NCBI GenBank assembly: GCA_950295325.1
Contig: OX485806.1
Span: 11,224,001-11,288,000, forward strand
DNA: 64,000 nucleotides
DNA from: Polytrichum commune
Lineage: Eukaryota; Streptophyta; Polytrichopsida; Polytrichales; Polytrichaceae
Direction: 5' to 3'
Shown here: in pieces, positions 1 through 64,000 of the stretch
How the letters are laid out: each line of letters opens with the position of its first letter
Position numbering within the stretch: the stretch's first letter is position 1
Notes under the pieces: generated by a model
Database searches by the model: none
The model's input: the letters and a program-made list of their open reading frames with translations, nothing else
Told to the model about the DNA's origin: nothing
Translations under genes and position numbers: made by a program

Positions 1-201
1 AGTGAACATAGCATGCATATGAATTACACACCACAAAGGAGAATCAATTTGAATGAATGTGACAATCCAAAGATGGTCAACGAGGCAAATGGGAGGTTTC
101 AAGATAAGGTTTACAAACCAAACACCCGTGTTATATTGTCTAAGTATGCACTAAGTCCGGTTATAATGACCGAAGGATATTTACACTAGTGGGTTGTCTA
201 A

Positions 202-658
202 GGGCTTGTTTACACTAATTGCCCGATGCTTATGGCCACCACTTTTCAAAATCTTTCATTTGTTGAAAAACGAGTGGCGGTCCCATTTTATTTTACACAA
301 GGTCGACCATATTAAATATGAATGAGAAAGTGACATGGAAATGACACAATTTCAAACATGTCCATAATTCAACCATGTTTGGTGGTCACCTGAATTATGC
401 GGCATGAAAACCCATATAGCGTGTCTCCAAGAAATGAAATTGACCATGTCCAGAATTATATTATTTTAATGAATCCATATTTTAAGTAACTATTGAATAT
501 TCATTGAAACATTGTGTCTTGGTTTAAGTCCACTTTACACTATGTTTCATGACCACAACTTCTAGAAAATGACGTGGTTTTTGGATTACTGACCATGACC
601 ACGAGAAATCCTACATCATTTTTTCTCACAGGGCTCGGTCATATGTGTAATATGGCCC
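202..658. mobile_element. Tourist-like MITE, family M1
   Basis: Terminal inverted repeats of the type GGGC..GTTTACAC are seen at both ends (left GGGCTTGTTTACACTA, right complement GGGCCATATTACACAT). TAA is duplicated at 199-201 and 659-661. There is no coding capacity. Related copies in this window lie at 9,496, 27,008, 38,205, 45,935 and 50,623. A 3-bp TWA target with GGGCC-type ends is what PIF/Harbinger (Tourist) elements show; a 2-bp TA target cannot be excluded because the sequence reads either way. Confidence 0.65.
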
Positions 659-872
659 TAAGGATTGACTCTATATATGATCATGAATGTCACACATGGA
701 AGACCTTGATGCGCTTGTTTATTCTTGTCTCGTAATTGAGATTTCAGTCATAGGACTTTCATTATCCAAACACCTTAAGTTATTCTTTGCCCCTTGCAAA
801 CTACATAAGTCCAAAATATGCAAGAACACTACACTAAATGTTGTATTTGGAGTCACATGGTATTTAATGTCA

Positions 873-1092
873 TGCCCCCTCCCCACCTAACTTTAGCTAA
901 ACCTAAAAGTTGGTTCTAAAAACACGGCATTCATACCATCAATATTATCTAGTGTTAAGCCTAGTTGGCAAATGATGTGGCATGCTTTAAAAGTGGAGGT
1001 TTTAAGCCTCAGCACCGACCCTCTCATCGGTACCCAAACATGAGGCAATAACGTAGGACTTTTAAAAGTGTTGACTCCCGCCCTTGTGATTT
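873..1092 (+). mobile_element. Truncated Tourist-like element, twin family
   Basis: The left end TGCCCCCTCCCCACC and the following ~200 bp match one arm of the paired elements at 28,690-29,739, including the stretch around AAAAGTGGAGGTTTTAAGCC. The match stops near the CCCGCCCTTGTGATT motif, so only about the first 40 percent of a unit is present. It is in the same orientation as the 28,690 unit. The short open frame that overlaps it is not a gene. Confidence 0.65.
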
Positions 1093-1748
1093 GGTACCAT
1101 CCTGGACAATTGCAATTTGAATGAAATCCATGCCAATTATTGAAACAAAGTATGGTATAATATGCATCCTAACATTCATGTGATGGAAATATTATCATGT
1201 TTGATTGAAGTTTGGATGAAAAACCACCTAGTAGTGACAATATTTGCAACATTTTAACTACATGCGCCCAATTTTTTTAACGTAGAATGACAAATAATGC
1301 TAGGTTACCATTTTTAGTGTTGGTGACACTTCACAAGCGGTTTGCAAATAATATTGAGCAAGACAAATAGAAGTCGTGACACTAAGTACAATATTTAGTG
1401 TAGTCTTTGCATTGTTTTGGGTGATACATTAGAAAAGTTGTAAAGTGAAGTAGACAAAACCACATGTCTCATCTCAAACCATGAGTTATGAGAATTAACA
1501 CAAACTCACCCAATTTATTTTTTTAGTGGTTGAATTACCATACACAAAGAATGGTGTTGGGCCCTTAAAAACCGGATTTCCAACTTATCTTACTAGGATG
1601 GGTGGACCAAACTAGGCTTTGCATAGGCCAATCCGGGATTTACGACAATGAGTCCCATGCGCATACCCCATATTATACCTAACATTCTCTCTATGTTTTC
1701 TAGATGGAAAAAGGAGTTTCGAATAGTTTCACCCAACTTTTGAAATAA

Positions 1749-1760
1749 GTATCAGAGCTA
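1749..1760 (+). other. Possible LTR-retrotransposon primer binding site remnant
   Basis: GTATCAGAGCTA resembles the plant consensus TGGTATCAGAGC, which pairs with the 3' end of initiator Met-tRNA. The first two bases differ. No LTR boundary ending in CA directly precedes it and no gag-pol remnant follows, so this may be chance. Confidence 0.25.
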
Positions 1761-1970
1761 ATGAGCCCCTAGTAGATCAAAACCACAATTTTGTCCCTCT
1801 TTGAGAGACTTTGCATATAACTCTAATAGAGTTATCTGCAAAGTCTCCCCTAAAAAATAGACCAAACTCCTAGGACTAGTTCCATTCTTTGAACCCGATA
1901 TAGAGACAATATTAACTAAAAATAATAATCCTCATGTTCTACAATAATCATCAATGTTTTCACTCTCTTG

Positions 1971-1995
1971 CCCCCCCCCCCCCCCCAAAAAAAAA
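1971..1995 (+). repeat. Homopolymer pair C16-A9
   Basis: Sixteen C followed directly by nine A. Such runs are prone to sequencing and assembly length error. Confidence 0.9.
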
Positions 1996-2535
1996 TCCCA
2001 ATAGGTGTTGTGAATTCACCCTAGTATGACAAGTTAGAAAATCATGTTTTGTTATCTATACTCCACATAACTTTGCTAAGACCCTCACTTTTGCTCCCAT
2101 TCTTACAGGGGGATGGGAAGTGAGAGTCTGGTATGACCATGTAGTCCTAGCCACTAAAACCATACAACTAGCTAGTTTAATAGACTCCGCTTACCTAACA
2201 ATTAGTGGCAAAGGTGCATGTGGACCCTGACAAATAGGCAATTGTCCCATGCGCTAGCATGTAACTATTTAAAAAAAAACAAAGTAGAATACCGGCATGC
2301 CAAATTGTTGCGTGGTGGGTGTTGGAAAGTTGGCAATTCACTATTACATAATGAAAGCATACTCATATTGAGTATTATTCATTTTATAAGAGTGGCCCAA
2401 AGTAGAAGGGCATTATGATCTCAAAATTCCCACCCCCCACGATGTAGCAACTTGTTGTTGAGTAAAGTTATGCAATAATTCATCATGTAAGCCTAAAGAA
2501 TACTTACAATAGGTGGCTTCATGGATACACTCTCA

Positions 2536-2925
2536 AGGCCAGTTCACATGGATTCCCAAGTCCTAAGTCCCAACTCACTCGAGGTTCAGCTGTGCGATCT
2601 CAACCGTTGAGAAGATGGAAGTTTGGGACTTACCACTTCGCACATGTCCGAAGTCCCGAGTCCCAAATATGACATGGACGCCTACATGACGACACTTTTT
2701 GGAGGTGAGGTTTAGGACTCATGTTGAGAATTGGGTCGAGCAGAAAACCAGACCCAACTCTCAACACAAGCACACACAACCTGCAACACATTTGTGCATA
2801 CGATGATCAAGATGCGACGTTAATTGACGACGATCGACCATACATTCATTCAATAGTTTCGCGAGGCCCGAAAGGTGGGAGTTGGTAACACGAGTGGGAC
2901 TTGGGACCCCATGTGGAACCGGCCC
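2536..2925. mobile_element. MITE with AGGCCAGTTC-type inverted ends
   Basis: The left end AGGCCAGTTCACATGG and right complement GGGCCGGTTCCACATGG are inverted repeats, and both continue into a PyCCCAAGTCC block. TCA flanks both sides (2,533-2,535 and 2,926-2,928), giving a possible 3-bp target duplication. Inside lies a perfect short hairpin (about 2,723-2,765, stem GTTGAGA...TCTCAAC around GGGTC/GACCC). There is no coding capacity. The superfamily is uncertain: Tourist-like by target length, although the ends also resemble some hAT elements. Confidence 0.6.
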
Positions 2926-2928
2926 TCA

Positions 2929-3507
2929 TTTATGTGGCCAAGTCACCGGGAGTTTGATCCGGAGACTTTACGGATACCTCGACATGAGTATTGAAGGCAG
3001 CCCTACCTTACCTACCAACTATTAAAACTCCACAGCCTCCTCTATGCTGCCTGCCTATATAAAACCACAAGTGGTGCTTTTTAATCAATATATTGGCGGC
3101 ACCTTGGAAGCTAGTCCACAGCATGAGCTCATTGGAATTTTTGTGATTTTCAGCAGGCTCGAGATTTGATCCTAGTTCCGTTCACACTGCGCATCTCTTC
3201 ACAGTTAGGGTTTGCCCTAGTTTCCTGGTGACCGAGAGAGAGATACATATATATATATATACGTGTGGTGGTGTGGAGTCCAGGCACGGGCCCTCCATAT
3301 CTCACACTAGTTCCAATGTCAACCTCCTAATAATAATCCCCCTGGGAAGCCTGCTTATTGACACCCAGCTCCCAGGTGATGGGTTGGCAAGCTTGGCCTT
3401 TGAGAACCCCCCAGAGTCCCATATATACATGGGTGCCACTTATTAAATAACTCCTCATGTGCGGGTCACACGCGGCCTTTGAATGCACTCATCTCGTATA
3501 ACATACA
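2929..3507. other. Unassigned DNA with AT microsatellite
   Basis: Contains an (AT)n tract at about 3,247-3,262 beside GAGAGAGA. A 72-codon open frame crosses the microsatellite and shows no protein-like character. Confidence 0.5.
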
Positions 3508-3515
3508 CGCACGGG

Positions 3516-4175
3516 CAGAGTTCGGGAAGTTTTTGAAGCCTTAATGGCTAATTGCCGGTAGTTGCTACGAAGGGTCGGATTTTTCCCAATTGACATCGGC
3601 AAGAGCCAGTCTTTTGTAAAATCAATCGGCCAATTGCCTATATTTTCATATTTTCATTGGCCAATATCCGATTAAATGGAATTCATATCGGCACTAATTG
3701 TTTTTTAAATGTATGAAAAGTTATTAGAAATCATTTCTTAGTACAAAATCTTGAATAAGTGAAAAGAAAGGCATGTTCAAAACTTTAAATTTGAAGAGTT
3801 AATATACTTGGCAGGAATTGAACCTAGCAATGCCTTCACCACTTGAAGGCCAAGGGTCCCCCAATTCTTCATACAAGCAATTGGATTTGGTCATGGAAAG
3901 GTTGCATAATTCAAAAAGTTTAAGGTTTAGGGTACTTCCTCAAGTGCATCATCAGATGCCCCAGACAAATAGCGCTCTGGATGCTTCCGGCTGAAATCCA
4001 GTAACTCACAAGAAGAATCGGCTACATTTCCGGGACATTTTTTGGTCCGTCGGCTAATTGCCGGAGGATTGAAATTACAATCGGATTGCCATCCGATGGT
4101 TGGAAATTTGGACCGGCCATGAGGGGAAATCCATCGGCTGATAATGAACTAGCCGTCGGTTTTCCCCGAACATAG
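3516..4175. mobile_element. Non-autonomous hAT-like element with 8-bp target duplication
   Basis: The sequence CGCACGGG occurs at 3,508-3,515 and again at 4,176-4,183, exactly bracketing imperfect inverted ends (left CAGAGTTCGGGAA, right complement CTATGTTCGGGGAA). An 8-bp duplication and ends starting with C are typical of hAT transposons. The interior is rich in repeated ATCGGC and AATTGCCGG words and has no transposase frame. The GC-rich duplication in AT-rich DNA makes coincidence unlikely, but the inverted ends are short. Confidence 0.6.
3810..3856 (-). mobile_element. tRNA-like pol III box pair, possible SINE head
   Basis: On the minus strand a box A-like TTGGCCTTCAAGTGG (3,839-3,853) is followed about 15 bp later by a box B-like GGTTCAATTCC (3,813-3,823). 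This order and sequence are what tRNA-derived SINE heads show. The distance is short, and no tail or target duplication was found. It lies inside the 3,516-4,175 element, so it would be a nested relic. Confidence 0.3.
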
Positions 4176-6286
4176 CGCACGGGTTTTCAAGGTGGTAGGC
4201 GAAGGCCAAGGTAAAAGACCGTTTGGTCTTCACTTGTGTCTAATATCAGGGGGCTTGGTTTCAACGGTCGGTCCTTCTTTTTGAACTCTGTAATGTCAAC
4301 CCTTGTAATGTCACTCACTCTCTAATATCCTGGAAACCCTAGGGAACGGATGTTCTTAGTTCGAATCTCACTCCTTATTGTCACATCTCTTTCCCTTGCG
4401 ACACGGGTTTTGCAATTACTGCAAACCACCGTAGAGGTCGACCCACACCCTTGCATTGCGATGTGTGTCAAATGTGTGGAGTGTCTTCTTCTTGTTCTTC
4501 TTCTTATGCCACTCGTTGAATCGTTGGTGCATGGATATGTCACATTGCTCGGGAAGGCCGAGTGGAAGGTTGACATGTGAAAATGGATCATGTGTTATGA
4601 TACCATACATTTCCCACGGTATCATTTGTTATAAACCCTAAACCCTGATCCTAAACCATGTCTTCTCCCTCTCACATGTGTTACACATCTCTCGGCGATT
4701 CAATCCACCGATGTGGGAAGCTCTTTAAGGAGTTTGAATATGTACAAGTGCGTGCATTACTCATTATGAAGTCACTGCTTGCTAATCTCAAATGCAAGCC
4801 CTATCCATCGTGCTTTCTACATATCCTTAGAAGTTGAGTTGTTTCGAATATGAGATCGAGCATCGTGGAATGGGTGTTGTTGTAGGACATTCCCATCAAT
4901 TGTTGATGAAGAAATAGAAGCAATATTTTCTGCGTTGGACGACAATGGTGACTTCAAGGTTCATTTTGTACACCGATTTTTTGTTTATTGTAAATATTGT
5001 CTTAGCAAATAGTGAAAAATTTCATCAAATTTTTGGGGTTTCATCCATGTCCGGAATTTGATGTGTTGGTTGTCTCCATATCAATAAGGAAGAATTTGTT
5101 GGCCTTTGCAACACCATCTATTTGAATTTGAAAGGGCAAACGAGGTGAATTGCATTCATGTCTACATTTGGATGACGTCCCTTATACTTTTTCTTTTTTT
5201 CATGTATGTTTCTTGAGATGAATTTCTAGTGAGCTCAAATGTGCATAATATTTGTCCTTTGTAATTGTTGGTCAATCTATGAAAAGAGTGGATTTTTTTT
5301 GCCCGAGGGTTAATGTGGTGCTAGATTCATAGGCTCATTATAGGGGGATCTATGAGTCCAAGTTTCGATGATTCTGCATATAGGGTTGTCAATGTCTAGA
5401 GAGGATTTTGAGCATTATCAATCAACATCCTAGTGTTTTCAAGACCAACCAGTTGCATGTTGACATCTTTCAAGTTTTCTTTACTAAATTGAGGAATATT
5501 TCATAAATTCCTACAAATGGATTAGATTGGTGTAAAGTCCTTCCCTTCTCTCTTAAATCATAACTACTACACCCTAAGCTTCTTGTTTTCAATGTCTAAA
5601 TTTTTAACAAACTTCAATATTGTCACATATTTTAATCTACACACGACATAAATTAGCAGCGCTAGCAAGTTCCTTTTTACCATCTAAACAAATATAGTTT
5701 TCTACTAAGATTGAAATCTTCAATGCGTTTTGCTTGAAGGCAAAAAAAAGAAGTAAGATTCAACTTTTTCAAAGAGGTTCACTTATGTGGCCATATACAC
5801 ACCAAGAGTCCACCGCACAACTATTGTCATCCAAAAATCAACAAGTTCGATTCTTCTTCATCATTATCTTCATAAAGCCCACATTGAATGCCCTAGTTCC
5901 CCAAATGCCTCCCTCCTACATCCAAAGCTTCCATAGCTTCACTTAATCCAAAATCAAGATCATCTAGTTGTCCACCCACCAGAGAATCTAACCAATTTTC
6001 AACGTCTTTAAAGTTTTGTAGACCCATGACCGTATCATTCTCTCCAACACCCTCTTCATAAGCTTCCTTATTTGCTTCATGTCGGGGTCTTGTACAAAGC
6101 GTTTCTCGACTTCTTGGACTTCCCGATCACACATAAACTTTGCAGATGTGTGTAGCTTTGGGAGATTGTCCATGTCCCATGTATGAAACCATCAATTTCA
6201 ATAATACAGTGTTGCACTTTGTGTCATTCCATAATGTCACATGCTACACTAATTCTCTATTATCACGGATCCATGTTAGCACTACA
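4176..6286. other. Unassigned DNA
   Basis: Open frames overlap on both strands at 4,322-4,641 (61-89 codons), but none resembles a known family, and overlapping frames on opposite strands argue against coding. A short telomere-like word run (CCCTAAACCCT) lies near 4,636. No tRNA, inverted-repeat element or promoter was recognised. Confidence 0.4.
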
Positions 6287-6342
6287 AAACTCCGTAATGT
6301 CACATGCACTTTGGTTGCCATAGATGTGATACTACGGAGTTT
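6287..6342. repeat. Short inverted repeat
   Basis: AAACTCCGTAATGTCACA and TGTGATACTACGGAGTTT form an almost perfect stem around a ~20-base loop. It may be a very small MITE remnant. Confidence 0.6.
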
Positions 6343-6344
6343 AG

Positions 6345-6480
6345 AGTGTATCGATATTGAAATACCGATCAAGTATTGGTATTTAGTAAGTGCGTCAAGG
6401 TAAGAGAATCTTTATACACCGAAACATTATTTGGGTGAATACCATTCTAAACTATATTGATAGTTGTTAAGGAAAGGTGC
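6345..6480 (+). repeat. Dispersed repeat D1, copy 1
   Basis: Shares the order TTGGTATTT...GAGAATCTTT...ATTCTAAACyATATTGATA with copies near 24,535-24,640, 59,125-59,305 and 63,395-63,560. A shorter tail copy lies near 7,785-7,850. The nature of the parent element is not visible. Confidence 0.55.
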
Positions 6481-9400
6481 AGTACTACAAACAGAGAATG
6501 AGTCATAAACGCAGATCGAAATGCTACACGTGCACCAAAGATTGTGCAAAAACAAGAGAGGCTTTGTATTGGTTGGTCGGCCACAACACAATAGTGTAAC
6601 TTACATGTGCTTCGAATTCACAAATTCAAAGTAACTTCGGCCCATAGAATGTCGTGGTATGTAACTTCTAAGAAATATGGTTAACAATAGTACTAATGTT
6701 CGCCCTCTTTAGTATGACACGTTTGGGAAACATAAAAAGAAAAAAGTTGTATTATCGAGGTGTTGTCTTCTCATTTATATGACAAATGGCATAGAGTTGT
6801 CGTATTATTGAGGGAATTTGAAAACATAAGTAATATGAGCTTAGAAATATGTATAACGATTTTAAGCAATATAGATGGTATGAAATAGTAACTTATAACT
6901 CCAAACAAATATAAATATTTTCAAGAATTCTTGGAATAAGAGTCCAAAGATCTTTGGTGTTGCCTACCCAAGTTAGCAACTGTCATTGTATCTAAGTCCC
7001 CTACTAACTTTCAGAAACTGAACATTTCATTAACTCCAAAATATAAAGAGTTCTCGAATAAGAAAACTAGACGACAATGATGCATGATGTTTAGCATCAC
7101 TAAGCTTTACTATAAGTGGAGCAACATCATCTACATCTACTAAATGTAGATCAATATATAGATCAAAGTCTTGTAACATCCACCAACTCATTAGTACTCA
7201 TCCACCAATTCACAACAACATACTAGGCAGGAGGCAACTCGAACCTTAACCACGTCCATTCTACATTGTTAACCCTTAAAGAACATATGCTTTCCCGATA
7301 CCACACCCAAAATATATTTTAAAATTCATTTTAAGCATGATTAACCAATTAATTTACATAGGCTCTATTCTAAAGAAGTATAGATCTTGCTAAGGTGCTC
7401 GATTTGGCATTCTAAAAACCCCATTTGGTGCAATGGAGTAGAAGTTTTGAACAAGATTCTCCCAAAATAATACCAAGCCCGTGGGGCAGCATTGTCCTTT
7501 AAGGGTTAACCCTTATTATCCGAATGATAAGTGAGGTTCCCAAGTAGTTCCCAAGTGAGAATGGACGTATTTTAGATGTACATACATAACATAGATGAAA
7601 GGAATTTTAGCATGAACTACCTATTTAATATGACAAAATGGAGATTCTAAATGTCGCATTATCGAGTGTTGTAGTCGTATAAAAGAGGGAGTTTTGAACT
7701 AAAAAGTATGGTCTCGCAAAAATGCGTCATAATATTGAGGGTGTCGTATAAACGAGTGTCGTATTGACGAGGGGAGACTGTAGGGTGGTTTTGCCTAAGT
7801 ATGAGGGCCCTTGTGTGGCATATAGACCTGAATAGTATAGAAATCAAAGATGTTTTCACATGCCCATATCCTATTGGTACCAAAAAAATAAAAATAAAAA
7901 TAAAAAAGGTGAAATTCTCATCATAGATACCCGAATTGTAGATCACAAGAAGATGGTTGGAGACTAACATTGGTATGTATCTTGCAGGGAACATACTTTG
8001 TTGAAGTGTTGATACATATGAGCAAACATTTTACATTCCACATATGTTGATGATGGACATGTCTACCCATTCGACAAAGGATCTCTCATGGTCTACTAGA
8101 AGGCAAATTTTTAGCTATCTTTTTTGTTTGACATATTTGATCAAACGCAACGGAACACAATAACACTAATCATTTTTGTTGTAGAACATTGTTTTTAAAT
8201 AGAGAAGACATGCTTCCATGTTGAGAGGGATGAGAGAGAGATCTGTAGGCTAATGTGAATGAGAGACGCTTCACCCTTGATCAAAGCTACAAACTTCATG
8301 AGAGGAACTAAGAAGAAGAAGAGCTATGGTCTCCGAAAGAGGGTGGAGTGAATAAAGTGTATGTTTGTAAAACATCCTTGGCTGTCCTAGAGGAGAATGA
8401 CTTTAAGAGTAGAACTATTTCACCCTTTGCAGGGAGTTGACACTATGTTTGTGACCGGTGGCCTTCGCAGTAACCAATATCCTTAAAATTTTAGTATAAC
8501 TTATTGGGTTATGATGGTAGTGAGTGGGTTGTGCCCAAAGTGGGTTATAAAGGTGATTTTTTGGAAGTGAGTGGGCACTGGGTTATTGGCTCCTTGTTGG
8601 TTGGGAGTGGGTGTTCATTCCTGGTATTTGGTCTCTATGCCCATGTGAGTAGATATAAGTTTGAAGTGACTTGGTCTTTCTATGTGTATACAGGCAGGTA
8701 ACGTGGTGTTTGACCAACATCCTATATTTGCATGAGCTAAATGTGATTTGTGCCACTGTTAGTCTTTTGGTTGTTTTCTTTGGTATGCTCTATGAGATTG
8801 TAAGTAGATTTAGTAACTTGGGTTGTATCGTTGTTCTTTACCTTTCAGCTTGGACTTGGAGATTGCTGGTGGTTTGTTGATTTTATATTATGCGTTTGTG
8901 GATTAGTATAGAGTGTGTGTATTGTATGGTATAATTGTGTTAATTTGTTTGAATGTGTTTTTGATTTTATGGTCGGGAATTTTAGTTGGAGTTCGAAGCA
9001 TTTCATTGATGGTATGTGTGCAATTGCTCTAGCGCCAAGTGAAGCTACTTTCCATCCTTATGTAGTGAGGCTATTTTGAATGTATGGCATTTTGTAGCTT
9101 TCATGGTGATGAATTCTTCGGAAAACTTGTTGTTGAAGTTTGCGAAGTCTATCAATTGTATGGTGAGTTATGGGGCGGAGGCTACTGGCTGAGGGGAGGA
9201 ACTTACATATTCAAGCTATTATCCTTAGTAAATATCGATTGATTTATTGCAACATAAATAACAAGTTACTCTTGGGCCCATAAAATCTCGAATGAGTGCT
9301 AAATAATCTTATCAACATGACACAAAAAAAAATAATGTTTTGAGTTTTTTAGAATACTTTTTACCATCATGCCAACATATTACATGACCAATTTTAGTAT

Positions 9401-9495
9401 ACAAATCACATAACCATTTTAGGTCTGTTGGGTATTTCCAAGATGCAAAATGTGTATATTGTCTAGCTCAAATGAACCCACTCGTAAACTCTTAA
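6481..9495. other. Unassigned AT-rich DNA
   Basis: Includes a D1 tail (about 7,785-7,850, GGTTTTGCCTAAGTATGAGG). Recurring words such as TGTCGTATTATTGAGG near 6,765 and 7,640-7,770 also recur near 19,780. A 111-codon minus-strand frame (7,659-7,994) overlaps these repeats and an A-rich tract, so it is not considered a gene. Confidence 0.4.
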
Positions 9496-10049
9496 GGGCC
9501 GTTTTACACACGTGACCAAGATCTGTGAGATAAAATGACGTAGAATTTATTGTGGACATGGTTAGGGGTCCGAAAACCATGACCAAGAGAAATTCACCTC
9601 ACTTTTTAAAAGCTTTAGTTACATGACATAGTGTAGAGCGACCATAAACTGGGATGCAACAATGTTTTTATTAAAAGTTGTAATAAGAAACATTGAACAT
9701 AAAAATCGACTACAAATTTACCTTACCAATATTATATATTCCTAATGAAACAAGATAATCAAAATAAATTATGTATGACATGATCACCTTCATTTCCCAA
9801 TGAGACAACCTCTTCAGGTTCTCTCATCACAAAACCCAGGTGACCACCAAACATTATCTATTTCTTGACATGTAGGAATCCATGTCACTTTCATGTCACT
9901 TTACTATTCATTTTTTTTGACATGCCCTACTATGGTCACTTTTTATTTTGAAGTCACCTTGTGTAAAACAATGTGGGACTACCACTTATTTCTCAACCAT
10001 TGAGAGATTTTAAAAAGCAGTGGTCTTGGTCACTAGTGTAAACATGGCC
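9496..10049. mobile_element. Tourist-like MITE, family M1
   Basis: The left end GGGCCGTTTTACACACGTG and right complement GGCCATGTTTACACTAGTG are inverted repeats that continue into GACCAAGA on both sides. TAA precedes the left end; the right flank is TTG, so the target duplication has decayed or was never perfect. The interior has arm-like segments (GACCATGACCAAGAG and its complement). It is closest in structure to the copy at 27,008. Confidence 0.7.
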
Positions 10050-12100
10050 TTGGCTCAAGTGAACCCACTTGAGAACCCCTAGGATGAAGGTGAAGAATGT
10101 TGGTTATTAATATTAGTGATTGAAACTAACATTTGGTGTAAGAGTTGCTTTCATTAATTCATGGAATAGTGTGCCAATCATATATGCCGTTTTGTCCCGA
10201 GGCATTTAGTGTGATCTCATTTATCTTGCTATGCGACAAATCAAGGGAGAGATAAGTGGGAGACAAACAAGTGGTTTACGGTTACCTAATTAAGCATCCC
10301 TTGTTGTGGTGCACCAACTTTAACTTGGTCTAAGATGGATGCTTTGAGCACTATTGTTCCTTATGTACATTGGAAAAGTTTCAAATACTTTATTTGGATT
10401 AGCATTTCTATTATGAGAACAACAATAATGCGATCATATGATTTAGAGCATATCTAACTTTTGTATGAATGTTCAAAGTCTAGGGGAAGGACTCTTCAAA
10501 CCATATATGAACTATGTGAGTGTAAGAAGGGGTAATATTTGAGGTAGTAGTGTACATAGTATACATAAAGGGGAGGTATTATTTTTCTCTAGTGTACACA
10601 TTTAAAATGGCTATTAAGAATTTTAAAGTAAAGGTAGGTGTAGAAAACGGGGTCCTAAGATTTAGAGGAAAATTTGACAATAGATATGTTAGTTTCATCC
10701 AATTCATGTTTTCTTCCATTGTTGTCATATGGTAATAGTCCTCGATGATTACCTTGTTCAATCTTGTTAGGTCTATATTTGGGCTCGAGGTTTTAACAAG
10801 CTAGAGGCTCTTGGAGTGCTCATGGGCTCTCATGAATTTTTCTTTCTTGGTTGTGGCTTAAGTTATTATGCTCTTGTCTTTGTATGTTTGATGTAATTGT
10901 CGAGTTACATGCTATGGATGAAAAAATGTTCAACGACATTCTCATTAAAAAAGTGAACATGAATTGTACATGTCATAAAGGCATATGTTACTTCATGATT
11001 TAAATTTTGTGTACGTAGTGGAGGCATTTATCACATTAAATTAAAAAGCTTCATATGGATACATGAGTCCATTTTCTACCATGTTGTTAGTACCTATACA
11101 TTTTTTTTTTGGTATAAGCTTCTCGTATATAGGGGTTTAATTCCATAGTGATTATGCATGTCATCTAGGTTTCCAATGACAAGCCCACCCCCCGACATTC
11201 AAAGTCACAAATTTTGTTTAACCTCTTGTAAGTTGGTTGCAAGGTAGAATTGCTTTTGTAATTGGTAGCACATAAAGGTAGGTGTGACAATATCAATTAT
11301 GCCCATCATAAAATCATGTGCACCCAAGTTGTGCTTGGGGGTGATTCCATTCACCGCAATCACTTGTCCTTAACCCTACAAGACACATTGATACCCTAAT
11401 CACACCAAACCGAAACTGCATTTTATGTAGGTGAATTAGTCTCCCACATCGATTTTCATGGTGGACCATCACCATCCAACCTATACGACAATTCCGAAGA
11501 TGGTCATAACACGTACTTTGACGTTCACATTTGGATGTGCGTTGGTCGCATGGGCCCCACCACAAAAACTTGTGGTTTGTCCACATGGCCTGGCTTTGTT
11601 GCCCTACAACTGTTTATAGCCGTTGCAGAGGTAAGGCAACCATGCGAACAACTACACATCACACCAAGAATGTTGAGCAAGCCAAGATGCTGATGTGATT
11701 GGGCCCCACATTTCCAAGTCATAACTATAAAAGACTTATTTTAAAATAAAATAAAAAATTGTTTGGAAGGAGGGACTTTGTTGCAACTAGTTTCTTCTTT
11801 GAACTATCCCCTAGATGTATTAATCCCCGCAAAATATCAATGTGAACTCTCAAATGATAGGATGCAACATGAAATATTAGGTAATATGCTTTACCCGTAT
11901 GCCGTTTATAGGTCGCCACCACACCACGGGCATATACCTACGCATAGGCCTAATGCTTGAACTGACCTCTAGAGAAAGAGGGAGAAAAACGACCTTGTCC
12001 ATATTTGCCCTATGCATTCCTAAAGCCACGACCAACTCTCGCTACTCATAATATTACTCAACTAATGAGTTGTGTCATGGACCCAACAATAGATTCACGA
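10050..12100. other. Unassigned DNA
   Basis: No recognisable gene or element ends. Open frames at 10,550-10,761 and 11,314-11,960 overlap on opposite strands and have no family resemblance. Confidence 0.4.
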
Positions 12101-12403
12101 ACAAGGAAACGGTAGAACCGTGAGGCTTTGTCCTTTTTTATGAAAGACTACAATTTTAGTTGTCCAATTTGCTCATGCCAGTCCATGGCTATTTATTATA
12201 CCCATAATCAAAGATTTATTGAATTTTGTGCACCTTCTTCTCAAACACATGTCAATGACTGAAGCTACTCATTTATCACTTGAAAATTTTAAAATAAATA
12301 ATTAATAACTGGCAAATTAACTATAGTTAACTAGATTTTTTTCAATACATTTTAGGGAGCAACTATAGTTAACTAGGTATATATAACTATAGTTAACATC
12401 CAC
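12101..12403 (+). repeat. Dispersed repeat M3 with AACTATAGTTAAC motifs
   Basis: A ~300-bp sequence running from a GGAAACGGTAGAACC end to repeated AACTATAGTTAACTAG palindromes. The same sequence, reversed, is at 45,118-45,397. The palindromic word also recurs many times inside the PIF-type element at 39,095. Probably a non-autonomous transposon whose ends were not resolved. Confidence 0.6.
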
Positions 12404-12972
12404 ATTAAATCAAATGGACCAAAAATAGCAAGAACAAGTAACATCCAAGTGCGAACGCAAAATAATGAGGAAATTTGCTCTTGAAACAAAGAAGTCATTG
12501 CATAGTCTATGTCCTACAAATAGAGCCAATAAAGACTCCGGATGTTGGAATCCCAATTGCTTCAAACCGACTTTGAAGTCATGATAATTGAACACAGCTC
12601 ATCAGCCAAGTAACATTATACTAAGATCCAATCAATCCCAAGGGGAGATTGTTAGCAAAATGGGCTTGTTTCATGTTTCATGTCTACAATGGGAACTCGT
12701 TCAATTACTGCAGAAGTCAACATACACCATGCACAAGGCTGCAATACTGTTACCTCACATTTAGATTGATCCAAAATCAAACATTGAAACCTTCCCATGT
12801 GGCACAAAGAGTAGACAACATTAACTTATTTTTCATTATTTTAAATGGTATACATTCCGTCGATTATCCACCCTCACCCTAATCCTAATGTGATTGTGAT
12901 TAGGGTGTGGGATGAATTTGAGCATGGTGCTACAACGATGCAAATTGATTACATTCTAGGATATTTCAATGA
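12404..12972. other. Unassigned DNA
   Basis: Short open frames on both strands (61 and 77 codons) without family resemblance. Ends in the left copy of the SINE target duplication. Confidence 0.4.
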
Positions 12973-12984
12973 TAGATGGTTGCA

Positions 12985-13251
12985 TAAATAAATAAATAAA
13001 TAACCAATGTCGGGCAATCCGACGTGAATTTGAGCATGTTGGTTCTACCATGTTCAAGAATCCTCTTGTTGCAAGGTGGGGTTAACTGCCTACCTTGCAG
13101 CGGGTGTACTCTTGGCTTCCTACCTACCTACCTAGTTTTTTTCCGTCAAGTAAAGAGAATAGTTCACGGTGGGAATCGAACCGCCAACCACTCCATTTGA
13201 AAATGAGTACCTCTCCACTATCACCTGGTAGTTTAGGGTCATCTCAGACCG
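12985..13251 (-). mobile_element. tRNA-derived SINE, copy 1
   Basis: Read on the minus strand, the element starts at 13,251, has a pol III box B word GGTTCGATTCC (about 13,170) preceded by a weaker box A region (GTGATAGTGG), and ends in an (ATTT)n tail at 12,985-13,003. The 12-bp word TAGATGGTTGCA flanks it perfectly at 12,973-12,984 and 13,252-13,263, as expected for LINE-machinery target-primed insertion. A ~85 percent-like copy lies at 46,781-47,040. The short plus-strand frames crossing it are not genes. Confidence 0.9.
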
Positions 13252-13263
13252 TAGATGGTTGCA

Positions 13264-14162
13264 AACATCATCCAATAACAAAAAAGAATGTGCTTAGGGC
13301 ACGCCAATACATGTTTGCTTCCAAACGCTAATGTGCATAGGTTTGAGGATGGCGAGAGTGCCATAGTGAGGGCGATGGCACTGGGTTGAGACTTATTGTC
13401 AACAAGGAATCGAGATATGTCACATAGGGCCAATCCTTTGCCTCGACAAACACTACACTAAAATGTACCAATTAGTCATAGTGATACACTAATTCAAGCC
13501 ACATGCACAATCTAGCCAAATCTCAAAGTTATCAAGGGCACTGCTACTGAGTGACATTGAATTCCATGCTCATTTACCATAGATTCCAAGAAAACTAGTG
13601 TGTGTTTATGATTATCATAGAAGGGTCCCTATTTCATCTTTACATGTGCTAGAATGTAGTTTCTAGTGGGATACAAGTGGGTCATGGCGAATGTGGGCAT
13701 GACATGTGGCAAAATTTGAGGGGAATATAACTAATTTGTGTCAAAATAGGGAACCCTCTACGGTAGTACGTGCCACATGCATGTCACTGAAAATGCCAAG
13801 TGTTGATATTTTTAGTGATTAATGCCAAGCTTTGGTACTATAATGAATTGTGCCGAGTGTTGAGACTTTCATGCCAAGTGTTGAGATGAACTCTATTGGT
13901 GGCACCAATTCATAGAGTAAAGGAATTTAGTCTCACCTTCACTAATTTTCCACACTCACTAATTGGTATATATAGTGTAGCCATAAGAAATGTTTTCTAA
14001 CTATAATCGTGCCATGATATTGGTGCAACCTGTGGAGGGGGTAGTAATGACGATTGAATATGCCCCTGAAGAGAGTGAGCAATCCGCAAAAATATATGAC
14101 GGATCCAACAAGGAAATGTAGTAGTTTGAAATGGAGCCAATTGCAAGTCCTGCTAGCACTGA
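13264..14162. other. Unassigned DNA
   Basis: Contains a short series of near-repeats of the word TGCCAAGTGTTGA around 13,795-13,890 and otherwise no recognisable element. Confidence 0.4.
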
Positions 14163-14260
14163 TAGAGCAGCCGCACCGGGGGGTCCAGCTAGGGCCCATC
14201 CAACCCGGTCAATGCGGGTTGGTTGGGCCCCGGTTGGACCCCCCCAGTGTGGCTGCTCTA
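14163..14260. repeat. GC-rich 98-bp hairpin, possible minimal MITE
   Basis: TAGAGCAGCC at the left and GGCTGCTCTA at the right are perfect complements. The stem continues through GGGGGGTCC/GGACCCCCC and GGGCCCATCCAACCCG/CGGGTTGGTTGGGCCC to a ~7-base loop. TA at both edges would be a 2-bp target duplication. The block is far richer in G+C than its surroundings. Overlapping open frames on both strands are a by-product of the palindrome. Confidence 0.8.
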
Positions 14261-17150
14261 TGAGCCCATCCCGATACCATGTGCTAGTAGCCGATAATAT
14301 TTCTCCAAACATGAGTGGTCATACTTTCATGTCAAGTCACCTACATCACAATATAGTGCTCATACGAGGCCATCATGTATCCAACCTAGACCACTAAACA
14401 TGTGGTATTAAACCTCACATACAATGAACCCCTGAGAAGTTCCATGACTCGGCGACCACCTCCCAAAGAAAAGTGCTCGTATACCCTACAACACCACAAC
14501 CACATCAACCCCACCAATACAAAGGTCATCCAATCACTAAGTTCCCATGGTCACTTTCGTTACTCGAGAGGGGTTAGTAGTCCTGCACCACTGATATTAT
14601 GTCAGTGAACATAATGCCAAGGGTGGGTCGAACGGACATTTCATTCACGTTGATCCCACTAAAGTCAACGTTTCTTCTCTTCCCTCCCAACATGCCGCCG
14701 ATATTTCTCCAACACATCATTATTGTCCCTTGATGTAGTGTTGCATAGAACAAGAGTGGAAAGCAAATCCACCAAGTCATTCGATCCTAAACACCTTGAC
14801 TTGTTTTCATGTGAAGCATATAGCTCTGGTTTATTGTGCCAATTCTATCATTTGAAAAGAAATGGCAGGGTTAAATTTGGCTTGTGTTTTGCAAGAGGTT
14901 TGTGCCTCTACCCTTGGTGTCGGCAACATGCGCCCAACCTCCTCTTGGTAGTATGCATGCCACCAAGGATGCTCAAGGCAACCAATAGGAAGCCTCCATA
15001 TGTTTCAATAAAAGTTTGTTATGTGAAATGCCACCATTTCTAGGTTTCACATTCGTGACTTCCTATTAACTTGGGCATGGTCGTTCTTCAACACTTATGG
15101 CAGACTTCACCAACATCAACATGTCTTAGCTGGCTATTCTTAAACGGCTATGTGCAAATGGACGTGACATGGCCTTTGGCCGTCACAAATTTCCATGCTC
15201 ATGACAAGTTGATTGATTTTCATCCATGTTGTGCTTGGAGGATGGACTACATGTTTAATCTTATATTGCCCATGAGAGTGTCATGGAATCTCTCTTACAA
15301 AGAGAAACCACCATGGAGCCATGTCATGTTCTCATCATCCGCCCCCCCCCCCTCGGGATGGATTTCTCTTTGTTTCAAGAATACAAACGCGCAAGTCCCA
15401 TTCAATTTTGTTCTAATTTGAAGAAAAACAATCCTCTGAAGTGATTTTTGTAGAAGGCCACTAAGCCTTGAACGAGGACGCGATTTTTTTCTTCCCTTTG
15501 GTGTTGCTCATTGTAAGCATCCTCCGTCTTTAGTAGTGTGAGCAACACCCCAAACCAAATGTGCTTTAAAAAATGATAGTCAAGCTCATTGTGAAAGACA
15601 CTCATCATATGGTCAATGAACTTTGACCACCAATAGGACATGCATATGAATTCCAAATGCATATGTACTCTAAACATATACATTCACTTTTATTCTTATC
15701 GAGGGTCCTCATCCATCTTGTCATTCAAATCAATAGACAAAAACAAGATTGTCACTAGTTGCCCCAACTTGAGAACTTTAACATCGTGACAATTGGATCT
15801 TTCTCAAGTTTTGATGAATCGAAGAGATTTTTCTTCCCCATACAATCATCACCGAGTTGGTGTCTACATGCATGTGGCTTGATTATAGAATACGTTGATA
15901 GTCATGATTTGAATAAACCCTTGATATCAAGGGTGATACAAAAGTTCCAAGGTCCATGGAATGCGCCCGGGGCCAATAAAGGGCAAATAGTGGTCTACAT
16001 ACACATTATTTTATTTATAGGGAAAAGCGCTTCACTCCAATCCTATCCAATTTGGCAAGCACTTTGTATCCCCTTCTCAAATCCCTTTAACTGTTATCAT
16101 TGTCCTTAGTACTTACTTGGACACTTCTGCTTTGGACTATGAACGAGTCCAGCCTCCAGGACCCGTATTAAGTACTAATAAGATATGCATTGGGGGACCG
16201 TCTCCTTACGAGGTTATAAATAGTCCACTCTACTACTCCATGCATCTATGCAATTAATGAATAGGTTTCAACTTGGCAAGAACCGCAAGGGGATGAAAAG
16301 GACTCCAAAAACTTGGTGCAATAAATGGGCATGGCATGCGTAGACCTAACTTCTGTGGGTGTTATTTGGTTCCTTTTTCATGCTCTTGTGTTGCATTAGC
16401 AAATCTATGATGAAGCGTCAACAAAAACCAGATTGAAAATCAGACCTCCCTAGATTTAATTATGGTTATGAAGTGCATGCTTGATGATTCATTGACTAAA
16501 AATATAAGGTGTACAAACTTGTTTATGATAACTTTAAGCAATTTGGATAAGTAAGTGCGGTACACGTGCGATAATGGAGTGTTTGTTTGCATGCTTGGAA
16601 ATTGATACCACGATGTTCAACAAACAAACAAAAAATGCACAATTGAGTTTGAAGTCAAGAAATCATAGTAAATTTCCAAAGCAAAAGATTTTCTCCCAAC
16701 CCATATTCACAACATAGGTCGACCTATTTCGGATAACTAGTAGACGAGCACTTGAGTACAATCAAGGAACCCAAACCCGTACTCTTTGAACTTACTTTTT
16801 TCATCGCATTGAACTCCTCGATAAATTACAACTTCTTTCTCACATGGTCACTACCTATTTTCAACATTCCAAAACAACAAATGACAACTACATGTATGTA
16901 AGGAACTTCACGGATGTAGGGAACTCCATGTATTAGATTGGGCTGGTCATTGGAAACGGGTCTATCTACCATCAGATCCTCCCAACTATGTCCACTATCA
17001 AACAACTTTAAAGTCGCAATCCGATCTCTTCTAAACATCATGGGTGTTCACGATGTTTGTTCTTCGATGTTCACCTATCAAATAAACGGGTCCGTATTCA
17101 TAAGAAAAGTAGACACCTAACTCAACACAACACAACACAACCTAACCTAA
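14261..17150. other. Unassigned DNA with several long non-family open frames
   Basis: Plus-strand frames of 106 and 116 codons (14,723-15,043; 15,071-15,421; 15,759-16,109) and a minus-strand 93-codon frame are present. None shows a motif I recognise, and adjacent frames do not join into a domain. A TATAAATA word at about 16,215 and CAACACAACACAACCTAACC simple-repeat words at about 17,125-17,158 are also present. Some may be remnants of an unrecognised mobile element. Confidence 0.35.
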
Positions 17151-17687
17151 CCTAACCTACTGGCCTCCCTCCTTGGACTTTGAAGATAACTCCAAAGTTG
17201 GCTCCAACACATGCACGAGCGAGTGAGCGAGCGGCCGGATTTTGGGCACTTGAGGCCATTGATTCGGTGGTGTGGGATGTGACGTAGGCAGGGAGTACCT
17301 TCAGGTGGTAGAAATTAGAAAGTCTTTGAACGCAGCCTGAGCCTGAGCTCTGGGGCTGTCCTGGATGCAAATATCACTGTGTCAATCAATCAAACCCCAA
17401 ACCTTTTCGCTTCAATCCCAGAGAATCGAATTGCAGCCACAGGCAGCAGCTGCTGCTGCTGTGGCTGCCGCCGTAACTTCACTTTACTTTCTTACACCCA
17501 CAAGCTTACAAGCAAGCAGGGCCAGCCGCAGGCCTCCTTTGCTTCGCGTGAGTGAGCAAAGGAGGGAGGCTACTCCACTTAACTTAGAGCATCTCGCAGA
17601 CAGACAGACACACACAGACACACACACAGACAGACAGTCACTCAGTCAGCCTATCCATCATCAGCCCTAGAGTAGGACAAGCACTCC
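17151..17687. other. GC-rich island with CAG/CAG-like and CAGA repeats
   Basis: Markedly richer in G+C than the neighbourhood, with GCAGCTGCTGCTGCTG (about 17,446) and a CAGACACA microsatellite (about 17,598-17,640). A 101-codon plus frame (17,365-17,670) is low-complexity (polyalanine then a DTHTDR repeat). A minus-strand frame ends in a peptide beginning MASSAQNPAARSLARA, which resembles a gene 5' end only in composition. It may be the promoter and first exon of a dead gene. Downstream exons were not recognised on either strand. Confidence 0.35.
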
Positions 17688-18700
17688 ATGCCAGTGCCCG
17701 GGGAGAGTTTCGGGTGTCGTCACCGGTCAAACTCCAAGCGTTCCCGACTCCCATAAAGTAATGTTGTGATCTTTTGGGTTTTCCCCTTTTGTTAATCCGA
17801 GGTATAATTATTTTATTAATTAAAGGTATATTCCATAAATTCCTCTAAACTGATCGGTAATACTCCCAGCAGTCTTCAACTCAATGCCAGTGTCCGAAGA
17901 GAGTTTCCGGCGTGATCGGTCAAACTCCTTGTGATCTTTTGGTTTTCTTTTCTTTTTATTAATCCGAGGTATATTCTTTTATTAATTCAAGGTATATTCC
18001 ATAATATCCTCTAAACAGATTGGTAATACTTCCAGCAGTCTTGAACTCAATGCCAGTGTCCAAAGAGAGTTTCAGGATTGATCGATCAAACTCCGAGCGT
18101 TCCCGAGTCACGTAATGTTGTGATGTTTGGGTTTTTTCCTTTTATTACTCCGAGGTATATTCCCATAGATTCCTCTAAACTGATCAGTAATACTCCCAAC
18201 AGTCTTGAACTCAATGCCAGTGTCCAAAGAGAGTTTCGGGCGTGATCGGTCAAACTCCGAGCGTTCCCAAGTCACGTAATGTTGTGATCTTTCGGTTTTT
18301 TCCTTTTATTAATCTCAGGTGTATTCCCATAGATTCCTCTAAACTGATCGGTAATACTCCCAACAGTCTTGAACTCAATGCTAGTGTCCGGGGAGAGTTT
18401 CAGGCGTGACCGGTCAAAGGCTGAGCGTTCCCGAGTCACGTAATGTTATGATCTTTTGGTTTTTTCCTTTTATTGACTCAAAGAATATTCCATAGATTCC
18501 TCTAAACTGATTGGTAATACTCCCAACAGTCGTGAACTCAATGCTAGTGTCCGGGGAGAGTTTCAGGTGTGACCGAGCATTTCCGAGTCCAGCCAGTCAT
18601 GTAATGTTGTGATCTTTCGGTTTTTTTCTTTATTAATTCAAGGTATATTCCCATAGATTCCTCTACACTTGAGCGTTAATACTCCCAGCAATCTTGAGCT
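17688..18700 (+). repeat. Six-unit tandem array, ~164-bp period
   Basis: Unit starts, marked by ATGCyAGTGyCC, are at about 17,688, 17,884, 18,050, 18,214, 18,378 and 18,541. The spacing is thus 196, 166, 164, 164 and 163 bp. Each unit carries GAGAGTTTC, GACCGGTCAAA, GTAATGTTGTGATCTTTTGG, a GAGGTATATTCC block and AGTCTTGAACTC. The first unit is lengthened by an internal duplication of the ATTAATTnAAGGTATATTCC part. Single or few related units lie at 50,290-50,525 (same strand), 18,850-19,010 and 54,090-54,195 (reversed), and a reversed array lies at 58,115-58,975. Confidence 0.9.
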
Positions 18701-18849
18701 TCAACCGGTTCATATGTCACTAGCAGTCGGTTCTCCCCATTCATTGCTCATTGCACATGCAAGGGTGATGATGTTTGGACCTAAGATAACACAAAATTAA
18801 GTGCAATAAATGGGGAGAAGCAGCGGCTAGTTACATATGAACCGGTTGA
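18701..18849. repeat. Inverted repeat with AACCGGTTCATATG arms
   Basis: The left arm TCAACCGGTTCATATGT...GTTCTCCCCATT (18,701-18,756) is mirrored by the right arm AATGGGGAGAA...ACATATGAACCGGTTGA (18,801-18,849) around a ~44-base loop. It sits exactly where the direct array ends and a reversed unit begins, so it is the turning point of a larger inverted arrangement. The left arm also occurs at 50,440-50,500. Confidence 0.8.
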
Positions 18850-19010
18850 GGTTGAGAAATAATCAGTTGAAGTTCAAGACTTCAGGAAAATTACTGATCG
18901 TTTTAGAAGAATCTAGAGAATATGCCTCGAATTAGTAAAGAAAAAACCGGAAGATGTCAACATGTAACCGGTTGGACTTGGAAACACTAGGATCTCAACC
19001 GATTATGTCC
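18850..19010 (-). repeat. Reversed unit of the 164-bp array family
   Basis: The complement of this stretch lines up with one unit of the 17,688 array (CCGGTTACATGTTGACATCTT..CTTTACTAATTCGAGG..ATTCT, AGTCTTGAACTT). Confidence 0.75.
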
Positions 19011-19069
19011 AAAAGTTTCTTCAGACATTGCTTAAGTAGTTCTTAAATGGGCACTTTTCGCTTTGCACC

Positions 19070-19375
19070 CACTTCCTTGTAGGATATGAAACACGCAATT
19101 CAATTCGTGCGAGATGATTAGCAACCCGAAATCATGACCGTGGCCGTTTTCCTCATAACTTTGGAGCTCATATGAGTATCTTATTTGTTGTCAATGTGAA
19201 GATTCTCGAGCTCGTTAATTGGTCGTATAGGTTCCTCCCCCTCCCCCGCACCCACCCGTTGGGGTCCTCCAAATATGTTGACTATTGAGTCTAGAACAGT
19301 TACCATATTTGGAGTTTGTAGTTCAATCTCTTTTCTAAACACACATCTTTTTGGTGTCCGTTCTTACATCCACAC
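19070..19375 (+). repeat. Dispersed repeat R, copy 1
   Basis: A ~290-bp sequence with the ordered words GAAACACGCAATT, TTTTCCTCATAACTTTGGAGCTC, GTGAAGATTCT, TTGACTATTGAGTCTAGAA and TTCAATCTCTTTTCTAAACACACAT. Copies occur at 43,741-44,014 and 50,001-50,277 (plus) and 63,645-63,925 (minus). It adjoins array-family sequence here and at 50 kb, suggesting both belong to one larger element. Confidence 0.7.
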
Positions 19376-19399
19376 CTAATCAAATGTCATTTTGGTTGT

Positions 19400-19530
19400 T
19401 TAGACATTATAGAACACTAGCAACTTTACTTGGTAAAAAAAGTACATCAATAGTAAAAAAGATACATCATTGTGTAACTCCAAATAGTAAGTGATCCTAA
19501 ATATGATATTTGGTGTAGTGAAAGAAGATG
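19400..19530 (+). mobile_element. CACTA-ended MITE M2, right half
   Basis: Ends in AGTGATCCTAAATATGATATTTGGTGTAGTG, shared in part with 44,190-44,281, 45,733-45,935 and 52,741-52,967. The matching left half is absent here. It follows repeat R directly, as at 44 kb. Confidence 0.55.
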
Positions 19531-20110
19531 TATTCTAATTGTGGGTACCAATTTATAGTATTATCTTATTTATGATTATTTTTAATTTTGTGATTGGAAT
19601 ACATACATTTGAGAATTGAATATTTGATATTGGAGTTAATATGCCCATTCTAAAGGGGTTCAAGTTCATTGACCGGGTAATGGGTGTCGCTCATATTGAG
19701 AATATTGAGAAGTAACTTTAAACCCTCCAAAGGACATCTTGAGGCATGGATAGGGCCTCGTGGATATGAAGGTCGCATTCTGTATAATATGACATCTTGG
19801 CCCCAAATGTCGCACTATTGAGGTTTATAGCATGTCTCAATGTAAATTGTCATTTTGTGAACACAATGAAGATACATAAGGATGAAAGAATTTTTTTATC
19901 AAAGAAATATGGTCATAACGTCATACAATGTGGAGTCTAAAAAAACATAGTCCCATGATGTCTTCACCATATCACATACTACGAAAGTAAGAATCTATTG
20001 TCTTCTAATGATGTTTGTTGTATTGAAAATTGACACCTTGTTGAATTTATCAATAAAAGATTGCATGCTCATCACATCTATAATTGATTACTCCGAAGGA
20101 TGCTCCATTG
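19531..20110. other. Unassigned AT-rich DNA
   Basis: Contains words shared with 6,760-7,770 (ATATGACATCTTGG, TGTCGCACTATTGAGG). No gene recognised. Confidence 0.4.
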
Positions 20111-21200
20111 CAATAGTAATTGGGCATACTCATGGGTTCAAGGAAGCTTGACTACTAGCATTGAATGATCATGTCCTTTCATTTGCTCTTCATTCAAATC
20201 TAAACCCAAATGGATTTCTCTACCCCGTCTTAGATCCACCAACTCATGCATGTTGTATTTTGCATCAACAACTCCCTCTCCTGCCAATTGCACATATTCT
20301 TCAATAAGCGTTTCTTCATTTCCAATACTCAAAGAGGAAATGAGAGTTGCCAATTTATTTGCATTCATTTTTTCATTCTCGATTTCTCATGTTCATCATC
20401 CATGGCAAAAGTGGCATTCCAATCTACAAGTAAAATCTTGGACATTCACAAATTGTTTTGTACGATTTGGGGACACATCTCTCTCCACACTTGAGAACAA
20501 CACATATCAGTAGCCTTACATTGGGCACTATTTTCTTCAAGTCATGGTGAGTAGTAGAATAATGAAATTGAAAGAGAACCCAATCCAAAAGCTTCTTCTT
20601 ATATTGAACTTTGAACGAGGCAATTATTCCTTGATCCAAGGATTGTACCACACTTGTAAAATTAGGTGGTAAGAAAGCAACAATAATATTGCTCAACTGT
20701 AAGGTTGAAAAACCAAATGATCACCCCTATCAACATGCTTAAGAGAACGAGTAGCATAATGGTCCATAATTAAAAGTACCTTCCTCTTTTGAGATTCAAA
20801 ATGTACATTGAGGCCCATCATCTAACTCTCAAATACATATGATGTCATCCAAGTTGTTTGATTTGCAAACCACCACACATTATATGTTGGCAACCACCTT
20901 CCAAGGCATCTCGGGCATAGAGATCTATAAATAATCACATGTTTTAGCTTGTCAATGATTGTCATGTTTACAACAAGAGCAAGACTGAGACAATCCTTTT
21001 GGATTTTGAGCCCATGAACTTCTCCTTGCACTATTATTTTGTTTGCTTGGGCACAATAAAAATGAATCAATCTCATCCATATTGTAAACATCTTCTTGTG
21101 CTAGAACCAATGCAGAGGAGGTCAGTGCTTACCAAATTGTGTGCAAGTTGTTTTGTGTGTAGACGTGGTCATCAACACCGAAAATGTTGAAATCATAACT
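20111..21200 (-). pseudogene. Tigger/pogo-type DDE transposase pseudogene (Tc1/mariner superfamily)
   Basis: Seen on the minus strand: a YNMDEI segment supplies the first catalytic Asp (21,075-21,077). A piece with KIIVQGEVHGLKIQKD, LALVVN and RCLGRWLPTYNVWWF follows. Then comes LLIMDHYAT with the second Asp (20,762-20,764), and FLPPNFTSVVQSLDQGIIASF with the third (20,634-20,636). An acidic tail with EETLIEEYVQLAGEG ends it. The family cuts and pastes DNA at TA targets, and the usual protein also has N-terminal CENP-B-type helix-turn-helix domains, which I did not find. At least three frameshifts and in-frame stops break it, so it is dead. Its inverted ends were not located. Assignment to the DDE family is firm; placement as Tigger rather than another pogo branch is inference. 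Confidence 0.85.
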
Positions 21201-21437
21201 GAAATGAAAAGCATCCGCATTATCTAAAATTAGCACATCATTTCAAGCTCATGTTTAAAATGATAAAGGCCCTTTCAAATGGTAAGTCACAAAAGTATGC
21301 CTTAATTCTAATTAGGATTTTCTCATATCTTTAACTTCCATGTTAATTACATACTATATTGATGGTCTTACTTCGGGAATGAAATCTCAATTAATCCCTA
21401 GTTTACTAAGTGGAAGTGAACATATATATTGGATTTT

Positions 21438-21655
21438 GGGCCTAGAAGTTGAGGGGCACTCAATATGGTTTTTGTGGACTAGGCGGCCTTCAAGAATGCA
21501 AGGACAACGTTTTTTTGAAGTCGGGCGGGGTGGGCAAAGTTTTTTGGCCAGATTCATGAAACTTTTATGGGGTTGCCCATGGGTTGTGGGTCACAAGCCC
21601 CAGTCCTTATCCTATTAGGGGATCCCTGTCCCAAAAAGCTCGTTGGGGTTGCTTT
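21438..21655 (+). repeat. Dispersed repeat pair, copy 1
   Basis: Matches 37,627-37,845 over ~218 bp in the same orientation, including TTTGTGGACTAGGCGGCCTT and GAATGCAAGGACAAC. A 92-codon frame crosses this copy, but the other copy has stops in that frame, so it is not a conserved gene. Confidence 0.7.
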
Positions 21656-22352
21656 AGTGTATGGCTTAGGTTATAGTGTAGTAAGCTCTATCTACATAAT
21701 TTGAATCTCATTCAAAGATAGTACACATGTACTTAGACCTTATTGATTATAATATATAATCACTATACCTTTCACACCTATTACTCTAGCTTACCATGTG
21801 TTGCTATTTTATTTTTATTGATAATGTCATTTTTTACCCAACTTTAGCAGATAGTATGTACATCAAGGAACATAATATAACTTACTTGGTAAAAAATGAT
21901 ACTCTTAGTAAAATGTTATAGCAACACTTGATTCTTTAAAGAGTAACTCCAAAACGTCAACCCCTTTTTCTTATGGTTACATACATTGTTGGTGTGATAT
22001 AAAAGGAAAATGGCAATGGTGGAAAGGAAAAATTGGGTGAACCAAATTTGTTGATATCGATTTAAAGTTCATATTCATATGGTTGATGCCTTGAAATAAA
22101 TTGGTAAACTTCCATGCAAACATGTTTTAGTTTTGAATTAAGCAAATTCTGCATGGATCGAGATTTATAAACATCTGTTAAAACTTTGAGGTGTTACGAG
22201 CACATGTAGCTTTATGATATAACAAAACTTGAGAGTTGATTATGACTATTTATGGAGGCTATGGAAAGTAATACTAGTGTGAGTGATAAATGTTACTCAT
22301 TTAAGATATCCACAAGTGAATTTTTTCTAGGGTATACATGATAATGTAAAAT
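21656..22352. other. AT-rich DNA with a decayed M2 fragment
   Basis: About 21,800-21,960 carries M2-like words (ATTGATAATGTCATTTTTTACC, ACTTACTTGGTAAAAAATGA, TAACTCCAAA), lacking clean ends. The remainder up to the MITE at 22,353 is unassigned. Confidence 0.45.
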
Positions 22353-22761
22353 CACGGGGAGGTCACTCCATTGTCAAGTTGAAAACCACGTGCGAACAAA
22401 GTTTGCTACCCCTATATTATATGCCATAGATCATTTTAAAAATTATGATATTTTTCTAAATATACATATCCATTGATAATATCTTTTGTATATTTTTTTG
22501 AAATTTGTAGTCATCTCCATTTTTTCTAGTAATTTCTTTAGTTCAATTCTACATCATTCTAGTTAGAAACGGTATGTTTTCTAGAATTTTTTTTTATCAA
22601 ATTTGGTTATCAATTTTTACTATGTAATAGATACCATGTATATGTACTCATAATTTTTTTTTGATAAAAGTTTGACCCATTTTGTTGATGCAACTTAGAA
22701 AAAGTATATTTTTTTTGTTCGCACGTGGTTTTCAACTTGACAATGGAGTGACCTCCCCGTG
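22353..22761. mobile_element. Young 409-bp MITE with perfect 48-bp inverted ends and 8-bp target duplication
   Basis: The first 48 bases, beginning CACGGGGAGGTCACTCC, are exactly complementary to the last 48. TGTAAAAT is repeated perfectly at 22,345-22,352 and 22,762-22,769. An 8-bp duplication fits the hAT superfamily; the end sequence is not one I can tie to a named family. The interior is AT-rich without coding capacity. Perfect ends and target site mean little time has passed since insertion, in contrast with the heavily decayed elements around it. Mobilisation would need a transposase encoded elsewhere. Confidence 0.92.
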
Positions 22762-22769
22762 TGTAAAAT

Positions 22770-24048
22770 GCCTATGTATCAATTATTTTTCCATTGAGAT
22801 TTGATGTGCATTTCTTAGGTTCTGTGACAGCTAAATAAGCTTAATTGCTTTTGGGTGATTATAGGGTCTAAGTTGTGTACAAATTGCATGAAATTTCTAT
22901 AAAAAAATTACTTACAACCTTTCTTTTTATGAGGACATTTGAACAAAGGAACCATTTTATGTTAAAATCAACGACTTTGTGATTTGTTGCCTTCAACTGG
23001 CAAAAAACGGTCACCAATTGCACATTGATTCTAAACACATTCTTAGTGGAAACAATTTCAGCTCCTTAGACACATGCCAACTATTGCCACACAAAAATAA
23101 CATTATTTTCATGTTCAAGGTTGGACCCAAGCTTGAAGATAGGATTTTCAACCTAGGAGGACTATTTTCTTCAATGGAGATTGTTGATATTTGGCGGAAA
23201 AACAAATGCCACATTAGGTGCAACTTCATGTTTTAAAATCCTTGGATATGAATTCTAGTTTACATTCCTTGGGTCCATACTTTTGCTCTCAACACAATAG
23301 TATCGCTTGGTTTTGGACAAAAATCAATATCAATAACTCGTATCAAATAACCCACCAATTCGTATCAAAGTTATAGTATAGTCAAATATTGACATTTGGC
23401 GGATATGTGTTGCGTCCCTAATTGGAGTGACTTGACACACTTCTTGCAGGAGTGGATCTCGGGGTGACGCACAAGTCATCCATGGCGATGAGGCTATGAC
23501 CTCTTATATGGAGGGGTGGCTAAGTGTACGGGTGATGCTAAAGAGGTGCTAAGGGGCCACATTGAGCCTCATGAGGGCGAAGTGTGAGGGGTCGCCTTGA
23601 AGGAGCCTCATGTCGCCTCCTAGACGCAACATCATTGTTTTAATCGCCTACAATCAAGGCCTTGTCCATTTGGGGTGGTTGAAACATCATGAAGGTATTT
23701 TCAAGGACTTCTCAATGGTGTAGAGAATGTTTCAATGAGACAAAGGATGCGAACTTCCGATTCTGTTAGAGTCTGCGGTAGAGTTAGCTCCAAAGTGGTG
23801 CCTAACCTCACTTTGGGGTGGATGTTCCATTCTTTGACGGTGATGTGGGGCTATGCATGGAGAACCATAAGCTTATGTGATTTGGGAAATGTAATAAAGT
23901 TATGGGGTGATGTCATGGGAACATCCACATTCTCATGACTAGTTTGGATAGTCACGGCACAACCATTTGGGCTCCTTAGCTACTTACACCGGTAAGGGCA
24001 TGTCCATAACTCTTAATTGACAATTCCAAGCTTAGTGAGTGGTAATGG
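22770..24048. other. Unassigned DNA
   Basis: Overlapping opposite-strand frames at 22,979-23,236 (85 and 72 codons) lack family resemblance. A more G+C-rich patch at 23,400-23,640 contains repeated GAGGCTnATG-like and GCCTCATG words. Nothing recognised as a gene. Confidence 0.4.
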
Positions 24049-24050
24049 TA

Positions 24051-24288
24051 CTCCCTCCGTCCCAAAATGATTGTTTGGTTTATCAGCCTAGCTAGAAATT
24101 TGAGGCTCAAAGTCAAATATTTTTGCACCAAACTTTCATCATCAAGAAGTCTTTTGACACCGCAACTTCAAGGGGTGTTTTGGAGTAGTTGTTGTTTTAA
24201 GAGTCATACTTACAACTACTCGGTCAATGGTCAGCATGCCTTAATCTCACCAAAGTTAGGAACACGGACAATCATTTTGGGTTGGAGG
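24051..24288. mobile_element. Stowaway MITE
   Basis: The left end CTCCCTCCGTCCCAAAATGA is the classic plant Stowaway signature. The right complement CCTCCAACCCAAAATGATTG matches with small changes. TA flanks at 24,049-24,050 and 24,289-24,290 are the expected 2-bp target duplication of the Tc1/mariner superfamily. It is non-coding; the 104-codon frame crossing it is a by-product. Confidence 0.9.
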
Positions 24289-24534
24289 TATGTCCCATGG
24301 ACCAAGGGTTGGGTGACTCGTAACCCTAAACCCCATTGGACAAGGGGACTAGGGTGTCCCATAGTGGGGCATATGCCATGAGCTCCACACTTACGTTCAT
24401 TGAGGGAGTTTGGAGTAACACGTGTATGACCTTTGCTTGTGCAAAGTTACTGGCATTGTGAATCCATTGAGTCCCACTTGATGACCACCATTGTTACACA
24501 ATGAACCGCTTTCGAATTACATGTGGGTTTGGGT

Positions 24535-24640
24535 TGCGTCAATATGCCAAGGTGCAAGAATCTTTATATGCCCGAGTTATTATTGAGGTCAATACCATTC
24601 TAAACCATATTGATACTAGGATGATTTTCCCTACAATTGA
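24535..24640 (+). repeat. Dispersed repeat D1, copy 2
   Basis: Shares CAAGAATCTTTATATGCCCG and ATTCTAAACCATATTGATAC with the copies at 6,345, 59,125 and 63,395. Confidence 0.55.
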
Positions 24641-25217
24641 AAATCCTTGCATAATATGTATACCTGAATGATATCAAGAACAAAGACATACCATCAATTA
24701 CCCATACCCTACTTATATATATATATATAAGTGAAATCCTTGTTATAGGTACCCATGTGGTATCGAAAAAGACGGCACCAGTTGAACACTAGTTTGTACC
24801 TACCCTAAGTCACTGCCATTCATCCAACATGAAACATACCAAAGATAATGTCATCACGGTTGATTTGCATGGACACTTACTTGCTATAGTGGTATTCTTA
24901 TGTCATGGTACCCTCTTGCGTAAAGAAGACCCGTTCTTAAAGGTTGTGTGCGCATATATATAAAAGCCCACCTTCGAGACGAGTGATTGAATGACATGTT
25001 CTATGATGTTTTCATGGACAACCTAAGATTATTATATTGTGTTGTACGGCATGAAAACCACCATAATCATAAAGACCTCTACTATTTGGGATAGATGCTT
25101 GGGTCTCTTTTGGAGGATCGCCTCGAGACTTGGCAAATAAAGTTCAAGACAACCTCGGAAGAAAAGAACTAGGCAAGTACAACATGACAACCTCCTAAGG
25201 GATCATAGTTGGGTGCT
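24641..25217. other. Unassigned DNA with TA microsatellite
   Basis: An (AT)n tract occurs at about 24,715-24,729. No gene or element ends recognised before the tandem array. Confidence 0.4.
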
Positions 25218-26205
25218 AGATATTCTTGCCATCTCGTATCATGATGATGGTTTATGGGCAATGCACATGTATGGACTTGGCAATCATGAAACATGATGTT
25301 TGATTTATTTATTTTATTTATTTATTTTTGTCTTCTACATAGTGGTGTTATCTTTAAAAAAGAAAGAAAAATAGGAGTAACCATCATGTGTTTAGAAGTG
25401 CATCTTGGTTTTGATGTGCTAGCTGGAAATTTTGTTAGTCACAACAACTACTCTGGTTATAGGCAGACAAGACTTGCCAACTTAGATATTCTCACCACCT
25501 CGTAACATGATGGTATATGGCTATGCACGTGTTTGGACTTAACAATCATAAACCATGTTGTTGATTTTTCTCTCCCCTCTTTTACATACTAGAGTTATCC
25601 TTAAAGGATAGGAGCAACCATCATGTGTCTAGAGGTGCATCTTGTCTTTGGCGTGTTAGTTGAAGACTTTTAGTTTCAACAAATATGTTGGTCAAAGGGA
25701 GGCAAGGCCTACCAACTTAGATATTCTTGTCATCTTGTATCATGATGGATTGTGGGCTATGCACATACTCATACTCGACAATTGTAAACTTGCATGTTGT
25801 TTGATTTTCTCTCTTCTCTATTTTAGAGTTTTTCTTGTAGGGACATGATCAACCATCATGTGCCTGGAGATGCATCTTGTCATTGGTGTGTTGGTTGGAA
25901 TTTCTCCGGTTTCAACAAATACTTTGGTTATAGGTAGGCAAGGCCTACCAACTTAGATATTCTCACTGTCTTGTATCATGATGCTTTTTGGGTTGTGCAC
26001 ATGTTTGGACTCAGCAATCGTGAACCATGTTGTTTGATTTTTTTTTTTCCCTTTTTCTCTCTTCTCCATATTAGAGGTATTTTTAAAGGTACAAGAGCAA
26101 TTGTTGTGTGTGCGGAGGTGCATCTTGTCTTTGGTGTGTTAACCAGAAACTCTCCAATTCCAAAAATGCTCTGGTTACAAGTACGCAAGGTCCACTAACT
26201 TGCAA
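25218..26205 (+). repeat. Four-unit tandem array, ~235-bp period
   Basis: Units begin at AGATATTCT near 25,218, 25,484, 25,719 and 25,955 (spacing 266, 235, 236). Each contains GTATCATGATGG, ATGCACATGT, a CTCTTTT-rich tract, AACCATCATGTG and GAGGTGCATCTTG. Short frames inside repeat from unit to unit but differ in stops, so the array is non-coding. Confidence 0.88.
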
Positions 26206-27007
26206 CTCTCGAGAAGTTGCCAAGTTCTACATGTTTCCAAGAGAAAGCGATGAAACTCAGACCCACCTTGAACTAGCCTTTGCTCTTACCAAAATTAGGA
26301 GGAAAAACTCTTTGTACATGTGTTTATTTGTAGGTTCTAGCATGGAAGAGGCAAAAAAATGGTCTATGAAACTCTTGATATCTTCTTGTGTTTCGTCTTG
26401 TAGTTTACCTTTTTGAATTAACTCTATTATGCGGTACTTTGTAATTACTTTGATAATAAGGATGAATCACTTTCCTTTCACAACATTCATTGGTTGTGCC
26501 ACGCACCAGCTTTTACAAATGTTTAAGGTTAACCGACAAATCTTTGAAAGACATGGCCATTCTTGGTTTGATTGACCCATGTGTATATACGAACACTTAC
26601 ACAAAAGGTGGGCTTACATCAACATGTTAAAACGTCTCTATGTGGACCCTACTTTTGGATTCAAGCTCAAAGTTTTGAGTAGTTTTAGAATTGAGTGGAG
26701 TGTTTCCTTGCTTTGGGATTGAAAAAGATTTGGCAGTGGTGACCATGAGAATATCATATCATGGTGACTATGGCTACGATGCATTAGGAGCGGTGAACGA
26801 CATTGTTTGAGTGCCCTTTCTATCTTCTAACTTATGTGTTGTGTGGTGGTTGTGTGAACCAATTGTGGTATTTAGTGTAGGCCACTCTAATTTCACACTA
26901 AAGAATTGCCAAACACGTGTTTTACAAATTTTAAAAGGTTGACCGATGAATCTTTGAATTACATGCACATGTTTGTTTGTACGGATGATGCCAGTTGTCA
27001 TCCATGC
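26206..27007. other. Unassigned DNA with a short internal duplication
   Basis: A ~45-bp segment (TTTACAAATGTTTAAGGTTAACCGA) near 26,512 recurs, diverged, near 26,925. No gene recognised. Confidence 0.4.
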
Positions 27008-27555
27008 TAGGAACCATTTTACACATGTAACCAAGGGCCCTGAGAAAATTTGATTTAGGATTTCTTGTGCTCATTGTCGACAGTCTAAGATCATGACCAA
27101 GAGAATTTCACATCACTTTTTAAAAGACTTGGTCACCCGGGATATAAGGTGAAGCAAATTTGGATCGGGATGTAGTGGTTTAAATGAAAATATAAAATAT
27201 AAAACAACCAAGAATAAATATTTTCTATAAACTTTTTTTCTAAAATTATAACTTACAACTTGCAGTTTGCTCAAATTTAAATTACTTTAACATGGCCACC
27301 TTAGCTTCCATTGGGCAACCTATTTGGGTTCTCATGCAACAAAATCCGATAATGACTATTGGTCAAAACATTGTCCAATTATGGACATATAGGATTCTAT
27401 GTGAATTTCTCATCCATATTTTTGACATGCTCACCCATGGTCACTTCTATTTTCGTTGACTTTGTGTAAGATAAAGTGGGACTGCCACATTATCCAATGA
27501 GAGATTCTAGATAGTGGTGGTCATGGTTAGTGGTCACTAGTGTAAACATGTCCTA
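27008..27555. mobile_element. Tourist-like MITE, family M1
   Basis: The left end TAGGAACCATTTTACACATG and right complement TAGGACATGTTTACACTAGTG are inverted repeats. The interior matches the 9,496 copy, including CATGACCAAGAGAATTTCAC and GTGGGACTGCCAC. The target duplication is not clear. Confidence 0.7.
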
Positions 27556-28686
27556 AGGATGAAGTACATTAATTAGAGGCCCAATAAAGTTGAGACCCGT
27601 GTCAAATCTTCATGGACCTTGCTTTTGGACACTTGATTAGACTCAAGCTTAGGCTTTTGTTTCTCAAATTGGGTAGAATATGTTCATGACTCATAGTTGA
27701 CGAGATTTGACTTGAAAGAGGTGCCACAATAGCGTCACTTCATTTTAATCACGCTTGGGATTTGGACCCTAGTGTAAACTTCCTTGTGTCCAAATTATTG
27801 TTCTTAACTAGGTGGAGTCCTTGTTTTAAGAGTTACTTTGGTCGCGGACCTAAGGTATGCGGGTGTCATTTGGTTCTTCTTGATCGGACCCCTGTATTTG
27901 ATTGGTATGTAGTTCGGTGAGGATCAAAGAACAAACACCATAAAGACACATGTTCAAAACAGATTGGACTACGTCTTCAAACATTCTCAACCACTCTACA
28001 CTCGATTGTGAACACAATTCGGAGGACTTTATGTACTCACTTCAACAATCAACAAATGTGCAAGCTTAATAACCATAACAACATCAGGGGAGGTCCGATT
28101 TCCAATCTGATTTTTGATGATGCTTTCATCGTAGATTTGCTAATACAACACAAGTTTTGTTATGTAAACATAATACTACGTAGAATTTCGAGAACATGAG
28201 AAACGAACCGAATGCAATAACACCCACATACCTTCCTTAATGTCAACCCACCCTAAATGCCATAATCCGTGGAGCACGGGAAGTTACCACCTTCCATAGT
28301 CAGAGGTCAAGGCTGTTGTTGCGTACCACCTGCATGCTTTGTTTATGCTTCCAATGTTGTCCATCGCCCTTAACTCAAAATATGCCAAACTTTTTGCGTT
28401 TTACAAGTGAGGGAATTCTGACAACAGGGCCGTCAAAACCCTTGCACGTGGTGAACCGGGACACCAAGTGGGTTGGGTCAGCTGCCACATTAACCCACGG
28501 CAAAGTTTTAAAATAACAACATTTTAATCACTTTATTACCTCTGTGTAGGGTGATGTTTAATAGCACTTACTTACTTCCCAAGAAGAGGGTGAAAACGCT
28601 GATTGCAATGTAGAGGCTGAAGATTGTTCTTCAAGCCAGATTAACACCTAAATCGAGATCAAAGACCCTGAATTGGTATAGCCAGC
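27556..28686. other. Unassigned DNA
   Basis: No gene, RNA or element ends recognised. The plus-strand frames of 63-66 codons have no family resemblance. Confidence 0.4.
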
Positions 28687-28689
28687 TTA

Positions 28690-29220
28690 TGGGGCATTCC
28701 CACCTGACATTAGTTAGAAGTAGTTTTAGTCTAAAAGCGGTTTTAGTTATCTAGGGTTCACACATACGGCTCTTTTTAGTGCCAAGCCTAGGTGGCAAAT
28801 GATGTGGCATGGCTTAAAAGTGGAGGTTTTAAGCCTCAACCACCGACCCTCCCATCGGTACCTAAACATGAGGCAAGAATATAGGAACTTTAAAAGTGTT
28901 GCCTCCCACCCTTGTGATTGGTTGCTTTTTAGTCTTAGCTATGAGGGCACGAGGAGCTTCATTAACAAAAACCGATGGTAAGATAGGTGAGTAGTAAGGC
29001 ATTCGGGGATGGGACAAAAACTACCCAACATTCATTGCTTGGTAGATAAAACCATGAACATGTGTGAAAGCTACTTAACTAAAACCTACTTGAAAATCTC
29101 CGGAGCAAGTTCTTGTAGGTGCATTGGGATAGTCGGATGCCTCCGCTATAACCGAGGGAGCTTTACCCGGTTTTTAGAAAATACTTTGGGTCTTAACTAA
29201 AGTCAGGTGGGAATGCCCCA
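28690..29220 (+). mobile_element. Tourist-like element, twin unit 1
   Basis: The ends TGGGGCATTCCCACCTGACA (left) and their near-perfect complement (right) form inverted repeats of ~28 bp. TTA flanks the unit at 28,687-28,689 and 29,221-29,223. This is the PIF/Harbinger (Tourist) pattern. The internal 63-codon frame at 29,009-29,200 has a counterpart in unit 2, but this follows from sequence identity; no known domain is seen. Confidence 0.85.
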
Positions 29221-29223
29221 TTA

Positions 29224-29739
29224 TGCCCCCTCGATCCCCACTTGACATTAGCAAATAACCAAAGACTTCCCTAAAACCCGGGTAAAGCTCCCTCGGTTAT
29301 AGCGGGCACGTCTGGCCATCCCAATGCACCTACAAGAACTTGCTCCGGAGATTTCCAAGTAGGTTTTAGTTAAGTAGTTTTCACACATGTTCATTGTTTT
29401 ATCTACCAACCAATGAATGTTGGATAGTTTTTGTCCCATCCCCAAATGCCTTAATACTTACCATCGGTTTTTGTTAATGGAGCTCCTCATGCCCTCATAG
29501 CTTACGACTAAAAGCAATCAATCACAAGAGCGGGAGGCAACACTTTTAGAGGTCCTACATTCTTGCCTCATATCTAGGTACCGATGGGAGGGTCGGTAGT
29601 TTTAGCTTAAAACCTCTACTTTTAAGCCATGCCACATCATTTGCCAACTAGGCTCGGCACTAGATAATGTCGATGGTGTGGAGGCTCATTTTTAAGAACC
29701 CACTTTTAGGCTTAGCTAATGTCAAGTGGGGAGGGGGCA
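29224..29739 (-). mobile_element. Tourist-like element, twin unit 2 (opposite orientation)
   Basis: This is an inverted, diverged copy of unit 1. Ends are TGCCCCCTCGATCCCCACTT and the complement TGCCCCCTCCCCACTTGACA. TTA lies at 29,221-29,223 and 29,740-29,742, so the left target copy is shared with unit 1. The minus-strand frame at 29,248-29,445 mirrors the plus frame of unit 1. A truncated third relative lies at 873-1,092. Confidence 0.85.
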
Positions 29740-29742
29740 TTA

Positions 29743-30240
29743 TACTAGGATGAAGCACCAATAAGCTTATAACTTGGGGTGTACTATTTTAATCGCACCT
29801 TTCATTGTAGGTGATGAGAATTGAAATCTATGTCTTGAGCGAGGGTAAAGTCTCCTGACAGCTACTGAGGGGAGCGTGAAAATGGTGAGAAACATTGTAG
29901 GGCCTAGAGAATCATAATTTTCTATTTCAAGCTAACTTTAGCTCTGAGCTGAATGAAAGACTCTAAATTAGTTCCATGGTTTTAGACTAGGATGAATAAG
30001 CCACAAACATATAGGGGGCGAGTGTTAACCCTTAGGTTGACATGAACGGTCACAATGTTGTTTTATGTAGTAAATACCAAGAATTATCGAACAGAGGGTC
30101 TCTTTTTGTGGGTTATCATCATACGAATCCGCCGACAATTGCAGCAAGCAAGGCCATCCATTCACATTGCAATGATTAATGTCAAGTAGACATCCAAACG
30201 AAAGTGCCTCTCAACCCACAAAACCCACCACACCCACCAC
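29743..30240. other. Unassigned DNA
   Basis: No gene recognised. Leads into the protein-like segment that begins at 30,241. Confidence 0.4.
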
Positions 30241-30903
30241 GTGAGAGATACACCAACACTAGAGGGGGAGCGCATTGGTCACCTCTTTGCAAACTTTGCA
30301 CAAGGCAATGATCAACTTGTCCACACACTTACCAATTTACACAATCTTGTGGGAGACTTGCAATATTCATCAAATGAACACTGGCTACATGCAATGGAGA
30401 GGGATACCTACATCCTTATGCTCAAGAAACATGTGGCAAAGTTGGATTCTCAAGCTTTGGATAGAGCTAAACAAGAACTAGCTCGCACACAAGTAGAGCT
30501 CAAAGTTATGAAGCATAATGCAAATTTGGCCAAGGAGTCTCACTACCATAGCCACTTTTATTGCGTTCCAAGAGGAGCAAACTAAATTTGACAAACGCCA
30601 AGCTTAACAGAATCTAACAATACCTAACCGAGCTCTTTGTTGCAGCAAGAATGTGACCAAGCTCTTCTCTCAACACTCAACGCCCTCACAACATGCATCC
30701 GAGGAGGTATACACACAAACAACATTAACAACTTCTTTGAACAATGCTACATACCTTTAATGCCCATACATGCATGCATGCAACAAATCCACCTGATAGC
30801 TATCAAATATGTCACCCTACTTGCTCAACAAAAGGAAATTGGAAAACCAGCCCCCAATAATTTATGCATAACCAAATACAAACAACAAAATCCCAACAAC
30901 TAA
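30241..30903 (+). pseudogene. Broken coding-like segment with coiled-coil character, family unknown
   Basis: A 114-codon frame (30,241-30,585) begins MRDTPTLEGERIGHLF and includes the heptad-like run RAKQELARTQVELKVMKH. A shifted frame continues with FQEEQTKFDKRQA, and an 88-codon frame (30,637-30,903) starts LQQECDQALLSTLNAL. Read together they look like one Glu/Lys/Gln-rich helical protein cut by two or more frameshifts. It could be the first ORF of a LINE (an RNA-binding coiled-coil protein), because LINE ORF2 remains lie 3 kb downstream on the same strand, or a gag-like or captured host fragment. No catalytic motif is present. Confidence 0.4.
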
Positions 30904-30959
30904 TCTTACAACACGTTGCTCAAACCCACTCAAACCCATAATGTAATCCCATAATTTTG

Positions 30960-31070
30960 ATAATGGGATAAACAAACTCACATGAGACACCCCTTGAGAA
31001 TCGAACCCAACACATGTTGGAATAAGTCATGACCACATGACCACATGCCCTCATAACACACACCTTTGAG
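30960..31070 (-). mobile_element. Possible tRNA-derived SINE head
   Basis: On the minus strand a box A-like TGTGGTCATGTGG (about 31,035-31,047) is followed by box B GGTTCGATTCT (about 30,995-31,005). Downstream is a short repeated TGGGTTTGAG tail (about 30,920-30,945). It differs from the SINE at 12,985. No target duplication was found. Confidence 0.4.
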
Positions 31071-31334
31071 ATACACATCAATAACAAAACTTATAATCTC
31101 CCCCAACTGGGCCTAAAGCGCCATTGCCCAATAACTATATGGACCACCTTCAACATGAGGCAATAGCATTTGTCATATAGCCCTTCTAAGTAATCCGCTC
31201 CAAGTTCACATATGAGCTTGCAGCTATGATCAAGGTGAAGCGTCCCTCATTCCCGCCAACACCAACGGTTGGCATTGTCATTTTGTCCATGTGGCACATG
31301 AGACAACACAAACTACACGGACAACACGTCACCA

Positions 31335-31770
31335 TCAAAAGGACATGGCAATTACATCCCACACCTCACTGTTGTCAAAATCAATGTATGCAAGGTCGGA
31401 CTGCAACCTTATCCTAGATTTGGTTAATTTCAATGCCTCAACTATACTCCAACCAGTAAATGAAGGATAAGGGTGTATTGGAGGATGTTGGGATAGAGTA
31501 ACTTGGTGAAACAACCTCATGTACATAGGGTTGTAAGGGGTTTTAGGTTGATTTGATGGGAATGTCAGGGGAGTGGAATCTCTACCTTTAGATGAAGACA
31601 TTGATGTGTTCGAAAGATCAACATAAACACATAAATCATCTCCCGAGTTTGACAAAACAAACACACTATCATCGTTACGCTCCAATTTAAAAGTGGCAAG
31701 CCTTGGGATTTGAATAGTTGACAACAATTCATTTAAATCATATTTGTCTATATTAATGCCTTTAGGAGAT
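31335..31770 (-). pseudogene. Coding-like fragment of unknown family
   Basis: A 130-codon frame extends upstream of its first Met to about 31,770 in the same frame. It contains IPRLATFKLERNDDSVFVLS, NSGDDLCVYVDLSNTSM, then a Ser/Pro/Thr-rich stretch and RIRLQSDLAYIDFDNSEVWD. The composition is that of a real protein (balanced, a beta-rich start followed by a linker). I recognise no domain. It lies on the same strand as the Rep fossil, ~0.7 kb downstream of it, so it could be a second gene of the same element; that is inference. No start or complete end can be defended. Confidence 0.4.
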
Positions 31771-31900
31771 GTTTATCATAGGAAGGCATCATATACTCCT
31801 ATATAGGGTTGACAACATGCTATTTTATGACAAGATTGCACAAGAAATATTGTAAGAGGCGCCATCTTCTTAAATTAGACCAATCAAAGAGGGATTAGGG

Positions 31901-32300
31901 TTGAATGAAGATAGAGACCTTCTATGCGCACCCAAAAACCAAAATGTCTTTGAGAGGGGGGGGGGTACAAGATTTCCCCCACACATAGCAAGTAAGGAGG
32001 TTGTAAATGTTAACATAAAAAAATGTGACACCCATAAAGAGAAACGAAAGAAAATTTGGTTTGAGGTACTCCAAAAGAAAACAATTGGAGAGGTTGATGA
32101 ATAGTGTTGTAGAAGGAGGTCTAGAAGGCACAACACGTCAACTACAGTCCCCATCCATTGCTCAAACTCTTGATGATATTAACGTTGTCCCAAAGATTGA
32201 GTAATGCAACATTTTTATGGGAGATTGCAAGGACGTCATCGACACGATGCATGGCTCCTCACAAATTGAAAATATAGGGAAATATAAAAAAGGTAAGCAT
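31901..32300 (+). pseudogene. Weak coding-like fragment
   Basis: A plus-strand frame (31,901-32,104) reads CAPKNQNVFERGGG...KEKRKKIWFEVLQKKTIGEVDE. In another frame it seems to continue with EGGLEGTTRQLQSPSIAQ and FMGDCKDVIDTMHG to about 32,300. A G10 run lies inside it. It faces two minus-strand fragments. No family recognised; coding status is uncertain. Confidence 0.3.
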
Positions 32301-32429
32301 TATTGAAAGAATTATTATAGAGAGTAATGAATTATTCAAGACATTAATTGTCTTTTGTAGCATCTTTATCAAATTAAGCAGCATCCAATAAGGTTGTATA
32401 GCAATGTGTGGTTTTCATACCCACAGGCA

Positions 32430-33700
32430 TCAGTGAACCTTAAACCCATATGTGGCGGCCATGATGCCTTTTGCAGGGTCCCGGGTGTGACTAGTTGTTG
32501 GAGAAGCAACATCATGAATAACATGACCATCAATAGGAGGAGCAACATGAGCTACAACAGATGTGTGACCGGAGCAATCACTAAGTGCCTCCGAAACACC
32601 TTCGCGAGCATCTTCCGCCATCCACACGCATTGCAAAGCATCTAACTATGCATCCATTCCATCCCCATCCATGACAACATGCACATTTTTGTGTAGAGTT
32701 TGATTTATTTCTTGCTCATCGCACGATGGTCATGTGCAATTTGTTGAGAATTAAAATATGTCATGTTTGAGTTTATCGTGATTGTATAAAAAAACATTTG
32801 AGATGTGTTCCATATCAATATCATGGGGAGTCATGATGATTTTCCATATGGAGACCACCCGCTTGATATCCATACCCATGGACCTCAACGGAATCACCCA
32901 TGTGGGATTCGGGTAAAATTGCCCACTTTTGCAAATGTGATACAAAGTGGCAATGAGAGTAACAACCAAATGCTTCTTCATACAGATGTGCGCCCATTGA
33001 TGGGCCCTTTGCGAATTCCTAATATGAGAAAGACTCACTTGATTGTTCAAGCCCACCTTTACAAACTTTGCATACTCCATTTCACCGTCATTCATGTCCT
33101 ACACCGATAAATTGTGATGAACAAACTCAAAATGCTACTCTCATTGTCCTTCATACAATACCCCCATCATGCCCTTGAAGGTATGCAAACCCTCATCCCT
33201 CAACTTCTTATATGAGACAACATGACATGTTGGCAGACTCTCATCCCATCCCAAATAAACCTTGATTTTCTCATTCAACACCAACACACTAGTGAATTTC
33301 CCCTTGACCATCATTTGGAAATGCTTGTGAGTCAACCTCCCACCCCTCTCCATGGAACACAACTTGACAATACAATGGTTCTCTATAAACCTCCTCAAAT
33401 TCACAAGAAGATTGACATCCACATTCATCCCTCCCACGGCAATAATTACCAATGCCTCGATATATTTTAAACAAGCATGGGTTCTTTCTTGACCTACAGA
33501 ACAAGAAAGGGCTCACATTCTTGAGGCCATTGCCAAAACTCAAGAACATGAGAAAACACAACACCCTCTTTGTGTAGCTCTTTGTGCAGTTGTATGCGCT
33601 AATTACAACGTCCCAACATCGTTGTTGAAAGACAACTCCATCCTCAACAACCGTATGCAATTCCAACTATAGTTACCCATGCAAATTGTTTTGGATTATT
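32430..33700 (-). pseudogene. Replitron-type Rep (single-tyrosine HUH-class) transposase pseudogene
   Basis: On the minus strand, in order: KYIEALVIIAVGGMNVDVNL (about 33,400-33,470); ERGGRLTHKHFQMM, whose HKHFQ (33,315-33,329) supplies an H-U-Q metal-binding motif; GLHTFKGMMG; YCMK (33,149-33,160), a YxxK motif carrying the single nucleophilic Tyr; HFEFVHHNLSV (33,102-33,134); then a helical part with VSLSHIRNSQRAHQWAHICM and GQFYPNPTWVIPLRSMGMDI; and a tail ending near 32,430. HUQ plus YxxK is the motif pair of CRESS-type Rep proteins and of Replitron transposases, which nick and join single-stranded DNA. No helicase domain follows, unlike Helitrons. A one-base length change in a G run separates GMMG from YCMK, and further shifts and stops occur (one at 33,099-33,101), so it is inactive. 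Element ends were not found. Assignment to Replitrons rests on motif order and recalled family resemblance. Confidence 0.8.
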
Positions 33701-33899
33701 ATTTTTAGCCTCCATCAACCGGGCTACGGGTTCCCCACCCCTAGCCCATTTGCTAAGCAATCCCCCACTACCCTAAGCCTTTGACAGGGCAACCACCCAA
33801 AAAAAATACCATCTACCCGTGGAACCAACCCATGTTGGACATGTAAATTTATCTAGTTGTCGTCCCCCACCCGATGCCTAACAAAGGCCCAAATCTTGT

Positions 33900-36340
33900 C
33901 ATCTTTTGTATGATCATGTTCCTACATACATTAGAGTGGCATATGGCAAGGCATGTAAATAAGATCATACGCACTTGATTTTAGTAAAAGCTTGTGATAA
34001 GGTAGATTGGGTAGTTATGTTCTAAGTCATGGAGAAACTTGAAATGCCTTCACCAATAAGATTAGAATGTTGTTTTACGACGCAACTGTTTCAATTAATA
34101 TCAATAACCAAGTGACCGAACCATTCGGAATCCAGACAGGCATTCGTCAGGGTTGCCCCTTAGCTCCCTATTTGTTCATACTCACGGTAGAGGCACTCAA
34201 CGCAACAGTTAAATATGCAACATGAATTGGAAACCTCAAAGGCATTACCCTTCCTCAATGCAACTCCCAATGAATCATTAGCCAATATGTTGATGACACG
34301 TCATTTACAGTTAAGGCGGTAGAAACTAGTGTTGACAACATCATAGGGATTCTACACAAATTTGGAAGTGCCTTTGGTTTAGATATTAATTGGCATAAGA
34401 GTGTAGCGTACTGCTGCAGCCGAGGACGACCGCCAAGATGGGTGGGAAAATACTAGTGGAAGTGGGCTGCCAATGGAGACCTGTCAAAAGTGCTCGGCAC
34501 ACTGTTTGGTCTAAAACTCGAACTACAAGATGTTGACCAATTTTTGGAAAACAAGATCAAGAGAAAACTTAAGTACTGGAGCTCCACAAATCTGTCACTT
34601 GCATGACGTACCCTCATTATGAATGAAGTTATGATGTCATCCCTCTAGTACTTCATCGTTGAATGGGTTGGGTCTAAAAGAGTTTTGGGGAAAATAAAAG
34701 CTCTACTCCGCAAGTACTTATGGTATGGACATGAAAACACTGCCAGAGCACGTGTTAGTTGGGATAACTACACGATGCACGAATGTAAGTGGCCTTGGCC
34801 TTATTTCGCCAGAGGATGCAATGAAATTACTTATGAGCAAATGGATTGTTCAAGCTCTTCTCCCCGGCATGTCAAACCTTCAAATTATCCTCCAATATCG
34901 CATTACGAAGTTGCAACCATCTAACCATGGGCCATGGGGTCCATCCTCTTTGTGGCTCTTCACCCCAAATTTCTCTACCAAAGGGAGATCTAGAGTTTGG
35001 CACCACATTACTCAATCATGGAAGACGATGGCCAATACAGTTGCATATCTTTCTTCATCAATTGCAGAGGACATTCTACAAACTAACCTTTGGTGGAAGA
35101 CAAAATATCAATGCCTCCATTTTGACATCACTATGAGCAAAGCCATTATCTTCTACCATAAAGGATTAAGGTATCCCAAGACATTTGGGACCCTAGGCGA
35201 TATTATTTCCTGAATTGGGACGCCGCCAAAGTCGAATTCTCCCTTGAAGAGGTTTACCATGATTTTTGGGTCAAATTAATTGAATTCTACAGACCTTTTG
35301 GAGACAAAATGCTCAACCAATAGCACGTTCAACTCACTTCTCATGAATGGGTAGGCCTGTATATGAATGGGTTTGCGTTAGCTACCTCAAGGAATTTAGC
35401 CATGGTCTTGTTCAGTTTACTGATGAGTTCATGAACACTTTCCCTAAATCTATGGTGGGTCCGCAATATTTCACTTTGACATAGATGAAACCTAACATTG
35501 AGACTACAACACCACTTACGGCATTCTCCGGTTGGATGGCACGAGTCAGGGTACATAGTCTTTTGAGAGGGAGCAACCAAACCAAATTCAATTTGTTCTT
35601 TGGGAAACTTGATCAACTTTTTTTTGACCCAACCCATTGGTGGTGGCTGGAGGTTACACCTTTTTTTTGCATGTTTGGCCAAAGAAGGGAGGAAATGAAT
35701 CACCAAACAAATGGCTCTGAAAAAATCGATCTTGCATAAGTGGTGAAATGAAATTCCTCCCTCCACTGCCCCTAAGTGGAATATTATATGGCACAAAACT
35801 AAGGTACAAAAAGAGGTTGTTTCCTCTGGTCAATCATTCATAAGGCAATGGTGCTTAATGAATGGCGAGGTAAAATCTTGGCGGAGATTGACAAAAGTTG
35901 TGGTCGAGTCGGCGGAGCATAGATTCTACAATTGCCCACTCGCTCAACAAGGGTGTCAAAAGAGGGAATTTTGGTCCACATAAATCCTTCTTTAGGATGC
36001 ATTGATCAACTACGTTGCAAGACACTCAAACGATTCAATCGCATTTGGTTCTTCTTGAGGAATGGTATCCCATGGATTAGCTGGCGCCAACGAAATGATC
36101 CGGTGATTAATAATTTGCAATGGCATGTTGAGAAAACTTGCCTGCCATTTGGGACGCCTTGCAAGACTATGGTAGGATCGAGTGGAAGCGGACTCTCTCG
36201 GACTTGGAGAAGGCCCCATATGTTGCTTACCAAGACATTTTGAACAAATATGACTCAACTTGGGGGGGGGGGGTCAAAGGCCTTATTGTGACCTGGAGCA
36301 ACTTAGTTGTCACTTGGAAATTTGATTCCAAAACTTAACA
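33900..36340 (+). pseudogene. LINE (L1-like) ORF2 pseudogene, reverse transcriptase to C-terminal zinc region
   Basis: The plus strand shows VKACDKVDWVV and VMEKLEMPSP (finger region), then RQGCPLAPYLF (34,145-34,177), the catalytic YVDDT box (34,286-34,300, both Asp intact), FGSAFGLDINWHKS and LNxxMMSSL-type thumb sequence. Farther on are GLGLISPEDAMKLLMSKWIVQ (about 34,790-34,850) and a zf-RVT-like SAEHRFYNCPLAQQG (about 35,910-35,955). The family copies its RNA into DNA at nicked targets. The endonuclease half is absent, so this is a 5'-truncated copy, usual for LINEs. At least six in-frame stops occur before 34,800 and many frameshifts after it. No poly-A tail or target duplication was located. 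Confidence 0.9.
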
Positions 36341-37299
36341 TTACAATCTTTGCAGTTGTTGCATTGATGAGACAAGCTAAACCAACATCCATAAACATAT
36401 GTGGAGTATGAATTTCTCACAATAGGGCCACATACCTTATGTAGCAAGGTATGTGGGCCTTAATCGGTTACCTACATTTGAGTGATATATGAATATTAAT
36501 GGACACCAAATTAAATTGGCTAACATAGTATGACTACACAATCCAATTTCATCTTACAACATGTTTTTTCAATGACGAACACAATTGGTAAGTCCTATGT
36601 GATCATCACTTAATAAGGAATGGAATATTCACTTTGACTTCTTGTAACTTTTGCATCTCAATATCAATTTGAAACTTGAAATGATAATCATCATGACTTG
36701 TAATTGTAACTTGGATAATATTATTCCCAATTCAATCCAATGGTCAAGATTGTATGTGGAGTTGGAAGTGTCCACAATATGACAACATGCCTTTACAAAA
36801 AAAAAAATCTCCTACTAATGCCCCCATGGTCTTATTTTTCTTGGCATATACCCACCTCATGGCCTTGGTATGTAGCCAAGGTGGAGACCCTATTAGTATG
36901 TACATTGTTTTGAGTTTCCGCCAACACATTCATGAAAGTCTCTTGTGATTTGACTATGAACATAAGGAGATAGTTCCTCTTATATATGGTTGGGGCTCAT
37001 AAGAGGTCACCAAGGTTGAGGAGGGAGGCAAGTTTCCTTGCTTGTGGTCATTACATGTTATTTGAATCATATATCTTTAGTATTTTGGGCAACACCCCAA
37101 ACCAAGCATGTCCCACATATGAACATGGTATTTATGAAAACATCACATAACATGCAAAAATGTCACAAATGCCGTTTTCTCGAATACAAGGAAAGTTGGC
37201 TAGAATTGGTTTTTTGAGACAGCTTTGCCAACTATATCTAGATGTATTTACAAAATGTTAGTAGCATGTGTAAGTGATAATGATGGAAGAAGGCTTTTT
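36341..37299. other. Unassigned DNA with a short hairpin
   Basis: An inverted repeat at 36,424-36,460 (AGGGCCACATACCTT / AAGGTATGTGGGCCT) has a 7-base loop. Otherwise no gene is recognised. Confidence 0.45.
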
Positions 37300-37412
37300 A
37301 TATCATGATTGTTATGTTCGTCATTGTTACTTCAAACACTCTTGATAGCAATCAAAACATAACAATCATGATATTTTATTTTATTTTTTAAAAAAAAAAC
37401 CCTCTTCTTTAC
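37283..37412. mobile_element. Small inverted-repeat element
   Basis: ATATCATGATTGTTATGTT (37,300-37,318) is perfectly complementary to 37,356-37,374. The outer parts GAAGAAGGCTTTTT and AAAAACCCTCTTC also pair after an A/T-rich insertion. About 130 bp in all; no target duplication defined. Confidence 0.6.
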
Positions 37413-37626
37413 TCTATGAACTTGTGCCCCATATAGAATTAGTTTCAAAATGCAAATTCTTTAAAGTTGAAATGTAGTCCACAAGACGAGAAATTGCGTC
37501 AGCCTTGGGAGAAAAAACCGTCACGTTCACATATACTATGTCTATGGCACTTGACTGAAACACGACACTCTCTTGTGCGACCAAACCTGTCATATTAAAG
37601 GGGGAGGACAATTCGAATTTTGGTCC
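37413..37626. other. Unassigned DNA
   Basis: A 65-codon minus-strand frame lies here, without family resemblance. Confidence 0.35.
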
Positions 37627-37845
37627 TTGAAATTGAGGTGCACTCAGTATGGGTTTTGTGGACTAGGCGGCCTTGAAGAATGCAAGGACAACCTATTTCT
37701 TTAAGTTGGGCGGAGCGGGCAATGTCTTTTGGTCGGGTTCAAAAGAAGTTTTATGGGACCACCTGAGGGTTGCGGTTTGTGGGCCTTGGCCCTTATCTTA
37801 TCAAGAGACCCCTTCCCAAATAGCTTGTTGGGGGTGTTTGAACGT
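37627..37845 (+). repeat. Dispersed repeat pair, copy 2
   Basis: Same-orientation copy of 21,438-21,655. Contains in-frame stops where the other copy is open. Confidence 0.7.
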
Positions 37846-38204
37846 CCAACATAATGTAACTTACCACTCCAAATCCTTTACATTATTTCACCTTCGCCCA
37901 TGGATGAGTTTACGTAGACACCACAAAACTCTAACCCACATTTGTCAGCTTGGGTTCAGTAGTGTCTTACAAGTAACCTCATCCATTGTTTGCTAAAGGG
38001 GCTATAACAAAAACAAATCCAGTTGAGAGTTGATTCATTTCAACTCAAACTTGCAAAATTAATTTGGTATCTATTATGCCATTTTTGAAGCCAAATTGAC
38101 TCTATATCTATATAGAGCTATAAAATCTCTGCGCGTTGTGGTTTGACCTTCCTGTTCCATGAGGTTAAGGACCATCCTATAAATTTTACCAAGGGCAGTA
38201 GGAA

Positions 38205-38430
38205 ACAATGATTCAGGATTTCTTGTGGTCATGGTTGGTAGTCCAAAAACCATGACAAAGAAAAATCCACATTACTTTCCAAAAGCCTTGTCATGGGACA
38301 TAGTGTGAAGTGGACCTAGACCTACATGAAAAAAATGTTAGTAAGATAATAAAATCTATTCCAAATATGGGTAATTAGGTTGCCCTTGCGAATAGGTTGT
38401 CTCATGTGGGTCACCTTGGGTCAAAACTAG
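38205..38430 (+). mobile_element. Partial Tourist-like MITE, family M1
   Basis: CAGGATTTCTTGTGGTCATGG, CCATGACAAAGA and GACATAGTGTGAAGTGGACC match the left half of the copies at 9,496 and 27,008. Both terminal repeats are missing. Confidence 0.6.
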
Positions 38431-38875
38431 ATCACAAAAACGTACAACTTTGTTGATTCATCCGTATGCGACCATGATACTAGAAACAAATATTGCAGTT
38501 TTTAACCTATGATAATAACTATTTAAAATAGTGTGGAACATTGATAAATTTAGTGTGGGGCAACTTAATCACAAATATATGTTGGTGTAGACGTGTGGAA
38601 GCTCTAGCTTGAAATTGGGAAAGGGCTACTAAGGGCTAATTTAGACTATGGCAAAGAAGTGCACCGGTCGGTCAAGAATTTTGACCCAAGACAAGGTTAC
38701 TCAAGGCAATGGTTGGATAAAAAAAATAGACAAGATGGACAAACAAAACAAAAACAAACAAACAAAAAAAAACCTCAAGTTGGAGTTCTTCACGGGCCAC
38801 ATTTCTTATCAAAGGTTTTGAGGTTGCCCTAGAAACTTGACCTCCGGAGAGCTCCCCCAGCCCAAACACAAAAAC

Positions 38876-38910
<35 letters not shown>

Positions 38911-38990
38911 AAGTTGCCAAGTTGGCAGTGATGTCAAATTTCCACCCATGCTTGAAGTTCTCCACCAAAGAAATCTTCGCCACAGTGTAA
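38431..38990. other. Unassigned DNA with a 32-base A run
   Basis: A homopolymer of 32 A at 38,877-38,908 is preceded by A-rich AAACAAAC words. It could be a retroposon tail (plus-strand element ending there), but no body or target duplication was recognised. The minus-strand frames across it are poly-Phe artefacts. Confidence 0.5.
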
Positions 38991-40396
38991 ACCCCGATTG
39001 GTGAAGAACCAATTTCCTCACCAATCACATTACCCCATTCCCCTTAAAACTCTTAACCGATGCACTTCTTCACTATAGTCCGCACTGGGCCTAAGAGCAT
39101 TCGCAATGCCCCCGGCAACGGCTCCCGCCAATGGCGCTTGCGGGCGTGGCAATTTCGGTGTGCCTCAACGGGCTCGGGAAGACTCCCGTTAGTCTCTCGT
39201 GTCTCGCGAAATGCCTCCCGGTCTCGGCAAGTTTTCTCCCTTTGCCGTGAGCTTTGTTCCTCCCGCTAGACGCAATCAACGCCCAGGATGGCAGTCGTAG
39301 AGGCGGGAAGGCCAAGGATTATTTTTGGTCTTTGTTTCGTGTCTTCATGCTAGCGTGATTTTTTTCTTTTCGTTTTGTGTCTTTATGATGGATTTTTTTC
39401 CCCATCTTCACTCTTAATCACAATCACATTAGTCACATTAGTGCCTTGCGACTAATGTGACTAACGCCCTCACACGGTATTAGTTACATTAGGCACATTA
39501 GTGCAGACCTTGGAGAAGTGCCAAAATAACTATCGTTAACTAGACCTTTCCAATAAATTTTAGGGAACAACTATAGTCAACTAGAAAATTCAAACCGATT
39601 TGAAGAATAACTATAGATAACTAGAAAATTTCCAAATATTATTATACATTCGAAGAACTTTGCCTATTGATTTGCTTCAATTGAGGGTCTTTAATATGCT
39701 CAGGCCATTGAGGATCATCAAGAAACGCCTTTATATGATTATTACAATAGATTGGGGTCAATGTTATACATCACAATGTTGGGTTCTAGGACAATCTCCA
39801 TATACACCACCAACACAAATAACACACTAGTGACACTACAACATTACAATAGAATTCCGTGAACATGTTGTGCTCAACTTTAGCTAACTAGATATTTAGT
39901 TAACTAAATATAACTATACTTAACTAGAGTTTTGGTAGACTAAAATTAAAACAACTATAGTTAACTACATATTTTGGCAGGTCAAATCATGAACAACTAT
40001 AATTATGAAAGGCGACTAGTTAACTAATAATTGAATTAGTTGGTGAGTTATCCAAGGTTTGCATTAGTGCGACTACTCTATGGGAGTTGGCCCATGCCTC
40101 CGTGGCTACCCCGCCCACGCCACCGTGGCCGGCCCGCGATGCCACCATGGCCGTGGGAATGGGTAATGGGACTGCATGGTGGGTGCCGCATTGAGGCTAC
40201 TACCCAACACCTCCCCACGCCACTCGCCCGCAGTGCCCCAGGGGGCCTTCAAATGGCCTTTGACGGGCGCATTTGACGGGCGTGCATTGGCGATGCTCTA
40301 AGTATACACACACACACAATTAAATATCAATCCAAGCATAAAGCTATGAATATTGACTACTCGAACGCCGCAACCGAGCCATTGCAATTTGGTGCA
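38991..40396 (+). repeat. ~205-bp duplicated unit, copy A, interrupted
   Basis: 38,991-39,094 matches 40,416-40,516 (GGTGAAGnACCAATTTCCTC, CCAATCACATTACCCCAT, ATGCACTTCTTCAC, GnGCCTAA). 40,302-40,396 matches 40,517-40,626 (ATACACA, AAAGyTATGAA, CTCGAACGCCGCAAC, GGCCATTGCAATTTGGTGCAA-like). Between the two halves lies the PIF-type element. Copy B is uninterrupted. Confidence 0.85.
39095..40298. mobile_element. 1.2-kb PIF/Harbinger (Tourist-type) non-autonomous element
   Basis: Ends are GAGCATTCGCAATGC (left) and complement GAGCATCGCCAATGC (right). TAA lies at 39,092-39,094 and 40,299-40,301. The sister duplication at 40,416 shows the uninterrupted site CCTAAG with a single TAA, confirming the boundaries. 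Both ends are G+C-rich (about 39,095-39,310 and 40,080-40,298), while the middle is AT-rich with many AACTATAGTTAACTAG words shared with M3 at 12,101 and 45,118. Short frames near both ends lack transposase motifs, so mobility would have depended on another element. Confidence 0.92.
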
Positions 40397-40415
40397 ATCT
40401 TGACTGTAGTCTCAA

Positions 40416-40626
40416 CCCCGACCGGTGAAGGACCAATTTCCTCGCCAATCACATTACCCCATCCCCTTAAAATTCTTAACCAATGCACTTCTTCACCATA
40501 GTCCACACCGAGCCTAAGTTTTCTATCTATCTCTCTCTCTATATATAGACATCCACCCATCCAACTATAAAGTTATGAACACTCAATACTCGAACGCCGC
40601 AACGGGGCCATTGCAATTTGGTGCAA
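40416..40626 (+). repeat. ~205-bp duplicated unit, copy B (empty site)
   Basis: Uninterrupted sister of the unit split at 39,095-40,298. Its CCTAAG junction at about 40,513 is the pre-insertion sequence. It contains a CTATCTATCTCTCTCTCTAT simple-repeat tract. Confidence 0.85.
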
Positions 40627-40979
40627 GCAAAGCGAGTAAGTGAAGTGTGTAAGTACGGGGTTGTCATGAAGTGGTGCATGTGGGACACACTCCACCCCAT
40701 ACTACTTTCTGACTCCGGCCCATGCCGCTGCTTCTCTTCCGATCCCTGCCAAGGCAGGCAGGCAGCCAGCCAGGCACCTAAAGCACCACCCCTTCCCCCT
40801 CCCTCCCTCCCTCCCTTCAAAGCCCTAGAGTAGAGTAGAGTAGAGTAGAGTGGTGTGTATGTAAGTTCCCACTACGTTACACTATATTTGCCTCGTGCCT
40901 AATCATTCTTAATCGTCTCGGGTATTGTGCCCGGTGTGGCATGTGTGCATCTCATGTCCCGCACTCAAGCGGCGGCATA
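40627..40979. other. GC-rich island with CAGG, CCCT and GAGTA repeats
   Basis: Contains GGCAGGCAGGCAGCCAGCC, CCCTCCCTCCCTCCC and (GAGTA)5 near 40,827. Word use (CCCTAGAGTAG, GGCAGGC) recalls the island at 17,151. It might be gene-flanking DNA, but no supported exon is seen. Confidence 0.4.
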
Positions 40980-41790
40980 ATTCAAGGGCCCCGTGAACCA
41001 TCATCGGTTTCGCTCTCCCAAACACCTCCCGATGTGGTGAGAGTAAAACTTGTGGCCCCATGTAGGTTGGTGGTGGGTTCATCCCAGTTTAAGCTGGTGA
41101 AGTTTGATTTGGTGGATTATGTTGTCAAATCAAGTGTTGATTAACTTTGAAATACAATAAACTTTGAGCTCTACAATAACCAGCATGATTCAAGGCCCGT
41201 GAACCATCATCGGTTTCGCTCTACCAAACACCACCCGATGTGGTAATAGTAAAACTTGTGACCCCGTGTAGGTTGGTGGTTGGTTCATCCTAGTTTAAGC
41301 TGGTGGAGTTCATTTGGTGGATTATGTTGTCAGTTCAGGGGTTGATTAAGTTCAAAGTATAGCAACCTCTGAGCTTTGCAATTGTTGGCATAATTCAAGG
41401 GCCCGTGAACCATCTATTTGCTTTCCCAAGACCACCTAATGTGGTAATAGTAAAACTTGTGACCCCGTGTAGGTTGGCGGTTGGTTCATCCCAATTTAAG
41501 CTGGTGAAGTTGATTTGGTGGATTATGTTCTCAATTCAGGGGTTGATTAACTTTGAAATACAATAACCTCTGAGCTCTACAATAGTCGGCATGATTCAAG
41601 GCATGTGAACCATCGGTTTTGTTTTTCCGACACCTACCAATGTGGTAATAGTAAAACTTGTGACCCCGTGTAGGTTGGTGCTTGGTTCATCCCAATTTAA
41701 GCTAGTGAAGTTGATTTTGTGGTTTATGTTGTCGATTTAGGGGTTGATTAAGTTTAAAGTATAGCAACCTCTGAGCTCTGCAATAGTAGG
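40980..41790 (+). repeat. Four-unit tandem array, ~205-bp period
   Basis: Units start at ATTCAAGG near 40,980, 41,188, 41,393 and 41,594. Shared words are GTGAACCATC, CCnATGTGGTnATAGTAAAACTT, GTGTAGGTTGG, TTTAAGCTGGTGAAGTT and GATTATGTTGTC. The single frame in unit 1 is not preserved in the others, so the array appears non-coding. Confidence 0.88.
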
Positions 41791-41896
41791 CAATCAATGT
41801 TTTCACTATGTCCCTCTCTCAGTAGGTATTATGAACATTTACTTCTCTTCTTAGGTTATTACCGTAAGTGATAGGCAAGTTTGGCATGAATTAAAT

Positions 41897-42160
41897 TTGA
41901 ATTCGAGGGGAACTTTGAAATGTCATGTGACACTATTCTGTGACAACGTGGTTGAATCCAAGGCACACTTTGTGTTGGAGTGTTCCCTTCACGATTTCAA
42001 TAGAGATAGGCGTCCTTCCATGTTTCCAAAATTTAATACTAGGGCGTGCTCGAGTCTTCCTTCCAATTGGACCTCAGGTTGATATTAGCTTCTATCTCGT
42101 GAAGTTCACCACAACTCGTTACTCTAAGGAATTAGCCTTCTTGACACCATCTTGATGTAC
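41897..42160 (+). pseudogene. Zinc-ribbon-like C-terminal scrap of a retroelement protein
   Basis: LFCDNVVESKAHFVLECSLHD (about 41,932-41,994) has the C..H..C spacing of the zf-RVT region at the end of plant LINE proteins. A shifted frame continues with VDISFYLVKFTTTRYSKELAF. The same motif is at 52,139. It is separate from the LINE at 33.9 kb, whose motif differs. Broken by at least one frameshift. Confidence 0.5.
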
Positions 42161-42381
42161 GTTTAGAGTCTCATAAGTCTCTTAGCTTCCCGGACTTTAA
42201 AATCGATTAATTTCATTAGCCATAACCTCTACAAAAATTCATCGAACATCTCAAGAATTATTGTGTCTCCTCACAAAATTAGCATTTCAACATAAACATT
42301 TTGAATAAGGTGCCTAAATCATATAGGAAACAAACATTACACAAAACTATGCTTGGTTGGACATGCAATTATTATATACAT
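42161..42381. other. Unassigned DNA
   Basis: No gene or element ends recognised. Confidence 0.35.
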
Positions 42382-42576
42382 TTGTTAAATTGACCACGTA
42401 GTTTGTTCAAACGATCACAGAGACACGTCGTGCACTCACACAACCTACCAAATTTTGATTTTTCATCGTACACATGAAGAGGAGCAAGATATTAGCTATG
42501 TGTTGGAAATTAAGAAACTTGACCAACTTGGATGTTGATTGTGGTTGTTTTAACCACTATTGGGTCGATTTAACAG
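42382..42576. mobile_element. MITE M4 with TGTTAAATyGACC ends
   Basis: The left end TGTTAAATTGACC and right complement TGTTAAATCGACC are inverted repeats that extend imperfectly through GATCACA / TGTGGTTG-type arms. Related arms lie at 48,703-48,936, in the array that follows it, and at 54,035-54,085. Confidence 0.55.
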
Positions 42577-43370
42577 TACCCCTATTATGTCGTGAAGGGT
42601 ATAAGATAATTGTTGCTATCATACTCTCAAGATTTGTGGCGTCTGGACAAACTCATGCATTGTGATGTTTAAATAAACTCATGCACCATGATTCAAGCAA
42701 CTCTAGTAGAAAATACCCTCCTATAGATCAAGGGGTGCTTCACTAGGTTATTTTGGGATCCATTGTGTCATTTCTTGAGCCAAATAAAATGAAAAAAAAA
42801 AATTTGCTTACTATGTAAAAAGAAGGTTGATGAATTTTCTCCTACCTTATGGCCGACTTTACATCGACGTGATGGAGGTTTTGAGTGTGTCAATGAGTGT
42901 GGGTATATGTGTCAAGCGTGACCCACACATATAATACACCAAGAAGGACCCTTGGAAGGAACTTGTCCACAACAAGGATAGCATATCATTGCCACTCGTT
43001 CTTTGCCACTACAAGGTAAATGTTAGGTTTCCAAAATCACTATTATCATAGATTTGGAACCTAAAATCTACATTATAATGACCAAAAAAAACAAGTGACA
43101 TAAACAACTTGTGATCCTTGTCGCATCATTTCATGAGGGAGACAGCTTTTATGTGCTTCCGCCCCCATTAAATTGATGGGGCCTTTGCGGCCATCTAATA
43201 AGTTAAGTGTCAACATGGTAAGATTTATAAAACACAATGGCCAATGAAGTAGTTGCCCCCCCATGGCCACTTGCGGGATCCACTTGGCAGCTTTGTGCAC
43301 GTGCATAGAGACATCATTGAAAAAAAATCTTACCCAATACACGTAAATTATGGAAATAAACAATCAATAT
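42577..43370. other. Unassigned DNA
   Basis: A 96-codon minus-strand frame (43,073-43,363) has no family resemblance. Confidence 0.35.
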
Positions 43371-43375
43371 AAGGG

Positions 43376-43708
43376 GTGGATGTACGGAATATGAGAGCCC
43401 CACTACTACTACTACATGCCAAAAAGGGCTATGGCTTGGTCCCCTTGTCCGAGGTGCCGATATGGCACCCGGATGAGAAGCCGACAAAAATAAAAACAAA
43501 GGAAGGGTGTTGGGAACTTGGAAGCATAGGCACTTCAAGGCCGGAGCCTTTCGGGACCTCATTCTCCCAAGCAAAGTGCTCCCGCAATTGCGGACGACTT
43601 CTTGTGAGGTTTTGGGCGGGCACGCTATCTCGTGAACCCCCACACAAAGAGTTCTCTAAAGAAAAAAAGGGGTTTCGCATGGGAAGGCATCATCATTTTC
43701 AAACATAA
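43376..43708 (+). CDS. Uncertain 110-codon open frame in a GC-richer patch
   Basis: The frame begins MDVRNMRAPLLLLHAKKGYG and includes PIWHPDEKPTKIKTKEGCWE and RNCGRLLVRFWAGTLSREPP. It is basic, with no signal peptide or recognised domain. Minus-strand frames of 109 and 83 codons overlap it almost fully, which happens when G+C is raised and stops are rare, so coding is doubtful. It may be part of an unrecognised retroelement or a domesticated fragment. Confidence 0.2.
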   Translation: MDVRNMRAPLLLLHAKKGYGLVPLSEVPIWHPDEKPTKIKTKEGCWELGSIGTSRPEPFGTSFSQAKCSRNCGRLLVRFWAGTLSREPPHKEFSKEKKGFRMGRHHHFQT

Positions 43709-43740
43709 GATGAACGTGCCTTACATGGATACTTTTCTCT

Positions 43741-44014
43741 CTCCACACACTTTCTTCTAGAATATGCAACACACAATTAGTGAAAGGTGATTAGCAAATC
43801 CAAATCGTGCATGTAGCCATCTGTCTCATAATTTTCGAAGCTCGTACTAATACAAGATTTATGATCAAAGTGAAGATTTTTGTGTTCACCAATTGGTCAT
43901 ATTGATCCCTCGATCATGTTGATTGCTGAGCCTAGAATAGCATATCGTGAGCATGAAGTCCAATCTCTTTTAAACACGTATCGATTTGGTGCGAAGTCTT
44001 AGATCCACACTTGA
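43741..44014 (+). repeat. Dispersed repeat R, copy 2
   Basis: Matches 19,070-19,375, including TCTAGAATATGCAACACACAATT-like start words, GTGAAGATTTTTGTG, GCTGAGCCTAGAATAG and CCAATCTCTTTTAAACACGT. Confidence 0.7.
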
Positions 44015-44189
44015 CCTCATATTGCTCAAATATGGGTACTCAAATAAGGCAGGTCTACCTTATAAGTAATGTCAATAGATGAATACATTACCCCTCTCAA
44101 GCGTGGCATGATTGAGAGCCTCTTCACCTTAGCGGCTATTGCCTCTCCATGACATATAAATTTTCTAGATATAAGCAATAGCATGAAGT

Positions 44190-44281
44190 GTGACTTTCCT
44201 AGAACACTAGGTAGAACACAATTAGTATTGAGCAAGACAATTAGAATTAGTGACACTAAATATCATATTTAGTGTAGTGGA
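44190..44281 (+). mobile_element. CACTA-ended MITE M2, right end
   Basis: Ends in ACTAAATATCATATTTAGTGTAGTG; the complement starts CACTACACTAAATATG. The subterminal ACTAAATAT/ATATTTAGT is itself palindromic. The preceding ATTGAGCAAGACAATTAGAA is shared with about 1,352. No left end was found nearby. Confidence 0.5.
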
Positions 44282-45117
44282 TTGTTAAGCCATTTCACTA
44301 CTTATGGGCATTGGGGGATGATTGTGGTTGTGAGTTGATGGGTGTATTCCTCTTGTATGTAGGTTGGACGTGTCTGATACGTGTAGTGAGGGAGTGTTAT
44401 GTGAGGATTCTGTTTGAGAGCCAGAAGGGGGTGGTATGTGCAATATGGGGAGGGGGGGGGGGGGGAGTAATGTTCGATGGGGTTTTGTTAGCTCCAAGTT
44501 TTGCGAATTTATCGGCAGCGTCACTAGTTAGGATTCCCGAGTGCATGCAAATGTTTTGGGATGTGAGGAGGGATGTGTGTTGTGATAGTCTTTGGGTTAT
44601 AGCTTGTATGAGTAGTTTTTTTTCTGGGCGCTTGTGCTAGGAGGAAGGTTGGTGGAGGTAGTCGTGAATTAGGTAGATGAAATTGAGGTTGTCCATGAAG
44701 ATATGTGAGTGGGTGGTGTCATCTTTGGTGAGGTAGAGAGCTACTTTATATGGATGCTAATTTTATGCATAAGATATTTTGTGTTCAGAGGAGTCTGTTG
44801 GCTTGTTGGGTGTTGCCAACGGGATGATAGAATCCTAGTCTGGCGATTCCTTCTTTGATTTGGCGCGCTTGGGGGGGGGGGGGGGTTTAAGTATATTTGA
44901 GGGGGTAAGGCATGTTTTTACTTCTTGGATAGGTTGACCTTGGCGGGTGTGACCACTAGGTTGGGGTTTTATGTGAGTGGTAAGTTTGTTGGCTATGTCT
45001 ATAGGACAGAGACTATGCATCAACTTCTTCGTTTCAAGAGCAAATTTCCTAACCACTTTGTGTTCACACTTGGACGTTACTTGTTCTTGTTATTTTTTGT
45101 CCACTTTATTTAATGTG
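44282..45117. other. Unassigned DNA with two G homopolymers
   Basis: G-rich runs lie at about 44,451-44,465 and 44,871-44,885. The frames crossing them (109 plus, 79 minus codons) contain polyglycine or polyproline from those runs and are not credible genes. Confidence 0.45.
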
Positions 45118-45397
45118 GATGTTAACTATAGTTTATATATAAGTGCTCCCTAAAATGCATTGAAAGAAATCTAGTTAACTATTGTTATTTCGGCAGTTGT
45201 TGATTATTTATTTTAAAAAATTCGGGTTATAAATGAGTACCTTCAATCCTTGTCCCGTATTTGAGAAGAAGGCGCACAAAATCCAAGAAAGGTTTGGTAT
45301 AGTGAATAGCCATGAATTGGCATGAGCAAAGTGGACAACTACAATTGTAGTCTTTCATAATAAAGAACATAGCCTCATGGTTCTACCGTTTTCTTGT
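45118..45397 (-). repeat. Dispersed repeat M3, reversed copy
   Basis: Complement of 12,101-12,403 across most of its length, from GTTAACTATAG words to AACGGTAGAACC. Confidence 0.65.
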
Positions 45398-45439
45398 TAG
45401 GTATGATGTGGCTTTGAGGCATTATTTGAATTTTTTCGG

Positions 45440-45660
45440 CAAAGATGGAAATAATGGAGGGGCTCCTAAATTGGTGTACACATAGGATTGTAACTATATT
45501 GGGTTCGGTCAACATGACGTACACTAGATTGCAAAACCACACAAATATGATGGTTGGTGAACATGGAATACAAACATTCAAGGTTGTAATTGTTGTGTTG
45601 TTCTTTTTATTGTTGTCATTTGATGATTTTGTCCCATAAGTGCACATCCCTTCTTTTTTG
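45440..45660 (+). repeat. Inverted repeat pair, left copy, with 64-codon frame
   Basis: Pairs with 47,315-47,510 in opposite orientation. Both copies contain an open frame of 64-65 codons sharing MTYTRnQNnTnM, VVGnH-type and a hydrophobic end (VVLFFLLLSF here). Codon-by-codon comparison shows more amino-acid-changing than silent differences, so purifying selection is not evident and the shared frame probably reflects common repeat ancestry. Confidence 0.6.
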
Positions 45661-45732
45661 GACAAGTGGTTTATCTAACTATACTTAAATGTTCATTAAA
45701 TTCTCTCATGGTTAAGAAATGAGTATACCGTG

Positions 45733-45935
45733 TAGTGTCACTTACTATTTGGAGTTACACATTGCTATAACATTTTATTGTTAATGTAAATATTACCAAG
45801 TAAAGATGTTGATGTTATATAGTGTCCAAACAACCAATGTGATCTTTGGTGGTAAAAAATGAGATACATAATAAAACGTTATAGCACAACATGACCCCAA
45901 ATAATAAGTGATGCTAAATACCATAAACAATGTAG
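45733..45935. mobile_element. CACTA-ended MITE M2
   Basis: Left GTGTAGTGTCACTTACTATTTGGAGTTAC and right GTGATGCTAAATACCATAAACAATGTAGTGG words are inverted relatives. The interior has ACTATATAACATC-like complements. The element abuts an M1 copy at 45,935. Confidence 0.6.
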
Positions 45936-46355
45936 TGGTCTCACTTTGTTTTACACAATATTCCCAATAATAGAAGTGACCATGTCAAAGAATGGATGAG
46001 AAAGTGACATGGAAGTGATATGGAATTCTACATGTTCATAAATGGATAATTTTTGGTGATCACTTGAATTTGCGACGAAAGAGTCCAGATAGACTCTTTC
46101 GCATCAAAAAATGAACGTGACCACATCAAAGAATTCTTCATTTTAAAGAGATTATGTATTTTTTAAATATATAATTTCAGTATATACAATTTCATCACAT
46201 ATAATTTCTAGTCATATAATTCTTGAAAAAAATTCATTCAAACACTACATCCCGGTCTAAGTCTGCTTCTTCTCTATGTCCTCTGACTAGGGCTTTTATC
46301 AAAAGTGATTTGAATTTCTCGTGGCCATTGACTGTGGACCACCAATGATGACCAC
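45935..46355. mobile_element. M1 family MITE with lost ends
   Basis: The left part matches 270-410 (GAGAAAGTGACATGGAA, GGTGATCACTTGAATT). The right part matches the complement of 9,540-9,650. A perfect 10-bp hairpin CGAAAGAGTC/GACTCTTTCG lies at about 46,076-46,101. Confidence 0.6.
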
Positions 46356-46770
46356 AAGAAGTTTTAAACCATTTGGTTGATATCCATGTCAGTCAACATT
46401 CCAACCATTTATAAAAAAAACTACATTATAATGCAATAAAAAGCATTAAACTTGCAACCTTGACCTATGACCATGGTAAAAACCCTTTGGTAACATGTAG
46501 CTCACATAGTAATTTTCACAAGCAACATACACAAACTATTTTATGGTTTAACATACCCGAATGTCGTAAAGGGCAACAACACAAGGACACAACTATGGTT
46601 GTGTTAGTTGATCCTTGCATGCTACACTGATTATCCCAATTAGTGAGGGAGGGCTAATAGTGAGTGTGGGAAATTAATGAAGGTCATATTAGATTCTTTA
46701 TAGTATGAAATTAGTGTCACCAAAAGAACTAGGAAGCACGATTCATCTTGGCATCTTTCATTGGAAGTAC
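46356..46770. other. Unassigned DNA
   Basis: No gene or element ends recognised before the SINE target site. Confidence 0.35.
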
Positions 46771-46780
46771 TAGCACTATT

Positions 46781-47040
46781 CAAATAAATAACCAATGTTG
46801 GGCAGTCCGACGTGAATTTGAGCCCATTGGCCCTACCTTGCTCAAGAATCCTCTTGCTGCAGGGTGGGGTTTACTACCTACCTTGTAATGGGTGGACTCT
46901 TGGATTCCTACCTACCTAGCTAGTTTTTCCCCGTCAAGTAGAGAGAAGATTTCACAGCGGGAATTGAACTGCCAACCACTCCATTCGGAAATAAGTACCT
47001 CTCCATTATCACCTAGTAGTTTAGGGTCATGTTGGACCTG
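46781..47040 (-). mobile_element. tRNA-derived SINE, copy 2
   Basis: Same family as 12,985-13,251, same order of blocks and same strand, with box B changed to GGTTCAATTCC-like GCAGTTCAATTCC. The tail is (TTAT)n at 46,781-46,790. TAGCACTATT flanks it perfectly at 46,771-46,780 and 47,041-47,050. Confidence 0.9.
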
Positions 47041-47072
47041 TAGCACTATTTAATGACAAGCATGTGTTTGCA

Positions 47073-47108
47073 TATATCTATATCTATATCTATATCTATA
47101 TATATATC
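47073..47108 (+). repeat. TATC/TA microsatellite
   Basis: (TATATC)n passing into (TA)n directly downstream of the SINE target copy. Confidence 0.9.
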
Positions 47109-47314
47109 ACTCTACAAGCACCTTAGAACACACAATAATTTCCTTGAAATCTTTGGTAAATGAGTGTGTATTCATGAACTGAGTATCACTCACCAAATGT
47201 TTTAGCCCTCACTAAATTTGAGACTTGGCAAAATATAGTGCATGTTTCGGGAATTAGCATCTACGCACTAATAATTGACATTCAATTATATTTGAACCAA
47301 CAACTTGATAAAAA

Positions 47315-47510
47315 TTTATAAGGAATGTGTACTTGTGGGGACAAAAACATAAAATGAGAACAACAAAAGCAACAACACAACGGCCACAACTTCAAATATT
47401 TGTATTTCATGTTTGCCAACCACCATGTAGGTGTAGTTTTGCGATCTAGTGTACGTCATATCGGCGGTCAGAATTGTCCAAAAGACATGTATAAATCCAA
47501 ATATATGAGA
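47315..47510 (-). repeat. Inverted repeat pair, right copy, with 65-codon frame
   Basis: Opposite-orientation partner of 45,440-45,660; see that entry for the shared reading frame. Confidence 0.6.
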
Positions 47511-48702
47511 CAACGGGTGGTCTTTACAACTAAATTGATTATGATGAATACAATGACATATCTATAGTGTGAGCTACACCATGCACCATCATGCATGAAT
47601 ATAGTATGCAACGCTAGTTACACTTGAATTTTCAACCACACGTTATGTGTAACTTTACTCGGCAAATGCCATAATACGAGTGAGCAATGATTTTTATTGC
47701 ACAATTGCAAACCAAACCCAGAGGCAAAGGCTAAGGATAAGGATACGTAACATTACACGGTAAGCGCCAAGGTAAAATTCACATTATTATTGTAGCTCTC
47801 TAGTAATTTGAGCATAAAATAATGAAGTTTAAAGGTATCTACATTTTGTATTTTTTTTAGTGTCCCCAAAAAAAGAAATAACATTTAAAGAGTGCCTAAA
47901 ATCACAAAAATGCAAGTGACAGGCTGACAGGCTAAGGGAAGTGTTTAGGTTAATCATAGCCGCCATAAATGAAATTAAAAAAATCATTCATGAATTATAG
48001 AAATGACTTGGATGAATGTCTAACTTATTTTTAATATTATTTTTAGAATATTATTTTTCGGACTGCCTAACTTACTTTTGCACTTTGATTAATTATTGGG
48101 GAGAAAGGTGCTCAGGCTGCTAGAGAGCTACAATAGCCCCTACTTGCACTTGGGCATTTTTTTGGGGAAAAAAGGGTGAACTTAGTTTTACAAGAGATTA
48201 TGAGTGTTTAGTTAAATGTAACCCTATGGATGTGATCACCCTAAAGTCAATGAAAAGAAAAAAAGAAAAAAGAAAATCTCGATTTATTGTCCACATAATG
48301 TAAGGTTATAGCTTTCAACTAGGAGTTGGTATGAAATGGACAACATTGGCAAATAAACATTGAACCATGTGGGATGATGTCATTGACTTCATTCTCAAGA
48401 GGTGCCCTCTTGGACACCCGGTTGTCTCAACGACATGATATAACGACCACTATAATCTTGAATGTTCTTAAGAGCCGTTTCGACTATCGAACATCCAACT
48501 AATGTGAACACAATGGGATAACACAATATAACTAAGGTCACTAAACAAAGGAAAAACCATAGCTCACTCGAGATCATGTATGACCCAAATACATTTAGGT
48601 GTTCAAGCATCTCCACAAACTTTTCAGATTTTGTTCATTCATCTTCCACACGAAGTGATAGCACCTAGATGCCGTGTGGCAAGCACATATATTTACAGGG
48701 AT
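47511..48702. other. Unassigned AT-rich DNA
   Basis: Contains no recognised gene; a 73-codon minus frame at 48,395-48,616 lacks family resemblance. Confidence 0.4.
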
Positions 48703-48936
48703 TGTTAAATCAATCACACACTGGTTAAAAACGACCACATAGACACATCACGTGAATCACATGACCTGTTAAAATCTGTACAACTCTAGTTGTAAGCTGA
48801 AATATAAAGAGAGAGGAAGCAGAGTTGATACCTTGCCCCTCTTCACATGTGCGATGAAAAATCAAACTCTGACAGGTCATGTGACCGTGCGATGAAACTT
48901 TGTGGTTGTTTTAACAAACTATGTGATCGATTTAAT
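48703..48936. mobile_element. MITE M4-like inverted repeat at the head of the 319-bp array
   Basis: The left arm TTGTTAAATCAATCACACACTGG...GACCACATAGACAC...CACGTGAATCACATGACCTG is mirrored by CAGGTCATGTGACCGTGCGATGAAAC...TGGTTGTTTTAACA...ATCGATTTAA. The right arm is what each 319-bp unit repeats. Confidence 0.65.
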
Positions 48937-49716
48937 GGTCTCCTGTTTATATGTATGCATGCATGCATGCAAGCAAGCGCTCTCATGAAATTTAGGGACT
49001 TGTGGAGTGAAGTTATTTCTTGATGGAATTCATGAAGAAGGGCATGGGGCGATGACAATGTTGTTTGTATTGAAAGTTGTTTGTATTTGAAAATATGAAC
49101 AACTCTAGTTGTAAGCTGAAACATAAAGAAAGAGAAAGCAAGGGTGATACCTTGCTCCTCTTCACATGTGCGATGGAAATTCAAACTCTGACAGGTCATG
49201 TGACCGTGCGATGAAACTTTGTGATTGTTTTAACAAACTACGTGGTCGATTTAACGATCTCCTATTTATATGCATGCATGCATGCATGCGAGCAAGGTCT
49301 CTCATGAAATTTAGGGACTCGTGGAGTGAAGTTATTTCTTGATGGAATTCATGAAGGAGGGTATGGGGCGATGACAATGTTGTATGTATTGAAATTTATT
49401 TGTATTTGAAAATATGAACAACTCTAGTTGTAAGCTGAAACATAAAGAAAGAGGAAGCATGGTTGATACCTTGCTCCTCTTCACGTGTGCGATGAAAAAT
49501 CAAACTTTGACGGGTTATGTGAGCGTGTGATGAAACTTTGTGATTGTTTTAACAAACTACATGGTCGATTTAACGGTCTCCTATTTATATGCATGCATGC
49601 ATGCAAGCAAGGGCTCTCATGAAATTTAGGGACTCGTGGAGTGAAGTTAATATTTCTTGATGGAATTCATGAAGAAGGGTATGGGGCGATGACAATGTTG
49701 TTTGTATTGAGATTTG
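48781..49716 (+). repeat. Three-unit tandem array, 319-bp period
   Basis: Units start at CAACTCTAGTTGTAAGCTGA at 48,781, 49,100 and 49,419; both intervals are 319 bp. The third unit ends near 49,716 without the last ~30 bases. Units contain ATGCATGCATGC repeats of differing length and GACAGGTCATGTGACCGTGC. The minus-strand frames of 118 and 71 codons are repeats of one another by virtue of the array and are not considered genes. High similarity between units suggests recent amplification. Confidence 0.93.
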
Positions 49717-50000
49717 TGTAGGCTAGCCCACGAAGTGTCCCGCGAATTTCTGAGTACATTTTGTCTTCTCCTCAATAAAGTAAGGGAGCCACACTTAGTG
49801 CAGCCCCATCATGCAAAGGTCCCCATTCATGAAGTTCGACTTACATTTCTTCACTGATATTCTGGAGTGGCCACCAAATAACAATAATTGTTGCCGTCAT
49901 GCATTGAAAGATCATGGCCAAGTTATAAACTCGTGGCCGGGTACCTATATAACGTAGACGGGCCTTGAATGGTTAGTGGTTTTTTAAAAATGTCTTCCAA
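49717..50000. other. Unassigned DNA
   Basis: No gene or element ends recognised. Confidence 0.35.
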
Positions 50001-50277
50001 CGAGGCCACTTCTCCTAGGATTTCAAACACGCGATTAACTTAGTACAAGAAAGTGTTACTAGATCCAAATCAAGGTCGTAAGCCACTTTCCTCATAAATT
50101 TCGGAACGTCGTATGATTATCTTAATCATCGTTGAAGTGAAGGTGTCCGTGCTCATTAAATGGTCATGTAGGTCTCCCCAATTACGTTGACTGTTGAGTT
50201 TAGAATGATTAACACATTTTGAACAAAGTAGTCTAATCTCTTTTACACACATGTGTTTTGGATGTTTGTCTTTGGAG
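50001..50277 (+). repeat. Dispersed repeat R, copy 3
   Basis: Matches 19,070-19,375 and 43,741-44,014; followed directly by array-family sequence. Confidence 0.7.
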
Positions 50278-50289
50278 CCATTTTTGGGC

Positions 50290-50525
50290 ATAATTGGTTG
50301 AGATCCTAGTATTTTCAAAGTCGAACCGCTTACATCACGTGATCTTTCGGTTTTCCTTTAATAATTGGAGGTATATTCCACATGGGTCCTATAAAATGAC
50401 CGGTGATTTTGTTGAGGTCTTGAACTTCAACCGGTTCTTTCTCATATTCAAATGGTTCATATGTAACTTAGTAGTTGGTTCTTCCTGTTCATTGCACACC
50501 GGATCACATATCACTCAAATATAGG
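50290..50525 (+). repeat. Single unit of the 164-bp array family with CCGGTT arm
   Basis: GTGATCTTTCGGTTTTCC, GGAGGTATATTCC and GGTCTTGAACTTCAACCGGTT match the end of the 17,688 array. The following GGTTCATATGTAACTTAGTAG matches the left arm of the 18,701 inverted repeat. Confidence 0.75.
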
Positions 50526-50622
50526 TGTTGTAGTTAAAAAAAAAGTAACTAAATAAGGGTTGTCTAATTTACAAAAAGGAATATTAATGAGAAAACCAAT
50601 TAGTGCATGTAGTCATTCCTTA

Positions 50623-50948
50623 GGGCCACTTCACACACAAGACTAAGAGCATGTGACCATTACACTTCAAACACTCTTGGCCTAACACAAAACCGGGAGA
50701 CCATGACACTCTGAACGTTCACAACCGTTGGTTCATTCTATTTTATCATATGTAAGGACCCGCATGAATAAAAATTCATTGAAATCACATTTGGTTGAGG
50801 GTCCGGTCACATATGACTTTACACTATACTTGAGGGCTGTGACCACACAACATGATTTTGGAGGTGTCTTGGAACAACCTTTGGGCACTTTCTTTTGGGC
50901 TCTCACAATTTCATGGTCAGGGCTCTTGGCTCGTGTGTGAAGTGGCCC
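50623..50948. mobile_element. Short Tourist-like MITE, M1-type ends
   Basis: The left end GGGCCACTTCACACAC is exactly complementary to the right end, and the match continues imperfectly through CTAAGAGC / GCTCTTGGC. Flanks are TTA on the left and TAA on the right, so a TA or altered 3-bp target is possible. About 326 bp, non-coding; the open frames on both strands follow from the inverted structure. Confidence 0.85.
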
Positions 50949-51763
50949 TAAAGTCAATACTTTAAAATAACAAACCAATAAACAAAATTCAAAAGATATG
51001 ATTATGATTCGGATCTGCTATGAATTTGAAGATTTGAGGATGCACGATGTATCGATAGGTTTGACAACTCAATGAGCTATTTTAGAACAATTATGAGAAG
51101 AAACAATTGATTGAGTCAATAAGAGGAGAAGCCGATAGCCATCTATATTTGAAATCAAGGGTCCACAAAAAAGGAATGAAATCATACATCAAAGGATAAA
51201 ATCATACACCCAAGGCAACAATCAAGTAGAATCTAAGTCCATTATTTTATTATGAAAATAATAACATGAATCTAGATTATTAGACTTTGGTTGCCCCTTG
51301 AAGATATTTGTGAAACCATATACGGTCTTTTTGTTTGTTTTAAAATAATGACACTCTTATGATACTATGCCAAAGTCCAAGAAGTCAAAACTTCAATGGT
51401 GAGCCTCTCAAGCCTCCAAATACTAGAGAGCTTAGGCGTTCATATATGCCTTGGCAAATTTGGTTCAGAGCTTTGAATTAGGGTTTGGAGTGTTGCCTTT
51501 GAATTGGGGTCCTTCGAAGTTTTATTTTTTATTTTTAATATACATTTTTATTTATTTTTAATATTTTAAAGAACTTCTAATCCAGCAATCTAACGCAAAT
51601 TAGTGTGATTCTGAGACTAGAAATGGAATACTTTGTGAATGTTCCATGTTTTTTTCATGAATGGACCTGTCCAAAAAATCCACCAAAATCATGGGAATTG
51701 GATGAAATCACCAACTTTGGGATGAACATGTACATATTTGTAGGAACAATCATGTTATCATTC

Positions 51764-51800
<37 letters not shown>

Positions 51801-52138
51801 CACGCGTTGCCTTATCACCAAAATGATTGTAGCCAACACTACTCTCTTGAAATTTGAAAACAAAAAGAAAAAAATAGTGTTTGGAAGCAAGGACTGCAAG
51901 ATCATGGGAAGTAAAGTGGGATAGGAAAGAGCATATGGTGGGATGTGGTGGTCATCGTAATGCCTCTGGTCTCTACTCTGTCCCTCTAAAGTGGTGTTGG
52001 AGGGAGATGTGATGGTTGTGGTGGAGATCCTCTTACTCTTCTGCACACTAGAATAACTTATTTGTTGGTTTTTTCACCAAATTCTTTTGCACAAGCTTGC
52101 ACATGTACTATTGCCATCCCAAAGATAAAAGATTGTGC
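50949..52138. other. Unassigned DNA with AT/CA microsatellite
   Basis: An (AT)13-type tract at 51,764-51,790 is followed by (CA)n to about 51,803. Frames at 51,605-52,046 run through these tracts and are not credible. Confidence 0.5.
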
Positions 52139-52354
52139 CACTTTTGCTCTTACAATGTAGTTGGAAATGAGGCACACTTTGTGTTGGAATGTCTCCTTCA
52201 CAATTACTTCACTAGAGAAAGGTTTCCTTCCCTATTTAAGAATGCAATGCTAGGTAGTCTCAAATATTTCTATGAACTTGACATAATAACATTGATTATC
52301 CCATTTAGTGTGTGTTACTATATGAGAGTTAAATGGTGCTATAACTATTTTTAA
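52097..52354 (+). pseudogene. Zinc-ribbon-like C-terminal scrap of a retroelement protein
   Basis: An 85-codon frame contains RLCHFCSYNVVGNEAHFVLEC (52,133-52,192), with Cys and His spaced as in the zf-RVT end of plant LINE proteins, then RFPSLFKNAMLGSLK. It is the better-preserved relative of 41,897-42,160. Nothing upstream resembles reverse transcriptase, so this is a short 3' remnant. Confidence 0.5.
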
Positions 52355-52359
52355 AAATT

Positions 52360-52510
52360 ATAATATTCTACCAAACAAAGTCATTTATGTTCTATAATGT
52401 CCGAACAACCTGTTGAACTTTTGTTAATAAAAATTAAACTCATGAGTAAGATATTATTGCATTGCGTAATTCCAAATAATAACATGTGCTAAATGAAGTA
52501 ATCATTGTAG
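52360..52510. mobile_element. Decayed M2-like fragment
   Basis: TTATGTTCTATAATGTCCGAACAACC, GCATTGCGTAATTCCAAATAAT and ATGTGCTAAATGAAGTAATC recall the M2 interior and right end. Confidence 0.4.
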
Positions 52511-52675
52511 GCATCTCACAAATGCCACTGCACACCAATACTTTAGGAAAGTAACCTTTTTAATCCCACCTTGAAGTACTTCTAATCCTATAAGTCTTTA
52601 GGCTTGTTGGACTTGAAAACCAATTTCAGTTCATTTAATTGGAAGAGTTGATGTGAGCTTTGATTATGGTTGACA

Positions 52676-52702
<27 letters not shown>
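52676..52702 (+). repeat. CT microsatellite
   Basis: (CT)13 tract. Confidence 0.95.
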
Positions 52703-52706
<4 letters not shown>

Positions 52707-52740
52707 CACGAGTGTTACAATTTTGACACTCCCTTGAAAA

Positions 52741-52967
52741 ACACACTACATTAAATATGGTATTTAATGTCACTTACTATTTGGAGTTACATAGTGCTAT
52801 ATTTGTTTACTATCAATGTTATTTTTAACCAAGTAAGGTTGTTAATGTTCTAAAATGTTGAAACATTCGATGGTAAAGCAAATGAGATTTGTAGTCTATA
52901 GATATAGCAGTGCGTAGTTCCAAATTGTAAGTGACAATAAATACAATATATAGTGTAGTAAGTGTTA
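52741..52967. mobile_element. CACTA-ended MITE M2, most complete copy
   Basis: The left end CACTACATTAAATATGGTAT and right complement TACTACACTATATATTGTAT begin ~55-bp inverted arms that both continue into TGTCACTTAC, ATTTGGA and TGCTATA. The outer CACTA fits CMC/EnSpm transposons, which make 3-bp targets, but the target copies are not clear here. Non-coding. Confidence 0.75.
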
Positions 52968-53640
52968 TATTTATTTTTTATGTTTTCATAAAAAGACTTC
53001 CCTCTTTGTTATTTTACATTGTATAACTATTATTTGCACCAAAATCTAGGAAACATATATTCTAATGATGTGAAATTATGACCACTACACTAAGTGACAA
53101 TGTTGGAGGTTGGAGAGTGATAGTCTTTGATAGTGGGTAAATGTGGAGAGTGGTGGAGAGTGAGCCTCGCTAGTATAATTATCCAAATTGATTCACATTT
53201 ATGCCTTTCATGAGGGCAGTGAGGAGTTTTATTGTTGAGTCTCAAAATAAAAATAAAAATAAAAGAAAAAGAAAAATATTGGATACTTAAGAATTTGTTT
53301 GTTGAGTCATTGGTATGTCTATCAATGTCTATTTCTTACCTTAGTTTCTCTTCTTACGACTTTCATTCTTATGAATGCACTTGTGTCAAGTGCCATCCAC
53401 TTGATTTGTTGTATATCCAATCAAATATTGCAAGTGCAAGTTACCACTACAATCTTTTGTAGGCCTTGATTTTGCTATAAGATCGAGAATGCTTGAGTGC
53501 CAATGTTTGCATAGATACAAAATAAACTCCGGGCCTATTTCTTTTTGTAAATGTAGATCATCATCTCAAGAGGTTGTAGAGGTTTGTTGATGAAGTTGTT
53601 GATGATGTTGAAGATAGGTTGATAGTGACGAGGACTGCAT
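52968..53640. other. Unassigned AT-rich DNA
   Basis: A 76-codon plus frame starts in an A-rich tract (AAAATAAAAATAAAA) and lacks family resemblance. Confidence 0.35.
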
Positions 53641-53672
53641 ATTAGGGTTGCAAGTTGTGATAATTTAATTTC

Positions 53673-54031
53673 ATGCATGGTTTGCATGATAATTTCATGC
53701 TTGAACTCACAAAGGGCCCAACGTTAAAGAACTTGGTTTATTACAATTCTATTATTGTCAAGCACACGAAGCAATGGCGACCCTATCTACATCTCCAGAA
53801 CAACAAGAGAGCAATGCCAATGAGCTCGGGACAAAGCTTTTGTCTTATACATCAGAGACTTTGGGTTCCAAGGGAGGCCGGTGTGAACAAAGTGTATGTA
53901 TGTACGACATCCGTGGTCATGTCCAAACAGACACTAAATACCATAAACAATTTGGTAACTTGTGGAAAGAGAGAGGAAGCAAAACTAAAACCTTGCTCCC
54001 TCTTCACGTGTGGATAAAAATCAAGTTTTGA
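53673..54031 (+). CDS. Doubtful overlapping frames (114 and 85 codons)
   Basis: Two overlapping plus-strand frames. The second, from 53,774, begins MATLSTSPEQQESNANELGT and is polar. Their last third (from about 53,955) is the GAGAGAGGAAGC...CTCTTCACGTGTG sequence of the 319-bp array family, so the frames run into repeat DNA. A related VNKVYVC-type word also occurs near 8,350. A true gene is unlikely. Confidence 0.15.
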
Positions 54032-54089
54032 CAGGTCACGTGAATGTGCAAATGTGTCTTTGTGGTCATTTTAACAAACTTCGTGGACC

Positions 54090-54195
54090 AAAACTGAAAA
54101 AACCGAAAGATCACAACATGTAACTGGATGGACTCGGGAACACTAGGTCCTGACTGATTTGATTATGCCCCAAAATCTCCCCGGACACTGGTAGT
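54090..54195 (-). repeat. Reversed fragment of the 164-bp array family
   Basis: AACCGAAAGATCACAACATGTAACTGGATGGACTCGGGAACACTAGG is, reversed, the GATCTTTnGGTT...CCGAGT part of the array unit, ending in CCCCGGACACTG. Confidence 0.7.
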
Positions 54196-54199
54196 GATT

Positions 54200-54420
54200 G
54201 GGGTTGATTGAGGCTGATCGAAGAGAACTTGGAGTGCAAGATTTCTGACAAAACCCATGAAAATTATGACCTGCTGCTGCTGCTGCAAACTGTATGACAC
54301 CAAGCATGCAGGGTTTCCACAAGCCAATTATAAAATTGCACGCTTTCTTGTCACTTCCTCTATCATTTCTCGCGTGTCCATTTATCATATCATTCATGTG
54401 CTTACTTAACTTATTTAGCC
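54200..54420. repeat. Diverged duplicated block, copy 1
   Basis: Ordered words GTGCAAGATTTCTGACAAAACCC, CAGGGTTTCCACAAGCC, GCACGCTTTCTTGTCACTTCC, TCGCGTGTCCATTTATCATA and GGCTGCATCATGGTAAT are shared with copies at about 55,690-55,890, 56,875-57,070 and 57,430-57,720. A (CTG)5 tract is unique to this copy. The minus-strand 84-codon frame has a partial counterpart at 55,634-55,858. Confidence 0.6.
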
Positions 54421-55684
54421 GGCTGCATCATGGTAATCTGTGATTGGGACAAGGACAATGGGCTCACATTCATGTCGGTGTATGACTACCGATGCTTCTT
54501 CTTCTTTTCCCTTCTTTTATCTTTTCTAGCCGGCTATCATCATTGATACAACATGTGCCACTACGCACCATGATGCTCGTCGGGTTTCCACTTGGGCACC
54601 ATTTGGGTGTGGTTGGAGAAGGTAGAGGTGCTCGAACCAAACCCTTTAGCCAATTTGGCCTGTTGGAGTCTAGATGGATCGGTGGTATGCATGATTGGTT
54701 TTGTGAATTGGGTTAGATGTGGTGAAAACAAAAATAAGATTAATTGCATATTATACGCGCACGCTCGCACACACACTGCAAATTTGTGAAGTCGCTTACT
54801 CCTAGCTACGTCAATCTCTCGCATCCATACGTTTTCCGTTCCAAAAACTTGTCCAAAACCTCCTCATTTTCACCGAAAACCAACCCCGTTTTCTCCCAAA
54901 CTTGTCCCTGCATGAAACTCAACACTTCTTATAACTTTTGTAAGAGGGACTTTAAATAGGTATGCATTAAACCCACCCCGTCACCTATGTCCTGGTGCTC
55001 ACTCTAAAACAACACCGCTTTCTCTCAAAATTGTTCCATTTATTGCCCAAACTTGCCCTTGCTGAGTGTTGTGGACATACTTAGCATAGTTCTAGGTATC
55101 CTCCTATTATGGGTATCAGAAGTTTTCATGGGGCGCACTTTTGGGGTGTGTGATCTTCTTATTAAGTGGTTCTATGGGTGTGCCTTTAGAACTTGTTGGT
55201 GTTGAGCGGGTGTTGAATAATCACTCTTTGGGTATCCAACCAATGAGCTGTCGTATTCATCCTTAGAATAATATTATAAGTATTTGTTTAGGAGAAATTG
55301 AAGTCTTTTGCACCCAAGAGTAGCTGTTTGAAAAATACACGTTTGCCTTAGATTATGGCAAGTGAGCATATAAAGAAATTACACCTATACAAATTTGGTT
55401 GCTTGTGTATAAGACAATTTTTGTCCATAAGAGTTATGATTCACAAAGAACTCTGCTACACTCCATAGCTGAATTCTGGACTTCCAAAAGCTTGTCCAGT
55501 TTTCCTTGAATATTTCTTTGCTGTGAATATTCCTGAGCTTGAAACAGACAGTTGAAATTCTTGAATGGTTCCCGATGTATAATGTTCCCTTGATTTGAGT
55601 CTGAACTTTGAAGAGACTGACTTCAGTGGCATTTTAGGAGATTCTCACCTCTTCGCAATTGGTGTCTGTTTTAGGCTCACATTC
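54421..55684. other. Unassigned DNA
   Basis: Plus- and minus-strand frames overlap at 54,492-54,959 with no family resemblance. Some mRNA-like stretches without recognised exons. Confidence 0.35.
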
Positions 55685-55689
55685 ATTGA

Positions 55690-55890
55690 TAATTGAGGTG
55701 GGTCGATATTCATCTGAGTGAACTTCAAGTGCAAGATTTCTGATGAGACCCATGTGATAAGTGTACCTGCTGGAAGTTGCATGAACATGGAGGTTTTCCC
55801 ACAAGCCTAAGAACAAATCGCACGTCCTCTTGTCATTTCTCAAGTGTCCATCTATCATATTATCCCATGTGATTACTTACTTAGGCTGCC
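55690..55890. repeat. Diverged duplicated block, copy 2
   Basis: See the 54,200 entry. The minus frame here (74 codons) reads MIDGHLRNDKRTCDLFLGLW...HMGLIRNLALEVHSDEYRPT. The GLIRNLALEV part can be traced in copy 1 only with a frameshift, hinting at an ancient exon, but no family is recognised. Confidence 0.6.
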
Positions 55891-56874
55891 ATCATGTAAT
55901 TTGGTTAGACATGGTGTATACCACAACCCTTTGAATCCCACACAACAAAAATTAATCCTTTGTCGCTGAAAAATTGCGAATCTACCACAGGATTATAGTA
56001 TTTACAAACACTTCAGTGACACGCACAATATGGATTACGTGGACAAAAGCATTGGTCTGTGGGAGAGAGGGGATTATCGCATACGGGTGTACCGTACCTC
56101 TCATCCATCCAATATAAAACTCGATCTCCTATAGGGTTGTGGGTTGATTCATCTCAATTGATTTGGATTAGATTAATTTGGGGTCTTTGAAGCTGATTAC
56201 AATGTCAAATAGTCTGAAAACAAAGGAACCCCCAGATGGCATACTAATTCATGATTCTATGTTCAATGAATGAGAGGTATGGATGTATTTGATAATTACC
56301 TCTCTCCCTAGTCATTTAGTGGATGCGCACTAGTGACTAGTACACGATCCTTGTAGTGATAAAAGATGTTGTGTGGGACTCGTATGGTGATAGTGGATAC
56401 AATGTGTGCTACGATTGTGCCACAAGGCTGACCCATTTCAATCAGGCAAAAGTCATATTTTTCATTTTTGATCTTTTTGGTTATCACTCTCTACCTATCA
56501 TTTATAAGTTTTGAGCATCTCTTTCATACTCGACGTGTATGGATAACTCTAAGGTAGAGCATGCAAAACCAACACTGTTCCCCCAAAAATACCCTGAAAT
56601 CTTGCACAATAAGTATACATTGATTTTGAGAATGTCCACTATGTGAACATCAATGCTCCTACGTTGGTTTTGGGTCATCTACCAACATAGCTTTGAAAAT
56701 TTAAAACTTTTTTGCACACGGAGTTCAAATAACGCATACTTTGATGGGTTGGAAACCTTGTCTATAGTTGAAAAACACCTTGAATCTGCCTAATAATGAA
56801 TTCCATGCTCATCGCTTAAAACGATGGGTTGAGCACCATCCACCTTATTGCAAATCTAGTAATTCGGGTTGGGT
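55891..56874. other. Unassigned DNA
   Basis: No gene or element ends recognised. Confidence 0.35.
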
Positions 56875-57070
56875 TGATGTCCGTTTGAGTGAACTACTAC
56901 AAGGTTTTTGACAACCACTTGTGCAAGTTAAGTATCCGATGAAGGTGTACGAACACACAAGTCTTTTATTCTGCACAATTAATAAGTAAAGTTGTATCCA
57001 TAACTTACAAATAAACTGCACGCACTCTTGTCATTTTCTTATATCGTTTCTCGGGTGCCCATCTATTATT
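56875..57070. repeat. Diverged duplicated block, copy 3
   Basis: Shares GTCCGTTTGAGTGAAC, CTGCACGCACTCTTGTCATTT and GGGTGCCCATCTATTATTG with the other copies. Confidence 0.5.
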
Positions 57071-57429
57071 GACCAGGGCTAGACACCCACCACTTTGAAC
57101 TAAACCCCGACCATATTATTTAGCTCCAAGGAGTCTAGTAAAAACTTGGCCCCCATAGATTTGTGCTTAATCCATCTGAAGCGAATTTCTTTCGAGGCAC
57201 CTCATGCTAATACCGATTACAAACTCGACTATAAAAAACTGCAAACTACAAAATAACCGATCGGGTAATAATGGTGCAGGCCCAGCTCAAAGAAGTGGGC
57301 ATCTATCTAGCCCCTCGCGAGTCCATCATCTATTGACATATCAGTCATTTGATTACGTACTTGTTAAGCTGTTCTTCAATTTCGATCCCTTACTTTATGC
57401 TCACTTATTGGACGTTCTTCGCAAACTAG

Positions 57430-57720
57430 TTGGAGCTGCTGCAACGTTTCTGACAACACCCATGTAAGTTAAGTGCCACCGCATGCAGCAGCAAGTTGTC
57501 TGAACATGCAGGTGTTTTTTCCTTCACAACTAACTTAACTAAGTCATATATATACATACATATATACACACACACAACACACTGTTATGTAGCCGACGAC
57601 GAAGAAATCACACGCACTCGCACTCTTGTCACTTCTTCTATCATTGCTTGGGTGTCCATCTATTGGCATATCATTCACTTGATTACTTACTTACTCATTA
57701 TCATGAGGCTGCCATCGTCA
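57430..57720. repeat. Diverged duplicated block, copy 4
   Basis: GTTTCTGACAACACCCATG, CGCACTCTTGTCACTTCTTC, GGGTGTCCATCTATTGGCAT and GAGGCTGCCATCGTCAT match the others; an inserted TATACATACA/CACACA tract lies at about 57,546-57,577. A fragment (CATCTATTGACATATCAGTCATTTG) also occurs at about 57,327. Confidence 0.55.
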
Positions 57721-58110
57721 TTCCTTGCGAGGGTTGGCATGCTGATACGAGTTGCATGCTGTGCTGTGGCTGCCACTTCCTTTCCTGCGGCAGGAGGAGG
57801 CTGACCTCTCTTTCATTTTGGGTGCTTTGGGATGGACTCTCTCTCTTATAGCTAGGGCTGGCACTAACTTACTACTGTGGCCCTTTTGGAGGCCGCAGAG
57901 CTGAGACGAGAGCGTAATACTTATTGGGCAATAATGACGGCCACCATTTAAGTAGCATGGACAACATCCCATCCACTCCCGGCCCTGGCCTGCCAACCAC
58001 AAACGCAAGGGCCACCACCACATGACTCACTTGGCCGAGCTCCTCCGATCCCCCATTAAATATGCCACTCGACGACCAATGGCTGGGAGAACTGACCGCT
58101 AAGTTAAGTT
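57721..58110. other. GC-rich island
   Basis: Richer in G+C than surroundings. On the minus strand a CTATAAGAGAGAGAG word (about 57,836-57,850) could be a TATA-type promoter, followed by a 32-codon frame beginning MKERSASSCRRK. A 101-codon minus frame overlaps 102- and 67-codon plus frames. No exon structure can be defended. Confidence 0.3.
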
Positions 58111-58114
58111 GCAG

Positions 58115-58975
58115 GTGAACCAGTTCAGTTTGAGATATGACCGGTTGAAACTTTGAGAGTTCAGGAAAAAGTACCGATCGTTTTTAGACGAGTTTAGAGA
58201 ATGGCCTCCAACATGAAAGAAACGGCTGAAAGATGTCGACATGTTTACTGATTGGACTTGGAAACAGTTTGAGAAATGACCGGTCGAAACTTCGAGAGTT
58301 CAGAGAAAAGTACCGATTGTTTGTAGACGAGTTTAGAGAATTGCGTCAAACATGAAAGAAACGGCTGAAAGATGTCAACATGTTTACCGGTTGGACTTGG
58401 AAACAGTTTGAGAAATGACCGGTCGAAACTTCGAGAGTTCAGAAAAAAGTACCGATCGTTTTTAGACGAGTTTAGAGAATGGCCTCCAACATGAAAGAAA
58501 CGGCTGAAAGATGTCGACATGTTTACCGGCTGGACTTGGAAACAGTTTGAGAAATGACGGGTCGAAAATTTGAGAGTTCAGGAAAAAGTACTGATCGTTT
58601 TTAGATGTGTTTAGAGAATTGCCTCAAACATTAAAGAAAAGCTGAAAGATGTCGACATGTAACCGGTTGGACTTGGAAACAGTTTGAGAAATGACCGGTT
58701 GAGAATTTGAGAGTTTAGGAAAAAGTACCGATCGTTTTAGATGAATTTAGAGAATTGCCTCAAACATCAAAGAAATGCTGGAAGATGTCAATACATGACC
58801 AGTTGGACTTGGAAACAGTTTGAGAAATAACCAGTTGAAATTCAAGACTTCAGGAAGAGTACCGATCGTTTTAGATGAGTTTAGAGAATTACCTCAAACA
58901 TTAAAGAAATGTTGGAAGATGCCAATATGTGACCGGTTGGACTTGGAAACACTAGGATCTTGATTGATTATGCTA
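58115..58975 (-). repeat. Tandem array, ~137-bp period, reversed relative of the 17.7-kb array
   Basis: Unit marker GGACTTGGAAACAGTTTGAG occurs at 58,254, 58,393, 58,532, 58,669 and 58,804, with a final variant at 58,939 (intervals 139, 139, 137, 135, 135). Each unit carries ATGACCGGT, GTACCGATCGTTTTTAGA, GAGTTTAGAGAATnG and GAAAGATGTCGACATGTnnACCGG. Reversed, these match the ATTCTCTAAAC...GATCGGTAAT...CCGGT order of the 17,688 units. The minus-strand 91-codon frame is array-derived. Confidence 0.92.
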
Positions 58976-59124
58976 AAAAAAAACTCTCATTACAGTAGGT
59001 GATATGGTGAGCTGTAAGTATAATATATCGATTTAGCTTAAAACATATTTATGAGTGTGATGTTTGGTATATATGTGAATGCATGGTATTAAAATTCAAT
59101 ATTAATAACGATACTAGTTAACCT

Positions 59125-59305
59125 ACCCATGGGTGTCAAAGTTGTAATACTAGTTGAATATTGGTATTTGGTGGGTATATCAAAATGAGAGAATCTTTGT
59201 ATGCTCGAGTTATTGTTTGAGTCCATACGATTCTAAATCATATTGACACTAGGGTGATTTTGCCTAGGTATGAAGGTCCTTACATGGTATATAGACGTGG
59301 TACAT
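59125..59305 (+). repeat. Dispersed repeat D1, copy 3
   Basis: ATTGGTATTTGGTGGGTATA, GAGAATCTTTGTATGCTCGAG, GATTCTAAATCATATTGACA, TTTTGCCTAGGTATGAAGGT; best-preserved copy. Confidence 0.6.
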
Positions 59306-59332
59306 GGTATATAGACATGGTACATGTAAGGT

Positions 59333-59603
59333 AAGGGTTGTTTACATTATGAACCATGGCATGTATCTACCATGGTCTCCTGACTTTTGCATCAAGAGGA
59401 ACTCTTGTGACACTCTCACTGCAAACCCGTTTGACCATGACAATGGATAATGCAGGCTTGAAAATAAGTCTATTGAAAACCTCAAGTTTCATGGTCACTC
59501 TTACGCTTCAAACCAAAGTGATCCTAAGACAAGTTTAACAACCAATCACATATTTTAAGGGAGCAAGGGACGACTTCATGGTCCACGATGTAAACAACCC
59601 CTT
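59333..59603. mobile_element. MITE with AGGGTTGTTTACAT ends
   Basis: The left end AAGGGTTGTTTACATTATGA and right complement AAGGGGTTGTTTACATCGTG are inverted repeats continuing to ACCATG. TA at both borders could be the target. Ends resemble M1 (GTTTACAC) but are distinct. Non-coding. Confidence 0.75.
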
Positions 59604-60679
59604 AGTGGACTTTTGGTCGTGCATGCCATTCATCGTTCATGTCCACGACCTACTAAGTTTGTCCTTGGCTGGCATTAAAATAATGGAATTTCACTTGATT
59701 GCCCATCTAGTTGTTGCAATTGTCGCTTTTGTGCATAAGATTTATGTGATTATGTTTGTGCGAGGTTTCATCACACTATTCACCATCGACATATGAAATT
59801 GTCTTGCAATCACTTTCACTATCAACATACAAGTCTTAGGAAATCAACATGTGGAATTGAAAGAAACATGCAAATCTTTCATTGTTTACCTAGTTCTATT
59901 GATGCAAGAGAATTGATAGTAATAACATTCAACAATTTATTTTAGTGTTTGTACAAGTGTTGAGCCTATTACTTTCATACTAGGCGCAAGCACGGTCAAG
60001 TACACAACTTCATTACCTTGCATAAATTTAAGTGAAAGTGATTCAAAACTATATATTAATTTTGATTTTTGTGAAGGATAATTTATAAACATTTGAAAAA
60101 TACATTGATCTACAAAGCCAAGCAATTTACACTAATAATTTTTTTCCCAAGAAAAGTCTACACATTTTATAAGATGGTTTAAGTAGTGTGCAAGTAGGTA
60201 TTGAATATGCAATCGTCAAATATTGTTTTTAATATGATAAATTTACATTAAATTGAAATTTTTATACCAATTCTTTTTCTTCCAATAGTGCCCTCAAGTT
60301 TATGATGAATCCAAAGAACATGAAAACAAAATCCAACTTCAAAATATTTGAGGTCATAAAATGCACATCTAAAACCAAATTTAGTCATTCTCTTTTGAGT
60401 ATTACTTTTGATGAAATTTTTTGAAGATCTCATCTTGATATTCTATATTGAGTACCTTATGCAACAATAAAGGGCGTCATGGGAAAAAAATTCAATTTAA
60501 ATAACACTTTACTACTACTTTTAGGCGTTTGACCAAAACATTGATGGTTTCAGTATACCGGAGCACTTTTTCCTTACCGGAGCATGTACTTGACCATCCT
60601 TGCTCCCTACAACATAAATTGTCGAACATTATTGTAACTGCCACACTAAGATAATTGGTAGAATAACATACCTTGCCTT
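59604..60679. other. Unassigned AT-rich DNA
   Basis: No gene or element ends recognised; frames of 61-76 codons lack family resemblance. Confidence 0.35.
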
Positions 60680-61735
60680 GCAATGTGCACACTACATGCA
60701 TATTATGAGACTCGGGAAACATGTCCTACATCGACGAAAATTGTCAAGCGTCATTGAAATTGTTTTGGAAATGTACCACTGTAACAACGTTCAACAATTT
60801 ATCTTAGTGTTTATATGAGCACCGATAGGATGTGATGTGAAGGAAGTCCTTCATGCATTGCCCTAGTGGTGCATTAATGCACACACTGCAAACATATTAT
60901 GAGACTTGGGGCACACATCCAAGGTCGATGAAAATTTTCGAGCTTCATTGAGAAAAATATGAAACGCTACCACTATATTAGTGTTCAACAATTTTTATCT
61001 TTAACATGTGTTTGTTTGAGCACCGATAACTTATCACATGGTGTGAAGGAAGTCCTCTGTGCACTACTCTAGTGGTGCATTAATGCGCACACTACAAGCA
61101 TATGAGAGACTTGGAAAACATGTCCTATGTCGATGAAAATTGTCAAGCTTCATTGAGGAAAAAATCTGAAAATCTACCACTGTATTAGTGTTCACCAATT
61201 TAATAATCTTTAACATGTGTTTGTATGAGCACCGATGACTTATGACGTGGTGTGAAGAAGGAGGTCCTTTGTGCACTACTCTAATGGTGCATTAACAACA
61301 CTCTACAAGCATACGAGACTTGGAAAACACGTCCTACGTCGATGAAAATTGTCAAGCTTCATTGAGGAAAAAATCTGAAAATCTACCACTGTATTAGTGT
61401 TCACCAATTTATTAATCTTTAACATGTGTTTGTATGAGCACCGATGACTTATGATGTGGTGTGAAGAAGGAAGTCCTTTGTGCACTACTCTAATGGTGCA
61501 TTAACGACACTCTACAAGCATACGGGACTTGGAAAACACGTCCTACGAAAATGGTCAAGCCTCATTGAGAAAAAAATCTGAACCTGAAAATCTACCACTA
61601 CATTATTCCTATCATCAACAATTTTGATCTTTAACATGTGTTTGTTTGGGCACCAATGACTTATGACGTGGTGTGAAGGAAGTCCTCCGTGCACCACTAC
61701 TGCTGCAGTGGTGCATTACATTGCAATGCACTAAT
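60680..61735 (+). repeat. Five-unit tandem array, ~206-bp period
   Basis: Unit marker GrGACTyGG occurs at 60,707, 60,901, 61,106, 61,315 and 61,524 (intervals 194, 205, 209, 209). Units carry CGATGAAAATTGTCAAGC, TACCACTGTAnTAGTGTTCA, CTTTAACATGTGTTTG, GAGCACCGATGACTTATGA, GTGTGAAGGAAGTCC and GGTGCATTAA. The array ends in (GCACTAAT)n near 61,730-61,752. The minus frames of 60-70 codons (MHKGPPSSHHVISHRCSYKH and relatives) recur by array periodicity; the middle units are most alike. Confidence 0.92.
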
Positions 61736-62340
61736 GCACTAATGCACTAATGCGTGACTTACGTTATTAGTGCCGCCAGCAGTTGTAACTGATGGAGCTT
61801 TTACAGAGGGAGGGGAGGCGGGTGAAGAGGCTCTCGCTCAGTCGGATGTAAAAAGTTTGTTGCATTAATTCATGGCCGCTGCGCTCCTTGCTGCAGGTCG
61901 AGCCCTGCTCTGCAACAAACATTCTTACTGGCTGTGGGTCAATTGAGTTTCATCTGATCAGGCTGACTTATCCCCAGATTCCACCTCCAGGGCCAGGGGG
62001 CGATTATTAAGTTTTATTACTCACTCACTCACTCACTTCACTCACCCGAGCTGCGCCCAGACCCTCGCGAACTAAGTCGCAAGTCACATAAAAATGGGCC
62101 ATAAAAGATGAATGATTCAGCCTGTACCTGGTAAGCTGATAAGCCCCAGTCGCTAGCTAGCCTGATCACTATGATTGCTCCCCATCCAACTCTGCCTCCA
62201 CGAGACTTAACTTCTTACATCCATAAGGCCATCCGCAGGCCTCCTCCTGCCATGGTGTCAGACCCAGCGTTCATGTCATGACATCATCCCCTGTCACTTA
62301 CAAGCTTGAGGTCATGTAAGTTAGATGGATCTGAAACCAT
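61736..62340. other. GC-rich island, possible gene-flanking DNA
   Basis: Contains (ACTC)n near 62,025, CTCGCTCAGTC and GCCGCTGCGCTCC words. A 24-codon plus frame at about 61,872 begins MAAALLAAGRALL, transit-peptide-like in composition, but no continuing exon was identified. Nothing firm. Confidence 0.3.
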
Positions 62341-62624
62341 CACTTTATTAAGTGCCAAGCTTGAAAATTACTACTATTACATAATTGATTGTGGTTTTTT
62401 CCCTTTCCCGAAGGTGAACAACTTTTTCGATAGCAATTGACACATGACATTGTTATTAAGCGGTGTGTGTTTGTTCATGTGGGTTCTGAGAGAATAACTA
62501 TGCGATATTCCAACCTAGTGTGCAAGGAGACTCATATTGAGTTTGAATTTGCACTAGGTGGGGGCATCATCCCATGGTTATACTCTCAACATCCACATGA
62601 ATGAACGCACATCGTTTAATAATG

Positions 62625-63074
62625 TTATGCAGGGGATCCCAACGCATCAAAGTCTGTCTTGTTTGAGTTTTGTATGCGAAAGTTACTCAAGCTCAAAATT
62701 TTATTGATAGGTGATCCAAACCAACACTGAAGCCCCGTGCCAAAATCAAATGTGTACTTGTTGTGGAGTATGTTAGGAGATTTCTTGTGCAATTTTAGGG
62801 TGGGGTCTTGTTTTGAGCACCATCTTCCTTGTGCGGTGAGTCTAAAACGAAACATCGATTGGATCGCCGGAACCTTTAAAAACGTAGCGAGCTTCTTCAT
62901 TTCAGGATGCAAATCTGTATAGAATGGCCATACATTGGGAACCGGTTTAGGTTTACTTATATTTTTGGAATGCAATCGATCGAAGGTTGAAGCCATGTTG
63001 ATCCAAATCATGCTTGCAACTTGGAATGTCAAACCATGACTCACTAAACTTAACCCCTGTTGGGCATGTGCCAC
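62625..63074 (-). CDS. Uncertain 149-codon open frame
   Basis: Among the longest uninterrupted frames in the window. It begins MAHAQQGLSLVSHGLTFQVA and includes STFDRLHSKNISKPKPVPNV, KKLATFLKVPAIQSMFRFRL and KYTFDFGTGLQCWFGSPINK. It is basic, without a signal peptide, membrane segment or motif I recognise. A second frame (62,953-63,132) overlaps its start and looks at least as protein-like, so at most one of them is real. It may be a decayed exon group. Confidence 0.25.
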   Translation of the reverse strand: MAHAQQGLSLVSHGLTFQVASMIWINMASTFDRLHSKNISKPKPVPNVWPFYTDLHPEMKKLATFLKVPAIQSMFRFRLTAQGRWCSKQDPTLKLHKKSPNILHNKYTFDFGTGLQCWFGSPINKILSLSNFRIQNSNKTDFDALGSPA

Positions 63075-63132
63075 GAGGCTCTACTTTAAAGACAGATTCA
63101 TAGTGAGACTGTACTACTTGGTTTTCAGTCAT
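62953..63132 (-). CDS. Uncertain 59-codon frame, possible exon
   Basis: Begins MTENQVVQSHYESVFKVEPR and ends HGFNLRSIAFQKYK. The codon and residue mix looks natural (Cys, Trp, aromatic and acidic residues well spread). It is preceded by TTTTATTGATAG, which could be a splice acceptor, and the end overlaps TATAAGTAAAC, which could be a splice donor. Could be an exon of a dead or unrecognised gene on the minus strand. No family recognised. Confidence 0.25.
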   Translation of the reverse strand: MTENQVVQSHYESVFKVEPRGTCPTGVKFSESWFDIPSCKHDLDQHGFNLRSIAFQKYK

Positions 63133-63394
63133 CTATCAATAAAACTTTGGAAGTTTATAACTTTTACATCTAGAATTCATATATATTACATACCTTGGTG
63201 CGTTGAAATCAATGTTGGATTATTGTATATGTGAATGCATGGATTGCTCAAGCGGACACAAGAGGAAGGCGGTGAACGGACATCGCATGTCAAGGTAAAA
63301 AAAACCATGACCTTCTTTTTCCTTTTCTTTTAAGTGAATGTATGGTAAAAAAATACTCAAAATCACTAATGATGTCAAAGAACCTATCCAGTGA
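63133..63394. other. Unassigned DNA
   Basis: A 77-codon minus frame (63,220-63,453) passes through a pyrimidine-rich tract and lacks family resemblance. Confidence 0.35.
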
Positions 63395-63560
63395 GTATCA
63401 AATTTGTGATACATGGTGGGCATGTCAAGGTCCAAGACCCTTTGTATGACCAAGTTATTATCTAGGTCATTATCATTCTAAACCATATTGATACTACAAC
63501 GGTTTTACCTAAGCTTGACGATTCTTGTGTGGTGTATAGACCTAAATGGTTTTGGAAATA
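63395..63560 (+). repeat. Dispersed repeat D1, copy 4
   Basis: Shares CATTCTAAACCATATTGATAC, GGTTTTACCTAAGCTTGA and GTATAGACCTAAATGG with the others. Confidence 0.6.
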
Positions 63561-63644
63561 AACAAATATCGTTACAACTTACATATTTATTACCTAATAG
63601 TGTCAATCATTTTAATCATTAGTATCCTTGCCAACACTTATAGT

Positions 63645-63925
63645 GGTTTGGTGTAGCTCCTAGAATAGAGACCAAAAAGACAATGTGTGTTTAGAAGAGA
63701 TTGAACTACTTGCTCAAATATGGTAAGCATTCTAAGCTCAATTGTCAATATAGTTGAGGGCACCTATGTAACGTTTAACGAGCACTAGAATCTTCACTTT
63801 GAAACTGAGTAAGATATTCATATAAATTCTGAATATTATGAGGAAAGTGGCTTTGGCCTTGATTTGGAAGTGCTAACCATCTTGTACTAATTGAGTGTTC
63901 CATCTCCTGGGAGAAGTGGGCTAAG
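63645..63925 (-). repeat. Dispersed repeat R, reversed copy 4
   Basis: The complement contains the R-family words GAGGAAAGTGG (reversed TTTCCTCAT), CTTCACTTTGAA and AGAAGAGATTGAACTA, in the opposite orientation to copies at 19, 44 and 50 kb. The last ~75 bases of the window beyond it are unassigned. Confidence 0.65.
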
Positions 63926-64000
63926 TCGGGGAAAAAGTAACCATTAAAGACCCATATATGTACCTTACCTTATAAGCTCGCACCCCAACATTTTTTTCTT

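Follow-up and report, generated by a model that had tools for sequence, protein, structure and literature searches.

The stretch of DNA analyzed here (the window) is 64,000 nucleotides long and lies at positions 11224001-11288000 of contig C4 in an assembly of 408 Mb and 64 contigs. On its minus strand it carries the broken remains of a transposase gene, and a fragment of a LINE lies on the plus strand close to it (Table 1). No RNA families or tRNAs were found in the window. The original prediction had described, in this order on the minus strand, an ERGG..HKHFQ metal-binding motif, a YCMK motif with one tyrosine and a conserved C-terminal region, all in broken frames, and each of these can be read directly. 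The minus strand from 33512 to 33141 contains SMERGGRLTHKHFQMMVKGKF, and within this frame the part from ERGG to HKHFQ is ERGGRLTHKHFQ (33350-33315). YCMKDNE begins at 33160 in a frame shifted by one from that of HUQ, in which the same place reads VLYEGQ, and the C-terminal stretch occupies 33098-32751.

Table 1. Parts of the Replitron copy and the neighbouring LINE fragment, in window positions
Feature	Positions	Strand	Basis
Replitron copy, well-supported extent	32469..33897	-	5' edge to last base homologous to the nearest relatives; aligns with L034 down to 32483 and with L035 down to 32469; 5' module model
Tentative 3' end	32215..32468	-	AATCTCCC, then ATAA (for AATA) at 32218-32215; by eye from the copy alignment
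5' terminal module	33820..33897	-	Model R1, 59.9 bits (window copy is one of the 7 seed rows); edge common to relatives
Broken transposase frame	32430..33530	-	ATG at 33530 shared with other copies; stops and frame shifts; pieces homologous down to the open frame 32645-32430
HUH endonuclease domain, stops read through	33069..33437	-	Pfam PF21859, 45.3 bits; HFQ at 33323-33315
YCMK (the only tyrosine motif), frame-shifted	33149..33160	-	Read from the sequence; conserved across copies
Replitron C-terminal domain	32790..32951	-	Pfam PF21860, 36.3 bits, E 7.7e-9
Neighbouring LINE fragment (reverse transcriptase), outside the Replitron	33973..34764	+	RVT_1 pieces; 5' side cut at 33973; genome matches; homology to L058-L060

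Comparison with Replitron transposase profiles had been proposed as a check of the predicted Replitron identity, and both protein parts match, one to each of the two Replitron families in Pfam. The window piece 33437-33162 taken alone matches Replitron_HUH with an E-value of 1.1e-5 and 26.2 bits, which is 2.3 below the Pfam cut-off of 28.5. When the profile is run on the genome and the stops are read through, the window copy passes the cut-off and covers HUH positions 6-128. The C-terminal piece is above the Pfam cut-off of 27 for Replitron_C, and the run of this profile on the genome locates the domain at the same position. The last open frame of the gene (32645-32430) matches two other loci, L034 (E 3.8e-12) and L035 (E 5.8e-11), and the coding end of the family lies beyond this frame, in the window copy perhaps near 32350 as placed by eye. 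Based on these sequence matches the window copy is a dead Replitron of at least 1.43 kb (33897-32469). The interval of 32430-33700 originally assigned to it holds on the 3' side, where homology to the nearest relatives ends between 32469 and 32483, and is slightly too short on the 5' side, where the edge lies at 33897.

The window copy belongs to a large family. The Replitron_HUH profile has 74 matches in the genome, 71 of them above cut-off (two of the 71 only together with neighbours in frame), Replitron_C has 32 matches, all above cut-off, and neither profile has a match in any of the 14 control genomes. When the window copy is used as a protein query, at least 150 scored matches are found with its N-part (the best 150 of 236 candidates) and at least 150 with its C-part (the best 150 of 231), counts to which one copy can contribute several matches. 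We compared 50 copies, that is, the window copy and 49 loci chosen from the best matches, which are hence no random sample; L004 was left out as contained in L037, and L001, L002, L007, L008 and L010 as repeats of the window copy, L012 and L013. Among the 46 of these copies that are readable at the HUQ triplet, the histidine is kept in 35, the phenylalanine in 42 and the glutamine in 38, and 38 also keep a histidine two places ahead of the first one. The tyrosine of YxxK is kept in 40 and the lysine in 37 of 44 readable copies, with the window copy scored as a tyrosine miss owing to its frame shift. Motif reading across the 50 copies gives only one tyrosine motif for the family.

Of the 50 copies, 38 span 85% or more of the domain region, and L013 (C1:54.37 Mb) is the only one of these 38 that is free of stops in a single frame. 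It has a 289-codon open frame (1989-2855) with HUQ, YxxK and both Pfam domains (Replitron_HUH 57.7 bits, Replitron_C 35.2 bits, both above cut-off), and no other Pfam family matches it at E-values up to 10. Its first codons, including the upstream start, sit in a different frame. The remaining 49 copies, including the one in the window, are broken or incomplete in the stop and frame test. Absence of HUQ and YxxK from relatives had been named as an argument against the prediction, and L013, the copy nearest to intact, carries both; the route to intact relatives that was expected from this locus did not open, as none of the 50 copies is intact from its start codon and L013 comes closest. Pairwise DNA identity of the coding bases averages 61% and reaches at most 83% (1,033 pairs that share at least 80 codons; stretches beyond frame shifts may be misaligned), and there is no recent copy pair in the 50-copy sample. 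Between copies, the differences per site are 0.34, 0.31 and 0.53 at codon positions 1, 2 and 3, and because they concentrate at third positions the transposase protein was once under selection. Judged by its copies, the Replitron family of this genome looks old and dead. Rearranged copies were also seen: L024 (C1:48.24 Mb) has three tandem copies of the Replitron 3' module, 141 bp apart, at oriented positions 3081-3480, and L055 (C4:12.14 Mb) has a 5' module near its C domain with no N-part between them, which is possibly an internally deleted, non-autonomous copy.

One question that is raised by the HUH domain is whether the element could be a Helitron that has lost its helicase. Helitrons have two tyrosines and a PIF1-type helicase. 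They share with the window element an HUH-type nicking enzyme, and they exist in the same genome, where we found 34 Helitron_like_N matches (33 above cut-off) and 45 PIF1 matches. The window element, however, has neither of their two hallmarks, and its family shows one tyrosine motif together with a Replitron C domain. None of the 74 Replitron HUH matches has a PIF1 match within 10 kb (the nearest is at 21 kb), whereas PIF1 lies no more than 3 kb away from 22 of the 34 Helitron_like_N matches. Since PIF1 is absent near the 74 HUH matches and the positive control comes from the same genome, the family is set apart from Helitrons, as the original prediction had it, and a Helitron without its helicase is an extremely improbable reading. 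Several of the Helitron matches have long open frames; the Helitrons of this genome may be younger than its Replitrons, an impression only.

Another possible origin is the Rep of a CRESS-DNA virus that became integrated as an endogenous viral element. The order of HUQ and YxxK would then be that of a viral Rep, and the two resemble CRESS Rep motifs II and III; one CRESS Rep also appears at rank 40 (E 0.17) in a Foldseek comparison with viral models. In CRESS-DNA viruses the Rep domain is followed by a superfamily-3 helicase. On Pfam, L013 has no match to a Rep family or a helicase domain of viruses at E-values up to 10, and a search of viral contigs, made with a single protein and suited to close relatives, confirmed no relative. 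The dispersed copies with common ends fit a transposon, and we give the viral origin very little credence. It could also be proposed that some copy, with L013 as the best candidate, is a host gene derived from a Replitron and kept by selection for a cellular role. The open frame of L013, with both motifs and both domains, speaks for such a gene, but its first codons are out of frame, the other 49 of the 50 copies (that of the window included) are broken or incomplete, and a lone open copy would be expectable by chance in a large old family. Domestication of this kind is very unlikely, if a little easier to accept than the two other readings.

The kinship in fold with CRESS-type Reps that was suggested for this protein did not find support in our models, which are of low confidence. 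Two AlphaFold2 models of L013 were made from alignments of 32 and 67 rows, with a mean pLDDT of 60.5 and 61.5. Model 1 is predicted as strand-helix-strand-strand-helix-strand-strand, as one would expect of an HUH domain. In Foldseek searches of the PDB and of viral models with these low-confidence models no match reached an E-value of 0.001 or better, and the CRESS Rep mentioned above had 0.17. For model 1, IS200/IS608/ISDra2 transposases are in the top ten with a probability of up to 0.99 and E-values of 0.025 or worse, and for model 2 the first IS200-type transposase is at rank 44 (E 2.2). In VIA, unrelated ferredoxin-like folds come first (Z up to 9.1), the IS transposases have Z of 7.2-7.5, and no CRESS Rep is among the matches listed. 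The family profile has no match among PDB chains at E-values up to 10. The likeness to IS200/IS605 consists in the one tyrosine and in the ferredoxin-like fold predicted in model 1, while the fold match is no better than that to unrelated ferredoxin-like folds and no PDB chain is matched by the family profile.

The 5' end of the element can be seen by comparison with L034 and L035, its nearest relatives here, with which it has the sequence ahead of the gene in common as far as a sharp edge at 33897. The 5' module of the family opens with AATATATGGG and continues G-rich; the window copy has AAGATTTGGG. From seven 5' ends, with the window copy as one seed, we built the sequence-only model R1, which has 19 matches in the 50 copies at E-values up to 5, including the seven seeds. 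The non-seed matches with E below 0.001 are in L057, L055, L050, L046, L049, L016, L003 and L047; that of L003 is on the other strand, that of L057 follows its own gene, as though a further copy started there, and that of L055 lies near its own C domain, as if the N-part had been deleted. Twelve 5' edges were counted (the window copy, L034, L035, L025, L020, L009, L031, L057, L055, L050, L049 and L047), with L046 and L016 excluded for a missing start, L003 for its strand and L040, L041 and L022 as weak. All 12 open with AA and 10 have an exact AATA, the exceptions being L031 (AATG) and the window copy (AAGA), and this count leans towards AATA because seven of the 12 ends were seeds of R1. By eye, GACC stands ahead of AATA in four of the 12, directly in L047 and L049 and, in L034 and L035, separated from it by one T. 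RNAalifold, applied to 13 copies, predicts no pairs and so no conserved hairpin in the 5' module; single copies of the module have short inverted repeats.

The 3' end was less easy to place. Many copies share a coding end, read by eye as LYVPxRGL..EEAF-stop, and an iterated profile of it finds 28 of the 50 copies at E-values of 1e-5 or better, the window copy not among them. When these 28 are aligned with the window copy, conservation continues to TTAATTAAT..ATCTCCC-AATA and then drops from 0.67 to 0.42. Of the 29 aligned copies, 14 show this end pattern with a shuffle fraction not above 0.05, a partly circular figure because these copies themselves supplied the pattern, and 12 have no recognisable 3' end. 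For the count of 3' bases we used 16 copies and left the window copy out: the 14 with the pattern, with L011 moved by eye to its CACCC-AATA, and L034 and L015, which have fractions of 0.07 and 0.43 and were placed by eye. Eleven of the 16 have an exact AATA and five differ from it by one base (GATA, AACA, AAGA and twice AAAA), and this count too leans towards AATA, the ends having been placed by eye or with a pattern that contains it. AATA ends 133-216 bases beyond the point where the 3' module begins in the 16 copies, and 180-216 bases beyond it in 14 of them. L020, in which both ends were found, is 1,641 bp long.

In the window copy, ATCTCCC-ATAA can be placed by eye so that it ends at 32215, at 195 bases from a hand-set start and within the range of the sister copies. 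The 3' end of this copy is missed by the coding-end profile and by a profile of the 28 other copies built with the window row removed, the best rows of the latter all being shuffled controls, and the pattern script favoured a place other than 32215. A full length of 1,683 bp with the 3' end at 32215 is our guess for the window Replitron. The sister copies have AATATATGGG on the 5' side and CTCCC-AATA on the 3' side, with AATA at both. The two end sequences of sister copies are not inverted copies of one another, and inverted repeats of at least 16 bases are absent from window positions 31900-34100. The repeat at the two ends is direct, with an exact part that is mostly 4 bp, and by eye CCAATA (6 bp) in some copies. 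As to the short terminal direct repeats that flank alignment was predicted to bring out, AATA is exact at 10 of the 12 counted 5' ends and at 11 of the 16 counted 3' ends; the exact part stays mostly at 4 bp, and the placement is partly motif-based.

Other searches for an end were also made. Greedy extension of the 3' side (26 copies) and k-mer enrichment in the 3' flanks gave no end, and the k-mer TATGTCCC that came from the latter was set aside as part of the shared coding end and no terminus. A repeat of the 5' start in the 3' flanks of 44 copies had a mean best score of 7.4, against 7.8 in shuffles, and when the 5' boundary of each of 11 single copies was compared with its own 3' region only one (L049) had a shuffle fraction below 0.05. 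The motif CATATGGG-N5-AAT occurs with the same spacing ahead of the 5' ends of L020 (1628) and L009 (1033) and in the 3' region of L011 (2190; all oriented positions). It was rejected as a terminal repeat; the 15-base pattern has four exact matches in the genome (1 in the control), of which those in L020 and L011 are two, and the CATATGGG of the window copy (32452-32445) is at chance level, with 2 found and 2.85 expected.

One catalytic tyrosine and no helicase domain are the defining traits of Replitrons, which were reportedly described in Craig 2023 (PNAS), the name being said to date from that year. In the family studied here there is an HUH-type endonuclease with HUQ, one YxxK tyrosine and a Replitron C domain, and the sister copies have a conserved tail. 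According to a review, Replitrons have direct terminal repeats of 5-11 bp and no terminal inverted repeats, are 0.9-4 kb long and make a target duplication of 2-8 bp; among land plants it gives as hosts non-seed plants other than hornworts (PMC10741241). As far as tested, our family agrees with this in its PF21859 and PF21860 domains, its single YxxK, the lack of a helicase nearby, its size and the absence of terminal inverted repeats; the sister copies have a putative short direct repeat at their ends, and the host is probably a non-seed plant. It differs in having its own ends (AATATATGGG and CTCCC-AATA), in an exact repeat that is mostly 4 bp and thus shorter than the 5-11 bp of the review (PMC10741241), and in that every sampled copy is old and decayed. 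We are highly confident that an autonomous Replitron left the window element behind as a dead copy, and a badly decayed copy was in this case rightly recognised from raw DNA alone. As for the view that Replitrons are little studied in land plants, the same review already reports them in mosses, liverworts, lycophytes and ferns (PMC10741241). The window element is a further member of the known Replitrons, and its family may already be in Craig 2023. By comparing copies we obtained the family's two ends and the short repeat found at each, and the family could be clearly distinguished from the Helitrons that share its genome; with these ends, young or non-autonomous copies can be sought in related mosses.

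How such an element might have moved can be proposed from the HUH superfamily, in which, according to PMC13231165, a tyrosine cleaves single-stranded DNA and stays joined to it through a 5' phosphotyrosine. By analogy, a metal held by the HUQ residues would let the tyrosine nick one strand at the AATA of the element end and leave a 5' phosphotyrosine link. The nicked strand would then be peeled off, host synthesis would replace it, and the peeled strand would be pasted at a target that contains AATA, which would leave AATA on both sides. The family may have multiplied in this way and lost its active copies, after which point mutations, indels and nested insertions would have eroded it. AATA itself may be a target duplication or a repeat borne by the element. 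A stronger version is that AATA was the sole insertion site of this moss-lineage family, preferentially with GACC ahead of it, and the AATA on either side would then be a fixed target and not element sequence; this is a tentative idea that we consider rather improbable. If it is true, the family would be a site-choosing single-tyrosine transposon that, like IS200/IS605, inserts beside a fixed short sequence, and it would be one kept only as fossils throughout this genome.

The LINE fragment beside the Replitron contains two RVT_1 pieces on the plus strand (34043-34225 and 34274-34456; E 1.4e-4 and 2e-4), each below the Pfam cut-off. At least 40 other rows of the genome match it (40 were scored out of 91 candidates), and at least 14 of them begin exactly at 33973. 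The LINE copies L058-L060 extend upstream of this point, and their upstream part was not found within window positions 26001-40000, except that L060 230-363 matches 27893-28025, which is outside the shared LINE part. On this evidence the LINE fragment was cut at 33973, which is 75 bp from the Replitron edge at 33897. The original prediction that a Replitron had inserted near the LINE is thus right about adjacency; as to insertion, the LINE is itself cut, and either order of events accords with the evidence.

The locus had also been put forward as a marker of a nonseed-plant lineage, and the photosystem data fit a non-seed plant. Contig C8 bears psaA and psaB and is taken as the plastid. Its psaA, compared with PDB chains, scores highest with 8htu (1723.9 bits), 6l35 (1703.6) and 9lut (1698.1), followed by 7wfd (1651.1) and others; we take 8htu and 6l35 to be moss photosystem I and 7wfd to be from a seed plant. 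Seven contigs of the assembly are 42-78 Mb in size and would fit seven chromosomes. Elsewhere in the window, at 28689-29732, there is a large near-palindrome with further short inverted copies, which looks like a fold-back element. Its arms pair 28986-29214 with 29234-29462 (229 nt, 88%) and 28759-28982 with 29457-29680 (224 nt, 86%), and a peptide related to it (TMNMCESYL..) is also present in L009, beside another Replitron copy.
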